Assembly (NCBI RefSeq): GCF_007744075.1
Contig: NZ_CP036266.1
Coordinates: 3,457,748-3,521,747, forward strand
Origin: Gimesia chilikensis
GTDB taxonomy: Bacteria; Planctomycetota; Planctomycetia; Planctomycetales; Planctomycetaceae
Reading direction: 5' to 3'
Length of the DNA: 64,000 nt
The notes beneath the pieces were generated by a model. It was not told the DNA's origin, did no database searches, and saw nothing but the letters and a program-made list of their open reading frames with translations. Numbering within the stretch: position 1 is the first letter of the stretch; the number at the start of each line of letters is the position of its first letter. This document shows positions 1-64,000 of the stretch, one piece after another. Position numbers and translations under genes: made by a program.

Positions 1-1
1 T

Positions 2-1066
2 TTGAAAAACGTGCCTTATGCCGAAACCCCCGATTACTCTCCCTGGGTCAAGCTGCTCGGTCGGGGCCCGACGGCTCAGAAGATTATGGAAATCGCGCAC
101 AATGATATTAAACGGCCTGCTCCCTTTGCGGGTGTGTTGTTTCAGTTCCAGCATAACGAGGCAGGCCATGATGCCTATCTGATGGGGGAACTCTCCAAGA
201 GTGGCTGGTGGTATTTCTTCCCCCTGGCCTGGCTCTGGAAAAGTACACCCGTGGAACTGCTGTTAACGGTGATCAGCCTGTGCCTGCTCCCCTTTCTGTG
301 GGGCGATCTGAAACGGCTGGTGAGGCCCGTTCCCGCTCCTGTTTCTGAACTTCCAGAGGAAGAGCAGCAGACCGATGTCAGTGCACCGACGAGCCATGCG
401 CCGCTGATCTGGGTGCTGGCTGTGGTGGTCTTTATGGGGATGTCGTTGACCAGCCGCTTGAATCTGGGACAACGATACCTGCTGCTCCTCTATCCCCTGC
501 TGTTTATGTTCAGCATCGATCAGATGTGGCGCTGGTTCGAAGGGAAACTGGGCCTGCTGGTGACAGTGTCGGTGGCCTTGATCGGTTTTCAGGTGCAGTC
601 GATTGTTTCGGTTCAACCCAATTATCTGTCCTACTTCAATGATGGAATAGGCGGGCCTCAAGCGGGGCACAAATACCTGCTGGATTCAAACCTTGACTGG
701 GGGCAGGATCTGCCTGCGCTCAAGAAAATTATGGACGAACTGCCTCTCGAAGATCAGAAGAACTCATTGATTTACTACTTCGGGACCGCTCGACCGGATG
801 CATTCGGGATTAAAGCAGCCCCGCTTCATGCCAATCTGGATGCTGATCCAGATCAGTGGAAATACATGATTATCTCGGCGAATCATCTGCAGGGACTGTA
901 TGCTCACGGGGAGGATCCCTGTGCTGAGTTCCGGAAGCTGGAACCATTCAAGATGGCCAATTATTCGATTTACGTCTTTGATCTGCAGAGTCCGGAAGCA
1001 AAACAGGCTTTGAAGCATTGTCTGAAAATCTATCAGAAATACGAGGACGAGCAGCAGGAAAAATAG
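2..1066 (+). CDS. Membrane glycosyltransferase, GT39/PMT-like (5' part outside window)
   Basis: This is the C-terminal part of a multi-membrane-spanning glycosyltransferase; the true start lies before the window. The visible 354 residues align along their whole length with residues from about 267 onward of the complete paralogue at 6660-8564. Shared blocks include the YAxTxDxSPW segment, GRGxTAQKIME, GWWY(Y/F)F, WKSTPVEL, SRLNLGQRYLL, LDSNLDWGQDLP and the FDLQSPEA tail. Hydrophobic segments near residues 80-100, 135-150 and 160-205 are membrane helices. By family knowledge, such proteins move a sugar from a polyprenyl-phosphate donor to an acceptor on the outer face of the membrane; the substrate here is unknown. 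The in-frame TTG at position 2 is not taken as a start. Confidence 0.75.
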   Translation: MKNVPYAETPDYSPWVKLLGRGPTAQKIMEIAHNDIKRPAPFAGVLFQFQHNEAGHDAYLMGELSKSGWWYFFPLAWLWKSTPVELLLTVISLCLLPFLWGDLKRLVRPVPAPVSELPEEEQQTDVSAPTSHAPLIWVLAVVVFMGMSLTSRLNLGQRYLLLLYPLLFMFSIDQMWRWFEGKLGLLVTVSVALIGFQVQSIVSVQPNYLSYFNDGIGGPQAGHKYLLDSNLDWGQDLPALKKIMDELPLEDQKNSLIYYFGTARPDAFGIKAAPLHANLDADPDQWKYMIISANHLQGLYAHGEDPCAEFRKLEPFKMANYSIYVFDLQSPEAKQALKHCLKIYQKYEDEQQEK

Positions 1067-1210
1067 AGCGGTTTTCTCTATATGCCTGTTCTGGTGAGAT
1101 CGATCCTCTCGACTTTTGTTGAGACTATGGTTCCGGCTGTGGTCACCTGTTAGAATAAACGAATCTTAATATGTCGCTGAGACTGTGGTTCGCCTCCTGT
1201 TCTAACCAAA

Positions 1211-4489
<3,279 letters not shown>

Positions 4490-4492
4490 CCA

Positions 4493-5944
4493 ATGCAGAA
4501 CATGACAGATCAACTGACAATGCAGGTCAATCGCCGGTCATTTCTGCGCCAGAATACCGCCGGTGTGGGGCTGGCGGCACTCGCGACGCTGCTTCAGGAA
4601 TCACAGGCAGAAAATCTGCGGGCGGCTGAACCAAAGCCGACTGTTACCAGCGGTCTGCACTTTCCGGCACGGGCGAAACGGGTGATCTACCTGAGTCAGT
4701 CGGGGGCACCTTCGCAGCTCGATCTGTTCGACTATAAACCGGGCCTGAAGAAGTTTCACAAGACAGAACTCCCAGATTCGATCCGCCAGGGCCAGCGGCT
4801 GACGGGGATGACCTCCGGCCAGAAGAGCTTTCCGATCGCTGCGTCGATGTTCAAGTTCGCCCAGCTGGGAGAGTCCGGCACCTGGATGAGCGAACTGCTG
4901 CCGCACACCGCGAAAATTGCCGACGAGATCTGCGTGGTCAAATCGCTGTTCACCGAAGCCATCAACCACGATCCCGCGATTACGTTTCTGCAGACCGGCA
5001 GTATTCAGGCGGGACGCCCCAGTATGGGGTCGTGGATATCATATGGACTGGGGAGCGAGAACCGGGATCTGCCGACGTTTGTGGCGTTGACTTCAGGAGC
5101 CGGCGGACAGCCTCTGTATGATCGTCTCTGGGGGAGCGGGTTTCTGCCCACGAAACATCAGGGAGTGAAGTTCCGACGTTCCAGTGATCCGGTGCTGTTT
5201 CTCTCGAATCCGCCGGGGATCGACTCCGAGCTGCGACGCGAGATGCTGGATGAACTGGGAACGCTGAATCGGATCGCGCTGGAGGAAAAAGGTGATCCCG
5301 AAATCGCGACCCGCATCTCCCAGTACGAACTTGCGTTTCGGATGCAGACTTCGGTTCCGGAACTGGCCGATCTGTCGCAGGAATCAGCCGAGACCTTTGA
5401 CCTCTACGGAGAACAGGCGAAACAACCGGGCACGTACGCCGCGAACTGTCTGCTGGCCCGGCGTCTGGCAGAACGGGGCGTGCGGTTCATTCAACTATAT
5501 CACCGGGGCTGGGATCATCATCTCAACCTGCCCAGTAAGATTAAGCAGCTGACCGGAGAGACCGACCAGGCGACGGCGGCGTTGATTCTTGATCTCAAAC
5601 AACGGGGCATGCTGGATGACACGCTGGTGGTCTGGGCGGGAGAATTTGGTCGGACCGTTTACTGCCAGGGAACGCTCACCGCGTCGAATTATGGCCGCGA
5701 TCATCACCCGCGGTGTTTCACAGTCTGGGCTGCGGGCGGCGGAATGAAACCCGGGATGACCTACGGGGCGACCGACGACTTCAGTTATAACATCACCGAA
5801 AACCCGCTGCCCGTGCATGACTTGAATGCGACGATCCTGCACTGCCTGGGGATCGATCACAAAAAACTGACGTTCAAATTCCAGGGCCGCGACTACCGCC
5901 TGACCGACGTGCACGGAAACGTGGCACAGCCTCTGTTGAGTTAA
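4493..5944 (+). CDS. DUF1501 protein, Tat-exported
   Basis: This is a 483-residue DUF1501 family protein, a relative of the alkaline phosphatase/sulfatase superfamily. Residues 14-35 form a twin-arginine signal (NRRSFLRQ followed by a small-residue hydrophobic stretch), so it is exported folded. Family features include the [15 protein letters not shown] block, GSWISYGLG, the GWDHH segment, WAGEFGRT and the GRDHHP histidine cluster that resembles superfamily metal ligands. It follows the DUF1549/DUF1553 gene by 3 bases, the classic planctomycete pair. The substrate is unknown. ATG 4493 is the most upstream start; ATGs at 4502 and 4520 are also possible, the latter giving a shorter Tat leader. 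Confidence 0.92.
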
Positions 5945-6108
5945 CCTCTTGCTGCTCCATCAATAATCAGCTGGAGTCCAAGCCTCAGTCAGCCGATTCT
6001 GAAAAATGCGGGAACTTGACTGTGCCGACATGCGTCATTGAGTGAGACCGTCGCCGGCTCTGCCGGGACGCTGCATCGCAATTCACTATCTGACAAGGAG
6101 TTCAAGAG

Positions 6109-6486
6109 ATGAAACGCTGGTCTGTTCCTCTGTTGATCGTGCTGGTTGTCGTCAGTCTGGTTTCCAACAGCTTGTGGAGTGCGCCTGAGGCGGAGTCGGA
6201 ACAGGACAAAGTGCAGGCTCTGCTGAAACGCATCGAACAACTGGAGCAGCGGGTTGAGCAACTGGAAGGGACCCGCCCGCAGACGATCATGCCGACATAT
6301 CCCCAGGTGCAGTTGCGAGATTTGCAGCAGAACGTGACTCCTCCAGCTACGATTCCTCCGGGCTGGAAAGAGCAGCAGATTAACGGGATGAAATATTACA
6401 TCGTCCCGCTCCAGTCATCCCAGGTGGAAAGCGACATCAAAAGCGTTGCCCCCAGGCTGCCTCGGAAGGCGGATCCAATCCGGTAA
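6109..6486 (+). CDS. Small secreted coiled-coil protein
   Basis: This is a 125-residue protein with a clear N-terminal signal peptide (KRW then about 18 hydrophobic residues, ending near SLWSAPEA). A short heptad-rich coiled coil follows, in which LLKRIEQLEQRVEQLE is visible near residues 38-55, and then a proline- and glutamine-rich C-terminal part. A good ribosome site (aaggag, 8 bases before ATG 6109) fixes the start. It stands alone, 165 bases after the DUF1501 gene and before a glycosyltransferase. Such proteins in planctomycetes may oligomerise in the periplasm, but no family was recognised and no function is claimed. Confidence 0.75.
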   Translation: MKRWSVPLLIVLVVVSLVSNSLWSAPEAESEQDKVQALLKRIEQLEQRVEQLEGTRPQTIMPTYPQVQLRDLQQNVTPPATIPPGWKEQQINGMKYYIVPLQSSQVESDIKSVAPRLPRKADPIR

Positions 6487-6659
6487 AATCGGTACTATCG
6501 ATGCGTTGTGGATACGTCCGGGGAGACGGGCGTCTACCAGCTCTGCAAATCGGTGAAACTGGCAAGAATCTAATAGGAATTGCCCCCGGGGGCGATTAAG
6601 ATGGCAGAATGATCACCGTTTCATGATTTTGCCTCCCTGATATTGCCGCACCAAAGACG

Positions 6660-8564
6660 ATGACAGCTCCCGTTTCTCGACCAGCCAACAGTATGAGCAT
6701 GCGGATTCTCGTCTGGGGAACTCCCCTGTTCTTCTCCCTGTTGATCCTCGTACAGACTGGTGCCTTTCGCACGGTGAAAAGCCCGACTTTTGACGAGACG
6801 TTTTACCTGAGTGCAGCCCTGCAGACAGTACATCAGGGGGAACTGGATCAGCGTCTGCCTCGCAAGGGAGTGGCACCGCTGCCGATTCTGTTGAATTACT
6901 ATCCGGCAGTCTGGGCCACCGGTGGCGTTTCGCGCGCCTTTATCTGGAAGGGGGAACTGACCGATCCTCCGCTGATCAACCGGGCCCGATTGATGAATGC
7001 TCTGCTGGTCGGTATTTCCAGCATGCTCGTAGTATATCTGTGGCTGTATCGACGTCGGGGATACCTGGCCGGATTACTGGGGGCGGCTCTGCTGGTGTTC
7101 TCGCCAGTGATGCTGGCTCATTTTTCTCTGGCCACGACGGACTCCTGTTTTACGCTGATGGCACTGCTCGCCCTGGCGGCTTTGACCGGCTACTGGAAAC
7201 GCCCGCTGATCCGTACCCTGTTCTGGGTAGCATTGACGGTAGCACTGGCGATTTCCGCCAAGTACTCGGGTATTTTTCTACTGCCATGCGTGCTGGTTGT
7301 GGTCATCCTGGCGGCAGCACAGCAGCAGCTTAAGGGGGTTTCCCCGTCACAGCTGTGGAAGTTGTGTCAGCGTGTGATTGTTGTATTTACGCTGTTTTTG
7401 TTGCTGATGATTCCATTCACCTGGGCCTTTCATCTGTTCGCTTTCGCGGGACCGTTGAAAGCGGTTCCCTATGCCCGCACGCAGGACGATTCACCCTGGA
7501 TCCGCATTCTCGGCCGCGGCACTACGGCGCAGAAGATCATGGAACTTGCTCACCGCGAGCTCCAAAGTCCGGCTCCCCTGTGGGGCATTCTGCATCAGAT
7601 CGAACACAACTCGGAGGGACACCCGGCGTATCTCCACGGCGAGGTCTCTCTGGATGGGTGGTGGTATTATTTCCTGCTGGTCTGGCTCTGGAAAAGCACG
7701 CCGGTCGAACTGGTCTTCACCGTGCTGACACTGATTCTGATTCCCTTTTTGTGGCAGCCTGCCAGGAAAAATCTGCTGCCCATTTTAGCCCGGGATCAGA
7801 CCGAAGCGCCCTCCACTGAAGACGAAACCTCAGAGACCGCGCCTACGCCACACGCGCCCTGTGTCTGGTTGCTGGCGGGAGCGGTACTGCTAACACTGGC
7901 GTTGATGAGCCGATTGAATCTGGGGCAACGTTACCTGCTGATTTTCTATCCGCTGTTGATTCTGTTTACCGTCGATCAGATCTGGCCCTGGCTGCAGAAG
8001 AAGAAAGCAGTGCTCTACCTGTTTTGTGGCGGTTGTATCCTGTTTCAGATTATTGCGCTGCAGACTGTCAGGCCACACTACCTGTCGTATTTCAATCGAC
8101 TCGCCGGCGGTCCCGAGTCGGGCTATCAGTACCTGCTCGATTCCAATCTGGACTGGGGACAGGATCTGCCCGCGGCCAGAGCGGCCCTGGAGGAACTTTC
8201 CCCCGCAGACCGGGAACGTTGTCTGATCTGCTATTTTGGCACCGCGTTGCCGGAATCGTATGGGATTAAAGCCTTCAATATGCGGGAGCGGATGCCGACC
8301 AATCCTGAAGATTGGAAGTATCTTGTGATCTCGGCCAACTATCTGCAAGGTCTGTATTCCGGGAAAGACCCTTATCAGGATTTTCGTTCGCTGATTCCCC
8401 TGAAGCGGGTCGGTTACTCCATGTTCCTGTTTGACCTGCAGAGCCCCGAAGCCCGGCAGGCCCTCGAGACGGTGATTCAGGTCAGCATCGAAATGCGGAA
8501 AGAGTACGAGCAACGAGTCAAAGCACAATCGCAGGCAGAGGAAGACGAGCCGGGGCAGCGCTGA
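6660..8564 (+). CDS. Membrane glycosyltransferase, GT39/PMT-like
   Basis: This 634-residue polytopic membrane protein is the full-length paralogue of the truncated gene at the window start. The N-terminal half holds the family's first-loop acidic signature (SPTFDETFYLS, residues 39-49) and about eight hydrophobic helices. The C-terminal half carries GRGTTAQKIME, WWYYFLLVWLWKSTPVEL, SRLNLGQRYLLIFYPLL, a lumenal segment with LLDSNLDWGQDLP and a charged tail. By analogy with GT39/ArnT enzymes it probably transfers a sugar from a polyprenyl-phosphate carrier outside the cytoplasmic membrane; donor and acceptor are unknown. ATG 6660 is used; ATG 6693 (MSMRILVW) is an alternative that would begin directly at the first helix. 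Confidence 0.8.
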   Translation: MTAPVSRPANSMSMRILVWGTPLFFSLLILVQTGAFRTVKSPTFDETFYLSAALQTVHQGELDQRLPRKGVAPLPILLNYYPAVWATGGVSRAFIWKGELTDPPLINRARLMNALLVGISSMLVVYLWLYRRRGYLAGLLGAALLVFSPVMLAHFSLATTDSCFTLMALLALAALTGYWKRPLIRTLFWVALTVALAISAKYSGIFLLPCVLVVVILAAAQQQLKGVSPSQLWKLCQRVIVVFTLFLLLMIPFTWAFHLFAFAGPLKAVPYARTQDDSPWIRILGRGTTAQKIMELAHRELQSPAPLWGILHQIEHNSEGHPAYLHGEVSLDGWWYYFLLVWLWKSTPVELVFTVLTLILIPFLWQPARKNLLPILARDQTEAPSTEDETSETAPTPHAPCVWLLAGAVLLTLALMSRLNLGQRYLLIFYPLLILFTVDQIWPWLQKKKAVLYLFCGGCILFQIIALQTVRPHYLSYFNRLAGGPESGYQYLLDSNLDWGQDLPAARAALEELSPADRERCLICYFGTALPESYGIKAFNMRERMPTNPEDWKYLVISANYLQGLYSGKDPYQDFRSLIPLKRVGYSMFLFDLQSPEARQALETVIQVSIEMRKEYEQRVKAQSQAEEDEPGQR

Positions 8565-8744
8565 CGGTAGACTGGTGGAATCCACTTAATCTTCGCTCGC
8601 GTGCTCCCGTACACTCTCATCCGGACTGCGGGGTGGTTATACTGTCGGCTGGCCCTTTGGGGCTGAGAACTTACCAGATCAGCACGCAGGCGACAGGCAA
8701 ACATGCTTGAAAAAATGCCTGCAACAGGACACCGATAGAGACCC

Positions 8745-9065
8745 ATGGAACTGACCCCGACCGAACTCAAACGCCTCGACGACCAGACGCTGCTCATCAC
8801 CTGGAGCGACGGACAGCGGAAACGCTATGCTGTCTCTGACCTGCGTAAGGCTTGCCCCTGTGTGATGTGTCGCAATGAACGCAAGGCGGCCGAACACGCT
8901 CCCCAGCAGCTGACAATTCTGGCCCCGACCGAACTGGCACCGCTCAAGATCGACCGCATGGCACTGGCGGGAAACTACGCCTACCGCATCACCTTCAGCG
9001 ATGGCCACAACACGGGCCTGTTTACCTTCGAGCACCTGCGTCAGCTGGGTGAAGTGGTTGAGTAG
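8745..9065 (+). CDS. DUF971 domain protein
   Basis: This 106-residue protein consists almost entirely of a DUF971 domain, the fold also found at the N terminus of gamma-butyrobetaine hydroxylase. The order of features is typical: LLITWSDGQ(R/K), YPxxxLRxACPC-like segment (SDLRKACPCVMC), and the C-terminal YAYRITFSDGHNTGLFTFEHLR. Two cysteine pairs (CPCVMC) suggest metal or Fe-S related binding; stand-alone DUF971 proteins are often linked to Fe-S or Mrp/ApbC biology, which is inference here. It converges on the minus-strand ankyrin gene with a 3-base gap. Confidence 0.88.
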   Translation: MELTPTELKRLDDQTLLITWSDGQRKRYAVSDLRKACPCVMCRNERKAAEHAPQQLTILAPTELAPLKIDRMALAGNYAYRITFSDGHNTGLFTFEHLRQLGEVVE

Positions 9066-9068
9066 GCC

Positions 9069-10475
9069 TCAGTCCTGCTTCTGCCATTTCAGGGTGGTTA
9101 AATCGAGTTCGTAGACGTCTGGATTCTCCACTTGATCTGTCTCTTCAGCCGGGGTCGCGAGTTGCTGAGTGCCCCCCTCCACGCGGATGACATTCCGCTG
9201 TGGATCGTAGTTGGCGCGGTGCCGAAAGATCCAGCCGGGGTTTGTCCCTGTGGTCTCCAGTTTTTCAATCTGCCAGGTGTCTGTCTTGAGGCGGTAAACG
9301 GGCGTCTGACCTGTCACGCGCTGTTCCGAATATCCCAGACAGCCGATGAGGTAGATTTCGTCTTTGACCAGGGTGGCCGAGTGGAAGTCGGTGGGAGGGA
9401 AGACCGCTTGGGGGTAACCATAGATTTCAAAGTTTCCCTGGCCGTCGTGGACCACGACATCATTGTAAATGTAAAAGTCCGGATCGTAATAATCTTCGTG
9501 CTCACCGCCGACCTGCACGTAGCGGCCATCGGGCAGTTTCGTCAGGGATGAGCCGAAGCGGTCAAAACACCAGACGGCTCCCGGTTTATTAAAGTCTTTT
9601 TTATCTTTGAAGTGTTCGCGTGCGAGATAGGCGTTCTTGCCGGAGCGAATCATGTCGTCCCAGAACGGGTTGTTCATTCGCTGGGGATTGGTTGCGCCGA
9701 AGCGGGGCACTTTCCACTGCTGGTAGTCTGCGGGAGTGGCGCGAAATTCTGCTGAATCATCCAGCTTGAGCAGGTGCCGTTTCATTTCCTTAGAGGTCTG
9801 GCTCAGGTTGTCGCCGGCTGCCAGGAAGAGGTCCAGGATTTCGAGATTGTAAACATCTTCAATGACCGGGTAGAGATAAGGTTCGATTTCCTGTTCGGAA
9901 CTCTCTTCCGCCTCTGGCCCCAGTGTCTCTTTCAGTGACTGCTGCCATTCTTCTCTGGTCATCTGGCCTTCGAGTTCTTTGGGCATTTTGAGCTGTGAGA
10001 AGTCGATGGGCTCCTGCGTGTAGCGAATGACCTTGAGCGGGTATTTGGGGTGATAGCCCCGATCCACGCCCCGGTCCAGCAACAGACGGACCCCTTCGAC
10101 GAACTCTTCCTGCACGGCGCGGCGGAGGGCCGTGTTATTGAAGTCATCAGCCAGTTCGGGGTCGGCCCCCTGCTCCAGCAGCAGTCTGGTTTTCTCAAGG
10201 TCCTTAGCTTCCAGTGCGACCATCAATGCGGTTTCGCCAACGTGTCCGGGGGCATTGATATCGACGCCGCTCTGCAGTTGCTGTCGGATCTCGTCCGGTG
10301 TTCCCTGTTTGACGATCTGATGAAATTCCAGTACGGCTGCCTGTGGTTGCTGCACCTGTTGAGGCTCCTGTGGGGGATCTGCACATCCGGTAAGACACAT
10401 CAGCAGACACGACACCAGGCAGGCGTTCGCGGTTCGTAAGCAAAGTAAAGCGAGTGGAAATTGCATCAGAATCAC
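9069..10475 (-). CDS. Ankyrin-repeat lipoprotein with kelch-like C-terminal domain
   Basis: This 468-residue protein has a lipoprotein signal ending in a lipobox (LTGC, Cys near residue 31), so it is probably membrane-tethered outside the cytoplasm. Two to three ankyrin repeats occupy about residues 50-140 (DINAPGHVGETALMVALE, KTRLLLEQGADPELADDFNNTALRRAV, LLLDRGVD). An acidic linker follows. The C-terminal half has the conserved series CFDRFGSSLTKLPDGRYVQVGGEHEDYYD split over residues 300-330, then FPPTDFHSATLV and IYLIGCLGY, which look like kelch/beta-propeller blades. The ankyrin plus propeller pairing points to a protein-binding scaffold; the partner is unknown. Confidence 0.8.
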   Translation of the reverse strand: MILMQFPLALLCLRTANACLVSCLLMCLTGCADPPQEPQQVQQPQAAVLEFHQIVKQGTPDEIRQQLQSGVDINAPGHVGETALMVALEAKDLEKTRLLLEQGADPELADDFNNTALRRAVQEEFVEGVRLLLDRGVDRGYHPKYPLKVIRYTQEPIDFSQLKMPKELEGQMTREEWQQSLKETLGPEAEESSEQEIEPYLYPVIEDVYNLEILDLFLAAGDNLSQTSKEMKRHLLKLDDSAEFRATPADYQQWKVPRFGATNPQRMNNPFWDDMIRSGKNAYLAREHFKDKKDFNKPGAVWCFDRFGSSLTKLPDGRYVQVGGEHEDYYDPDFYIYNDVVVHDGQGNFEIYGYPQAVFPPTDFHSATLVKDEIYLIGCLGYSEQRVTGQTPVYRLKTDTWQIEKLETTGTNPGWIFRHRANYDPQRNVIRVEGGTQQLATPAEETDQVENPDVYELDLTTLKWQKQD

Positions 10476-10530
10476 GGGGATCTCGTTAAGGAATCAGGAG
10501 CGCCGGGAGGCAGCATTATACGGCGGTCTG

Positions 10531-11580
10531 CTAGGGCTTCTCAAGTTCCTCGTCCGAGATAAACGAGCCGCCGCGGATCAGTTTATTCTGGCCGTTGCGA
10601 TGGTCGATGATCTGCGTTTCGATGATCCCCTTCTCGCCGTCATCCGTTGTGACAGGCAGGCCTTGCGGGAGGTCCAGCGCATCAATAGTGAAGGTGGCGG
10701 CAGGGATTTTCTGGTTGACTTTAAGCCATTTCAATCGCATGGTGACGTGATGATCGATCCAGCGATTGGTGGATTCATACTGCACCGGCACCCAGACTTT
10801 TGAACGTTTCTGCCAGGTGACCTTGTTCTCAATGACGGGGGTGGACTTAAATTGCGGGGGCATGCCCGACTTAATAAAGAAGCGGTAACTGACGGGCGTG
10901 TATCCTTGTGCCGGGTCGAATTGCAGAATGAGCTTAGTGTCTTTTGGGTTGTTCTTGTTCAGGGTGACTTCCGTGAGACCCGCGGCGGTGGACTCGATCT
11001 GTTCCGCTTGATATTGCTTTAACCATTCTACGAGATCGGGAAGGAAAAAGTGTTCTCGACGTTTACGGGTTTGGGTCTGCATCAGTTCCGCAGTTTTAAC
11101 CAGTCCCAGCACGCGGACATCGAATGGGGAATAATAGCCGCCCGGGTGCGCGTCCGGCTCATAAATGCGTACGCTGGTTCGATTCCTTTCGGTGTGAATG
11201 CTCATCTCCGGCGTGCGGATCCACGTTGATAGTGAGGTTTGAATCTCCGGTTTCTCTTCGTATCGCAACAGCGGCTGTTTGACTGTCTGATCAAAGCGGA
11301 CTTTCTGGAACCGGTCGGCAAACCAGCACTCTGCGTCAAAGAGAATTGTGGCTTCTTCCGGTTGCGTTTTGGGAAAGGAAATGCGCGTCGTCGCCTGGAA
11401 ATGCCCCGCTTGCAGCTGCAGGCGTTGTTGAATCATGCGTTCCACCAGCGTGTGCCACTGTTGTTGCACAGGGGGCGCTGTTTGCGTTTTCGGCTCCGCG
11501 GTCTGAGCTGAGGTCAGCAGCATACCAGACCAGAGGCAGGCGAACAGACAACAGCCGCGGAGTGCAGGTAACAGGTTCAT
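10531..11580 (-). CDS. Secreted protein of unknown function
   Basis: This 349-residue protein starts with a Sec signal peptide (about residues 1-28, ending near LLTSAQTAEP). The mature part is rich in beta-strand patterns: ATILFDAECWFADRFQKVRF, then repeated alternating hydrophobic/polar stretches to KVTWQKRSKVWVPVQYE and TMRLKWLKVNQKI. This resembles the LolA/outer-membrane-lipoprotein-carrier style of beta-sheet protein seen in many planctomycete secreted hypotheticals, but no specific family could be confirmed. It is transcribed in the same direction as the ankyrin lipoprotein, 55 bases upstream of it, so the two may be co-expressed. Two inverted repeats lie 32-63 bases before its ATG. Confidence 0.7.
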   Translation of the reverse strand: MNLLPALRGCCLFACLWSGMLLTSAQTAEPKTQTAPPVQQQWHTLVERMIQQRLQLQAGHFQATTRISFPKTQPEEATILFDAECWFADRFQKVRFDQTVKQPLLRYEEKPEIQTSLSTWIRTPEMSIHTERNRTSVRIYEPDAHPGGYYSPFDVRVLGLVKTAELMQTQTRKRREHFFLPDLVEWLKQYQAEQIESTAAGLTEVTLNKNNPKDTKLILQFDPAQGYTPVSYRFFIKSGMPPQFKSTPVIENKVTWQKRSKVWVPVQYESTNRWIDHHVTMRLKWLKVNQKIPAATFTIDALDLPQGLPVTTDDGEKGIIETQIIDHRNGQNKLIRGGSFISDEELEKP

Positions 11581-11611
11581 CGGCGTCTCCCTTCACTGGT
11601 TGAGTGGAACG

Positions 11612-11643
11612 CGATAGCATCGCGCTATCGGATAGTGTACTAT
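11612..11643. promoter_or_regulatory. Pair of inverted repeats, candidate operator
   Basis: Directly upstream of the start at 11580 are CGATAGC-N5-GCTATCG (11612-11630, perfect 7-base arms) and ATAGT-GT-ACTAT (11632-11643). Their position in the divergent promoter region between 11580 and 11833 suggests a repressor or activator site. No matching regulator was identified. Confidence 0.35.
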
Positions 11644-11704
11644 AGGTTATGTGTCGAAATAAAGCCGTAAACCTTCGAATCTGAAATCACAACGGGAGCC
11701 CTGC

Positions 11705-12600
11705 GATGGGAACCGCGGGTGATGCCGGGGGATGAACCGTGAGCTTGTCCTGGACCATGACTATTGATCAGAATGGGCACACAGAATCCGTACTTAATTT
11801 AAATTACAGAGATCAATCGAACGGAAGAGACTATGGCCGGACTGGCAGACCGCTTACCGATGCTCGTTGAACTGCTTAGTGAGGATCGGGACATCGTACG
11901 GGCAAACGCAGCCGATCAGAAAAAGGACTGGAATGGCAGTTGCAGCAGCACGTTGGCCAGCGACTTGCGCTTCTTTGCGATCGCCGATTATTTTCTGAAG
12001 CACGACATCGCTTCGTTTCAATCTCAACTTTCAGAGGCGGTCGAAATCAGGATTGAGATGTTCGCCCGTTCGGACAAAGGAGAGCCCATTGACGGTTCTT
12101 ATCTGACAATGCTCTGTTACAAATCGTTGTTCGATGCCCTGGCGGCCTGTGACATGAATCGTGCCAAACAGTTGGCGGCACATCTCGGCCGACGCGTTGA
12201 ACTGGAGCGCGAACATGACCATCCGTTTGATTATACGCTCGGTTACACTCTGCGTGCCTTCGTGTTGCGCGATCAGGAGCAGATGCAGGAATGGACTCCG
12301 AAATTCGTGGATCAGTGTCATAAGTCGAAAATGACGGATTTCCTGGGGTATGGTGCTGTCTTTCAGGCGCTCATCAGTCGAGATACAGCGGGCGTGAATG
12401 ACGGACTGGCGAACATCGTCCAGGGACATCAGAAACAGTCGAAAGGGAGCGGCATCTTCGTGAGCACTGACGATGAACTACTCTGCGTGTGGGGGCTGGG
12501 GCTGGCCAATCTGGCGCGGGCACACGGAATTCCGTCCGAAGCCGTTCCGCCACTGATTCCCCGGGAATTGTTGAGTCCGGTGAATCGCAGGTTGGAGTAA
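11705..12600 (+). repeat. Direct duplication, left copy
   Basis: This approximately 0.9-kb unit is repeated at a fixed offset of 1412 bases (13117-14012). It covers the 128-base leader as well as the complete Imm49-like gene, with no indels in the gene. The leader blocks gatgccgggggatgaaccgt and gatcaatcgaacggaagaga are identical in both copies. Confidence 0.9.
11833..12600 (+). CDS. Imm49-like immunity family protein, copy 1
   Basis: This is a 255-residue, probably all-helical soluble protein. Its second half has the pattern I associate with the Imm49 family of polymorphic-toxin immunity proteins: repeated helices (MLCYKSLFDALAACD, TLGYTLRAFVLRDQ) and a C-terminal VWGLGLANLARAHGI followed by PLIPRELL. 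This assignment is from memory of the family and is moderate at best. No toxin gene was found next to it. It is about 93% identical (17 differences in 255) to the copy at 13245-14012. A ggaagaga ribosome site lies 6 bases before the ATG. Confidence 0.6.
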   Translation: MAGLADRLPMLVELLSEDRDIVRANAADQKKDWNGSCSSTLASDLRFFAIADYFLKHDIASFQSQLSEAVEIRIEMFARSDKGEPIDGSYLTMLCYKSLFDALAACDMNRAKQLAAHLGRRVELEREHDHPFDYTLGYTLRAFVLRDQEQMQEWTPKFVDQCHKSKMTDFLGYGAVFQALISRDTAGVNDGLANIVQGHQKQSKGSGIFVSTDDELLCVWGLGLANLARAHGIPSEAVPPLIPRELLSPVNRRLE

Positions 12601-12655
12601 CTGTTATCAAACGTTGTTCAACCTGTCTGAGAATCATTCTAGAATAAGTCACAAC

Positions 12656-13102
12656 ATGGGTCACTCAGTTATCGAATTTCAGGGACAACAGCTGCGGTTG
12701 CACGACTCGAAAGTCAGGTGCGTTTATGAGGGGCTGCTCTATGAACGCGACCGACTGGGGGAACGCGACCGACTGGGTGCGGCGGAACTGCCCCGCAATG
12801 TGAACCGGTTATTTGACCGCTGGGAGTCAGAGCGGAATGGTCTGTTTCAGGCTCCGGGCTGTATCGACCTGGAACTGGATGACTGCCTGCAGGATCCCGA
12901 GGATGTCGTGGCCTGTCTGAAACTTGTAGATCAGCTGGAAGTCCACATTCGGGGGCTCAGCCTTCCGGTGCCTGGCGTTTTTGCCGATATGAAAGAGCTG
13001 CTGGAATTTCGCGAAATTGTCCCGTTCTTCGAACCGCAGAAAATTATGTTGCCTGTACTCAAGCAGTTTCGAGAACTCTTGCAGCAGAGGCCAGGCTTAT
13101 GA
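12656..13102 (+). CDS. Small orphan protein between the duplicated genes
   Basis: This 148-residue acidic soluble protein has no recognised family. It begins GHSVIEFQGQQLRLHDSK and contains a leucine/aspartate-rich central part with LELDDC and a helical C terminus. The start at ATG 12656 is preferred over the TTG at 12614, although its ribosome site is weak. An 18-base tandem duplication (12743-12778) gives a repeated ERDRLG hexapeptide at residues 30-41. It sits between two Imm49-like copies and may be another immunity-type or accessory protein; that is guilt by association only. Confidence 0.6.
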   Translation: MGHSVIEFQGQQLRLHDSKVRCVYEGLLYERDRLGERDRLGAAELPRNVNRLFDRWESERNGLFQAPGCIDLELDDCLQDPEDVVACLKLVDQLEVHIRGLSLPVPGVFADMKELLEFREIVPFFEPQKIMLPVLKQFRELLQQRPGL

Positions 13103-13116
13103 GCAGCTACGACTGA

Positions 13117-14012
13117 CGTGGGAACTGCGGGCGATGCCGGGGGATGAACCGTGAGCTTGTCCTGGGGCATGACTATTGATCAGAATGGGCGCACAGAACC
13201 CGTACTTAATTTGAATTACAGAGATCAATCGAACGGAAGAGACTATGGCCGGACTGGCAGACCGCTTACCGATGCTCGTTGAACTGCGTAGTGAGAATCG
13301 GGAAATCGTACGGGCAAATGCAGCCGATCCCAAAAAGGACTGGAACGGCAGTTGCAGCAGCACGCTGGCCAGCGGCTTGCGTTTCTTTGCGATCGCCGAT
13401 TATTTTCTGAACCACGACATCGCTTCGTTTCAATCTCAACTTTCAGAAGCGGTCAAAATCAGGATTGAGATGTTCGCACGTTCGGACAAAGGAGAGCCCA
13501 TTGACGGTTCATATCTGACAATGCTCTGTTACAAATCGTTGTTCGATGCGCTGGCGGCCTGTGACATGAATCGTGCCGAACAGTTGGCGGCACATCTCGG
13601 CGGACGCACTGAACTGGAGCGCGAACATGACCATCCGTTTGATTACACGCTCGGTTACACTCTGCTTGCCTTCGTGTTGCACGATCAGGAGCAGATGCAG
13701 GAATGGACTCCGAAATTCGTGGATCAGTGTCATAAGTCGAAAATGACGGATTTCCTGGGGTATGGTGCTGTCTTTCAGGCGCTGATCAGTCAAGATACAG
13801 CGGCGGTGAATGACGGACTGGCGAGCATCGTCCAGGGACATCAGAAACAGTCGAAAGGGAGCGGTATCTTCGTGAGCACTGACGATGAACTACTCTGCGT
13901 GTGGGGGCTGGGGATGGCCAATCTGGCACGGGCACACGGAATTCCCTCCGAAGCCGTTCCGCCACTGATTCCCCGGGAATTGCTGAGTCCGGTGAATCGC
14001 AGGTTTGAGTAA
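13117..14012 (+). repeat. Direct duplication, right copy
   Basis: This is the second copy of the unit at 11705-12600. It includes the leader and the full gene; sequence similarity stops just after the stop codon, and the gene at 12656-13102 is not duplicated. Confidence 0.9.
13245..14012 (+). CDS. Imm49-like immunity family protein, copy 2
   Basis: This 255-residue paralogue of 11833-12600 has the same length and 17 substitutions. Many change charge or size (L15R, E71K, K112E, R119G, R141L, R146H, R183Q), while the cores around MLCYKSLFDALAACDMNRA and FVSTDDELLCVWGLG are unchanged. A changed surface on a fixed core is what diverging specificity would look like, but no rate test was possible here. 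The leader and ribosome site are duplicated with it, so both copies should be expressed similarly. Family assignment carries the same uncertainty as copy 1. Confidence 0.6.
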   Translation: MAGLADRLPMLVELRSENREIVRANAADPKKDWNGSCSSTLASGLRFFAIADYFLNHDIASFQSQLSEAVKIRIEMFARSDKGEPIDGSYLTMLCYKSLFDALAACDMNRAEQLAAHLGGRTELEREHDHPFDYTLGYTLLAFVLHDQEQMQEWTPKFVDQCHKSKMTDFLGYGAVFQALISQDTAAVNDGLASIVQGHQKQSKGSGIFVSTDDELLCVWGLGMANLARAHGIPSEAVPPLIPRELLSPVNRRFE

Positions 14013-14145
14013 CTATATTGCGCTTTGCGTGGTGCTTGGACTTCCCTGATCGAGACTGGGTTGTGTTTTGGGATACGAATGTGTACTTGTGTTGTTATGG
14101 CAGAAACCATCGTCTTGAAACTTTTTTACTTTTGAGGCCGAGCTT

Positions 14146-14478
14146 ATGAGTAGTCCCGGGTATATCATCGCCCTGGTGATCACCTGCGTGGTGGTTGGGT
14201 TGATTCATATCTTTGGTTTTAAATCCCGAAGACAGGCCATCCGGATCCGTCGCGGCCAGATCATCTCTCCCAAAAAGAGTTATGAAATCCACGCCTGGTG
14301 CACGAACAAAGACGCGCGGGGCTTCATTCCGAATCGCCTGGCGAAATATGGCTACGAGGTGTTTATGGTTACCCCTTCTTACGACCGACCCGGAGATTTT
14401 ACGTTCGCCGTGCGGGGCCCGAGTCTGAAAAAACTGATGAGATTACTTAATGAAGATGCCGACTTTGAAGTGGTGTAG
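14146..14478 (+). CDS. Small membrane-anchored protein
   Basis: This 110-residue protein has one N-terminal transmembrane helix (about residues 6-26) followed by a basic stretch (KSRRQAIRIRRG) that places the remainder in the cytoplasm by the positive-inside rule. The soluble part contains WCTNKDARGF, a tyrosine-rich strand and ends LMRLLNEDADFEVV. No family was recognised. It lies 52 bases before the next small gene in the same direction. Confidence 0.65.
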   Translation: MSSPGYIIALVITCVVVGLIHIFGFKSRRQAIRIRRGQIISPKKSYEIHAWCTNKDARGFIPNRLAKYGYEVFMVTPSYDRPGDFTFAVRGPSLKKLMRLLNEDADFEVV

Positions 14479-14530
14479 TGCGACAGCGGAAGTGTTTCGG
14501 GATTAGACGACGCAAGCAAAGGAGACGAAT

Positions 14531-15169
14531 ATGGGGGCGAGTGGCTGGGTTGCTTATTGTGCGTATGAGTCTGATGTGGCGCGGGCGTTTCAGCAGTTGC
14601 GGCAGGCGGTGTTTGAGCGTCGCGACTATTCGCTGCCGGGGGATCTGCTGGATGGGCTCGACGATGCAACGTTGAATCAGAGTGCGCCGCCGACGCAGGA
14701 TTTGCAGAAGCTGCTCAAGATCAGTCAGGCCCTGGACCAGGCGCTGGGCGGCATGGGGTTTGATACGAAAGATACTGAGAAGCAGACGCGGTCGGTCGAG
14801 AAGCTGCTCGGCAAAATGGAGCAGCACGGCTTCGCTTCCGCCGCCCGGGAGACGCTCCAGCCATCGCAGACGCCTCCGCCGGCCTCGATTGATGAGTTAC
14901 TCGAACAGTGCGCGGAAGCCGGCACGCATTCGCTGCTGGACATCGACCATCTCTCCCCCACCCCGGAGCCGGGTGCCGCGACCCCGCTGAGCGAGGCAGA
15001 CCTGCAGACCCTGTTCGGTACCACCACGCCCGCGAAAGCCGCTGTGGAAACCGCCGTCACGGCGGGAACGCTGCACGACCACTGCGCCCGCTGGCAGGCG
15101 GTTTACTGCGCGGTGTATGCGGAGGGGACGCCGGTGGAATATGTGTTTGTGGGGGTGAGCGGGGATTAG
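14531..15169 (+). CDS. Conserved hypothetical protein
   Basis: This 212-residue protein begins MGASGWVAYCAYESDVARAF. The opening WVxYxxYxxDxxxALxxLRxxVF pattern and a later EAGTHSLLDIDHLS, followed by a LFGTTTPAKAAVE segment, resemble a small uncharacterised family I recall from actinobacteria; no function is known for it. The middle (about 65-110) is a proline-flanked helical region that may be an insertion. A strong ribosome site (aaaggag) lies before ATG 14531. It is the last GC-rich gene before the AT-rich block and could be part of the same accessory set as the Imm49-like genes. Confidence 0.6.
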   Translation: MGASGWVAYCAYESDVARAFQQLRQAVFERRDYSLPGDLLDGLDDATLNQSAPPTQDLQKLLKISQALDQALGGMGFDTKDTEKQTRSVEKLLGKMEQHGFASAARETLQPSQTPPPASIDELLEQCAEAGTHSLLDIDHLSPTPEPGAATPLSEADLQTLFGTTTPAKAAVETAVTAGTLHDHCARWQAVYCAVYAEGTPVEYVFVGVSGD

Positions 15170-15381
15170 GGGGGGCTGATGTATTTTTATTTTATATCCG
15201 AATGAGTATTAATTATTACGACATCGGAAATGCGAACTTCTAAGAAAGAAATCTTGTCTTGGTCTAATAGATCTATCGTGGGTAAATGGGAATGTGCCAA
15301 AAGATTGTATGATTTGTTTTCTGTTAAATTCTTTAATTCATTCTCGGGATAAAATAGAGACTAGTTTCTGGAGTCTGAAAA

Positions 15382-16647
15382 ATGCTGGGATTACAAGAGT
15401 ATCTAGACAAGTTCTTGAAAAAGAATAATCTCATAGTGGCACTACTCAGAAGAGGTTTAACTAAACGTTTAGATGATATAGGGCTGGATCTGAAGACTGC
15501 TCAGCTAGATCAACTTATCGAATATATCTTAAGTGATGGTAGCCAACCAATTGATCTGAACTTTAATGACGACGATTTATACAAATTTAGTTGTTCTAAT
15601 CAAAAAGAAGTTGAAGAAAAAATAGATGCGGTCATCCATGACTTAATTAATACTAACGAGATCGAAGATGAAATCCTTGAAGTTGAGAATGATCATCTTC
15701 AGTCATTGATTGATGAAACATCTTCTGTCCTTCTTGCATCCCTTAAAAATGAATCTCATGAGATGTTGAAAGGAAGGCGGGAATGTCGCGATAGATTTTC
15801 AAATAAAGTCACAGAAGTATGGGGGGAAGCTATAGGACTACTTGAGATGTTGTTTGTGATTGCATCTGAGTCAGTTGAAAATTATTTTGATCATTTCATC
15901 GAAGACTCATCGACTGATCGAAAACAACTACTCGACATTTTAGTTCGACTTCATGCAAGATCTTGCCAAATTACATCAGAGATACTGTTACTTTTACGAA
16001 ACGGTTATGCTGATGGAGCACATGCTAGGTGGAGGTCACTACATGAAGTTGTATGCACGGCACTCTTTTTATCTCAAGGAGATCAAGATCTACTCGAGCG
16101 ATACTTACTCCATGAGAAAATAGAATCATACAAGGCAGCGTTACAATACCGAGAGTACAGCGAACGTTTGAGTGTAGAGGAGATTACTGATCTCGAATTC
16201 GAAGAATTAAAGCAGAAGAGAGATGAACTCCTTACAAGGTATGGGAAAAGTTTCAATAGTACATACGGTTGGGCATCTGATGCGTTAGCAAAAAAAGCAC
16301 CTACATTCGCTGATATTGAGTTTAGAGTTAAATTGGATCATTTGAGGCCTTACTACAGACTGGCTAGCCACAATATTCATGCTAATTCAAAAGGGATCAC
16401 TGTGAAACTCGGCTGGGGTCTAGCAAACGATGAATATTTATTGGCTGGTCCAAGTATATATGGTCTTTGTGAAGCAGGACATTCAACAAGCATATCCTTA
16501 GTGCAGATTTCTATTGCTATTCTTACTTTGATTCCATCATTTGATTTTCATGTTATTTCCCAGTTGCTGTTGTTGTTGGAAAAAGAAGTAGGAGAAGCTT
16601 TCTTGTCTGCTCATCAAGAGTTAAACGAGAAAGCGAATTCAATGTAA
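15382..16647 (+). CDS. DUF5677 family protein in AT-rich DNA
   Basis: This 421-residue, mainly helical protein has a DUF5677-like core at about residues 190-390. LLRNGYADGAHARWRSLHE is the most recognisable block; YRLASHNIHANSKG and GLCEAGHSTSISL follow. Residues 1-130 are charged and probably a separate helical domain. DUF5677 has no established biochemical role; members are scattered and often lie in accessory or defence-like regions. Base composition is visibly AT-rich (A/T-ending codons, AAA/ATT-rich) from about 15180 to 16740 compared with GC-rich flanks, which suggests horizontal acquisition. Start ATG 15382 follows tggagt at 7 bases' spacing. No partner gene of a known defence system is adjacent. 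Confidence 0.7.
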   Translation: MLGLQEYLDKFLKKNNLIVALLRRGLTKRLDDIGLDLKTAQLDQLIEYILSDGSQPIDLNFNDDDLYKFSCSNQKEVEEKIDAVIHDLINTNEIEDEILEVENDHLQSLIDETSSVLLASLKNESHEMLKGRRECRDRFSNKVTEVWGEAIGLLEMLFVIASESVENYFDHFIEDSSTDRKQLLDILVRLHARSCQITSEILLLLRNGYADGAHARWRSLHEVVCTALFLSQGDQDLLERYLLHEKIESYKAALQYREYSERLSVEEITDLEFEELKQKRDELLTRYGKSFNSTYGWASDALAKKAPTFADIEFRVKLDHLRPYYRLASHNIHANSKGITVKLGWGLANDEYLLAGPSIYGLCEAGHSTSISLVQISIAILTLIPSFDFHVISQLLLLLEKEVGEAFLSAHQELNEKANSM

Positions 16648-16756
16648 TAATGATTATATCCATGGATGAAGTTGTTAAACATTTTGTACAACGGCAGTGT
16701 TTTATTGTCGACATGCGTGAATGCTACCCACTGGTGTCTACTTAATAGTCATAATT

Positions 16757-17041
16757 GATATCTCCTTTCCCTGGTCTATGCCGACCGGTATGATTTCTGG
16801 TTGCGTGCGCTGGTGCGTGGTTTTTCTGAGAACCGGGGGACCGGTCGTTCTGGGTAGGCGGCGCGTTTCTGCCTGAGACGTTTCAACCGGGGCTAAGGCC
16901 CTGCGGCTAATGTCTTTTGTGTGGCCCGTGTTGCTGAGTATCGGGGGGACGGTAGAGCAGCGGCTACTTGTGATGATTGCCCTGGTGCGTTTTTCTGGGT
17001 TGTGATTCGATCGGCGGGCAGGCACACAGGCCTGCCCCTAC
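16757..17041. repeat. Long interspersed repeat (C+A unit), copy 1
   Basis: A 248-base block (16757-17004) matches 17668-17915 without net length change. It ends in a G-rich hairpin (17012-17041, a GGCAGGC..GCCTGCC palindrome around cacacag). On the minus strand both copies share an open frame of about 85 codons, but composition and lack of a ribosome site make a gene unlikely. Confidence 0.8.
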
Positions 17042-17252
17042 TTTATTGTGTGCCAAATATTGTCATCCAAGGCTGGTTGTGGATTCATGATGCTGGAATG
17101 TAGAGTGGAGCAATTGCTGGTTGCTGAACCTGGGGCGTCTCGTGATATAATATGAGTGGCACTGTCTTGCTTTCGGATTCGCAAAATCCGTGTGCGTACC
17201 GGGATTCGTTGCTCTGTGATGAAACCAGTTCCAGTGATTCGAGGGGCTCATT

Positions 17253-17603
17253 ATGTCTTACTCGCAATTTGTCGTTTTTTTGTGGGTCATCACTCCTTCG
17301 TTTATACTGGCTTTCCTGATTCGAAGTATTCAACGTTCTCAGAAACAGAATTCACGTCTTCAATATTTGTATCCTTTTGTATTGGGATTGTTGTGGGGGG
17401 CTCTCATGTTTTACTGGGATGGACTCACTGAGAATCTTGTGGAATCACTGTTGAAAGCCTGCCAGACATTTCTAGTGCTGTTTTTCATTTCTCTACCGGC
17501 TTCAATGACCGTATATCTCAAGGACAGACCTGACTGGCTGGTGCCTGTCGTTATTTTCACTCTGCTGACTACCATCGTGCTGACAATTCCCAGCATATCC
17601 TGA
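17253..17603 (+). CDS. Small integral membrane protein
   Basis: This 116-residue protein has about four hydrophobic helices (residues 5-24, 40-57, 68-85, 95-113) separated by short charged loops (RSIQRSQKQNSR, YLKDRPDW). A gagggg ribosome site 7 bases before ATG 17253 supports translation. No family was recognised. The gene is bracketed by two copies of the long interspersed repeat, with about 210 bases on the left and 65 on the right. It is the only convincing coding sequence between 16650 and 18730. Confidence 0.6.
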   Translation: MSYSQFVVFLWVITPSFILAFLIRSIQRSQKQNSRLQYLYPFVLGLLWGALMFYWDGLTENLVESLLKACQTFLVLFFISLPASMTVYLKDRPDWLVPVVIFTLLTTIVLTIPSIS

Positions 17604-17667
17604 TGTCTGAAGAATTGACCTGACCGGCTTCTGTTTACATTGAACTGGTGCCTGCTGAGTACTGGTC

Positions 17668-17951
17668 GATATCCCCCTTCCCTGGTCTGTGCCGATCGGT
17701 ATGATTTCTGGTTGCGTGCGCTGGTTCTTGGTTTTTCTGAGAACCAGGGGGGCGGTCGTGTCTGTGTATGTGCGCGTTTCTGCCTGAGACGTTTCAACCG
17801 AGGCTAAGGCCCTGCGGCTGATGTCTTTTGTGTTGTCCGTGTTGCTGAGTATCGGAGAGGCGGTAGAGCAGCGGCTACTGGTGATGTTTGCCCTGGTGCG
17901 TTTGCCTGGGTTGTGTGCTGCGCGGTGGGCGGACAGGTGGGTCCGCACCTT
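17668..17951. repeat. Long interspersed repeat (C+A unit), copy 2
   Basis: This is the second copy of 16757-17041 in direct orientation, with scattered substitutions. The terminal hairpin is less perfect here (gcggacaggtgggtccgc, 17927-17944). Confidence 0.8.
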
Positions 17952-18058
17952 GCATTTTTGATGGAATGTGAGTTGGTTATGGAGGGCTGGTTTGTTCGTT
18001 GTCTGTTGTGTGGCTTGCGGTTTGATTGTGGCGATGGGGACGTGGGGGTCAAGACAAA

Positions 18059-18142
18059 ATTTTGTCCCGATGTGGCCGGATTTTGTCCTGGTCTGTCCCG
18101 GAATTTGTCCCGCTGTGTCCTGAATCTGTCTGGCTGTGGCCG
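18059..18142. repeat. Degenerate tandem repeat, about 4 x 21 bases
   Basis: Four successive units of 20-22 bases follow the pattern (t/a)tttgtcccgctgtggccga with variations. They lie in the non-coding stretch between the membrane protein gene and the M16 operon. A short hairpin (gttcgatttttcgaac, 18150-18165) follows. Confidence 0.6.
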
Positions 18143-18376
18143 ACTGTTAAGTTCGATTTTTCGAACTGGTGCTGCAGAAACAGGTGTGGAGCGGGTGAAC
18201 ATGGGCGGCGATTCCGGTGCTGAGGTGTCACTGGTGCGGCGTGTTTCGGTGCTCAATCAGGTGCCTCGCGCGCGAGCCAGATTTCGAAGAGGATACGGTT
18301 CGGCGGGAGGGGATCAAGGGCGGTCTGGTCAGGTGTGGGGATTTGTGTGTGGGGATTTGTCTGGTGCGGTTGGGGA

Positions 18377-18460
18377 GATGGATGTGGATTGTGTGGTTGA
18401 GCTGGGACCTCTTGTTGCCTGTGGCAATCCCGGATTTTATCCGGGACCACCCGGTGGGGG
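18377..18460. repeat. Hairpin repeat B, copy 1
   Basis: This 84-base unit contains two adjacent palindromes: gttgcctgtggcaat and cccggattttatccggga, followed by ccacccggtggg. Close copies are at 18551-18637 and 21597-21677. This is a REP-like structured repeat with no coding content. Confidence 0.75.
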
Positions 18461-18637
18461 GTTCATCAGGTGCGGTTGGGGAGTGTTCTGGGGTTGTTTG
18501 TCGCGTGGCGGGCGGACACGTGGGGCCGTGCCCTACGGTTGGGGTTGGGGAGATGAGTGTGGATTGTTTGGTTGAGCTGGGGTTTCCTGTTGCCTGTGGC
18601 AATCCCGGATTTTATCCGGGACCACCCGGTGGGTTGT
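18461..18637. repeat. Composite hairpin repeat A+B, downstream of the M16 operon
   Basis: Repeat A (18503-18538, a cggac..ggccg-type G-rich palindrome ending in ccctacgg) is directly followed by repeat B (18551-18637). The whole arrangement, including the ggggagtgttct lead-in, recurs in the same orientation at 21496-21677. The two copies bracket the M16 gene pair. Confidence 0.75.
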
Positions 18638-18731
18638 GAGGGGAATGGGTTTTGTTGCTGGTTGGTGGGTTGGTTGTTTGATCAATTACCGGCGGCTAGC
18701 GCCTTGCCGCTCAGAGTATTTAGTTTCCTGG

Positions 18732-19964
18732 TTAATCGACTACGGTTGTCATGGGGCCTACGGCGGCGGTGGTGCTGTGGCCGAGGGGGTATTTTTTCAG
18801 GAGTTCCTGGATGTCGTCCAGTGAGATGTTGTTTAAGAGTTCGAGATCGTCGGCGACGGAGTAGTACTTCTGGCGATAGACCCAGTTGCCTCCCAGGGAG
18901 GAGAGGCGGCCCATGGGGCGTTCGCTGCGGAGGACCAGTCGCGAGGCGAGTTTGTTTTTGGCACGGTCCAGTTCTTCCTGGGTGATGCCGTTCTGGTTCA
19001 CGTCGTCGAAGATCTGCTGGATCAACTGGAGGTTACTTTCAATCAGATCAGGTTCGGAACAGAGGTAGGTCAGCCAGGTGCCGCTGCCGTCGTATTCGTT
19101 GAAACCGATCTCGGCGGATTCGGCCAGGCCGGGGTCGACCAGCTTCCAGTACAAGCGGCTGTTGGAGTCGTCGCCGATGACGACCGCGAGGATTTCTGCG
19201 GGGAGCCGCAGGATGTCGCGGGCGGAAGGAGCCGGAGCGAGCTGCATGATGTGCTGCTGCTGGGTCTTCTTTTCGGTGATGATCTGCGTGCCAGTTTTGG
19301 GCTGGGCTTCGTCGGTGGGACGGTCTGTCTGTCCGCCGGGCCAGTGGTCGCAGAATTTGTGTGCGAGCTCGAGGACCTTGTGCCAGTCGGCGTTGCCGGC
19401 TACCGCGAGGGTAAGGTTGCCGGCGAGGTAATGTTTCGCGTGGTAGTCGCGCATCTGCTCTGCGGTGAGGTCGGTGATGGACTGCACGGAACCGAGGATG
19501 CTCTGCCCCAGCGGGTGACCCTGGAAGTGGGCCTGCATCACTTTTTCGTAGGCGGTGAAGCTGTGCAGGTCGTCGTACATGCCGATCTCTTCGAGGATGA
19601 CCTTCTTCTCCATGTCGAAGTCGTCCTGGCGGAGACTGGGGTGAATCAGTGTGGAGAGCAGTTCCATTGCGGTGTCGATGTACTCGGGGAGAAACGAACC
19701 GTAATAGAGGGTGATCTCTTCGCTGGTCGAGGCGTTATAGTTCGCACCGATCTCGTCGAAGATGCGGTTGACGTCGTCGGCCGTGTATTTTTCGTTCCCC
19801 TTGAAGGCCATGTGCTCGAGGAAGTGACTGACGCCGGAGACGTCAGCGGTTTCATCGCGCGAGCCGGTGCGGACGAAGTAGCCGATGGCGAGGCTGTGTG
19901 CGTTGGGATTGAGTTCGGCGATGATCTGCAGGCCGTTGTCCAGTTTGGTTTCATGAAAGATCAC
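18732..19964 (-). CDS. M16 family zinc peptidase, catalytic subunit
   Basis: This 410-residue single-unit M16 metallopeptidase carries the inverted zinc motif HFLEH (His47, Glu50, His51). The downstream acidic ligand region [11 protein letters not shown] lies near residues 124-134. The C-terminal half is present but lacks the usual R..K.GL.Y arginine/tyrosine signature. It follows the partner gene with a 14-base overlap (19951-19964), so the two are translationally coupled and should form a heterodimer like MPP or the SPH2681/2682 type. No signal peptide is seen, so it is probably cytoplasmic. Role: degradation or processing of unfolded peptides. Confidence 0.9.
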
Positions 19965-21201
19965 GGGGCACCTCCAGCGGTTTGGGGCCGATCGTTAAGA
20001 CGGTGAAATTGGCGGCGGGATGAGCGTGGACATAACCGAGAATACGGTCGGTCGTGAGCTGCTGAATTTCGTCGTGAATCTGATCGAGGGTAGTAATGTG
20101 TTTGAGATAGAACCAGTCGCGGGCGATCGAAGCGGCGCGGGAAGACGTGGATTCCTGCGACATGATCAGCGAGCTTTTGGCGCGGGCCTTACAGCGTTCG
20201 AGTTCGGAGATGTCGATACCTTCGCCGAGTCGCTGGAGTTCGTGGAGCGTGACGTCGAGTGTTTCCTGGGCCCGTTCGGAGGTGGTGCCTGCGTAACAGA
20301 GGACGCGCCCGATGCCTGGCATGCCGACGAGCGAGGCGGAGACGGTGTAGCAGAGCCCCCGCTTTTCGCGGACTTCGGTAAACAGGCGGGCGCTCATGCC
20401 GCCACTGAGGATGCCGACGGCGGCCCAGGCGGTGTAATAGTCGGGATGGCCGTAGGGGACGGCGTCATAAGCGACGCCGAGGTGTGTCTGGGTGGTTTCC
20501 TGTTCGGTAAAGAAGGTTTTCTCGGTCGGGAAATCCAGAGCGGGTTCTTCGCGGCCGGCACTGGGTTCCCAGTCGCCGAAGAGGCTTTCGATGAGGTCGC
20601 GAACTTCGTCGAAGTCGATGTTGCCGGCGATCCCGATGATGGTGTCGTCGGGATGGAAGCCTGCGTTGTAATGAGTGCGGATATCATCGATGGTGATGCC
20701 TGCCAGGTGCGCGAGTTCGCCGTCACTGGGAAGTCCCCAGGGAGCGGGAAAGGCGCGGCGTTTGAGTTCGACGAGTGCTTTCTGCCGGGCATCGTCTTCG
20801 ACGGACAGCAGGGCCTGGGCGACGCCGGCGCGGGAGGCATCGAACTGGTCCTCGGGCAGATGCGGTTCACGAATGATGTGGGCGTAGATTTTGAGGGTCT
20901 CACCGATTTTGTCCGCGAGGGTGGCCCCGGTGAAGGTGATGTGGGCGTTGGAGACCCCTTCATGTCGCTGGACGCCGAGGTTGTCGAGGGCGCTGGAGAG
21001 CTGCTGGCTGTCGTACTCCCCTGCACCGCGGGAGATCAGATCGGCGAGGATACTGGCGGTGCCGCGTTTGTCGGGGGGATCGTAAATGCTGCCGCCGGGG
21101 ACCATGATCGTGAATGCGGCCGACTGGACGTCGGGCATCGATTCGGTCACCAGTGTCAGCCCGTTTGGAAAACGATGCGTTTGAATCAGTTGTTTGCCCA
21201 T
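19951..21201 (-). CDS. M16 family peptidase-like, non-catalytic partner
   Basis: This 416-residue M16 protein has lost the zinc motif: the place of HxxEH holds [11 protein letters not shown]. It keeps the C-terminal substrate-binding signature ([14 protein letters not shown], about residues 280-293). This is the reverse of the downstream gene, which has zinc ligands but no arginine/tyrosine pair, so the two subunits complement each other. It is the first gene of the two-gene operon, and transcription starts in the repeat-containing region 21202-21500. No signal peptide. Confidence 0.88.
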
Positions 21202-21495
21202 ACGGGTTGCAACCTTCCTGACTGGAGAGACGGTATAAACTGTGAGCAGAACGGGGGTCGCGATGGGTCTCGTCTGAAGGGAGACCGCGTTTGTCGTTCT
21301 GCAGTTGGATGTTATCTGAAATACTCGGGCGATCTTAGCGATTCGGCTGGTGAATTGGTAGTGTCATTTCGGGGTGGGATGGGAGTGTTGCTGCAAATGG
21401 TTGAGATGAATTGGGGGAGGCTGAGATCGGGTTTTATCGATTGGGGAGTTTTCTGTTTTTTCACTGTTGGACAAGCCAACAGATGGCGCCCGGTG

Positions 21496-21677
21496 GGAGG
21501 AATCTATCTGGTACCGTCGGGGCAGTGTTCTCTAGTTGTTTATCGCGAGGCGGGCGGACACACAGGTCCGCGCCCTACGGAAGAGGTTGGGGGGGGGAAT
21601 ATGGATTGTATTGTTGAACTGGGACCTCCTGTTGCCTGCGGCAATCTCGGATTGCATCCGAGACCACCCGGTGTGGA
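21496..21677. repeat. Composite hairpin repeat A+B, upstream of the M16 operon
   Basis: This is a direct-orientation copy of 18461-18637. The A part is at 21545-21580 (gcggacacacaggtccgc palindrome). The B part is at 21597-21677, where the second palindrome has changed to ctcggattgcatccgag: both arms changed together, so pairing is preserved. This compensatory change suggests that structure is maintained. Confidence 0.78.
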
Positions 21678-21948
21678 GGTGTAAATGGAAGCTTTCGCAA
21701 TGTTTTACTGTCAGTTTCCTGCTCGCTGTGCTCGCCCCGAATTACATTTGGGGCTATCTATGTGGGGTTCAGTGGTGTTGATAAAAGTGAGAAAAAAATG
21801 TCAGGCGCTGGACATATTGGGGGTTGTTGATGTTAAGATGGGACAAGAGATGATTCCGGCAGCGTTCCCGTTTCAACTTGAGTCCCTCCCGAAGAATCCC
21901 CCCAGACAAAGGAATCCCCTGGTGCGAGCACATAACAAGTCGACAGCA

Positions 21949-23328
21949 ATGAACCGAATTTCCAGAAGACGATTCCTGCGCCGGAGTCTGGCTGGAGTGG
22001 CAGGTATGGGAATAATGACGATGATCTCCGACTCAATTCAGGCTGCAGAGAAAAAGGCATCACCCCAGCATTTACGCGTCGAAAAGATCGAGCGAACGAC
22101 GGTAAAAGTTCCCTATCGGGACGTGCCCGCCCGGAACATGGCACGCGAATTACCGCATTGGCAGTATACCGAAATTGTGGAAGTGCATTTGAAATCGGGG
22201 CACGTTGGCTTCGGTGAAACGCTGCTCTATTACACCTGGAACGAGACTTCGGATGAAGCCGTAGAGCGGGCGCAGGGTAAGAATGCGGCCGAGCTGATGT
22301 GGGACGACGATCTGGGAGCGGGGCTGCAGATGGCGCTGTTTGATGCGGTCGCGAAAGCAGCGGAAGTTCCCGTGCATGCGTTGCTGGGGAGGAAGGTTCA
22401 CGACAAGACTCCCCTCTCGTGGTGGAACATTGATACTTCGGTCGAGGATATGGCGCTGGAATGTGCCGAGGCTTACAAGCAGGGCTACATGTCCTATAAG
22501 ACGAAAGGACGTCCGTGGTACGACGTGTGGGCCCAGGTTGAAGAAGCCAGCAAGGTGGTGCCGAAGGATTTCAAGATCGACATGGACTTCAACGACACGC
22601 TGCTGGATGCGGAGCGTGCCCTGCCGATCCTGGAAGATCTGGCTCAGTATCCGCAGGTCGACATTTTTGAATCTCCGATTTTCCAGGATGACGTGGCAGG
22701 AAACAAAATTCTGATGGCGGCGACCGATGTGAATATCGCCATGCATTATGGAACCCCCGACCCGCTGATTGCGATTCGCGAAAACATCTGCGATGGCTTT
22801 GTGATCGGGCATGGTGCGCGGGAGCTGATGGCATCGGGGGCCGTGGCTGCGATGGCGGATAAACCGTTCTGGTTACAGCTGGTGGGTACGGGGATTACGG
22901 CTGCTTTCTCGCTGCATTTCGGTGCGGTGCTGAGTCATGCCACCTGGCCTGCTGTAAATTGTCATCAGTTGTACAAGTACAATCTGTTGACGGAGCCGAT
23001 TGTGGTCAAAGAAGGGTTTGCTCAAGTGCCCGACAAGCCGGGCCTGGGATATGAACTGAATCGGGATATGCTTGAGAAGCTGCGCGTCGAGAAACCGGAG
23101 TCTCGTCCTGAACCGCCGCGTTTGATTGAAACGACGTGGAAAGACGGACGGAAGATGTACTTCGGCAACACGGGGGAAGTCAACTTTGTCCTGAACCCGG
23201 CCCGCGATGGGAATGTGCCTTACTTTGAGCGGGGCGTCGATACGCGACTGGTTCCGAACGACGGTTCAAAGGAATGGAAAGAATTGTATCAGAAGTCGAA
23301 CACCAAGCCGTTATTGATTAAAGGATAG
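21949..23328 (+). CDS. Mandelate racemase/muconate lactonizing enzyme-like protein, Tat-exported
   Basis: This 459-residue enolase-superfamily protein has a twin-arginine signal (SRRRFLRRS, residues 4-12, then a Gly/Met-rich hydrophobic stretch) that sets the start at ATG 21949; upstream in-frame sequence is repeat DNA. The barrel has the KxK catalytic pair (Lys184, Lys186, in YKTKG), the first metal region KIDMDFND (Asp211/Asp213) and an IFESPI strand with the second acidic ligand. The third metal-ligand strand reads NIAMHYGTPD, where an acidic residue is usual, so chemistry may differ. Likely role: racemase, epimerase or acid-sugar dehydratase in the periplasm; substrate unknown. Confidence 0.82.
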   Translation: MNRISRRRFLRRSLAGVAGMGIMTMISDSIQAAEKKASPQHLRVEKIERTTVKVPYRDVPARNMARELPHWQYTEIVEVHLKSGHVGFGETLLYYTWNETSDEAVERAQGKNAAELMWDDDLGAGLQMALFDAVAKAAEVPVHALLGRKVHDKTPLSWWNIDTSVEDMALECAEAYKQGYMSYKTKGRPWYDVWAQVEEASKVVPKDFKIDMDFNDTLLDAERALPILEDLAQYPQVDIFESPIFQDDVAGNKILMAATDVNIAMHYGTPDPLIAIRENICDGFVIGHGARELMASGAVAAMADKPFWLQLVGTGITAAFSLHFGAVLSHATWPAVNCHQLYKYNLLTEPIVVKEGFAQVPDKPGLGYELNRDMLEKLRVEKPESRPEPPRLIETTWKDGRKMYFGNTGEVNFVLNPARDGNVPYFERGVDTRLVPNDGSKEWKELYQKSNTKPLLIKG

Positions 23329-23389
23329 GCGACGGCAGCCAGCAGCAGGTTCGAAGTGAACTGGTTTGCAACGGGAGCGTGATCTCTGC

Positions 23390-23965
23390 TTAGAGCGAGG
23401 GAGCTTCGACGTAGTGGCTGGGTTTGTAGAGGGTCCGTGTGAGGCGGAAGCCGATGGACCGGTAGAGGTTGATGGCGGGTTCATTCTCGGCGGTGACTTC
23501 GAGGTAAGCCCGTTTGACGCCGGCTTCGCGGAAACCGAGGAGGCATTTGGTGACCAGTGCCCTGCCGAGCCCGAGTCCGCGGTGTTTGGGGGTGATGCCG
23601 ACGTTCTGAATCGCACCCATGATGCGGCTGGGGACGATGGCCTGAATCGTGCCACAGTCGACGGGTTCTTCGTTGCCCATGCCGTCCCAGGTAATGAGCC
23701 AGGTACCACCGGGCAGGAAGTTGCGTTGCGTCGAGATATCGCGCATCAGTTTGCGACAGCCGTCGATGTCTCCCAGGCAGGGAAAGACGCGGGCGTCGAG
23801 TTCGGAGCGGAAGCTGTGATACTTGGTGATGGCGTGACGGTCGAGTGTGGTCAGTTCCCAGGGACACCAGCGGTAGCCTTCGGGCAGAGGATCATCAACC
23901 AGGCGCGCGTTGAGCAGGTCGATTTCCATGCGGAATCTACGAAAGTAAGTTTCGGTGAAGTCCAT
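23390..23965 (-). CDS. GNAT family N-acetyltransferase
   Basis: This 191-residue GNAT acetyltransferase has its acetyl-CoA-binding region in VGITPKHRGLGLGRALVTKCL (split around residues 130-150), with the GLGLGRAL pyrophosphate loop. YLEVTAENEPAINLYRSIGF is the typical C-terminal strand-helix. The start at 23965 (MDFTETYFRRFRMEIDL) fits related planctomycete proteins; the frame stays open to 24220, but that extension lacks domain character. The acceptor substrate is unknown. It converges on the enolase-superfamily gene with a 61-base gap. Confidence 0.85.
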   Translation of the reverse strand: MDFTETYFRRFRMEIDLLNARLVDDPLPEGYRWCPWELTTLDRHAITKYHSFRSELDARVFPCLGDIDGCRKLMRDISTQRNFLPGGTWLITWDGMGNEEPVDCGTIQAIVPSRIMGAIQNVGITPKHRGLGLGRALVTKCLLGFREAGVKRAYLEVTAENEPAINLYRSIGFRLTRTLYKPSHYVEAPSL

Positions 23966-24393
23966 GAGAAGCTCGCTGCTGCACGAGGAGTCGGATCGAA
24001 AACGGACCAGATATTTAGAATACCTAATTTTACCATTCTCTATACTAGTGTCAATCTGGGGAGTTCGATTCGGCGGGAAAGCGTTGATTTTCCTGAAGCG
24101 AGTGCCTGTCGTGGCTGATGTACCCGATGGTAGCAGTTCGCGTGATTTACTTAAAATGCGGGCTGGAACTGTCCAGCGAGGAAAATCAGGAGATGCGATT
24201 TCAAATTCCGAGGTTTTCACTCAAGTTCCGGGAGTGGTGCAGCGGGATTGTCGGATCTGGAATTGTGGCTGTTTCCCTTAGTTGAAAAAACGGGTGAAAC
24301 TTCTAGAATGAACTAACCGTTAGAGTTCATGTTTCCTGGTGAACATGATGATTCCCCGCCTCTGTTCCTACCCTGTTTGGAGTGATTCTCACA

Positions 24394-25497
24394 GTGACCG
24401 ACAACAGTAACCTTGACGAATTGGTAAAACAGCATCAGGACATACTCGATGCTCACACGCGCGAGCACGTGCAGTGGCACTTCAATCCGGAAACGGGATC
24501 TCCCTACTGGCTGGAAAAAGCGAAGTCGTTCGACTTCGATCCGCTGACCGACGTGAACTGCTTCGAGGACTTGAACAAGTTTCCGCTGTTCGAAGATGAT
24601 GAACTGCGGGGTGGTCCGGTTGATCGCTGGATTCCCAAGGCACTGCAGGGCAAGCCGACCTACGTCTTCGAGACTGGCGGTACGACAGGGATTCCCAAGT
24701 CACGCGTGGTAATCGACGACTTCCGCATCGACTATGAAAACTTCAGCGATACCCTGCCCGACGAGTACTTCCCGAAAGGTTCGAACTGGCTGATGTTGGG
24801 GCCCTCGGGTCCGCGTCGTCTGCGTCTGGCTGTTGAGCATATGGCTCAGCATCGGGGCGGGATCTCCTTCTGCGTCGACCTTGACCCTCGCTGGGTGGTC
24901 AAGCTGATCAAAAAAGGCAAGATCGACGAAGTTAAAGAATACAGTAATCACGTGATCGATCAGGCAATGACGATCCTGAGTGCGGGGCATGACATCAAGT
25001 GTATGTTTACCACTCCCAAACTGCTGGAAGCTCTCGCCATGCGTCTGATGGACGAAGGTTCGAGCATAGAAGAAGCCGGCATTAAAGGGATCTTCTGCGG
25101 TGGAACCGAATTCACACAACAGTGGTATCGCTTTGCCCGCGAAGAGCTGCTGGGTGAGAACGTCTTCATCACCCCGACCTACGGCAACACGCTGATGGGG
25201 CTGGCCTGCGGTAAGCCATTCGATCCGGCTGACAACTACAAAATTACATATTATGCACCGCAGCCCCGTGCTGCGATTCGCGTGGTTGATTTCGACGATC
25301 ACACCAAGGTGGTGGGGTACGGTGAAACCGGTCGCGTGAAGCTGTTTACCATGACCAAAGAACTGTTCATTCCCGGCTTCCTGGAACGCGATGAAGGCGA
25401 ACGCGAAATGCCTCACGTCAAGTATCCATGGGATGGCGTGAGTGGTGTGCGTCCCTTCCACAAAATCGCTTCGTCGACCACGGTGGGCGTTTACTAA
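24394..25497 (+). CDS. AMP-binding acyl-activating enzyme (LuxE/PaaK-like)
   Basis: This 367-residue adenylate-forming enzyme has its phosphate-binding loop at ETGGTTGIPKSRV. Later core motifs include FCGGTEFTQQWY and ITPTYGNTLMGLA. It is shorter than phenylacetate-CoA ligase (about 430) and close to LuxE length, with a minimal C-terminal lid. GTG 24394 is chosen because ttggag sits 9-10 bases ahead; GTG 24382 is an alternative. It probably activates a carboxylic acid as acyl-AMP or acyl-CoA. The next gene is an aldehyde dehydrogenase 150 bases downstream, so the pair may reduce an acid to its aldehyde. Confidence 0.78.
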   Translation: MTDNSNLDELVKQHQDILDAHTREHVQWHFNPETGSPYWLEKAKSFDFDPLTDVNCFEDLNKFPLFEDDELRGGPVDRWIPKALQGKPTYVFETGGTTGIPKSRVVIDDFRIDYENFSDTLPDEYFPKGSNWLMLGPSGPRRLRLAVEHMAQHRGGISFCVDLDPRWVVKLIKKGKIDEVKEYSNHVIDQAMTILSAGHDIKCMFTTPKLLEALAMRLMDEGSSIEEAGIKGIFCGGTEFTQQWYRFAREELLGENVFITPTYGNTLMGLACGKPFDPADNYKITYYAPQPRAAIRVVDFDDHTKVVGYGETGRVKLFTMTKELFIPGFLERDEGEREMPHVKYPWDGVSGVRPFHKIASSTTVGVY

Positions 25498-25648
25498 GAC
25501 GCAAGTGCTCGAGCAGTCAGAGATCGGCGACCGTCATTCAGGCGGTCGCTGTTGTTCCGGCTGTCTGAATCGGATTGAACTTCTGAACTATTTTGCCTGG
25601 ATGCAAATTGCTGCCTGATTTGCATTGAATTCACAAAGGATAGCCGCC

Positions 25649-27085
25649 GTGCTGGAAATACCTGTACTTCGCTGGGGTACCCCATACGAAAGTTTCGATC
25701 AACAGGAAGTCGTTCATTTTGAAACAGGCGAGCCTCTCGCCAAAGTGCATCAGGCCAACGCCGGTCTGGTGAAAATGGACATGCGGAAAGCACAGCGGGC
25801 ACGCGACCTGCTGCGAGAGATTCCGATTCCCAAGCTGCTGGAAATCTGTAAGAAAGCAGCTGAACTCTACATGACGGCGGAACTGCCGCTGGGCAACGGA
25901 ACACAGACTCCCGAAGAGTTCTGCCGGATTCAGTCTGCCAGCACCGGGATGCCCGAGTGGATGTGTGCCAGCAACATGAAGAAGGTCTCCTTCGTACTGG
26001 AACACATGGAAGAGATTCTCGACGCCCTGACCCGCGGTCTGCCACTGGATATTCTGACTAAGGGGTATGGTAAAGAAGAGCGTGGCGTGATGCTGAGCTA
26101 CCAGGCCAATTCGCCGGTACTGGGACTCGTGCTGCCTTCAAACTCACCAGGCGTGCACACACTGTGGATGCCGATCCTGCCGATGCAGATCGGTCTGGTA
26201 CTGAAGCCGGGGTCATCTGAGCCCTGGACTCCTTACCGGATGACCGAAGCCTTCTGCCAGGCGGGTATACCACGGGAATGTATCTCCGTCTATCCGGGAC
26301 CTCACGATGTGGGTTCCACGGTGACCGAGCTCTGTAAGCGAGTGATGGTATTTGGTGGTCAGCAGACCATCGATAAGTACAAGGCGAACCCGAACGTGCA
26401 GGCGCACGGTCCTGGTTTCAGTAAGATTCTGCTCGGTGACGATGTCGTGGATCAGTGGGAAGATTATCTCGACCTGATCGTGGACAGCATTTACCAGAAC
26501 GGTGGTCGCAGCTGCGTCAACGCATCCGGCGTCTGGGCATCGCGGCATACTGAAGAGATTGCAGACGCGATCGCCAAACGGCTGGGACCGGTCGGACCGA
26601 CTTCGATGACCGACCCCGAAGCCCCGCTGGCAGCTTTCACCATGACCGGTGCCGCCAAGGCGATGAATGGTCAGATTGAAGAAGGACTGAAAGAGTCCGG
26701 CGTGACCGAAGTGACTGAAAAGTATCGCGACGGTGATCGACTGATTGAGATGGAACGCTGCGATTATCTGCGTCCGACCATCGTGCACTGTGACAATCCC
26801 GACGCGACGCTGGCGAACACCGAGTACATGTTCCCCATGGCTTCAGTCGTGAAATGCGAACAGAAAGACATGCTGAAAAAGATCGGCATGACGCTGGTCT
26901 GCTCTGTATTTACTGAAGATCAGGACTGGACGCAGCAGTTGCTGGATGCAACACAGATCGACCGGTTGAATATCGGTCCGGTGAAGACGAATGCTCTGAA
27001 CTGGTTGCAGCCGCACGAAGGGAATATTGTCGAATTCCTGTTCCGGGCGCGTGCCTTCCAGAACGAACCGCCGGCCGCTCACTGA
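25649..27085 (+). CDS. Aldehyde dehydrogenase superfamily protein (possible acyl reductase)
   Basis: This 478-residue aldehyde dehydrogenase fold protein has the nucleophile loop NGGRSCVNASG (catalytic Cys near residue 292) and cofactor-binding segments LGLVLPSNSPGVHTLW and VMVFGG. The stretch MFPMASVVKC lies near the C terminus. Its length and the neighbouring acyl-activating enzyme resemble LuxC with LuxE, which suggests reduction of an activated acyl group rather than aldehyde oxidation; sequence alone does not settle the direction. GTG 25649 follows aaagga by 9 bases. The ORF ends near an imperfect hairpin at 27119. Confidence 0.8.
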   Translation: MLEIPVLRWGTPYESFDQQEVVHFETGEPLAKVHQANAGLVKMDMRKAQRARDLLREIPIPKLLEICKKAAELYMTAELPLGNGTQTPEEFCRIQSASTGMPEWMCASNMKKVSFVLEHMEEILDALTRGLPLDILTKGYGKEERGVMLSYQANSPVLGLVLPSNSPGVHTLWMPILPMQIGLVLKPGSSEPWTPYRMTEAFCQAGIPRECISVYPGPHDVGSTVTELCKRVMVFGGQQTIDKYKANPNVQAHGPGFSKILLGDDVVDQWEDYLDLIVDSIYQNGGRSCVNASGVWASRHTEEIADAIAKRLGPVGPTSMTDPEAPLAAFTMTGAAKAMNGQIEEGLKESGVTEVTEKYRDGDRLIEMERCDYLRPTIVHCDNPDATLANTEYMFPMASVVKCEQKDMLKKIGMTLVCSVFTEDQDWTQQLLDATQIDRLNIGPVKTNALNWLQPHEGNIVEFLFRARAFQNEPPAAH

Positions 27086-27118
27086 GCCGGAAAGGTTAGA
27101 TAAATCGAACTCTCACTG

Positions 27119-27148
27119 CAGACCGTCTGGTGAAAATCAGGCGGTCTG
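27119..27148. terminator. Hairpin between convergent genes
   Basis: Arms cagaccgtctg and caggcggtctg (one G-U pair, 7-base loop) lie between the plus-strand aldehyde dehydrogenase and the minus-strand hydrolase, overlapping the latter's stop. There is no T-run, so it may be only a weak terminator or mRNA end-stabiliser. Confidence 0.35.
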
Positions 27149-28192
27149 AATCAGTGAAGAGTGAGTCTGCTCCCGGATCTGGCTGGCCAGTGCTTCGGGA
27201 GAATCAGACATTAGCCATTGCACGATTCGCCAGTCTGACCACCGCGGATCGGGATCGCTGGAAGGACCTGCGATGAAGCCGAGGTGTCCCCCCTGCTCTG
27301 TGAGATAGAGCGTGACCTTGTCGTGGTTCGCGAGTTTTTCGATCGCGGGCTGGTAGGATTCGAACGGGATCAGCGGGTCGTCCTTAGCGGAGATGATCAG
27401 CGTCGGAACCGAGATTTCCGGCAGGACATCACAGGGACTGCAGCGGTTGTAATAGTCTTCGGCAGACTCAAAGCCAGCCAGCGGTGCAGTGAACTGATCG
27501 TCGAATTCAAGTAGCGTGCGTGGATAGTTCGCGCCGGTAATTTTGTGTGTATGTTCCTGGTACTGATGCGACTTGCGGATCTGTTTGATGAGGTTCGTCA
27601 CAAAGTGCCGCTGGTAGCGACCGAAGAGTGGCTTGCCGAATACCTGCACACTTTCGGCGAGGCGAAGTGGCGGATTGAGGACCAGCGCCCGGTCGACGAG
27701 TTCCGAACCCGGTTTGTGACGGGCAAGGTAATTGAGTGTGATCGTACCACCCAGCGAAAAGCCCACGACGCCGATCGGCGAACGCGGGCACATGAACTCG
27801 ATCTGTTCGAGGGCGACCTGAAGATCGTGAAAGCTGCCGGCGTGATAAGGAGATTTAGCGAGTCCCGTCCCTGCCCCACAGCCGCGGAGATCCATGCGAA
27901 ACACACGAACTCCCCGCGCATTCAGCTTGTGAGCCAGGCGGATCATGTAAGAACTCTGATGACATCCCGACAAGCCATGCAGCAGGATCACCACGCGGTC
28001 CCCCGGTTTCCAGGGGCCCGGGCAGTCATCGTGCAGAATCAACAGATCGCTGTCAGGCAGGCGGCACGAATGCTGCTCTGCCTGATAGGGCGTTTTCACA
28101 CGCGAGTGGAACTGCCCTACGATCGTCTGCAGATGAGGATTTTTATAGAGACGATGCGGCACAAACGGTGGAAATACCAGATCACTCTTCAT
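27137..28192 (-). CDS. Alpha/beta hydrolase, YheT/ABHD family
   Basis: This 351-residue serine hydrolase has the N-terminal PHLQTIVGQF segment typical of YheT. The oxyanion region is VILLHGLSGCHQSSYM, the nucleophile elbow GFSLGGT (Ser about 143), the acid AKDDPLIP and the histidine GGHLGF. YheT-type proteins are probably carboxylesterases or lipid hydrolases; the substrate is unknown. The stop is 13 bases from the hairpin end. The SDR gene lies just upstream (40-base gap, same strand), so both may be one transcript. Confidence 0.88.
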   Translation of the reverse strand: MKSDLVFPPFVPHRLYKNPHLQTIVGQFHSRVKTPYQAEQHSCRLPDSDLLILHDDCPGPWKPGDRVVILLHGLSGCHQSSYMIRLAHKLNARGVRVFRMDLRGCGAGTGLAKSPYHAGSFHDLQVALEQIEFMCPRSPIGVVGFSLGGTITLNYLARHKPGSELVDRALVLNPPLRLAESVQVFGKPLFGRYQRHFVTNLIKQIRKSHQYQEHTHKITGANYPRTLLEFDDQFTAPLAGFESAEDYYNRCSPCDVLPEISVPTLIISAKDDPLIPFESYQPAIEKLANHDKVTLYLTEQGGHLGFIAGPSSDPDPRWSDWRIVQWLMSDSPEALASQIREQTHSSLIQTA

Positions 28193-28231
28193 TCAGCTTG
28201 ATTCCTGCGGAACACACTTAGAATTACCGAA

Positions 28232-28960
28232 TCAGACGAAGGCCGCGGTAGTCGGCTTGATGGTCAGATCCTGAACGTGAGCACGAGGTGGTAACTGGCT
28301 GATCATCAAGACGGCAGCAGCAACATCCTCGGGCTGCAGAATTTTGGCGCGATGTTCTTTGCTGACGGGCACAGGCCGTTCGTCCAGAATCGGAGTTTCG
28401 ACCTCACCCGGGTAAATGGTGGAAACTCGAATCCCACGGTCTTTTTCCTCCTGGGCGACGGTGGTTCCCAGCGCAGTCATCGCAAACTTGGATGCATTAT
28501 AGGCGACGCCGCCGAGCAGAGCAGCCCGCAAACCGGAAATCGAACAGATATTAATGATCAGTCCGTCCTGACGTTCCCGCATCTGGGGCAGAACCGCCTG
28601 CATGCAGTTGAAAGCTCCGGTCGCGTTGACGGTCATCAGGCGATCCCAGTCTTCAGGGGAGACAACTTCCATGGAGCGGTCTCGACAGTTGATGCCGGCA
28701 CAATGGACGAGGATGTCGATCTGGCCCAGTTTCTCATTGGCTGCTTTGAAGAAAGCCGCAACGCTGTCACGATCGGCGACATCGATCACATGGTAGTCAA
28801 TTTTGCCTTCGGCTTTGGCAGCAACTTTCTCCAGTGGTTCCTGACGACGGCCACCCACGACGACATCCGCACCGGCCTGGGCCAGTATGAGGGCACAGGC
28901 CTCTCCGATTCCAGTCCCTCCCCCGGTAACAACAACTTTCTTATTTTCTAATCCTGGCAT
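28232..28960 (-). CDS. Short-chain dehydrogenase/reductase
   Basis: This 242-residue classical SDR has the Rossmann motif TGGGTGIG at residues 11-18, the HCAGIN strand, catalytic Ser in NICSISG and the YNASK catalytic tyrosine/lysine. ATG 28960 is preferred to the TTG at 28975. It is an NAD(P)-dependent oxidoreductase of unknown substrate; the nearby acyl-activating enzyme/aldehyde dehydrogenase pair could supply one, but they are on the other strand. C terminus: LPPRAHVQDLTIKPTTAAF. Confidence 0.9.
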   Translation of the reverse strand: MPGLENKKVVVTGGGTGIGEACALILAQAGADVVVGGRRQEPLEKVAAKAEGKIDYHVIDVADRDSVAAFFKAANEKLGQIDILVHCAGINCRDRSMEVVSPEDWDRLMTVNATGAFNCMQAVLPQMRERQDGLIINICSISGLRAALLGGVAYNASKFAMTALGTTVAQEEKDRGIRVSTIYPGEVETPILDERPVPVSKEHRAKILQPEDVAAAVLMISQLPPRAHVQDLTIKPTTAAFV

Positions 28961-29090
28961 GTTTCTGTTTCTCAATCTGGTGATATAGACAGGTGGGTCA
29001 ATTCAAGGCGGGTCCTCAGTTGGAACCTGTCCCAATCTTACGAAAAATCAGATTGAAAAGAAATGATGTGCAGAGGGAAACCGGGATAAT

Positions 29091-29531
29091 TCAGGCTTCC
29101 GCAGGCGTCTGTACAGAGGGTTTTCGACGCGGAGGCGCGAAGAGAAATGTGAGCAGGACCAGCAGCCCGAACAGCGTATAGCAGACCGTAAAGACCCAGG
29201 GAGCCGCATCAAAAAAGAGCGCTTCATGGACCCAGCTGGCAATAAAATCGCCCTCGTAGGAGGTTTCCCCTGCCTGGTCACGCAACCATTTTTCTAGTGT
29301 GGTCAGCGGACAAACGATACCCAGCAGGGATTCGGCTACGACGAACAGAATCGAACCCAGGTGGATCAGCCGGAATTTGAAATTGCGGATCCAGTTCCAT
29401 CCGGCCAGGGCGCCGACCATGATCAGCAATTGTCCGATCAGAACGAACAGCACAAAGGCGAAGTGAATCACCACAATGGTATCCGCGGCCAGCTTGCTCA
29501 GAAATTGGGTATCGTGAAAATTCATCTCCAC
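29091..29531 (-). CDS. DUF2784 membrane protein
   Basis: This 146-residue protein matches DUF2784: three to four helices (about residues 17-42, 54-72, 108-135), the early ADTIVVIHFAFVLFV motif, CPLTTLEKWLRD and a conserved HEALFF histidine segment near the last helix. The family is of unknown function and widespread in bacteria. It stands alone on the minus strand, 130 bases upstream of the SDR start. Confidence 0.85.
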   Translation of the reverse strand: MEMNFHDTQFLSKLAADTIVVIHFAFVLFVLIGQLLIMVGALAGWNWIRNFKFRLIHLGSILFVVAESLLGIVCPLTTLEKWLRDQAGETSYEGDFIASWVHEALFFDAAPWVFTVCYTLFGLLVLLTFLFAPPRRKPSVQTPAEA

Positions 29532-29790
29532 TTCCAGCGAGACAGGAAACTGTAGACGGGAATAACTTTTAATCCAGAGACTCTCTCTTAAGAGACGCCG
29601 GGTTGATTGAATATTCCTGAAAATGAGAGAGAATTCTCAAATTGTACCGAACTGGACTCTGAGTGGCGATTTGTGAAAATGAAGTTATGATGATTGACAG
29701 CACGACTTATATTCAGTTTAAGGAGACTTCGCTATAATGGCGTTGAGTTCCGAATGACCGTCGATATCATACTCAATCGATGAGTCAGCC

Positions 29791-30867
29791 ATGAAGATGG
29801 ATATAGGTGTGTTGATGACGGGACGTCGAATTTTGGGAACACGCATCGGAAAAGAAACTGTGAAGTCATCCGCAGAACAGCAACAGAATGAGGGACGCTC
29901 TGCCGCAGCGAAGTCTTCAGTCGCAGCAGACGCGCGTTCTACTAATCGCGGGACGGAAACGCTGATGAGAAAAGTGCGGCGGGGACGATTACGGTTACCG
30001 ATCACTTTAAGTGTCGTACTGATGATCCTGAATGTCGCACTGATGGTGTTCTGGATCATTCTGGCGGCGCAAATTTACTGGTGGACGGCCCTGGCGATCG
30101 GTACGGTCGTCTTCGTGTTGATTCTGGTGGGACTCTCGCTGTATCTCGTGCTGACCATTAAGGAAGTTCGCCTGAATCAACGTCAGTCTGATTTTATCGA
30201 CAGTGTGACGCACGAACTGAAAACACCACTCGCTTCGCTGAGACTTTACCTGGAAACACTACAGCTTCGTCAGCTTTCTGAAGAGCAGCGAGGCGAATTT
30301 TATGTCACGATGAAGACTGAGCTGGAACGACTGGATCATCTGATTTCGCAGCTCCTGGAGGTGAAACGTCTGGATGCGCTGGGGATGCAGTCCGATCCGG
30401 AAGACATTCTGCTGGAACCTTTGATTCGCCACTGTGCCAAGCTGGAATGCAATCGACGTCAGCTGGATATCGACCAGGTATGCGAGTTTGATATCGAGGC
30501 TGCCACGGTACATACACGCAGAATTCTACTGGAAATGATCTTTCGCAACGTGATCGACAATGCCATCAAGTATGGCGGTGCAGTGCCGAAGATTCAGATT
30601 CAAGTTCGCGTGAGTAGTGGTGGCCGGGTGATTTCCCGAGTGATGGATAATGGCGAGGGAGTCGATCCGGAAATCCGCAAAGAGATCTTTAAAATCTTCT
30701 ATCGAGGCGAAAGTGAGTTGGAGCGGCGCAAAACAGGAACGGGACTGGGCCTGTATATTGTACGGACACTGGTACATCTGCTGGGCGGCAAAGTCACCGT
30801 ACATGATCGACTGGACCAGCCCGGGAGCGTATTTGCCATCGATTTGCCAGGGAAAGCGGAAGAATGA
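29791..30867 (+). CDS. Sensor histidine kinase
   Basis: This 358-residue kinase has two closely spaced transmembrane helices (about residues 70-93 and 98-122) and no extracytoplasmic sensor domain. The dimerisation/phosphoacceptor helix DSVTHELKTPLAS has His141. The ATPase part contains the N box NVIDNAIKYG, G1 MDNGEGVD, F box IFKIFYRGE and G2 GTGLGLYIV. The start is uncertain: ATG 29791 is listed, but ATG 29965 (residue 59) would remove a low-complexity N terminus. Its stop overlaps the response regulator start by 4 bases (ATGA), so the pair is coupled. The minimal sensor suggests that it reads a membrane or internal signal. Confidence 0.88.
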   Translation: MKMDIGVLMTGRRILGTRIGKETVKSSAEQQQNEGRSAAAKSSVAADARSTNRGTETLMRKVRRGRLRLPITLSVVLMILNVALMVFWIILAAQIYWWTALAIGTVVFVLILVGLSLYLVLTIKEVRLNQRQSDFIDSVTHELKTPLASLRLYLETLQLRQLSEEQRGEFYVTMKTELERLDHLISQLLEVKRLDALGMQSDPEDILLEPLIRHCAKLECNRRQLDIDQVCEFDIEAATVHTRRILLEMIFRNVIDNAIKYGGAVPKIQIQVRVSSGGRVISRVMDNGEGVDPEIRKEIFKIFYRGESELERRKTGTGLGLYIVRTLVHLLGGKVTVHDRLDQPGSVFAIDLPGKAEE

Positions 30868-31598
30868 AGTTACTTGTTGTTGAAGACGAAAAAGCACTCG
30901 CACAGGGTTTAAAGTTCAACTTCGAACAGGAAGGTTATACGGTACTGACTGCCGAAGACGGTCCGACTGCGATCCGTCATTTCGAAGAATGCTATGAGTC
31001 GGACGGGGAGAGTATTGACCTGGTCGTACTGGACCTGATGCTGCCGGGAATGAGCGGTTATGAGATTGCTAAGGAGATCCGCCGGATCGACGAAGTTGTG
31101 CCGATCCTGGTTCTCAGTGCCCGCGAGTTGAGTGAAGACAAGGCCTACGCCTTCGATTGCGGGACCGATCAGTATATGACGAAGCCATTCGCCTTGCCCG
31201 AACTTTTGAGCCGGGTCAAGAACCTGCTCAAGCGGAAAAGCCTGGTCCAGAAAGCGCCAGTCACGACGCGGAATGTGCCCAAGGAATACCAGTTCGGTAA
31301 TGTGACGGTGGACTTTGAAGCATTTGAAATCGAAGTCGATGGTGAGCGAAAAAGTCTGACCAACCTGGAGTTGCGACTGCTCCAGTATTTCATCGAGCAC
31401 GAGGGCATGGTACTGACGCGGGCCCAGATTCTGGATGACGTCTGGGGTGAGCAATCTGCCTTTGTGACCACCCGCACGATCGATAACTTCGTGCTGCGGC
31501 TACGAAAACTGGTTGAGAGTAATCCTGCCGAACCGGTGCACATTGTTTCCGTACGCGGGGCCGGATATCGCTTCATGCCGGAAGAGATGTCGGAGTAA
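30864..31598 (+). CDS. OmpR/PhoB-family response regulator
   Basis: This 244-residue regulator has an N-terminal receiver domain with acidic pocket EDE (residues 7-9), phosphoacceptor Asp57 and Lys near LTKPF-type motif YMTKPF. The C-terminal winged helix (about 140-240) contains LTNLELRLLQYF, VLTRAQILDDVWG and TIDNFVLRLRKL. It is translationally coupled to the kinase by an ATGA overlap. A fatty-acid desaturase gene begins 218 bases downstream on the same strand and is a possible target. Confidence 0.92.
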   Translation: MKLLVVEDEKALAQGLKFNFEQEGYTVLTAEDGPTAIRHFEECYESDGESIDLVVLDLMLPGMSGYEIAKEIRRIDEVVPILVLSARELSEDKAYAFDCGTDQYMTKPFALPELLSRVKNLLKRKSLVQKAPVTTRNVPKEYQFGNVTVDFEAFEIEVDGERKSLTNLELRLLQYFIEHEGMVLTRAQILDDVWGEQSAFVTTRTIDNFVLRLRKLVESNPAEPVHIVSVRGAGYRFMPEEMSE

Positions 31599-31816
31599 TC
31601 GAGTGGACAAGTGTGTGATCCCTTGAGGGTTTTCGGGTTGGAAGTCCTGAAATTGCAGACTTTTTTTCACTTTGACATAACTTTGACAATTATATGACCC
31701 TTACCAGACACCTCGTGTCGACCTCATTGTTAGAATCCCGTGGAAGTGAGAGATCAGTGGAAGTCTGGTTTCTGCAAATAAACCATCAAGACACCTAACG
31801 AAACGATGAGGATATC

Positions 31817-32824
31817 ATGGCGAGTGTCATCTTAGAGCAACCTCCTGAGAATCAATCCACGGTTACAGCTCAGCCGAAGAAATCCAAAAAGCGCGAAGAG
31901 CGCGAGCAGATCATTTCCAAGTTCCACAAAGAGAACCTGAAATGGAGCAATGTGGACTGGGTCATTCTGTTGTGGATGGCAGGCATTCACATCGGTGCTG
32001 TCGCGGCGTTTTTCTTCATCTCCTGGCAGGCCGTCGTGACCTGTCTGGTACTGCACTGGGCCACAGCCAGTATTGGCATCTGCCTGGGCTACCACCGTTA
32101 CCTCTCACATAAATCCATGAAGCTGCGTGCTCCTGCTGAGTTCTTCGTGCTGCTCTGTGGCGTGCTGTCGGGTGAAGGTTCACCTCTGACCTGGGCTGCG
32201 ACTCACCGCTTGCATCACCAGAAATCTGACAAGCACGGTGATCCACACTCTCCGTTTGAGGGAACCTTCTGGTCTCACCTGCTCTGGTTGTTCGTGTATC
32301 GCAGCAAGGAAGTCAACCAGAAGTTCTTCGAGCACTATGTGCCCGACATGAAAGATCGCAAGATGCTGCAGTTCTTCGAAAAGACCTACGGACTCTGGGT
32401 GGTTGGTTCCGGCTTCGTCCTGTTCGGCATTGGATACGCAATGGGCGGCATGTACATGGCCTGGTCAATGCTGCTCTGGGGCCTGTGTGCCCGGATGGCA
32501 TTTGTTTACAACTCAACCTGGTTTGTGAACTCCGCGACACACCTGTGGGGTTACCGCAACTATGAAACGACCGATCAGTCCAAGAACCTGTGGTGGGTCG
32601 CAATCGTCGCTTACGGCGAAGGCTGGCACAACAATCACCACGCTCATCCTTCTGTAGCACCCGCCGGTCACCGCAAATGGGAATTCGACATTACCTGGTG
32701 GTCCATCAAAGCACTGCGGGCCATTGGACAGGCATACGACGTTAACGATCGGATTCCTCAGAAGAATGCCGAGCCGGAAATCGATCCGGAGCCCGGCAAG
32801 AACGGCATCGTAGTCGCGAAGTAA
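31817..32824 (+). CDS. Fatty-acid (acyl-CoA type) desaturase
   Basis: This 335-residue membrane di-iron desaturase of the delta-9 type has histidine boxes HRYLSH (93-98), HRLHH (130-134) and HNNHHAH (about residue 275), with membrane helices between. The reaction introduces a double bond in saturated acyl chains, controlling membrane fluidity. The N-terminal 45 residues are charged and cytoplasmic. A clear intrinsic terminator follows the gene. It lies downstream of the kinase/regulator pair with a 218-base gap that could hold its own promoter. A gatgagg stretch precedes the ATG. Confidence 0.93.
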   Translation: MASVILEQPPENQSTVTAQPKKSKKREEREQIISKFHKENLKWSNVDWVILLWMAGIHIGAVAAFFFISWQAVVTCLVLHWATASIGICLGYHRYLSHKSMKLRAPAEFFVLLCGVLSGEGSPLTWAATHRLHHQKSDKHGDPHSPFEGTFWSHLLWLFVYRSKEVNQKFFEHYVPDMKDRKMLQFFEKTYGLWVVGSGFVLFGIGYAMGGMYMAWSMLLWGLCARMAFVYNSTWFVNSATHLWGYRNYETTDQSKNLWWVAIVAYGEGWHNNHHAHPSVAPAGHRKWEFDITWWSIKALRAIGQAYDVNDRIPQKNAEPEIDPEPGKNGIVVAK

Positions 32825-32851
32825 ACGCGTCGATTGAATAAACAATATGAA

Positions 32852-32888
32852 AGCCCTGACTGGCGAAAACCGGTCAGGGCTTTTTTTA
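32852..32888 (+). terminator. Intrinsic terminator after the desaturase gene
   Basis: A 12-base-pair stem (agccctgactgg / ccggtcagggct, one G-U) with loop cgaaaa is followed by seven T residues. Confidence 0.93.
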
Positions 32889-32913
32889 TACATGAATGAG
32901 ATTAAAGAGGATG

Positions 32914-34245
32914 TCAGCTTTGTTTAATCTGTTCCAGATACCCCGGCCTTAAGACGTTTTCGCACCACTGTGCGGCTTTGAGCAGATCGTCAAATTTATC
33001 GGGATGTCCAGTGATCTGGATTCCCAGCGGCAGGCCGGTCTCGCTGACAGCCACGGGAATGGTAATTGTCGGAAAGCCGGTCAGGCTCCAGGGGGCATTC
33101 ATACCAGGATTCCCGGTCGTTGTTGTGTCGGGAGCTGCTCCATGGGTGGCGGGAGAGATCAGGATTTCGGAACGGACGAAACAGCGTCGCATGATCTGGC
33201 TGATAGTATTCTGGTAGTCCAGGCAGGCCTGATAGCGTTCCTGGGAAACTCCCCTGCCCGCTTCGAGGACGTCGCTGATCGCAGGACCATAATGTTCCCG
33301 GTTCTGTTCGTAATCCTTGCCTAACTGGTGCAACATTTCGTACTGCATCAGGCTCAAGTGCTCTTCCAGGATCGAATCAAATTCGGATGGCAGTGGACAT
33401 TCTCGAATCGGAGCACCAGCGGCGTTCAGTTCATCGGAAGCCATTGTGAGCGCCAGTTGCATTTCGGGTTCCGCACGCGCTGAGAAGAACCCGGAAAGCC
33501 AGCCGATCCGCGGTGGTTCGATCACCGGCTCCACGAGTAATGGCAGATATGTCGCCTGATCGGTCATGCAGTCCAGCATGATAACCAGGTCAACCACGGT
33601 TTGGGCAATCGGTCCGACATGATCCAGATGGTCCGAGAGCAGGATGACGCCATGTCGGTCAACCATTCCAAATGTGGGCTTCAGCCCGGCAACTCCGCAA
33701 TACGCAGCCGGGCGAATGATGGAGCCTCCGGTCTGGGTGCCCACTGCAGCCAGGCACATGCCTGCAGCGACAGCGGCGGCAGAACCACTTGACGAGCCAC
33801 CAGGCGTGTGTTCCTTGTTCCAGGGATTTCGTGTGGGTGGTGGATCGAAGCAGGCCAGCTGAGTCGTCTCCGTTTTTCCGGGAAAGATCGCTCCTTCCAG
33901 ACGCAGGTTGGCGACGACCATCGCGTCCTGGGAGGCGGGCGTCTCGTCCCGCGATTCCAGCCCGGCCCGGGTGGGCATGCCTTTGACGTCGATGATGTCC
34001 TTGATACCCACGGGGATGCCATGCAGCGGACCCCGCCAGATGCCGCGTTGAATTTCCGCGTCCAGTTCATCGGCCTGTTGAAAGGCGGACACACGATCAA
34101 GGTAAGCCCAGGCGTGGATGACATCTTCTTCCGCATCGATTTTTCGGAAGCATTGTTCCAGAAGTTCGCGGCACGAGAGCGTGCCTGCCTTGAGGGCCTG
34201 TTGTGTGTCTGCGATGGTTTGAGGTGGTGTCTGGAACAGATTCAT
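32914..34245 (-). CDS. Amidase (amidase-signature family)
   Basis: This 443-residue amidase-signature enzyme has the Lys in GIPVGIKDIID and the glycine/serine signature PGGSSSGSAAAVAAGM followed by TQTGGSIIRPAAYCG, which gives the Ser-cisSer-Lys triad, and GLKPT. It hydrolyses C-N bonds. It could act on a small-molecule amide or be a GatA relative; the absence of gatB and gatC next to it and its 443-residue length argue for a stand-alone amidase. Start ATG 34245. It faces away from the SRP RNA/dnaX block. Confidence 0.88.
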   Translation of the reverse strand: MNLFQTPPQTIADTQQALKAGTLSCRELLEQCFRKIDAEEDVIHAWAYLDRVSAFQQADELDAEIQRGIWRGPLHGIPVGIKDIIDVKGMPTRAGLESRDETPASQDAMVVANLRLEGAIFPGKTETTQLACFDPPPTRNPWNKEHTPGGSSSGSAAAVAAGMCLAAVGTQTGGSIIRPAAYCGVAGLKPTFGMVDRHGVILLSDHLDHVGPIAQTVVDLVIMLDCMTDQATYLPLLVEPVIEPPRIGWLSGFFSARAEPEMQLALTMASDELNAAGAPIRECPLPSEFDSILEEHLSLMQYEMLHQLGKDYEQNREHYGPAISDVLEAGRGVSQERYQACLDYQNTISQIMRRCFVRSEILISPATHGAAPDTTTTGNPGMNAPWSLTGFPTITIPVAVSETGLPLGIQITGHPDKFDDLLKAAQWCENVLRPGYLEQIKQS

Positions 34246-34389
34246 AATCGGTTTCTGATATATGGGTGCGGATTATCACAGGTTTTTTTGATTTTCAATG
34301 ATTCCGGGTCGGAAATCAAATGGCAGTGGGTTGACGATTGGAAAATTAGCTCCATAATGCATGGTTCACGCGTTGATACGCTATCAATT

Positions 34390-34510
34390 CAGGGGCGGAA
34401 TGCTGTCCCCGAGTATGGTGGGGTAGTCGTTGACCGGGTCAGATCTTAACCGAAGCAGCCCACAGCGGTTTATTCCAGGTGTACGAGGGGGCAGTATTTC
34501 GCCCCTGTTT
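34390..34510 (+). ncRNA. ffs: Signal recognition particle RNA (4.5S type)
   Basis: The core GGUCAG-A-UC-...-GAAGCAGCC (34437-34460) lines up base for base with the E. coli 4.5S domain IV, including the symmetric GCAG loop. The ends pair: caggggcg (34390-34397) with cgccccug (34500-34507), and further in cugucccc with gggggcag. A T-run follows, so it is a compact SRP RNA of about 120 nt. The apical tetraloop is UAAC (URRC type) rather than GGAA. Position immediately before dnaX matches scr in Bacillus. Confidence 0.92.
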
Positions 34511-34666
34511 TTATTTCCCGTGTCTATTCGCGATGCAGATCTCAATCAGGGCTACTCTCTCACTGGATAAACAGCCCGTAGTCTTCTATTGTAGATGTTT
34601 GAGCAGTCAGACGATTGCCGTTTGCCAAACAATGCCTCTATTTGATTTCGATCTCTGAAGTTACGC

Positions 34667-36454
34667 ATGTCCAAACAATCACTACAGTACACCGTGCTGG
34701 CCCGTCGTTTTCGCCCGCAAAACTTCTCGGAAGTGGTGGGACAGGAAATGGTCGCTCGGGCGCTGCAGAACGCCATCCGGGGAGACCGGGTTGCCCACGC
34801 CTACCTGTTTACCGGTGCCCGCGGAGTCGGTAAAACGTCGATGGCCCGAATTTTAGCCAAGGCGTTGAACTGTCCCAACACGCAGGATGGAATCCCCTGT
34901 GGCGAGTGCGAAATCTGTCAGAACATCGCGACAGGCAGCGATGTCGACGTACTGGAAATCGACGGTGCGTCGAACCGCGGGATTGATGATATCCGCTCTC
35001 TGCGGGCCAATGTTAATGTGCGTTCGATGCGATCCAAATACAAGATCTACATCATCGACGAAGTGCACATGCTGACCAAAGAGGCCTTCAACGCCCTGCT
35101 GAAAACGCTGGAAGAGCCGCCTCCGAACGTTAAATTCATCTTCTGTACGACTGAGCCTAACAAGTTACCCGATACGATTCTGTCCCGTTGTCAGCGGTTC
35201 GATTTCGGGTATATCGAAGAGACGAGTATCTGTGAGCGACTCAGACAGATCGCGGAAGCAGAAGGGGTCACGGTTGCCGATGATGCCATCCAGCTGGTTG
35301 CCCGGCGGGCCGGCGGTTCAATGCGGGACAGCCAGTCCATTTTTGACCAGCTGCTTTCGTTTGGTGAAGATAAACTGACTGCAGAAGGCGTGCACCGTAT
35401 CCTGGGGACTGCCAGTGATGAACGGTTGATAGAACTGCTGGATGCGTTGATGCAGCAAAAGCGGGATGTGGCGCTCTCACTGTTTGATGCGGCCCTGATT
35501 TCAGGCGTGCAGCTGAATGAGCTGGTTGATCAGCTCCTGAATTACCTGCGCGATCTGTCGGTCGTGGCGAGTGGCGCCAATGATGTTACGCTGCTGGCCA
35601 TCTCGGAAAATAATCGGGAGAGCCTGCAACGACAGGCAGAGGTCTGGGGGATTCATACCTGTCTGGCAGCGTTTCAGGTGTTGAATGAAGCGCGGAATAA
35701 AATGTTCCGCGCCAGCCATGGTCGTGCCCTGGTCGAGCTGGCGTTGATCCGGATGTCTCTGCTGGAAGACCTCGACCAGTTGTGTGCGTTTGTAAAATCA
35801 GGCGGAGCAGTGCCTGCGATGGCAGCCGCTCCCCGTCCCGCGGTCTCCGCAGCCCCGGTTTCGGCTCCCGCTCCCCCTCCCCGGGAAGCCCCTTCCCGTC
35901 CGGAACCGGCTCCTCAACCGGCTGTCGATCAAAAAAAAATTGAAAAAAAAAATGAAAATCAATCGGTTGTAGCGTCAAATTCAATTGAAAGCACACCTCC
36001 TGCCCGGGATTTGATTCCACTACGGGCTGGGATGGAAAGTTTACTGTTGTCGCAACTTATTGAAAATACAGGGGATCTGTTGAAAGACTCCCTGAAGGGA
36101 GTGGCGTCAATAGCAATTTCTGGGCCGAAACAGCTGGATTTACAATTCTCCAAGAGCTATAATTTCGCAAAACAATACTGCGAACGACCTGAGATGTTGG
36201 TCAAACTCGAAGCAGCATTGGAAAAACTGACAGGAGAGCGGGCCAAGATCCGCCTGATTGTTCAGGAGCCAGCAGAGGCTGAAGAGGCCGCAGATGAAAA
36301 TAACACACTGGCACAAAAAAAACGGGTAGAAAAACGAGATCTGGCACCTGCTGGAGATGAATTTCTGCAAGAGGCTCTGACTGTGTTTAATGCTCAGAGC
36401 GTGCGAGTGGATGTCTTAAAAGTCAAAACGGAAGAGAAAAAAGAGGAATCATAG
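34667..36454 (+). CDS. dnaX: DNA polymerase III subunits gamma/tau
   Basis: This 595-residue clamp-loader ATPase has Walker A GARGVGKT (50-57), zinc cysteines 69, 78, 81 and 84, Walker B IIDEVHML and the sensor-1 region FCTTEPNKLP. SRC (arginine finger) follows in LSRCQRF. Domains I-III end near residue 370; a Pro/Ala-rich linker and a tau-specific C-terminal region follow. At codons 422-430 two long A runs (35931-35939 and 35943-35952) occur, and in the -1 frame each is followed by TGA, which would yield a gamma form of about 425-429 residues. Loads the beta clamp and bridges polymerase and helicase. Next gene 2 bases after the stop. Confidence 0.97.
   Translation: MSKQSLQYTVLARRFRPQNFSEVVGQEMVARALQNAIRGDRVAHAYLFTGARGVGKTSMARILAKALNCPNTQDGIPCGECEICQNIATGSDVDVLEIDGASNRGIDDIRSLRANVNVRSMRSKYKIYIIDEVHMLTKEAFNALLKTLEEPPPNVKFIFCTTEPNKLPDTILSRCQRFDFGYIEETSICERLRQIAEAEGVTVADDAIQLVARRAGGSMRDSQSIFDQLLSFGEDKLTAEGVHRILGTASDERLIELLDALMQQKRDVALSLFDAALISGVQLNELVDQLLNYLRDLSVVASGANDVTLLAISENNRESLQRQAEVWGIHTCLAAFQVLNEARNKMFRASHGRALVELALIRMSLLEDLDQLCAFVKSGGAVPAMAAAPRPAVSAAPVSAPAPPPREAPSRPEPAPQPAVDQKKIEKKNENQSVVASNSIESTPPARDLIPLRAGMESLLLSQLIENTGDLLKDSLKGVASIAISGPKQLDLQFSKSYNFAKQYCERPEMLVKLEAALEKLTGERAKIRLIVQEPAEAEEAADENNTLAQKKRVEKRDLAPAGDEFLQEALTVFNAQSVRVDVLKVKTEEKKEES
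35931..35955 (+). promoter_or_regulatory. dnaX poly-A slippage site (A9 and A10 runs)
   Basis: Nine A residues at 35931-35939 and ten at 35943-35952 lie in the linker between the ATPase core and the tau domain. A -1 frame change in the first run meets TGA at 35941; in the second run it meets TGA at 35953. A +1 change meets TAG at 35970. The arrangement resembles the A9 site of Thermus dnaX, where transcriptional slippage is known. Confidence 0.75.
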
Positions 36455-36456
36455 CC

Positions 36457-36810
36457 ATGTTCAAAGGACTGGGAAATCTGGCCGGCATGATGAAGCAGTT
36501 TTCGGAAATGCAGGGACGGATGCAGGAAATGCAGGACAAACTGGCCAAGCTGAAGTTCGAAGGCGCCGCCGGTGGTGGCATGGTGACTGTAGAAGCAAAC
36601 GGCCAGCAGAAAATTCTGGGTGTCACCATTGATCCGACACTGATGGAGAGCGGTGATAAGGAAATGCTGGAAGATCTGGTTACCGCAGCTACCAATGCCG
36701 CTCTCGATAAAGCCCGCGAAGGCGCAGCGGAAGAAATGGCTCAAATCACAGGAGGGCTGAACATCCCCGGTCTCGATGAGGCATTGTCCAAGTTCAATCC
36801 CAATTCGTAG
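36457..36810 (+). CDS. YbaB/EbfC nucleoid-associated protein
   Basis: This 117-residue YbaB/EbfC family protein forms a dimeric DNA-binding 'tweezer'. The N-terminal helix has the [19 protein letters not shown] heptads; the strand [16 protein letters not shown] and the C-terminal [15 protein letters not shown] are family typical. It starts 2 bases after dnaX stops and is followed by recR, as in Bacillus (yaaK) and E. coli. Role: DNA binding, probably linked to recombination or repair and gene control. Confidence 0.93.
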
Positions 36811-36892
36811 GCTGAGGTTTCCTCCCCCTGATTTCCAGCCAGGTATCGCTGGGTTTCGTTCGTCGATTTCTCATGATAAAGAGTTCACTTTT

Positions 36893-37519
36893 ATGGCGTT
36901 TCGTGGAAGAGAGAATCAGTCTCATCCTTACGGTTCCAGCGTGGGGCAATTGATTGACCAGTTTGCTACGCTGCCCGGAATCGGTCGCAAGTCGGCGGAA
37001 CGTCTGGCGCACTATGTCCTCTCGATTCCCGAGGCCGAAGCGCGTCAACTGGCAGATGCCATCATTGCTGTGAAACAGGCGATTCATCCCTGCAAGATCT
37101 GCTTTAACCTGACCGAACAGGAAGTCTGCAGCATCTGTGCTGATCCACGACGGGATAAAAAACTGGTCTGTGTTGTCGAACAGCCCCGGGATGTGGTTTC
37201 ACTGGAAGCCACCAGTTCGTTTCAAGGTGTGTATCATGTGTTGCAGGGACGAATTTCTCCCCTGGAAGGAGTCGGCCCCGATGATCTGACGATCAACGCC
37301 CTGGTGCGCCGGGTCAAGCAGGATGGCGTACAGGAAATTATTATGGCTACCAACCCGACCCTGGAAGGGGACGGGACTGCGCTCTACATTTCGAATCTGC
37401 TCGAACACGAAAATGTGGAAATTACCAGGCTGGCGCGCGGAATAGCTTCCGGCAGCGTCCTGGAATTTGCGAATAAAGAGATGTTGGCGGATGCCTTGCA
37501 GGGACGACAAAGGTTCTAG
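36893..37519 (+). CDS. recR: Recombination mediator protein RecR
   Basis: This 208-residue RecR has the helix-hairpin-helix near the N terminus ([17 protein letters not shown]), the four-Cys zinc motif CKIC-x9-CSIC and a Toprim domain starting [11 protein letters not shown]-terminal Walker-like/ELAN region contains [15 protein letters not shown] and [12 protein letters not shown]. It acts with RecO in loading RecA at gaps. ATG 36893 is used; the frame stays open upstream into the end of ybaB, but the extra residues have no RecR character. It completes the dnaX-ybaB-recR block. Confidence 0.96.
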
Positions 37520-37576
37520 GTTTTCATTTTCATTTGTTTCTTTAACAACCATGATGAGTTTGAATTCGGATAATAT

Positions 37577-39067
37577 ATGCATCTGAATATTTCACAACAA
37601 ATGAAACTGGGCCAGCAGATGAAGCTGGCTCCCCGGATGATCCAGTCCATGGAGATTCTGCAGCTCCCATTACAGGCGCTGGAGGAACGCATTGACCAGG
37701 AACTGGCAGAGAATGTCTGCCTGGAACGCGTCAGCGATACTGAAGGGACAACGGATACCGAAACGGAACTGATGCGGAGTCAGGCTGACGACGATGCCAA
37801 CAGTTACAAGCTCGACGAAAAAGAGATGGTCGCCGGCAACGAAACCAACAACGAGTCCGATTTCGAACGGCTGCTCGAGATGGCAGAACAGTGGCCGGAA
37901 GATAATGTGACTTCCGCGACCAAGCCTTCGTCAAACCGAATCAGCGAAGACATCGAACGTAACAACGATGCGGTCGCCAATATTTCAGAACGCCAGCAGA
38001 CCATCAATGAATACCTGCTGGAACAGTTTCATTACTTTTCCTGCTCTCACGAGATCAAGGAATTCGGCGAATATCTGATTCAGAACCTCGATCATAATGG
38101 TCGGCTGCAGAGTTCCCTGCCCGAGATCGTGCAGGTCTATGGAAAATCAATCTCGCAGGAAGAGGCCGAAACCGCCCTGCACCTCATTCAGAAATGCGAT
38201 CCTCCCGGCGTGGGGGCGCGGGATCTGAAAGAGTGTCTGCTCCTGCAACTCAAGCCGGACGCTCCCTATCGCGACGTGCTGGTCACCCTGATCACATCAC
38301 ACCTGGAAGATCTGGGACAAAATCGGTTACCCGTCATTCAACGAAAGACCGGCTACTCGATCGATACCATCAAAAATGCGATGTCCTATCTGCGTTATCT
38401 GGATCCATTCCCGGGACGTGGATTTGAATCGGAGCCGGTGTTGAAAGTGACGCCGGATGTCTTTGTCAAAAAAGACGAAAACGGCAAGTACGTGGTCGAA
38501 CTTGAGAATGAGTACACACCACCACTGCGGATCAGCCGACATTACGCACAACTGCTCCGCAATAAAAATGACGATCAGACCAAAGACTACATCAAGAAGA
38601 AGATCGATGCCGCCAAATGGTTGATTGAAGCCATCGAGCAGCGGCACAGCACTTTGAAACGCGTGGCGCAGGCGATTGTCGACTTTCAGACCGACTTCCT
38701 CGATAACGGTCCGGAATACATCGTCCCCCTCAAAATGCAGCAGATCGCAGATGTGGTTGGCGTGCACGTTACGACGGTCTCGCGTGCCGTCGATGATAAA
38801 TGGATCCAGACTCCGCGTGGTTTGTATCCTCTCAAGCGTTTCTTTGGCGGCGGTACCAAGACCTCCGACGGGGAAGACGTGGCCTGGGGCATTATCCGTC
38901 TCAAGATGAAAGAGATCATCGATGGGGAAGATAAAAGCAAACCGCTCAGTGATGACGCACTGGTCGATGCCCTGGCGAAGGAAGGTTACAACCTCGCACG
39001 ACGAACCGTAACCAAATATCGCAAAGCGATGAATATCCCCTCATCCCGACAACGGCGTGAGTATTAA
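37577..39067 (+). CDS. rpoN: RNA polymerase sigma-54 factor
   Basis: This 496-residue sigma-54 has region I near the N terminus ([22 protein letters not shown]), an acidic region II (about 50-130) and the core-binding region (about 140-330). The C-terminal DNA-binding part has [19 protein letters not shown]-type helix-turn-helix and the RpoN box ARRTVTKYR close to the end. It directs transcription from -24/-12 promoters with enhancer-binding proteins. It starts 57 bases after recR and may be co-transcribed. No obvious AAA+ activator is in the window. Confidence 0.96.
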
Positions 39068-39079
39068 GCGGTCGCCACT

Positions 39080-40006
39080 TCAGAGTTGATGCTGCCAGCC
39101 ACTTCGTTCCAGTGAAACGCGGGAACCATCGGTCTGTTCCAGGAACGCCCCCTGCCCTGAGTTGATTTCACCCAGGTGCGTAAGTGGGATTGAGAGTGGG
39201 TTTTGCTCAAGCAGTTTTTGTCCCTCTTCAGGTGAGACGGTGAAGAGCAATTCGAAGTCTTCGCCGTCGGAAAGTGCCTTCTGCAGACGCTCTGCTTCAG
39301 TCAGTTCTGTAGAAAGGCAGGCGTTGATGGGAAGCTGCTCTGAGCGGATCACGGCGCCCACGCCTGATTCAGTTGTTATATGCTGTAGATCGGAAGCCAA
39401 TCCATCGCTGATGTCGATCATCGCGTGCAGGGAGACCATTTGCCTGAGGAGTGTTGCTTCCCTGATGCGTGGCGTAAAGGTCAGGTGATGTGACGCCAGG
39501 CTGCCTCCCAGAGCGCCGGTAACGAAGATCCAGTCCCCGTCACGGGCATTGGAACGTGTAATTGACTGCAGGCTCGGAGCCATTCCCATGACCGCGACAT
39601 TGATCACCAGCGGACCGTCCCAGGTGTTCGTGTCACCGCCGATGACCTCAACGTGAAATTCTCTGGCGAGGTCAATCAGGCCCTGCATGACAGACTTGGC
39701 AAATTCAGCCCCCCGTGAACGGGGTAACGCCAGACTCACCAGGGCGGAATGCGGTTCTCCCGCCATCGCGGCGATGTCACTGAGATTCACTGCCAGCGCC
39801 TTGCGGCCTGCGAGTTCAGGAGTCGCAGGAGGAAACGTGAAATGCGTCCCTTCCATCAACATATCGGTTGCCAGCAACAGCTCCCTGCCCGCCTGCGGTT
39901 GCACAATGGCAGTATCATCGCCGATGCTCCGCAGGTCATGCGGAGGAGCCGGGCAACGGGTCTGGATCCATTCGATCAGTTCAAATTCGTGGAAAGCGGC
40001 AGCCAT
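39080..40006 (-). CDS. thiL: Thiamine-monophosphate kinase
   Basis: This 308-residue ThiL phosphorylates thiamine monophosphate to the diphosphate, the last step of thiamine cofactor synthesis. Visible family features: DDTAIVQPQ with paired Asp, TDMLMEGTHF, AVNLSDIAAMAGEPHSALVSL, IGGDTNTWDG, VTGALGGS, IDISDGLASDLQHI and SDGEDFELLFTV. It is convergent with rpoN (12-base gap). Start ATG 40006. It appears single-gene; no other thi genes are nearby. Confidence 0.95.
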   Translation of the reverse strand: MAAAFHEFELIEWIQTRCPAPPHDLRSIGDDTAIVQPQAGRELLLATDMLMEGTHFTFPPATPELAGRKALAVNLSDIAAMAGEPHSALVSLALPRSRGAEFAKSVMQGLIDLAREFHVEVIGGDTNTWDGPLVINVAVMGMAPSLQSITRSNARDGDWIFVTGALGGSLASHHLTFTPRIREATLLRQMVSLHAMIDISDGLASDLQHITTESGVGAVIRSEQLPINACLSTELTEAERLQKALSDGEDFELLFTVSPEEGQKLLEQNPLSIPLTHLGEINSGQGAFLEQTDGSRVSLERSGWQHQL

Positions 40007-40155
40007 AGGTGATTCTAAAAGCGGGGCTGGTTGGACGGTAAATCGAGTCTATGTGAGTTCGACAACGAAGCTCATCATATCAGACAAGAGTCCCGCCTGG
40101 CGAGGCGGTGAGGTACAGATTCTGAGCGTAACCTGTTGATCGAATTCATCGCTTG

Positions 40156-40199
40156 TAAAAAAAGAACCCGGCACGCTTATACAAAAAGCGTGTCGGGCT
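40156..40199 (-). terminator. Intrinsic terminator after the HtrA gene
   Basis: Read on the minus strand, a stem of about 12 base pairs (cccgacacgctt / aagcgtgccggg, one G-U pair) with a short loop is followed by a T-run (rc of taaaaaaag). It lies 45 bases beyond the stop at 40245. Confidence 0.88.
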
Positions 40200-40244
40200 G
40201 ATGGATCCAGTTGATGAACTGAATGATGGATCTGTTAACTGAGC

Positions 40245-41642
<1,398 letters not shown>

Positions 41643-41961
41643 TCGGTGGCTCAGTTCATCGAGGTGGCGGTGCGATTACTCGCGTGTCCTAGTTCCATCT
41701 ACCGACCGGAGGCGATCCATCAATGCTCCGTAGAACTGGGTATCGGAATGAATTCTTTGGTGTCTTAATTATGAACAGACTCTCTGGAATAGTTTACCTA
41801 GTTGACAGTGCGTAACTTTAGGTAAGGCATGCGGATTGTCGCGTTGTCGCTTTTCGGTTTCTATTTGGGAATTCCGAAAAAGGCTCATGTCGGCCAGATT
41901 GGATAGCTGCGGAGACCACCTTCAGACACTAAAATGAGACTGTGAACGATGTTCAGGTTGC
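41643..41961. other. Intergenic region, HtrA promoter side
   Basis: These 319 bases hold no coding sequence I can support. On the minus strand they lie upstream of the HtrA gene and downstream of the TPR gene and should hold the HtrA promoter. No clear operator or terminator is visible. Confidence 0.5.
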
Positions 41962-43086
41962 TTAATCCTGTTGATCTTGAGCGAGATCCTGCATTTTTCT
42001 GTATTTTGACAGCTTCTCCTGCATTTCAGATTTACCGTCGGGAGCAGCTTTCTGGATGGCGGATTCCAGTGTTTTTATGGCCAGTTCGAGCTGGTCATTC
42101 GCCTGATAAGCAGTCGCTAAAGTGTCGAGCAGATTGGCATCCTGTGACTCGGTCAGTTCACAGGCCTGTTTCGCATGCAGCACCGCTGCCTTGGGGTTTC
42201 GAAATTCCGGGTCCTGGCAGGTTGCGTAAAGCCAGGCCAGATCATTGTGTATGATCGGTGAGAGTGGATTGAGTTCAATCGCCCGCTGATAATCTTTTAT
42301 CGCGGCTGCATATTGTTGTTTCTCTTCCCAGACGTCGGCTCGATTTCCAAATACTTGCGATACGAAGTTGTTGAGCTTGATTGCTTCATCGAAGTCTTGC
42401 AGCGCCAGATCGGGTTTCCCCTGCTCCAGATACGCGATGCCGCGGGCATTGAGTGAGTCCACTGCTTTGGGATTCCGTTTCAGAGCTCGATTGAAATCAG
42501 CGATTGCGAATTTTGGCTGATGGTCTTCCAGGTAAAGCATGCCCCGCAGTTGATAGGCGTGTGCGCTGTGCGGGGCCAGTTTGATCGCGTGATTCAGATC
42601 GTCCAGGGCCGCACGACTCTGCTGTTGTAAACGTTGAATTCCGGCCCGGTTAATATACAGATGAGCGTTGTCCGGTTTCAGTTTGATTGCTGCATCAATG
42701 TCAGCTATTGCCGCTTCGTAGTGTTTCAGCTCCTGGCGGGCAATAGCTCGGAGCTGGTACCGCTCCACGGTTGGTTTCTCTTGAATTGCCTTGTCCAGAT
42801 ATGAAATGAGATCGCCCGGGATTCTGACATCACTCTCCCGCACCCAGCCTCCCAACAGAGGCACCCAGAGCCACTCCTGGTTCTTTTCCGTGATGAGCAC
42901 CACTTCTCCGGGGTTGAGTTTCTGTTTGATGCCGTCTGCGGTTTTCAGATCGGCTTCCCTGGATGTCACAATCCGAGTGTGCGGAGCGAGTTTCTGATTT
43001 TCCGCGCTGGCAGCAGGCAGGCAGCATAAAAACAGGTATCCCAGCAGGAGGCCTGGTCGGGGGCTAAACTTTAGAGAGGTGGACAT
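41962..43086 (-). CDS. Secreted TPR-repeat protein with SH3-like N-terminal domain
   Basis: This 374-residue protein has a signal peptide (about 1-28) and a short SH3-like domain (about 35-90: HTRIVTSREADLK, GEVVLITEK, WLWVPLLGGWVRESDV). Six or more tetratricopeptide repeats occupy about 95-345, with AIADIDAAIKLKPDNAHLYINRAG and ALQDFDEAIKLN as clear units. TPRs serve protein interaction and the SH3-like part may bind peptidoglycan or peptides. It is transcribed away from the YTV protein gene. Confidence 0.88.
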   Translation of the reverse strand: MSTSLKFSPRPGLLLGYLFLCCLPAASAENQKLAPHTRIVTSREADLKTADGIKQKLNPGEVVLITEKNQEWLWVPLLGGWVRESDVRIPGDLISYLDKAIQEKPTVERYQLRAIARQELKHYEAAIADIDAAIKLKPDNAHLYINRAGIQRLQQQSRAALDDLNHAIKLAPHSAHAYQLRGMLYLEDHQPKFAIADFNRALKRNPKAVDSLNARGIAYLEQGKPDLALQDFDEAIKLNNFVSQVFGNRADVWEEKQQYAAAIKDYQRAIELNPLSPIIHNDLAWLYATCQDPEFRNPKAAVLHAKQACELTESQDANLLDTLATAYQANDQLELAIKTLESAIQKAAPDGKSEMQEKLSKYRKMQDLAQDQQD

Positions 43087-43306
43087 ATGGTTGCTCGTGG
43101 GGTGGGCTGGTCGTAAGTTCTTTGTGATTGTTAGTTTTTCTTTATAATTGATATTTTCTGTAGAATTCCCATGTTAACATGGTATGCTAGATGCGCGTAC
43201 AACCGTTTTCAAATTTCAGGGAAATCCAACCCAGTCCAATCTGATTTTACGGGTACGTTGTCTTCCGGAACTATGATGTTAGAACAATGATCGAAAGGGG
43301 AGAATC

Positions 43307-44614
43307 GTGAAATCGATACTCAAATTGGTGAGTGTGGCTGCAGCCATCATGATGATGACCACTGCAGTTCAGGCAGGTAAGTGTCGATCGCAGTTGTGTT
43401 GTGTGAGCTCTGCACCTTGTGTGAGCGGATGTGATCCCTGTGCGACGATCACCTGCAAACCCGCCTGCAAGACAGTCGAACAGACTGTGATGGTGCCCGA
43501 GATGGTAACAGAAACCCGCAAGGTTCACTGTACCGCTTATCGGACAGAGACGCGGCAGCGGGATGTCACCATCTACGACAATGTGCCTGAAGTGAAAGAG
43601 ATCACTCAGACTTACACGGCGTATGTTCCTGAAGTTCGCACACGGACTGAGAAGTATGTCGTCTGTAAACCGATCTGGAAGACCTCTCAGAAATCCTACA
43701 CCGTCAACGTGCCCTACTACGAAACCCGAACCGCGACCCGCATGGTCGAACAACGGTTCTGGCGGGATGAGCAGCAGGAATACACGGTCAACGTTCCCTA
43801 CACCGAACAGCGGACCGCGACCCGGATGGTTCAGAAAGTCGTTACCAAAGACGTCCAGCAGACCTACACGGTCAATGTGCCTTACACCGAAAAACGGACC
43901 GGCATGCGGACCGTCATGAAATGCGTGCCCGTCAAGCGCTATCGAACTGTCTGTGAAGATCAGGGACACTGGGAAGATCGTCCTATCGAGACCGCCTGCC
44001 CTGCCCCTGCCTGCGGTGATTGCGGGACCTGTGGCGATTGTTGTCAGCCCGCTTGTACTCCCGTCTGCACACAGCGGGTCTGGGTGCCGAAGATTGTACA
44101 GAAGAAGGTCGAATACACGTCCTACCAGCAGCAGTGCGAGCAGGTACCATTCACTTATGAAGTACAGTGCTGTAAGCCAGAGCAACGGACTTGCACCGTG
44201 CAGGTTTGTGAGACCGTATGTGTTCCCGAGAAGTATACTTACAACGTTCAGCTCTGCCGACCTGAAACCCGGACACGCACCGTCAAAGTCTGCGACGTGA
44301 AATGTGTGCCTCAGCAGTATAACTATCAGGTGCAACTCTGCCGTCAGGAAACTCGGACCTGCGATGTCAAAGTCTGTTCCTTCGTCAAAGAGGAAAAGAC
44401 TCGCCAGGTTAACTACACCGTCTGCGTTCCTGAGCAGCGTACCTGTACACGCACGGTAACCGTCTGCAAGCGTGTGCCCCGTGTCGTGCAGCAGTCTTAC
44501 ACGGTCTGTGTGCCCTACACCGTCGAAAAAGAGGTTCCGGTTCAGGTCTGCCGTAGAGTACCCAAAAAGGTACTGGTTCAGGTCTGTGAGCCAGCCTGTT
44601 CGACCTGTAACTAA
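43307..44614 (+). CDS. YTV-repeat cysteine-rich surface protein
   Basis: This 435-residue exported protein has a signal peptide (about 1-25) and a mature part made of YTV-type repeats. The first half repeats YTVNVPY(Y/T)E followed by RT.TRMV at about 28-30 residue spacing (near 128-210). The second half is Cys-rich with (Y/F).Y.VQLC(R/K)PE.RT(R/C)TV(K/Q)VC units (about 275-380). YTV domains are known in planctomycete surface or cell-envelope proteins; the even cysteines suggest disulphide cross-linking outside the cell. A strong aaggggag site precedes GTG 43307. A terminator follows. Confidence 0.88.
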   Translation: MKSILKLVSVAAAIMMMTTAVQAGKCRSQLCCVSSAPCVSGCDPCATITCKPACKTVEQTVMVPEMVTETRKVHCTAYRTETRQRDVTIYDNVPEVKEITQTYTAYVPEVRTRTEKYVVCKPIWKTSQKSYTVNVPYYETRTATRMVEQRFWRDEQQEYTVNVPYTEQRTATRMVQKVVTKDVQQTYTVNVPYTEKRTGMRTVMKCVPVKRYRTVCEDQGHWEDRPIETACPAPACGDCGTCGDCCQPACTPVCTQRVWVPKIVQKKVEYTSYQQQCEQVPFTYEVQCCKPEQRTCTVQVCETVCVPEKYTYNVQLCRPETRTRTVKVCDVKCVPQQYNYQVQLCRQETRTCDVKVCSFVKEEKTRQVNYTVCVPEQRTCTRTVTVCKRVPRVVQQSYTVCVPYTVEKEVPVQVCRRVPKKVLVQVCEPACSTCN

Positions 44615-44658
44615 TTGCACTGCAGGAGACTCACCCTGCAGACTGTGATAGTCGAAAT

Positions 44659-44693
44659 CAGCCTCATACTTTCGAGTATGAGGCTTTTTTTAT
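44659..44693 (+). terminator. Intrinsic terminator after the YTV gene
   Basis: A perfect 10-base-pair stem (gcctcatact / agtatgaggc) with a UUCG tetraloop is followed by seven T residues. Confidence 0.95.
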
Positions 44694-44744
44694 AAACTAA
44701 GTAATACGAAACGGTTTTTTATTCTATCAAGTACGAGTGATCTG

Positions 44745-45845
44745 ATGTCTGCAGATTTAGCGAACGGGAACCCTCCCTCACGGTTTACCGAGGAATTTGA
44801 ACAACTGACTGCTACACTGTCCCAACTGGCCACTGGTGCGGAGGCCGAGTTGAACTGGCCTGCCGAAGCCTGGAACGCTCTGAAAGAGGCTGGGGTCCTG
44901 GGCTGGAATGTACCTGTGGAGTTTGGGGGAGCAGATTTTGACTCACTTGAAATGACCTATGGTTATATTCGCCTGGCAGAAGCCTGTCTCACGACAACAT
45001 TCGTGTTGACCCAGTTCAATGCGGCCTGTCAGCGGATCAACTGGTCCGCGGATACTGATTTCAAAACCACCGTATTCCAGGAACTGGTCAACGGAACGAA
45101 GTTCGCCACCGTCGGTATTTCGCATCTGACTACTTCTCGTCAGCATTTAAAGAAGCCGACCGTGAGTGCGCGTTCGGATGAGAACGGCTGGATTCTCGAT
45201 GGTTTCGTTCCCTGGGTCACCGGGGCCGTCCACGCCGACTACATTGTGACCGGTGGTGTCTGCGAAGACGGAACCCAGATTCTGGCACTCGTCGATACAA
45301 CGGCGGAAGGCGTAGACCCGCAGTCCCCGATCGAGATGCTCTCGATGACCGGATCCCATACAGGGGCGGTCAAACTGAACCAGGTACAGATTCCCTCAGA
45401 ACACCTGATTGCAGGTCCTGTGGAACAGGTGATGAAACGCCCCGATGGCCAGGGAGGCGCCGGTTCCCTGACGACCTCTGCCCTCGCACTGGGAGTGGCA
45501 CGACGGGCGATCTCCCGGCTGCAGGAAGAAGCAGAAAAACGTGCAGATCTGCTTGAGATCTATGAACCCCTGCACGCAGAATGCGCGGGGATTTACCGCG
45601 AGATGTTTGAGACCCTGGAAGCAGGAACCTTGAACGGTACGTTCTCTGAGAAAATTCGCGAGCGATCGAATTCGCTGGTGCTGCGGTCTTCACAGGCGCT
45701 GCTGGCTGCTGTGAAAGGAGCGGGGTTTGTCAAAGGGCATCCCGCAGAACGGGCGATTCGTGAGGCGATGTTCTTTCTGGTCTGGTCCTGCCCGCAACCG
45801 GTCGTACATGCCAATATGCGGGAGTTTGCCTGCGTGCTCGACTGA
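44745..45845 (+). CDS. Acyl-CoA dehydrogenase family protein
   Basis: This 366-residue flavoprotein of the acyl-CoA dehydrogenase fold has an N-terminal helical domain (LKEAGVLGWNVPVEFGGADF near 40-60), a beta-domain with GISHLTTSRQH and WVTGAVHADYIVTG, and a C-terminal four-helix part ending LVWSCPQPVVHANMREFA. The usual catalytic Glu and R..Q.FG motifs are not evident, so it may be an oxidase, a flavin-dependent monooxygenase relative or a divergent member. No beta-oxidation genes are adjacent. It converges on the phosphate transporter with a 6-base gap. Confidence 0.82.
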   Translation: MSADLANGNPPSRFTEEFEQLTATLSQLATGAEAELNWPAEAWNALKEAGVLGWNVPVEFGGADFDSLEMTYGYIRLAEACLTTTFVLTQFNAACQRINWSADTDFKTTVFQELVNGTKFATVGISHLTTSRQHLKKPTVSARSDENGWILDGFVPWVTGAVHADYIVTGGVCEDGTQILALVDTTAEGVDPQSPIEMLSMTGSHTGAVKLNQVQIPSEHLIAGPVEQVMKRPDGQGGAGSLTTSALALGVARRAISRLQEEAEKRADLLEIYEPLHAECAGIYREMFETLEAGTLNGTFSEKIRERSNSLVLRSSQALLAAVKGAGFVKGHPAERAIREAMFFLVWSCPQPVVHANMREFACVLD

Positions 45846-45851
45846 AGCTGA

Positions 45852-47516
45852 TTACTTTTCTCCGGCCATGGCTTCGGCCAGGTTGATGATGTGATCCCGG
45901 ACACGCCGCATGGCATTCAGTGTGGATGTGTAAGAGACGTTGATATAGGGATCGACCTTCTCCTCAGAAAGGTAATCCAAGTGCTCTTTGGAGAGCGACT
46001 TGACCTTGTTTTTGATCTCATTGCCGGAGTGCACGGTCGAATCCACAATGTCCCGGTTTTCGTGCTGATAAGCCTCAGTCACCTGGTGCAATTGATGTTC
46101 GACCATCGCCAGCACTTCAAGCAGGGAATCGTTATGCGATTCGTCGAAGCTTCGGCCCTGCTTTTTCAGTTTAAGCCGGAATTTGGCAATCCGCTGCAGA
46201 TAGTCGCTGATCGATTCGTATTCATCTGCCATTCTCAACTGGCAGCGACCCTGGGAAATGACTTCCTGGGAGAGATCCATCGCCAGCAGATGCGTGATGT
46301 AACTGGTGATTTCATCCTGCATCCGGTCCAACTCTTCCTCGTGCTGGAAGAGGACTTCTACTTCCAGAGGGTCAGGCGTGTCCTGGGAAAGGATCCGTTT
46401 CAGAATCTGTACCATTTCATCACAGAGCTTGCCCATTTTGAGCACTTCGCCCCGCGACTGTTCGATCGCCAGCACCGGAGTTTCCAGAATGCGGATATCC
46501 AGGCTGGTCAGGTGGGAAATTTCCTGCGGTTTGTCCCTGACAATCTTGGTGAGCAGCGTGGCAATATTGCCGGCAAATGGCAGGAATACAAGTGTATTCA
46601 GAATATTGAACACCGAATGGGTGGCCGCGATGGCTTTGACGGTTTCCGGAAAGGTCACTTCGCCGTTAACCACGACCTCTTTAGTCACATCGACGTCAAT
46701 CAACCAGGGAATAAATTTGACATACCAGAAAAAGATCGTGGAAATCCAGAGCACGCCGCCGATATTGAACAGAAAATGGAAGTAAGCGGCACGACGGGCA
46801 TTCGTTGTGGTACCGATTGAAGCCAGCAGAGCGGTAACCGTAGTCCCAATGTTTTCTCCCAGAACGAGGGCTGCTGCCGTTTCAAAGGGAATCAGACCAC
46901 TGGATGCCAGGGAGATGGTAATCCCCAGAGTTGCAGAAGAGGACTGCACAAGCACAGTCAGAATGCAGCCCACCAGCATACACTGGAAGACGCCCAGAAA
47001 CGTATTGGCCTGGAAGTGCAGAAACCACTGGCGGAACTCGGGCATCTCATGAATGAACTTACAAGACTCTTTCATGAGCTGTAAGCCAAAGAAGACCATA
47101 CCGACCCCCATGATCGCCAGGGCCACGTATCGCAGTCGTTCATTCTTGGAAAACAGATAGACGAACGCCGCGATTCCCAGCATGGGGAGACCGTACTTAC
47201 CGATCTTCAGCACCAGAATCCAGCCGGTAACGGTCGTACCGACGTTGGCGCCCATGATCACGCCAATTGCCTGTGTCAGTGACATCAGGCCGCCATTGAC
47301 GAACCCGACTGTCATCACGGTTGTCACAGAACTGGACTGAACGAGAACCGTGACCAGGAAGCCCACAACTGTTGCCAGCAGCCGGTTGTTAGTGACGGCA
47401 CCAATCAGCCGTTTCAAACTGGCTCCTGCAATAGATTGAAGACCCTGGGACATGTACTTCATTCCCAGGAGGAAAATTCCCAGACCGCCAATGAGGGTGG
47501 TCGTCATTTCAAACAT
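45852..47516 (-). CDS. Na+/phosphate cotransporter (NptA/PNaS family) with PhoU-like domain
   Basis: This 554-residue transporter has two inverted repeat halves, each with the QSSS signature (VLVQSSSVTTVMTVGFVN near 58-75; VLVQSSSATLGITI near 190-203), and further helices to about 340. The C-terminal third (about 340-550) is helical and resembles PhoU/DUF47. It takes up phosphate with sodium; the PhoU-like part is thought to regulate. No pst or pho genes are next to it. The start at ATG 47516 leaves a 300-base gap to the tRNA. Confidence 0.92.
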   Translation of the reverse strand: MFEMTTTLIGGLGIFLLGMKYMSQGLQSIAGASLKRLIGAVTNNRLLATVVGFLVTVLVQSSSVTTVMTVGFVNGGLMSLTQAIGVIMGANVGTTVTGWILVLKIGKYGLPMLGIAAFVYLFSKNERLRYVALAIMGVGMVFFGLQLMKESCKFIHEMPEFRQWFLHFQANTFLGVFQCMLVGCILTVLVQSSSATLGITISLASSGLIPFETAAALVLGENIGTTVTALLASIGTTTNARRAAYFHFLFNIGGVLWISTIFFWYVKFIPWLIDVDVTKEVVVNGEVTFPETVKAIAATHSVFNILNTLVFLPFAGNIATLLTKIVRDKPQEISHLTSLDIRILETPVLAIEQSRGEVLKMGKLCDEMVQILKRILSQDTPDPLEVEVLFQHEEELDRMQDEITSYITHLLAMDLSQEVISQGRCQLRMADEYESISDYLQRIAKFRLKLKKQGRSFDESHNDSLLEVLAMVEHQLHQVTEAYQHENRDIVDSTVHSGNEIKNKVKSLSKEHLDYLSEEKVDPYINVSYTSTLNAMRRVRDHIINLAEAMAGEK

Positions 47517-47820
47517 GTTGTTTCTGGACCCTGTGGTTGATGTCTCACTCCCCTGATTTCTGCGAAACGGGAGCGTTTAATCGTGTTCGTATGTCTTGAT
47601 GTGTGTGAAACTATCGTTAAGATTTCGCATAGTTATTATGTAGATCAGGTGAGAATACAAGGGAGTAGGCGGCCTGTCTTGGCAGAGACTGCCAAAATTT
47701 TGCCCCTGATCCTTGTAGGATTGCTTCAGGCGCGGTAAATCAGTTCTAAGGCGGTTTTAGAACAATTTCCGCACTATTTTTCGCTGACAGACGTGTTTAA
47801 ACGTTTACTTGGCGCAATAA
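47517..47820. other. Intergenic region between phosphate transporter and tRNA
   Basis: These 304 bases hold the promoter of the minus-strand transporter and the 5' side of the tRNA gene. No coding sequence is supported. Confidence 0.5.
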
Positions 47821-47894
47821 GCCCCCGTAGCTCAATTGGATAGAGTGCTGGCTTCCGAAGCCAGAGGTTGCTGGTTCGAGCCCAGCCGGGGGTA
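47821..47894 (+). tRNA. tRNA-Arg (anticodon CCG)
   Basis: The cloverleaf is complete: acceptor gcccccg / cgggggt, D-arm gctcaattggatagagt, anticodon arm ctggc-ttccgaa-gccag with CCG at positions 34-36, T-arm gctgg-ttcgagc-ccagc, discriminator A. The first acceptor pair is G-U. The CCA end is not encoded. Confidence 0.95.
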
Positions 47895-47992
47895 TTCTGC
47901 TTTGGCCCGCTGCTTACGGGGCTGATTGAGGTGAGGCCTGAACTGCCCTGCACCTTCTCTTCTGACATCCCCTTCTGAATCTTCCCGAGCGA

Positions 47993-48400
47993 TTAACGGC
48001 CATCGTTGTGGTATGTGGAATCTTCAACGCTGGTGTGCTCGTCATCTGATGTTTTCAATGTGATCTCTATAGTGACTCCAAGCACCAGTCCGGCGATTAC
48101 TCCACTCCAGAGATTCGATACCGTCTGCCACATTTGGGCATCGATCGGACCACTTTTGATCGGGGGATCGATAAATATTCCAAAGAGTGTGCCGCAAACA
48201 GTACACGGAATGAGCCACCCTGAGCGAAAGATGAGCGCTGTCATGCTGCCTGCGAACAGGCCGGCATAGAGTCTCCAGTAGGGACCGATGTCGTTCAACC
48301 ACGCGAGTAAAGTAAATACACCCGTGAGGGTGGTCAACAGGATCTGAACAGTCAGCAGTGTCCGGCTGCGTGGGGGGCTGTCGCTGGATGATCTATTCAT
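47993..48400 (-). CDS. Small membrane protein, unknown function
   Basis: This 135-residue protein has about four hydrophobic helices (near residues 12-32, 40-58, 62-80, 100-120) and a polar C-terminal tail of histidine/aspartate residues (SDDEHTSVEDS). Start ATG 48400 (MNRSSSDSPP) gives a short cytoplasmic N terminus; the open frame extends upstream but overlaps the next gene's end. It follows the dioxygenase-like gene on the same strand. No family was recognised. Confidence 0.6.
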   Translation of the reverse strand: MNRSSSDSPPRSRTLLTVQILLTTLTGVFTLLAWLNDIGPYWRLYAGLFAGSMTALIFRSGWLIPCTVCGTLFGIFIDPPIKSGPIDAQMWQTVSNLWSGVIAGLVLGVTIEITLKTSDDEHTSVEDSTYHNDGR

Positions 48401-48441
48401 GAAATGCGTCCCAATCCCGTTTATGACGAAGACTGACTGAC

Positions 48442-49242
48442 TCACCACAGAAACATGCTTGCCTTCTTGTTTAAGATCTGAATCTCATAAACCGCGCTGC
48501 ACGGGGCCTGGGCGACTCCGTAGCAGACGTGGAGCGGCAGCAGATGTTCTTCCCGGGGATGGCAGAACCGGGCTCCATAAACGTCAGCCCATGCGGTCAG
48601 TCGCTGCATTCTCTCTGTCTCCGAATAGTCCGTGCTGCAAAACGTTTCCACGAGCCACTCTTCAAATGACTGATTCATTTTCTGCGACTCAGGAGTCTCG
48701 GCTGAGAAGAAGGCATCCAGATTATGGAAGGAAAATCCCGAGCCGATCACCAGTACTTTTTGCTGGTGAAGTGACTGCAGTGCCTGCCCCATTTGAATGT
48801 GTTGCTGTGGCTCCAGCGAATTCACAATTGACAGCTGGACACAGGGAATATCGGCTTCCGGATACATGATTTTGAGAGGCACAAACATGCCATGATCAAA
48901 TCCGCGTATCTCATCCAGTCGGGCTTCGATATTGCTTTGTTGCAAGAGTTCAGCGACTTCGTGCGCCAGTACAGGCTTGCCCGGGCAGGGATACTGAATT
49001 TGATAGGACTCTTCCGGAAACCCGTGGTAGTCATAGATCAAAGGTGGCTGTTCCCCGGCCGTGATGGTGGGCAGCGACTCTTCCCAGTGGGCACTCACGA
49101 TCACTATCGCAGCGGGTCTGGGGATTTGGGAGGCAATCTGTTTCAGGCAGGAAACCATTTCACGATGGCCGGGATCCCCCAGCAGCGGCAGTGGGCCGCC
49201 CCCATGTGAGAGGAACAGTGCTTTCGGGGACTGTTTCGTCAT
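48442..49242 (-). CDS. Extradiol ring-cleavage dioxygenase, DODA/LigB type
   Basis: This 266-residue class III extradiol dioxygenase-like protein of the 4,5-DOPA dioxygenase group has the metal-binding His13 in SHGGGPLPLLGDP, then SAHWEES, a DHGMFVPLKIMYP segment and SGFSFHNL. This family usually uses Zn or Fe(II) to open catechol-type rings; in bacteria the substrate is often unknown. C-terminal region: HPREEHLLPLHVCYG. The upstream neighbour is the LexA-like gene (59-base gap). Confidence 0.9.
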   Translation of the reverse strand: MTKQSPKALFLSHGGGPLPLLGDPGHREMVSCLKQIASQIPRPAAIVIVSAHWEESLPTITAGEQPPLIYDYHGFPEESYQIQYPCPGKPVLAHEVAELLQQSNIEARLDEIRGFDHGMFVPLKIMYPEADIPCVQLSIVNSLEPQQHIQMGQALQSLHQQKVLVIGSGFSFHNLDAFFSAETPESQKMNQSFEEWLVETFCSTDYSETERMQRLTAWADVYGARFCHPREEHLLPLHVCYGVAQAPCSAVYEIQILNKKASMFLW

Positions 49243-49300
49243 GACCTGCTTCTCTCAATGCTGCTGGCTGGCGAAAGGGGAGGACGTGATTCCGATTTGC

Positions 49301-49546
49301 TCAGGAAACGGTCCCTGAAAATCGCATACGCAGGTTTTCGATGACTTCGATGCCGCGGGGCATGGTGCCGATGCGTTTGAGGCGGCCTTTGTGTTCCAGG
49401 GCTTTGAGGTGGTCGACAACGCCGTTGGTGGATCTGATGCCGAAGGCGGCGCCGATTTCCCGTACGGTGGGGGCGGCCCCTGCTCTGGCTCGGTAAACGC
49501 GGATGAAACTGAGGATCGCCTGCTGTTTTACTGTGAGTCGTTTCAT
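49301..49546 (-). CDS. Stand-alone LexA-type DNA-binding domain
   Basis: This 81-residue protein matches only the N-terminal winged-helix domain of LexA ([51 protein letters not shown]). It stops a few residues after the wing and linker start (MPRGIEVIE), with no cleavage site and no S24 protease domain. The next gene starts 59 bases later, so the protease is not simply in another frame. Start ATG 49546 is chosen by comparison with E. coli LexA; the upstream-open frame adds 42 non-homologous residues. It could be a non-cleavable repressor of an SOS-like set or of its neighbours. Confidence 0.85.
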
Positions 49547-49686
49547 GCTCTTAACCTGATCGATGGGGAAATCAGTCAGGCCCTCAATCTGATCGTGGGG
49601 CCTGTGGGAATTTTGACAGACGGCCTGTAGAAATTCCAGAGCAGATTTATCTTCTGGCGTCGGAAAATGCAACTGAACGTGCCAGC

Positions 49687-51087
49687 TTAGATTAGTTCTT
49701 TGATTGGTGAACCATGAGGCAGAATAGGCATGGGGCGGCCGCTGCGGTCCAGGAATTCGTGATTCTGGTCAATGCCCATGAAATGGTAGACAGTGGCCAG
49801 CAGGTCGTTAGGATCCAGCTTGTTGTCCTTGGCGTATTCTCCCTTGGCGGTCGTCGAGCCGATGACCTGTCCCATGGGAGCCCCACCTCCGGAGACCAGG
49901 ACCGACATCGCCCCCGGCCAGTGGTCGCGGCCCGGCTGCATGACCTTGCTTTTGGTGCCGGGTTTCACATCAATCCGGGGTGTGCGGCCGAATTCTCCCG
50001 AGACGACCAGCAGGACTCTCTTATCAAGACCGCGAGCATAAATATCTTCAATCAGTGCCGAAACGGCCCGGTCGAACGGAGGCATCCGCACGCTCAGGTC
50101 GTAATACAGGTCGCCGTTAATCGCGTGGATGTCCCAGTTGGAATGGATGCGGTTTTTCTGGGTACCGGGAATGTCGGGGTTGTTCATATACATCGTGACG
50201 AAGCTGGTGCCCGCTTCGACGAGTCGCCGTGCCAGCAATGCCCGCTGGCCCCATTTGTGTCTGCCGTAACGGTCGCGGGTAGCTTCGCTCTCCTGTGACA
50301 GATCAAAAGCCTGACGGGCTTTGTCACTGGTGAGCATGCCCAGGGCCTGTTCGTTGATGTTATCCAGGGCCTGCATGGAACCGTGCAGGTCGACGTCTCT
50401 GCGGAAGCTGTCAAACGACTGCAGCAGTCCCAGTCGGTCATCGAGGCGATCTTTGACACTGTTGGAAACCGAGAGGTTGGGCACTGAGTAACCCGGCGCA
50501 CCCGGATTCCCACCTACGACAAAGGGCATCGCGGATTCCCCCAGGTAGGCACTGCCACCCCCGTAAGCCCGTGGAGAACTGGCGACATAATTGGGCACGC
50601 CGACGCGACGGTGCTCGCGCATTTTGGCGACGATAGGACCGACGGTGGGAAACTCGGAGACCGGGTTAACGCTCTGTGTTTTACGACCGCTCAGAAAACG
50701 GACTGAACCGCGGGCGTGTTGTGAGTCTTCATGTGAGATGGAGCGGATGATCGAAAATTTATCGGCGACTTTCGCGTGCAGCGGAAGCAGTTCGCAGATC
50801 TCCATGCCGGGCGTCCGCGTAGCGATGGGATTGAGCTGTCCGCGATAGTCACTGGGGGCGTTGGGTTTCATGTCATACGTTTCCATATGACTGGGGCCGC
50901 CCAGCAGCCAGATGAAAATCACTGCGGTATCTTCACGGTTGCCTGCCTGGGGATTGAGTGAGTTAGCCAGTACGCGCTGACGAAGCAGGTCGGCCAGCCC
51001 CAGACCTCCCAGTGCCATGTAACCGGCCTGAAGAAAACTGCGGCGTGACATTGGGCCGGGACAGTAAACAGAACGGTCAGCACTCAT
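49687..51087 (-). CDS. DUF1501 protein, Tat-exported (second copy)
   Basis: This 466-residue DUF1501 protein has a twin-arginine signal (SRRSFLQAG, residues 14-22). [18 protein letters not shown], the [13 protein letters not shown] patch, the metal-type GEFGRTPRI and [12 protein letters not shown] are family typical. It is a paralogue of 4493-5944 with a different binding region. No DUF1549/DUF1553 partner lies next to it here. The start at 51087 has an atg preceded by ggtaact, a weak ribosome site. Confidence 0.9.
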
Positions 51088-51456
51088 GAAGTTACCTCTG
51101 GCTTGTGGATACAGGCGGGAACGTCAATTACTTCGGGGGGGCACTTTGTGATGTCGGGATGCAGGAATTTCGCAGGGTTGTTTAGTTTTGATTCTAACCG
51201 TGCGAGTGGATACACACAAGTGGGAATTGATGCGTTTGTCTGTTTCTCCGGAGTTACTGCACTGGCTCTGTCCCACTGTCGGCGCGTACGTTGAGCCTGA
51301 CAGGGGGACCTGGAAAATTCAAAAAGATTCAGAGAGACCGGCTGGCGGATTCAGTCGTGGTGGGAGGTAGGCAGGCTGTGGTGGCAGGGTTTCGCCCGGA
51401 CAGGGGCAGGAAGGCGCGGGTGCGCTTCCTCCGGCTGTCCGATCTGCGAAACCGGT
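51088..51456. other. Intergenic region between DUF1501 and csrA
   Basis: These 369 bases contain no supported gene. They lie downstream of csrA and upstream of the DUF1501 gene on the minus strand and should contain the latter's promoter. No structured repeat or terminator was recognised. Confidence 0.5.
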
Positions 51457-51690
51457 TCAGGAAATCGTACCACAAAAGGAGAGGGAAAACTGAGAATTCT
51501 CACGGTTTCCTTCCTGTGTGGTGGTTTCCTGAGTCACAGTCTGTTTGACCTGCTCAGGACGGGAAATCTGAATTTCCCGGGGGGCGTTAATTCCCAGACG
51601 CACGGTCCCCTTGCGGGTTTCGATAATCGTAATCTGGATGTTGTCGCCAATCTGAATGGATTCGTTGACTTTGCGGGATAAGACCAACAT
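51457..51690 (-). CDS. csrA: Carbon storage regulator
   Basis: This 77-residue CsrA begins [20 protein letters not shown] and keeps the RNA-binding [13 protein letters not shown](Q)I strand with the conserved Arg. A polar tail rich in T/Q/E of about 25 residues extends beyond the usual 60. It binds GGA-containing mRNA leaders and controls translation. A perfect aaggag ribosome site 7 bases before ATG 51690 decides the start. It stands apart from flagellar genes. Confidence 0.95.
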
Positions 51691-52054
51691 TGAAAGACTC
51701 CTTCTTGTAATGCGGAACAGAACGTGTTTCAAACAACTCGAACACTGCCTGGGCGGGATACGGATGCAATTCGATCTGTCTGTAGATCGACAGTAATCCG
51801 CTCTGTGCACCGACAAACTCTGATACGTGTCGGCGGTAGAATCAGGCAACCAAAAGGACTATTGAGTCAGTCGTTCGACTCAATTCAGCAACTGTTTTGC
51901 TGTCATGTGTCTCTTATATAGGAAGGGCTCGCTCCTCCAGCGGCGAGCATGCGGCCGGCTCCTGCCGGGCAAGTAGTTGATTGCTGGCGCGAACTGTATA
52001 TCGGTTTGAATTTTCTTGCAAGACCAGTTTTGACTTTTTTACAAAAATGTCGTT
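51691..52054. other. Intergenic region upstream of csrA
   Basis: This 364-base region between the sulfatase stop and csrA holds the csrA leader. A short GC-rich hairpin (gccggctcctgccggg, 51953-51968) is visible on the sulfatase side. No coding sequence is supported. Confidence 0.5.
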
Positions 52055-53497
52055 TCAGGAGCCCTGCCTGACCTGTTGCAGCACGGAATCGTCGATCGAT
52101 TTCATGTTCGAAAGGATCTTCTGGTGCAGTTCATCGCGAATTTTCTGGACCTTCGGATCCTGGGACTGGATGAGATTAGTCGCTTCCTGTGGATCTGTGG
52201 TTAGATGGTAAAGCTCATCTCTTTCAGGGTTTAGAAAGTCGCGGATCAGTTTCCATTCCGGCGTGCGGTACATTCGCATGTGGGTGTGTGACTGATGCTT
52301 AGTGCTATACTCCGCGTAAAAGTCGTTGTCCCATGCTTGCTCGTTTTCTTTTTTCAGCAGGGGTACAAAACTCGTGCCACGAATTGTCAGATTTGAGGGA
52401 ATCGGGACCTGGGCCATCTCCAGAAGTGTCGGAAACCAGTCCAGATTCGAGACGGTTCCTTGAACGACCTGCCCGGATTGTGTGACTCCGGGCCAGAGCA
52501 CAGCGGTAGGAACGCGGATGGAGTTGTCGTACATGTTAGGCCGCTGCCCCTTGGGAATGTTCTTTGTGGCGGGGGGATTCTGGTTGAGCACCCAGTGCCC
52601 GTTCCCTTTATGCCAGATGCCGTTGTGTCCCATGTTGTAGCCATGGTCGCTGGAGAAAATCACGATTGTATTTTCAGACAGATTCAGTTGTTTCAGTGTC
52701 TCCAGCAGACGTCCGACATTCCGGTCCACACTGGCCACGCTCGCCAGGTATTCGCGGGTCATCTGCTTGACCCGTTTCGTGTTCAGATCCGGATAGTCCG
52801 GGTTTGGAATCTGTGGATCCAGGTCTTTAAAGGGGGCCCAGTCTTCATCGGCGACCGGCAGCCAGCGTGTGTGCGGCGCGCGGAAGTGCAGAGACAGCAG
52901 GAACGGTTTGTCTGATTCCTGGCTGATGAAACGAATGGCATCATCGACGAGGATGTCGGGAAGCAGGCCTTTGAGCTTCTGATCTTTGCCATTTACTTCG
53001 AGCGTGGGATCTTTAGGCACATTGCCTCCGCTGCGAAAGCCCATGAAGTAATCGTATCCGAAGCGGGTCGGATGCTGTTGATCGAGCAGTCCCAGGTGCC
53101 ATTTTCCGATCAGGCCGGTTCGGTAGCCCGCGTCGTTAAGCAGTTTGACCCAGGTGATCGTATCACCTTTCAGCCCCAGTTCCGGTTCCGTGCGGGGATG
53201 CAGCCAGTCTGTGATGCCCAGTTCACTGCCGTAGCGGCTGGTGACCAGACTGGCCCGAGAAGGACTGCAGACCGGCGTGGTTGTGAAGGAATTGACCAGG
53301 TAAGCTCCGTTCTGAAAGATCTGATCGATGTGGGGTGTCCTGGCGTGCGGATGCCCTGATTTCCCGAGTGCCCAGGGGGCCTGATCGTCGGTAAACAGGA
53401 AAAGAATATTAGGCTGTGAGGCGGCCTGAGTCGCCTGTTGTGCGGGGCTGATGAGGCAGCTGAGAACAATCAGAAACAAAAACAGAACGGAGCGCAT
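52055..53497 (-). CDS. Sulfatase (arylsulfatase family), exported
   Basis: This 480-residue sulfatase has a signal peptide (about 1-27), FLFTDDQAPWALG with the first metal Asp pair and the modification motif CSPSR with Cys77 (C-x-P-x-R) for formylglycine. Metal/substrate motifs GLIGKWHLG, SSDHGYNMG (Asp-His) and a C-terminal KLIRDF are visible. It removes sulfate esters, probably from algal polysaccharides; substrate class cannot be fixed. A formylglycine-generating enzyme was not found in this window. It stands alone and is divergent from the trypsin fusion gene. Confidence 0.93.
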   Translation of the reverse strand: MRSVLFLFLIVLSCLISPAQQATQAASQPNILFLFTDDQAPWALGKSGHPHARTPHIDQIFQNGAYLVNSFTTTPVCSPSRASLVTSRYGSELGITDWLHPRTEPELGLKGDTITWVKLLNDAGYRTGLIGKWHLGLLDQQHPTRFGYDYFMGFRSGGNVPKDPTLEVNGKDQKLKGLLPDILVDDAIRFISQESDKPFLLSLHFRAPHTRWLPVADEDWAPFKDLDPQIPNPDYPDLNTKRVKQMTREYLASVASVDRNVGRLLETLKQLNLSENTIVIFSSDHGYNMGHNGIWHKGNGHWVLNQNPPATKNIPKGQRPNMYDNSIRVPTAVLWPGVTQSGQVVQGTVSNLDWFPTLLEMAQVPIPSNLTIRGTSFVPLLKKENEQAWDNDFYAEYSTKHQSHTHMRMYRTPEWKLIRDFLNPERDELYHLTTDPQEATNLIQSQDPKVQKIRDELHQKILSNMKSIDDSVLQQVRQGS

Positions 53498-53701
53498 AGT
53501 ATCTGCCTTAAATAAACAGTTGGGGACAATTCACCGAACCAGGATTCCAGCTTGTCATCTCAGGCCAGCAACGTCAAGCATGTTGTAAACTCCTGTCTGG
53601 AAACGGGAAATGCACGATCTTTTTTGCATTCTGCCAGCCGGTCACATACAATCAGAGTGATTAAGTAGCTCACCCCCTTCCCCTTACGAGGATGCCTGCC
53701 C

Positions 53702-56002
53702 ATGTTCAGACGAGTTTGCCGGGCTGAACGCGTTTCATTCCCAGCCCTGTCCGTTTTCAGTTTGACCTGTCTGCTGCTCATGCCCCTGGCGTTACGAGCG
53801 GCCGAGGAGCAACCCCTGGTGGCACCACGTCCGGAAGCACAGGCATCAGAATCAGATCCGGGGGTGTCAGCAGAAGATCTGGCGGTACGGGCTAAAGAAT
53901 CGGTCGTGTCAGTTTCCTTCGCGGGACGTGACGGACAGGAAGCCGGCATGGGAACCGGATTCGTGATTGACGCCAATGGCTTGATCGCGACCAACCTACA
54001 TGTGATCGGAGAGGCACGGCCGATTACCGTGCAACTCCTAGATGGGACCAGTTATGAAGTTCAGGAAGTCTACGCCACCGATCGGCAGATGGATCTGGCG
54101 GTCTTGAAAATTGCCGTCGATAATCTCAAACCACTCAAGCTGGCGGAGCCTGATACGCTCAAGCAGGGAGCAGAAGTGGTTGTGCTGGGGAATCCTCAGG
54201 GACTGCGTTACAGCGTGGTCAAGGGAGTCAACTCGGGTACCCGGGAAGTTGATGGTAAGCCGATGCTGCAGCTGGCGATTCCCATCGAACCCGGTAACAG
54301 TGGCGGTCCGGTCCTGGATTCCCAGGGACGCGTGCAGGGAATTGTGACACTCAAGTCAGCGGTCACCCGCAACCTGGGATATGCAGTGAATGTCAGTGCT
54401 TTAAAGGGACTGCTGGAAAAGCCGAACCCCGTACCCATCGATCGCTGGCTGACCATCGGTACTTTGGACGAGCATCTCTGGAAGCCCCTGTTTGGTTCCC
54501 GCTGGCGACAGCGTGCCGGACGGATCCAGGTGGATGGCTTCGGCTCCGGTCTGGGCAGCCGTTCGTTGTGTGTCTCTCAGGAAGTGTTGCCCGAACTCCC
54601 TTACGAAGTCGCCGTCGAAGTCAAGCTGGATGATGAATCGGGGGCTGCAGGGCTGATTTTCTATTCTGATGAAAATACAAAACACTACGGTTTCTATCCC
54701 AGCAACAAGAGTCTGCGAATCAGCCGTTTTGACGGGCCGGATGTCTTTTTGTGGCGGGTGCTGGATGAGAAAAAGAGCAACGCCTATCGCGAAGAAGAAT
54801 GGAATCATTTGAAAGTTCGCCTGGAGAAGGATCGCATCCTCTGCTTTGTGAACGATGAAAAGGTTTTTGAGGTCAAAGATCAGCGCTATACCGAGGGGAA
54901 AGTCGGACTGGCCAAATTTCGTAATACGGTGGCCTCGTTCCGCGGATTCCAGGTTGCTTCCGAAATCCCCCCCTACCGCCCTTCCAAGGAGACCGCACAA
55001 AAGATTCTGGATCTGACGGAAGACCTGCGAGTGGATCGTCCACCCCAGGCAGATCTGATCGAGGCGGTAGTGAAGCAGACTGACGAGCGACGGGCGCAGC
55101 AGGCTCTACAGGAGCGGGCACGTCTGCTGCAGAAACAAGCCGAGCGTCTGAAGCAGTTGGCGCAGTCAATCCACGAACGTGCCGTACGCGATGAGCTCAA
55201 GGCAATTTTCGCCAGCGACAAAAAAGAGGCGGACATTGATCTCATGGAAGCCGCTTTATTGATCGCGCGTCTGGACAATAATGAAGTGGATCCTAAGGTC
55301 TACCTCGGCCAGATGAAGAGCATGGCCAATGAGATCAACAAGACGTTGCCCGAAGATGCGAATGCGAAAGCGAAGCTGAAAGCGTTGAATCAGTATCTGT
55401 TCCATGAAACGGGCTTCCATGGCAGCCGTACGAATTATTACAGCCGATCCAACAGTTATATCAACGAGACGATTGAGGATCGCGAGGGGCTGCCGATCAC
55501 ACTTTCCGTATTGTATATGGAACTGGGACGACGCCTGGGGCTCGACATTGATGGCGTGGGGCTGCCGGGACATTTTGTGGTCCGCGTGAATTCCATTTCG
55601 GAAAAGGGAGAACTGGTGGACGTCTTCGAGGGGGGCGAACCCCTGAGTGATGAAGCTGCCAAGGTGATGATCCTCACAGCGAATGGAGGCCGCTTTGATG
55701 CCGAGTTTCTCAAGTCACAGCCCAAACGCGAAATCATCCAGCGGATGTTGCGCAACCTGTTGAATCTCGCCCGGGACGACGAAGATGTGCAGGCCATGCT
55801 CCGCTATGTGGAGACGATGATTGCCATCGACGAGGAACTCTTGCAGGAACGCTGGCTGCGGGCCGTTTTGCGTTATCAGACGGGACGAATCGCCGAGGCG
55901 ATCGCCGATACCGATTATCTGCTGGAGAAATCACCGGAAGGCTTTGATCTTCGGCGGATTCACGAATTTCGTAACTACCTGGACACAATGCAGCAGGACT
56001 GA
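53702..56002 (+). CDS. Exported trypsin-like protease / beta-sandwich / transglutaminase-like fusion
   Basis: This is a 766-residue multi-domain protein. A signal peptide (about 1-33) precedes an HtrA-type trypsin domain with His100 (TNLHV), Asp131 (MDLAV) and Ser200 (GNSGG). A beta-sandwich resembling DUF1080/LamG folds (about 255-420, with GLIFYSDENTKHYGFYP) and a coiled coil (about 460-500) follow. A transglutaminase-core-2/SirB1-like domain (about 555-690) shows NSYINETI, GLPITLSVLYMELGRRLGL and GVGLPGHFVV. A TPR-like end follows (about 690-766). No PDZ domain is present. Role is unknown; the combination suggests processing or cross-linking of an extracytoplasmic substrate. Confidence 0.88.
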   Translation: MFRRVCRAERVSFPALSVFSLTCLLLMPLALRAAEEQPLVAPRPEAQASESDPGVSAEDLAVRAKESVVSVSFAGRDGQEAGMGTGFVIDANGLIATNLHVIGEARPITVQLLDGTSYEVQEVYATDRQMDLAVLKIAVDNLKPLKLAEPDTLKQGAEVVVLGNPQGLRYSVVKGVNSGTREVDGKPMLQLAIPIEPGNSGGPVLDSQGRVQGIVTLKSAVTRNLGYAVNVSALKGLLEKPNPVPIDRWLTIGTLDEHLWKPLFGSRWRQRAGRIQVDGFGSGLGSRSLCVSQEVLPELPYEVAVEVKLDDESGAAGLIFYSDENTKHYGFYPSNKSLRISRFDGPDVFLWRVLDEKKSNAYREEEWNHLKVRLEKDRILCFVNDEKVFEVKDQRYTEGKVGLAKFRNTVASFRGFQVASEIPPYRPSKETAQKILDLTEDLRVDRPPQADLIEAVVKQTDERRAQQALQERARLLQKQAERLKQLAQSIHERAVRDELKAIFASDKKEADIDLMEAALLIARLDNNEVDPKVYLGQMKSMANEINKTLPEDANAKAKLKALNQYLFHETGFHGSRTNYYSRSNSYINETIEDREGLPITLSVLYMELGRRLGLDIDGVGLPGHFVVRVNSISEKGELVDVFEGGEPLSDEAAKVMILTANGGRFDAEFLKSQPKREIIQRMLRNLLNLARDDEDVQAMLRYVETMIAIDEELLQERWLRAVLRYQTGRIAEAIADTDYLLEKSPEGFDLRRIHEFRNYLDTMQQD

Positions 56003-56033
56003 AGTCAAGCACCTGCCCGAGGGGAGAGCTGAT

Positions 56034-57053
56034 ATGAACTGGATCCGGTGCGCTCTGGCTGGACTGGTATTATATTGTTTCATGGTGAGCCCGTTATCAG
56101 CCAGGCATCCCCTGGCGGCGCCGGGGGTAACCAGTCTGACCAACCCTCAGGTCAAATATCGCACGACCAGCGAGCATGCGATCGTATTAAAACGCGGCAA
56201 AGTGACTGCGGTGATTGTCGATAATGCGGCCGTCGATACCGAACTGCTACCGGGACATCGCGCCGGCTATAATGGTCTGGCTTCGCTCAAGTATACAGGG
56301 CAGAAAGAGAATCTGTTTGTTCCCGCGCTGGCTGGGCTCAACTTTGAGCACATTCACGATGGGACGACCCGGCTGCCGGAAAAGTTTGAGCCGCGTAAGT
56401 TTCCCATGCAGCTGAGGCTGATCTCAGAGGATACGGTGGAACTCTACCAGGCTCCGACGCCGAACTGGAACCTGGAAAGCTGCGGACGTTACCAGATTCT
56501 GGACGACGGGACCATCGAATACACGTTTGAGTGTATCCCACATGCGGATCTGTTCAAAAATGGCTATATCGGCCTGTTCTGGGCGAGTTACATCCAGGCT
56601 CCCCAGGATCGTCGGATCCATTTTTACGGGAAGCGGAAAGAGGGAACGGATCAGGTCGAACAATTTTTACATGCCCGCACACCCGCACATGGAGTCGAGA
56701 GTACACATCCCCCTGCCGGAGTCCGGTTCTTGCCGCGCGTTGCTGAAGATTTCCCGCTGGCATTGGTCAACCACCCCTCTGCATATGTGTATTCGCGTCC
56801 GTGGTACTATGGTATTCGCGACAATTATGCTTATACTCAGCTATTCAGATCACAGGATCAGATCTGGTTTGCCCAGTCCCCGACCGGAGGGGGAAAGCAG
56901 AATCCCGCCTGGGATTTTCAATGGTTTATTCCGGACTATCAGCCGGGAGAAGCCTATGGTTTTATCATGCGGGCCCATTATACTCCGTGGTCTGATCGCA
57001 CAACTTTAGAACAACAAATTCAAACTCACTTATCTGCCCTGAAGCAGGACTGA
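56034..57053 (+). CDS. Secreted protein of unknown function
   Basis: This 339-residue protein has a signal peptide (MNWIRCALAGLVLYCFMV) and a mature, mainly beta-strand protein with many aromatic residues, for example GYNGLASLKY and NGYIGLFWASYIQAP. The end contains GEAYGFIMRAHYTPW. It looks like a carbohydrate-active or sugar-binding beta-sandwich (galactose-mutarotase-like pattern), but this is not proven. A gaggggagag site before ATG 56034 sets the start; it begins 31 bases after the fusion gene, so both are probably one transcript. Confidence 0.75.
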   Translation: MNWIRCALAGLVLYCFMVSPLSARHPLAAPGVTSLTNPQVKYRTTSEHAIVLKRGKVTAVIVDNAAVDTELLPGHRAGYNGLASLKYTGQKENLFVPALAGLNFEHIHDGTTRLPEKFEPRKFPMQLRLISEDTVELYQAPTPNWNLESCGRYQILDDGTIEYTFECIPHADLFKNGYIGLFWASYIQAPQDRRIHFYGKRKEGTDQVEQFLHARTPAHGVESTHPPAGVRFLPRVAEDFPLALVNHPSAYVYSRPWYYGIRDNYAYTQLFRSQDQIWFAQSPTGGGKQNPAWDFQWFIPDYQPGEAYGFIMRAHYTPWSDRTTLEQQIQTHLSALKQD

Positions 57054-57135
57054 TTTCTCCCGTTTTACCTGCGGGTCCGTTGATGCCTGACATGGAAGTC
57101 AATGTTGTTAAGCAGGGGCATGGATTGTAAACACG

Positions 57136-58077
57136 ATGCGAAAAATTGGGACGCTGCCCTCAGAGCAGCAGGCGAAACTGTTCGAAGACTTTCTGCTCAC
57201 AGAGGAGATCGGCGCCAACATCGATACCTCCGGTGACGAGTGGAACATCTGGATCCTGGATGAAGATCAGGTCGAACAGGCCAAGCAGGAACTGGCCGCA
57301 TTCACAGAGGATCCTGGCGCTGAGAAGTACCAGGCAGCAACCCGTCAGGCGGAAGCCATTCGGGACGAACGAATCGCCCAGGCCCGGGCGGCCGTCAAAC
57401 GTCAGGTGAAAGTGCGTGATACCTGGAATCAGCCTTTTACCAGTCGCTGTCCGGTAACATCCCTGCTGATCGGTATCAGTGTGGTCGTATATCTGCTGTT
57501 AAATTTCAGTGAGTGGAATATTCCGGTCCGTCAGGCACTCAGTATCTGCTCGTTTCAGGTTTCGGGGGATATGATTCGTTATGACACTCGTTTACTGGAT
57601 ATCAGGCAGGGAGAGATCTGGCGGCTGATTACCCCCATCTTCATGCATTTTAATTTTCTACATATTCTGTTCGATTGTTTCATGACCTACCAGTTAGGAG
57701 GGGCAATTGAAATCAATCGGGGTAGTACCAAGCTGGCTTTGATGGTGGTCTTGTTGGCAATCCCTTCTAACCTGGCGCAGTTTTACTGGGGAGGCGCGCA
57801 TTTTTCCTACGGAGGTCCCGGGTTTGGTGGGCTCTCCGGCGTGGTCTATGGACTGTTTGGCTATATGTGGATGAAAAGCCAATATGATCCACAATCGTCG
57901 TTTTATGTGCCTCCCAATATGGTGATCATCCTCATGGCCTGGTTCTTTATCTGTATGACAGGTGCGGTAGGAAATATCGCCAATATGGCTCATGCATTCG
58001 GATTGATTACCGGTATCGTCATCGGGCTGGCATCCACGTGGTGGCGCGAGGCTGGCAAATCAAATCGAACTGGCTGA
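57136..58077 (+). CDS. Rhomboid intramembrane serine protease (GlpG-like)
   Basis: This 313-residue rhomboid has an N-terminal cytoplasmic domain (about 1-95) of GlpG type and six membrane helices. The catalytic Ser234 is in GGLSGVVYG and the His286 is in NMAHAFGL; WRLITPIFMHFNFLHILFD is the conserved loop/helix. It cleaves transmembrane helices of other proteins. It lies 82 bases after the unknown secreted protein and 125 bases before the M16 gene, so the four genes may be jointly expressed. Start ATG 57136. Confidence 0.93.
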   Translation: MRKIGTLPSEQQAKLFEDFLLTEEIGANIDTSGDEWNIWILDEDQVEQAKQELAAFTEDPGAEKYQAATRQAEAIRDERIAQARAAVKRQVKVRDTWNQPFTSRCPVTSLLIGISVVVYLLLNFSEWNIPVRQALSICSFQVSGDMIRYDTRLLDIRQGEIWRLITPIFMHFNFLHILFDCFMTYQLGGAIEINRGSTKLALMVVLLAIPSNLAQFYWGGAHFSYGGPGFGGLSGVVYGLFGYMWMKSQYDPQSSFYVPPNMVIILMAWFFICMTGAVGNIANMAHAFGLITGIVIGLASTWWREAGKSNRTG

Positions 58078-58202
58078 AATCTGCTGTCAGTGATTGTTGC
58101 CCTCCCGCCAATCGCCTATAATTTCAAAAGAGTTTGCCGACACTACTGAGTCAAGAACAACAACTAATATTGCTGAACCTCTCAAGTGGAGCGAGATATC
58201 GG

Positions 58203-60941
58203 ATGATGAATCGACAAAAATGGAGTTTAACCGCAGGGGTACTTTTTGTAATGAGTTTTGTTTCCCAATCGTTTGTGACTGCTGCAGACAACCCTGCTCC
58301 TCCTCAGAAAATTCGTACCGTGGAAGGGATCACGGAGTATGAGCTGGATAACGGGATGCGTGTGCTGCTCTTCCCTGATGCATCCAGCCCCAAGGTGACC
58401 GTCAACCTGACACTGCTGGTCGGGTCACGGCATGAAGGCTATGGCGAGACCGGCATGGCACACCTGCTGGAGCACATGTTGTTTAAAGGGACACCCACGC
58501 ATCAGAATATCCCAAAAGAACTGCAGGCCCGTGGTGCCCAGTTCAACGGAACCACCTGGTACGACCGGACGAATTACTACGAAACGCTACCTGCCAGCGA
58601 AGACAATCTGGAATTCGCCCTGAAGATGGAAGCCGACCGCATGCTGAACAGTTATGTGAAGGCAGAAGACCTGGCTTCAGAAATGACGGTTGTGCGGAAT
58701 GAGTTCGAACGAGGGGAAAACAGCCCGTCCCGCATGCTGATGCAAAAGGTGATGGCATCAGCATTCGAATGGCATAACTACGGAAAGTCGACGATCGGTA
58801 ACCGGGCTGATATTGAGCGTGTCCCAATCGATCGTCTGAAAGCCTTCTACAAAAAATATTACCAGCCCGATAATGCCGTGCTGATTGTGGCCGGGAAGTT
58901 CGAAACGGATCAGGCTCTGCAGTTGATCAACAAATATTTTGGCACCATTCCCCGCCCCGAGCGCAAACTGGATAAGACTTACACTGAAGAGCCTCCCCAG
59001 GAAGGTGAGCGGATCGTGACGCTGAAACGCATTGGGGAAGTTCCCGTTGTCGGTGTCGCATATCACATCCCTGCCGCAGCCCACAAAGACATGGCGGCTC
59101 TGGATGTACTGGAATCGACGCTTACAGATGATCCTTCCGGTGTTCTGTATCAGGCCCTGGTGAAAACCAAAAAAGCATCCAGCGTATCGGGTTCGATTTT
59201 TGCGTTACACGATCCGGGCGTGCTGCGGCTGATGGTGGAAGTCATCAAAGGTAATGACCCGCAGGTGGTACTGGGCATTATGTTCGATACCCTGCAGGAA
59301 GTTCGGGAGAAAGGAATCTCTCCTGAAAACGTGGCCCGCGCCAAACAGAAACTGCTGAAACAGTACGAACAGGCCGAAAACAACAGTTCCCGTCTCGCGG
59401 TTGAGCTCTCTGAATGGGTGGCGATGGGCGACTGGCGTCTGCGGTTCCTGTATCGCGATGCGCTGGAGAAAGTAACTCCCGAAGATGTCAAACGGGTTGC
59501 CGACGAATATCTGAAAGAGAACAACCGGACGGTGGGGATCTTTGTTCCCGTAGAGGAAAGCCAGAAAGTCGCGATTCCCCAGGTGGCTGACATCGAAAAG
59601 ATGATTGGCGATTACAAAGGCCGCGAAGCGGTCGCGACGGGTGAAAATTTCGACGTTTCTCCCGAGAATATCGAGAAACGGACCACCATTAAAACACTGC
59701 CCGGCGGTGTGAAAGTGGCGTTACTGTCTAAGAAGACTCGTGGCGAAGAGGTCAACCTGAGAATGACCCTGCGTTATGGGAACCTGGAAAATCTGCAAGG
59801 CAAGCGGACAGCTTGTGAGTTTCTGCCTGCGATTATGAAGCGGGGCACGAAAAACTTGACGCGTCAGCAAATTGAAGATGAACTCAACAAGCTGCGGGCC
59901 CAACTTTCGCTTTCCGGTTCGCCGGGTGAAGTGAATGTAGGAATCAAAACCCGCCGCGACAGCCTGGGCAAAGTGCTCGATATTCTGCGTCAGGTTCTAC
60001 GTGAGCCGACCCTGCCGGCCAGCGAACTGGAACTGCTGAAAACACAGCAGGTCGCGATGTTGGATAAGCAGAAAACCGATCCTCAATCGCGGGCCATTCT
60101 CTCGGTACGGCGTCAACTGCGGCCCTATGCACCCGAAGATCCCCGCTATGTTCCGGATATCGATGAAGAGACTGCCCGCGTCAAAGCGTTGACGCAGAGT
60201 GATCTGCAGTCTCTGTATGAGAATTATCTGGGCGCCTCTGTGGGTGAAATCGCCGTCGTCGGTGATTTCGCAGAAGAGGAAATCTTCGAGCAACTGGGAA
60301 CCGTACTGAACGACTGGAAATCTCCTGCCGCGTATGCTCATATTCCCTCTGAGCCACATAAGATTCCCGGCAAACTGACGGAGATCATCATTCCGGATAA
60401 AGCGAATGCATTCTACTTCGCTGGTCTGACATTTCCGATGAACAGCATGTCTCCCGAGTATCCGGATCTGATTGTCGCCGGTTCTGTTTTAGGATCCAGT
60501 GGTCTCTCCTCACGACTGGGTGACCGGGTACGTCAGAAGGAAGGTTTGGCTTATGGCGTGGGGGCGTTCATTCATGCAGATAATGTCGATCCCCGCGGAT
60601 CGATTTCCATCTATGCCAGCTGTAACCCGGACAACATGGAAAAGGTCGAAGTTGCGATCAAAGAAGAGTTGGAACTGCTGATTGCCAAAGGCATCACAGG
60701 TGAAGAACTGGCTAATGCCCAAAAAGGCTACCTGGAACAACAGGAAGTCTCACGGACCAGCGATGCTTCACTGGCCGGGATTTTGACGACGAACCTGTTC
60801 GCCGAGCGTGACATGACTTATTACATTGATCTGGAAAAGAAGATCAATGCGGTCACAGCCGAAGCGGCTCAGAAGGCGTTTGCTAAATTCATTACCCCCA
60901 AAGATCTGATCATCACGGTCTCCGGGAGTTTGAAGAAGTAG
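58203..60941 (+). CDS. Two-unit M16 zinc peptidase, exported
   Basis: This 912-residue pitrilysin-like peptidase has both halves in one chain. A signal peptide (about 1-27) sets the start at ATG 58203; the frame opens upstream at 58134, but that extension is not signal-like. The first half carries the zinc motif HLLEH (His87, Glu90, His91) and a FLDEMTVVRNEFE-like ligand region (EMTVVRNEFERGENSP). The second half lacks the zinc site and keeps RLGDRVRQKEGLAYGVG. It degrades peptides in the periplasm. A terminator follows; the split M16 pair at 18732-21201 is a cytoplasmic counterpart. Confidence 0.93.
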   Translation: MMNRQKWSLTAGVLFVMSFVSQSFVTAADNPAPPQKIRTVEGITEYELDNGMRVLLFPDASSPKVTVNLTLLVGSRHEGYGETGMAHLLEHMLFKGTPTHQNIPKELQARGAQFNGTTWYDRTNYYETLPASEDNLEFALKMEADRMLNSYVKAEDLASEMTVVRNEFERGENSPSRMLMQKVMASAFEWHNYGKSTIGNRADIERVPIDRLKAFYKKYYQPDNAVLIVAGKFETDQALQLINKYFGTIPRPERKLDKTYTEEPPQEGERIVTLKRIGEVPVVGVAYHIPAAAHKDMAALDVLESTLTDDPSGVLYQALVKTKKASSVSGSIFALHDPGVLRLMVEVIKGNDPQVVLGIMFDTLQEVREKGISPENVARAKQKLLKQYEQAENNSSRLAVELSEWVAMGDWRLRFLYRDALEKVTPEDVKRVADEYLKENNRTVGIFVPVEESQKVAIPQVADIEKMIGDYKGREAVATGENFDVSPENIEKRTTIKTLPGGVKVALLSKKTRGEEVNLRMTLRYGNLENLQGKRTACEFLPAIMKRGTKNLTRQQIEDELNKLRAQLSLSGSPGEVNVGIKTRRDSLGKVLDILRQVLREPTLPASELELLKTQQVAMLDKQKTDPQSRAILSVRRQLRPYAPEDPRYVPDIDEETARVKALTQSDLQSLYENYLGASVGEIAVVGDFAEEEIFEQLGTVLNDWKSPAAYAHIPSEPHKIPGKLTEIIIPDKANAFYFAGLTFPMNSMSPEYPDLIVAGSVLGSSGLSSRLGDRVRQKEGLAYGVGAFIHADNVDPRGSISIYASCNPDNMEKVEVAIKEELELLIAKGITGEELANAQKGYLEQQEVSRTSDASLAGILTTNLFAERDMTYYIDLEKKINAVTAEAAQKAFAKFITPKDLIITVSGSLKK

Positions 60942-60980
60942 CCTTTGCGATCTGTAAATCGTTAATCTAAGCTGATTCGG

Positions 60981-61015
60981 GCGGCTCAAACGGAATGGTT
61001 TGAGCCGCTCTTTTT
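60981..61015 (+). terminator. Intrinsic terminator after the M16 gene
   Basis: Stem gcggctcaaac / gtttgagccgc with a short loop is followed by tcttttt. Confidence 0.92.
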
Positions 61016-61260
61016 GATTAATGGTCCGCAACTCTTATTTAACTTCCTTTACTATATCTCCGTTTCCGGCTGAGCTGTTTTCGCGTGGTGTAGTTGCTTT
61101 CAACTGTGATCGATCGACGGTTGATTGTTAGCTGAAAGTCACATGCCTTCAATCAACGATGCTTGATTCTCGCTCTGGAACTGGTTACCTTGGGCTTCTT
61201 GTCTTATTAACAAAGTCGATTTTACTCGCCCGATAAATACAGATATAGTAAGAGTTTGCA

Positions 61261-62994
<1,734 letters not shown>

Positions 62995-63038
62995 CGAAAC
63001 CGCGTTAAGAGCTTCTTCAAGGCAGGCATTCGCTGGAA

Positions 63039-63956
63039 TTAATTTTCCGGCGTGCCTGTCTTTTTTTGTGAAGCCTGCTGGAGTTCCTCGCGATTCTCAG
63101 TGTCTGAATCGGTCCGCTTACTGAAGAAGATTTTTGAAGGACGAATTCGCAGTCGTTGTGCCCAGAACCTTGCCAGCACAGCCAGAGTGCAGATGCCATA
63201 CTTTACACAACGGCGGAAGTTGATACTCGAAGCTTCCGGAAAATAGCGGACCGGAACCGGTATGTCTCCCATGCGGAATTGAAAGTGAACAGCCTGTGCC
63301 AGGAACTGGCTGTCGAAGACGAAGTCATTGGAATTACGTTCGAATGGAATTGTTTCCAGGACTTCCCTGCGATAGGCACGGAAACCGCTGTGAAAATCTC
63401 CCAGGTTCTGACCCAGGGCAATGTTTTCGGTAATGGTCAGCATACGATTTGCCAGATATTTCCAGGCTGGCATACCTCCCGCGAGGGCTTCCTTACGTGT
63501 GCGGATCCGCGACCCCATTACGACGTCACAGATATCCAGTTTGAGTAACTCGACTGCGAGTCCTACCACGCGACTGTCATATTGATAGTCGGGGTGCAGC
63601 ATCACGATGTATTCGGCGCCATGCTCCAGGGCATACTGGTAACAGGTCTTCTGGTTCCCGCCATAACCCCGGTTTTCTTTATGTCTGATGACCGTGAGCC
63701 CTTCCCGCAGAGCGAGATCCACGGTGGCGTCTGTACTGCCGTCATCAACCAGGATGATTTCGTCGACGACATTCTGTGGCAGATCAGCGAGTGTTTTGAG
63801 CAATGTCGATGCGGCATTATAAGCCGGCATGACGACGACGGTCTTGCCCGTCGTGGGAACTGGTTCCGCCGGAGCCGGTGGTGTATCAGTCTGTGGAGTG
63901 TAGGCCTGTTCGATTTCGGCCAGCAGTGGTTCCAGGTTTTGAAACTGGGCCATCAT
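63039..63956 (-). CDS. Family 2 glycosyltransferase (polyprenyl-phosphate type); N terminus may extend past window
   Basis: This protein is at least 305 residues long, with a GT-A fold: [17 protein letters not shown], the nucleotide-sugar loop [22 protein letters not shown] in the position of the DXD metal site and [15 protein letters not shown]. This resembles DPM1-like enzymes that load a sugar on a lipid carrier. It could supply the polyprenyl donor used by the GT39-like proteins. The frame is open without stop to base 64000, so ATG 63956 may not be the true start and the N terminus may lie outside the window. Confidence 0.85.
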
Positions 63957-64000
63957 CTCGGCGCTGTCAGGTGCAAAGACGGGGACGGCGACACTCTGGT

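Follow-up and report, generated by a model that had tools for sequence, protein, structure and literature searches.

The dnaX gene in this genome carries two runs of adenines, A9 and A10, which very probably act as a cassette for programmed transcriptional slippage, similar to that in Thermus dnaX but arranged here twice in series. As read from the sequence, this one gene would probably give rise to both a full-length and a shortened clamp-loader protein, through slippage of RNA polymerase. The window, i.e. the whole 64-kb stretch of DNA that was analysed, belongs to a genome of 8.29 Mb in a single contig, and dnaX is followed in it by ybaB, recR and rpoN, in that order. The features considered are the following:

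34667..36454, plus strand: dnaX, tau form, 595 aa (TIGR02397, 456 bits; NF004046, 484 bits; Pfam match)
35931..35939, plus strand: putative first slippage run, A9 (sequence reading; of 15 genus loci, 14 have A9 and 1 has A10)
35941..35943, plus strand: TGA of the -1 frame behind run 1, its last base shared with run 2 (425 aa in-silico product)
35943..35952, plus strand: putative second slippage run, A10 (of 15 genus loci, 11 have A10, 3 have A9 and 1 has lost the run)
35953..35955, plus strand: TGA of the -1 frame behind run 2 (429 aa in-silico product)
35970..35972, plus strand: TAG closing the +1 frame behind both runs (sequence reading)
36113..36129, minus strand: predicted antisense sigma-54 -24/-12 site, GG-N10-GC (nucleotide conservation and consensus match)
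36457..36810, plus strand: ybaB/ebfC (TIGR00103)
36893..37519, plus strand: recR (RecR_HhH, RecR_ZnF, Toprim_4)
37577..39067, plus strand: rpoN, sigma-54 (Sigma54_AID, Sigma54_CBD, Sigma54_DBD)

Tau is encoded by a single open frame, and the sense strand of this frame has a stretch of nine or more A beyond domain III. The TIGR02397 match covers DnaX residues 8-363 and the Pfam match to gamma/tau domain III stops at residue 369. The approximately 50 residues that follow residue 369 form a proline/alanine-rich linker, ending in AVDQKKIEKKNENQSVV, and the A runs occupy codons 422-429 inside the linker, about 71% of the way through the gene. An earlier note on this DNA had placed the runs in the linker behind the ATPase domains, and these limits bear it out. 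Direct reading gives C A9 TTG A10 TGAAAAT for positions 35930-35959, and every coordinate in that note is correct, for the two runs (35931-35939 and 35943-35952), for the TGA at 35941 and at 35953 and for the end of the +1 frame at 35970. A third run, an A8 at 36315-36322 near the 3' end of dnaX, occurs among the loci read only in the four closest strains (L001-L004). An Rfam scan of positions 34300-39200 at the gathering score returned no family.

Inserting one A in silico into run 1 yields a product of 425 aa (46.5 kDa), inserting one into run 2 yields 429 aa (47.1 kDa), and deleting one A from either run yields 434 aa (47.7 kDa), the calculated mass of tau being 65.4 kDa. The gamma form of about 425-429 residues predicted earlier is thus recovered, but a third product, of 434 aa, has to be added to it since the +1 frame is closed too. 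In the proposed mechanism, RNA polymerase would deliver from the A9 and A10 a population of mRNAs with A gained or lost. Unshifted reads would give tau, reads with one additional A would stop at the TGA directly behind the run that gained it, and reads shifted the opposite way would stop at the TAG at 35970. Nearly all shifted messages would then encode a gamma-like clamp-loader subunit comprising domains I-III but not the tau tail, and this gamma would be made and used in the cell. After the gain of an A in run 1, the TGA would be met before run 2 is read through. Because run 2 could not undo the run-1 shift and would add a second chance to slip, the doubling should raise the gamma share. The description of the doubled site as redundant was a guess: among the loci read the doubling occurs in one genus, and serial runs should increase gamma rather than serve only as each other's backup.

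Judged from the window alone, the excess of A9 is mild: three overlapping A9 words are present against a shuffle mean of 0.48, and at least three were obtained in 6 of 100 shuffles. Over the whole genome, both strands taken together, the 43 A9 words listed correspond to 37 separate runs, 5 of them of at least 10, and among these words the dnaX pair is the sole case of two A9 or longer runs less than 100 bases apart.

The conservation of the cassette was followed in the genus and in the family, which are groups g1 and f1 of the comparison set. dnaX was found in 15 of 17 genomes of the genus, own genome included, and all 15 linkers were read. Both A runs are kept in 14 of these loci, and every one of the 15 has a +1 stop no more than 33 nt from the first run. 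In the fifteenth locus (L011) run 2 is broken and run 1 is an A10, a single case, which hints that a longer run may make up for fewer runs. In an alignment of 11 representatives that include L011, DNA identity, with each gap scored as a difference, is 34% over the 48 columns preceding the site and 90% at the site itself. Third-position identity, scored where the residue and the first two bases agree, is 0.96 at the site compared to 0.55 over dnaX upstream in the same representatives, and 0.97 at the site in a set of 9 representatives without L011 and L015. The lysine codon is AAA in 43 of 43 cases at the site compared to 168 of 278 elsewhere in the 11 representatives. It is this comparative conservation, the window-level excess being mild, that makes the doubled runs more than chance; on the evidence of the alignments, they are no accident.

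In the order, the 170 genomes available all belong to one family; 150 of them gave a dnaX match and 146 loci were read, G040, G064, G105 and G163, which are fragments or unlisted, being left out. A run of A9 or longer is present in the linker in 126 of the 146, as a single A10 (70 loci), a single A9 (40), a double run (14), an A11 (one) or an A12 (one), and all 14 doubles lie within the window's genus, among the loci read. The remaining 20 loci have no such run, 4 of them ending at contig ends. Per genus, the run is present in 45 of 54 assessable genera, absent in 9 and mixed in none, and on a DnaX tree of 137 rows 5 changes suffice for its presence and absence. The cassette is thus dispensable in those 9 genera, which counts against the slippage reading. 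The longest linker run in 137 complete loci is 9-10 in 121, at most 6 in 16, and 7-8 in none; the median GC of dnaX outside the genus is 0.57. The A12 and A11 loci (L116 and L125) come from one genus, and in both the assembled zero frame ends shortly behind the run. They are either assembly errors or dnaX genes whose tau needs slippage.

Outside the family, 60 loci were read from 244 genomes of the phylum set that were searched. An A9 or longer run past the ATPase domains is present in 7 of 13 loci of the same class and in 10 of 47 from elsewhere in the phylum, and single cases among 80 named loci were found in Ignavibacteria (L224), Bacteroidetes (L254, L271) and a Verrucomicrobia MAG (L226). 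A planctomycete of another family (L207) has an A10 with a zero-frame stop at +4, a two-ORF arrangement that would make tau dependent on recoding.

The placement of stops was evaluated in 109 single-run family loci outside the genus, the A11 and A12 loci being left out. The null was the downstream peptide synonymously recoded with the gene's own codon usage, and other places downstream of domain III served as control. A -1 stop is found within 12 nt in 88% of the loci, compared to 51% after recoding and 13% at other places, and a +1 stop within 21 nt in 86 (79%), compared to 31% and 21%. Both stops together are present in 79 loci (72.5%), compared to 13.5% and 2.5%. Species are not independent in these counts or in those of conservation; with each genus, the window's own among them, represented by a single locus, the -1 stop is present in 38 of 45, the +1 stop in 30 of 45 and both in 28 of 45. 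Stops are distant at some loci, e.g. L028, L044 and L055. The earlier reading would have failed on A runs lost in relatives; the runs are kept in genus and family in the numbers given above, with stops placed behind them in both shifted frames.

Both runs contain the heptamer A_AAA_AAA in the zero-frame register, and TGA comes next in the -1 frame, so that gamma could also arise by ribosomal -1 frameshifting in one or both of them, as in E. coli dnaX, with a faithful RNA polymerase. We regard this as unlikely. The heptamer and the -1 stop would suffice for such a ribosomal slip, yet a longest run of 7-8 is never seen in the 137 complete loci, and a +1 stop would not be needed, yet it is enriched over the 31% expected. 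Additionally, none of seven SD-like words sought 2-20 nt upstream of the run was found in 47 of 47 representatives, and the slippery heptamer A_AAA_AAG is absent from the site, where there is no AAG. The same reading of E. coli dnaX (L347), the one control gene, returned AGGGAG upstream, with stops 5 nt away in the -1 frame and 37 nt away in the +1 frame. Folding downstream of the run is slightly in favor of frameshifting, with a mean z of -0.34 over the 47 representatives compared to +0.36 in a control stretch further upstream (-0.2 downstream in L001). Just upstream of the run, where a hairpin can stimulate slippage in a Roseiflexus IS according to the part of PMC5009743 available, the mean z is -0.28 and no hairpin is common to the representatives. 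There may thus be a weak tendency to structure around the run. Ribosomal frameshifting as the sole mechanism was set aside on the run lengths, the +1 stops and the lack of an SD-like word in the interval searched, and a mixture with transcriptional slippage may exist. Stops in both frames, a run of 9-10 A with the +1 frame closed and no SD-like stimulator fit transcriptional slippage better, and we hold it with good confidence to be the most likely mechanism.

Three further readings of the A runs were set aside. That they do no more than code for a linker peptide rich in lysine, within a stretch rich in A, or are neutral homopolymers without a second product, agrees with the peptide QKKIEKKN being conserved in the genus, with a linker tolerant to change and with a gene in frame throughout; it is nevertheless highly improbable, given third positions nearly fixed at the site and both-frame stops above the synonymous null. 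Single runs elsewhere in the family lie in codon phase 1 in 98 loci and in phase 2 in 14. Because they occupy other phases and peptides, it is the nucleotide run that is kept, and not the peptide. Phase variation by replication slippage at mutational hot spots seems the least probable reading of all. Long homopolymers do mutate, and the A12 and A11 of L116 and L125 break the frame, but these two loci come from fragmented assemblies and may be errors, the function of tau is presumably essential, and run lengths stay at 9-10 across species whose DnaX is 77 to 99% identical to that of the window. The runs might, finally, act on the other strand, where they would end, as a U-tract terminator, an antisense transcript made from a sigma-54 start near 36101; approximately 150 nt downstream of that predicted start the minus strand reads T10 and T9. 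We give this very little chance: all 10 assessable genomes with an unlinked rpoN have the run and no motif, the motif occurs without the run in L019, L038, L043, L064 and others, and the terminator scan lists no minus-strand hairpin at the runs. On the tree, moreover, the run tracks the motif in a mean of 1.0 of 4 pairs and shows no difference in 2.9. Across the genomes compared, the A run and the sigma-54 motif are independent of each other, and transcriptional slippage remains our reading of the runs.

The predicted antisense site itself lies in a second stretch of dnaX fixed at synonymous positions, SIAISGPKQLDL, for which the genus conservation scan gave third positions of 0.97. Family-wide its sense sequence is GCAATTnnnGnGCCAAA, in frame. 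In 114 loci, chosen by a protein motif which was defined after the DNA motif was seen, alanine is GCA in 114 of 114 at the motif compared to 16% elsewhere in these genes, isoleucine ATT in 109 of 111 compared to 41%, and proline CCA in 97 of 114 compared to 17%. The minus strand reads TTTGGC-N-C-NNN-AATTGC, which fits, with GG-N10-GC spacing, the sigma-54 consensus TGGCAC-N5-TTGC given in the accessible part of PMC12316311. TGGC-N7-TTGC is present on the minus strand in 83 of the 114 protein-anchored loci, and in this window CGGC replaces TGGC at -24, one base off, with GG-N10-GC intact. The degenerate pattern has one occurrence in the whole genome. The stretch reads as an antisense sigma-54 promoter, predicted to start near 36101 and directed back towards the A runs, the element being about 160 bases downstream of the cassette. 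Intragenic sigma-54 sites in both sense and antisense orientation, many of them conserved, are described for E. coli in the part of PMC4591121 available. No sigma-54 site inside dnaX was found in the open literature surveyed, and the word dnaX is absent from the text of PMC12316311 to the extent accessible.

rpoN is three genes downstream of dnaX, and the presence of the motif was scored against this linkage in 144 of the 146 family loci. The motif is present in 103 of 107 genomes in which rpoN is linked and in 0 of 10 assessable genomes in which it lies elsewhere, L116 and L125 being left out as their frames are broken. A scan of the whole locus gave a 2-mismatch stretch without the -24 GG in L116 and nothing under 3 mismatches in L125. 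Where contig edges leave the linkage unresolved the motif is present in 3 of 16, and where rpoN has no place among the matches listed in 8 of 9, some of which have further rpoN matches. Four linked genomes without the motif (L096, L098 and L102 of one genus, and L139) count against the association. On the tree the linkage changes 3 times, and the only 2 pairs that are independent both go the way expected (p 0.5); the association thus comes from 2-3 independent events, below significance, and is suggestive.

Of the 21 loci in which dnaX is separate from rpoN or the linkage is unresolved, 11 (L325, L327, L329, L331, L332, L334, L341 and L343-L346) have TTGGCNC-N5-TTGCW on the minus strand with at most 1 mismatch, upstream of or at the start of the rpoN frame and approximately 100-210 bp before the ATG where it could be placed; at some of them it may belong to a divergent gene. 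One further locus of the 21 has a match on the plus strand. Several of the 21 keep recR adjoining rpoN. Gemmata (L213), Aporhodopirellula (L215) and Scalindua (L219) share the order dnaX, ybaB, recR, rpoN, and L149-L155, L212 and L213 carry the motif with no more than 2 mismatches. Taken together, we put forward only tentatively, and with somewhat less than even confidence, that in this bacterial class dnaX could be a regulatory platform in which the slippage cassette, doubled in one genus, sets tau/gamma and the antisense sigma-54 promoter provides feedback by RpoN, the motif being lost once the two genes are unlinked. RpoN would then feed back on its own operon, dnaX-ybaB-recR-rpoN, by antisense transcription or by a stalled closed complex. 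If true, the antisense site would tie a replisome operon to sigma-54 autoregulation.

A further A10 is present in the same genome in ftsK (C1:2751700-2753298, minus strand; L304 / L348), identified by Pfam FtsK_4TM, FtsK_alpha and FtsK_SpoIIIE. The run, at C1:2752520-2752529, lies between the membrane and motor parts and is retained in every one of the 11 genus loci, where the -1 frame stops at +12 and the +1 frame at +26. A run of at least 8 is found in 0 of 19 ftsK loci outside the genus. ftsK is a candidate second slippage gene, which would release the membrane part alone.

No report of slippage in a planctomycete dnaX was found in the open literature, subscription papers lying outside the search, and the sole mention of a planctomycete in the accessible text of PMC3711429 is a table row. 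Slippage in dnaX is already known as a kind; its clade-wide occurrence and its doubling, which among the loci read is limited to this genus, appear to be new. In the literature surveyed, as far as its text was available, Thermus is the basis for proven transcriptional slippage of dnaX. With a run of constant length in more than 100 of the loci read, one doubled genus, nine run-less genera and two over-long loci, the family would open the old question of the purpose of gamma to a comparative test, and the series of no run, A9, A10 and A9+A10 would constitute a natural dose series for RNA polymerase slippage.

Transcriptional slippage in Thermus thermophilus dnaX was reportedly described by Larsen et al. 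in 2000. In that gene, as here, a single ORF encodes tau, nine A stand in the sense strand and stops are near in both shifted frames; reads with an A number other than 9+3n meet a stop there, according to the available portions of PMC1088944 and PMC5009743, and in both cases the short product should come from reads whose change in length is not divisible by three. The earlier comparison to Thermus holds for a run of the A9 type with stops in both frames, but its 'same position' is loose, as the Thermus run is seven-eighths of the way through the gene (PMC1088944, in the part seen) compared to about 71% here. Unlike Thermus, this dnaX has two runs, A9 and A10, with starts twelve bases apart, known here from sequence. 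E. coli dnaX is alike in being the same gene with a recoding site at a similar place and gamma produced via the -1 frame (PMC5009743, same portions), and it differs by its A_AAA_AAG with an upstream SD-like element and by a +1 frame open for 37 nt. Antonov et al. (2013) listed poly-A in 12 of 17 two-ORF dnaX genes, nine of them with A10, and proposed transcriptional slippage for them (PMC3711429, accessible text). L207 resembles their two-ORF arrangement. In those genes the zero frame encodes the short form, whereas in the dnaX described here it encodes tau.
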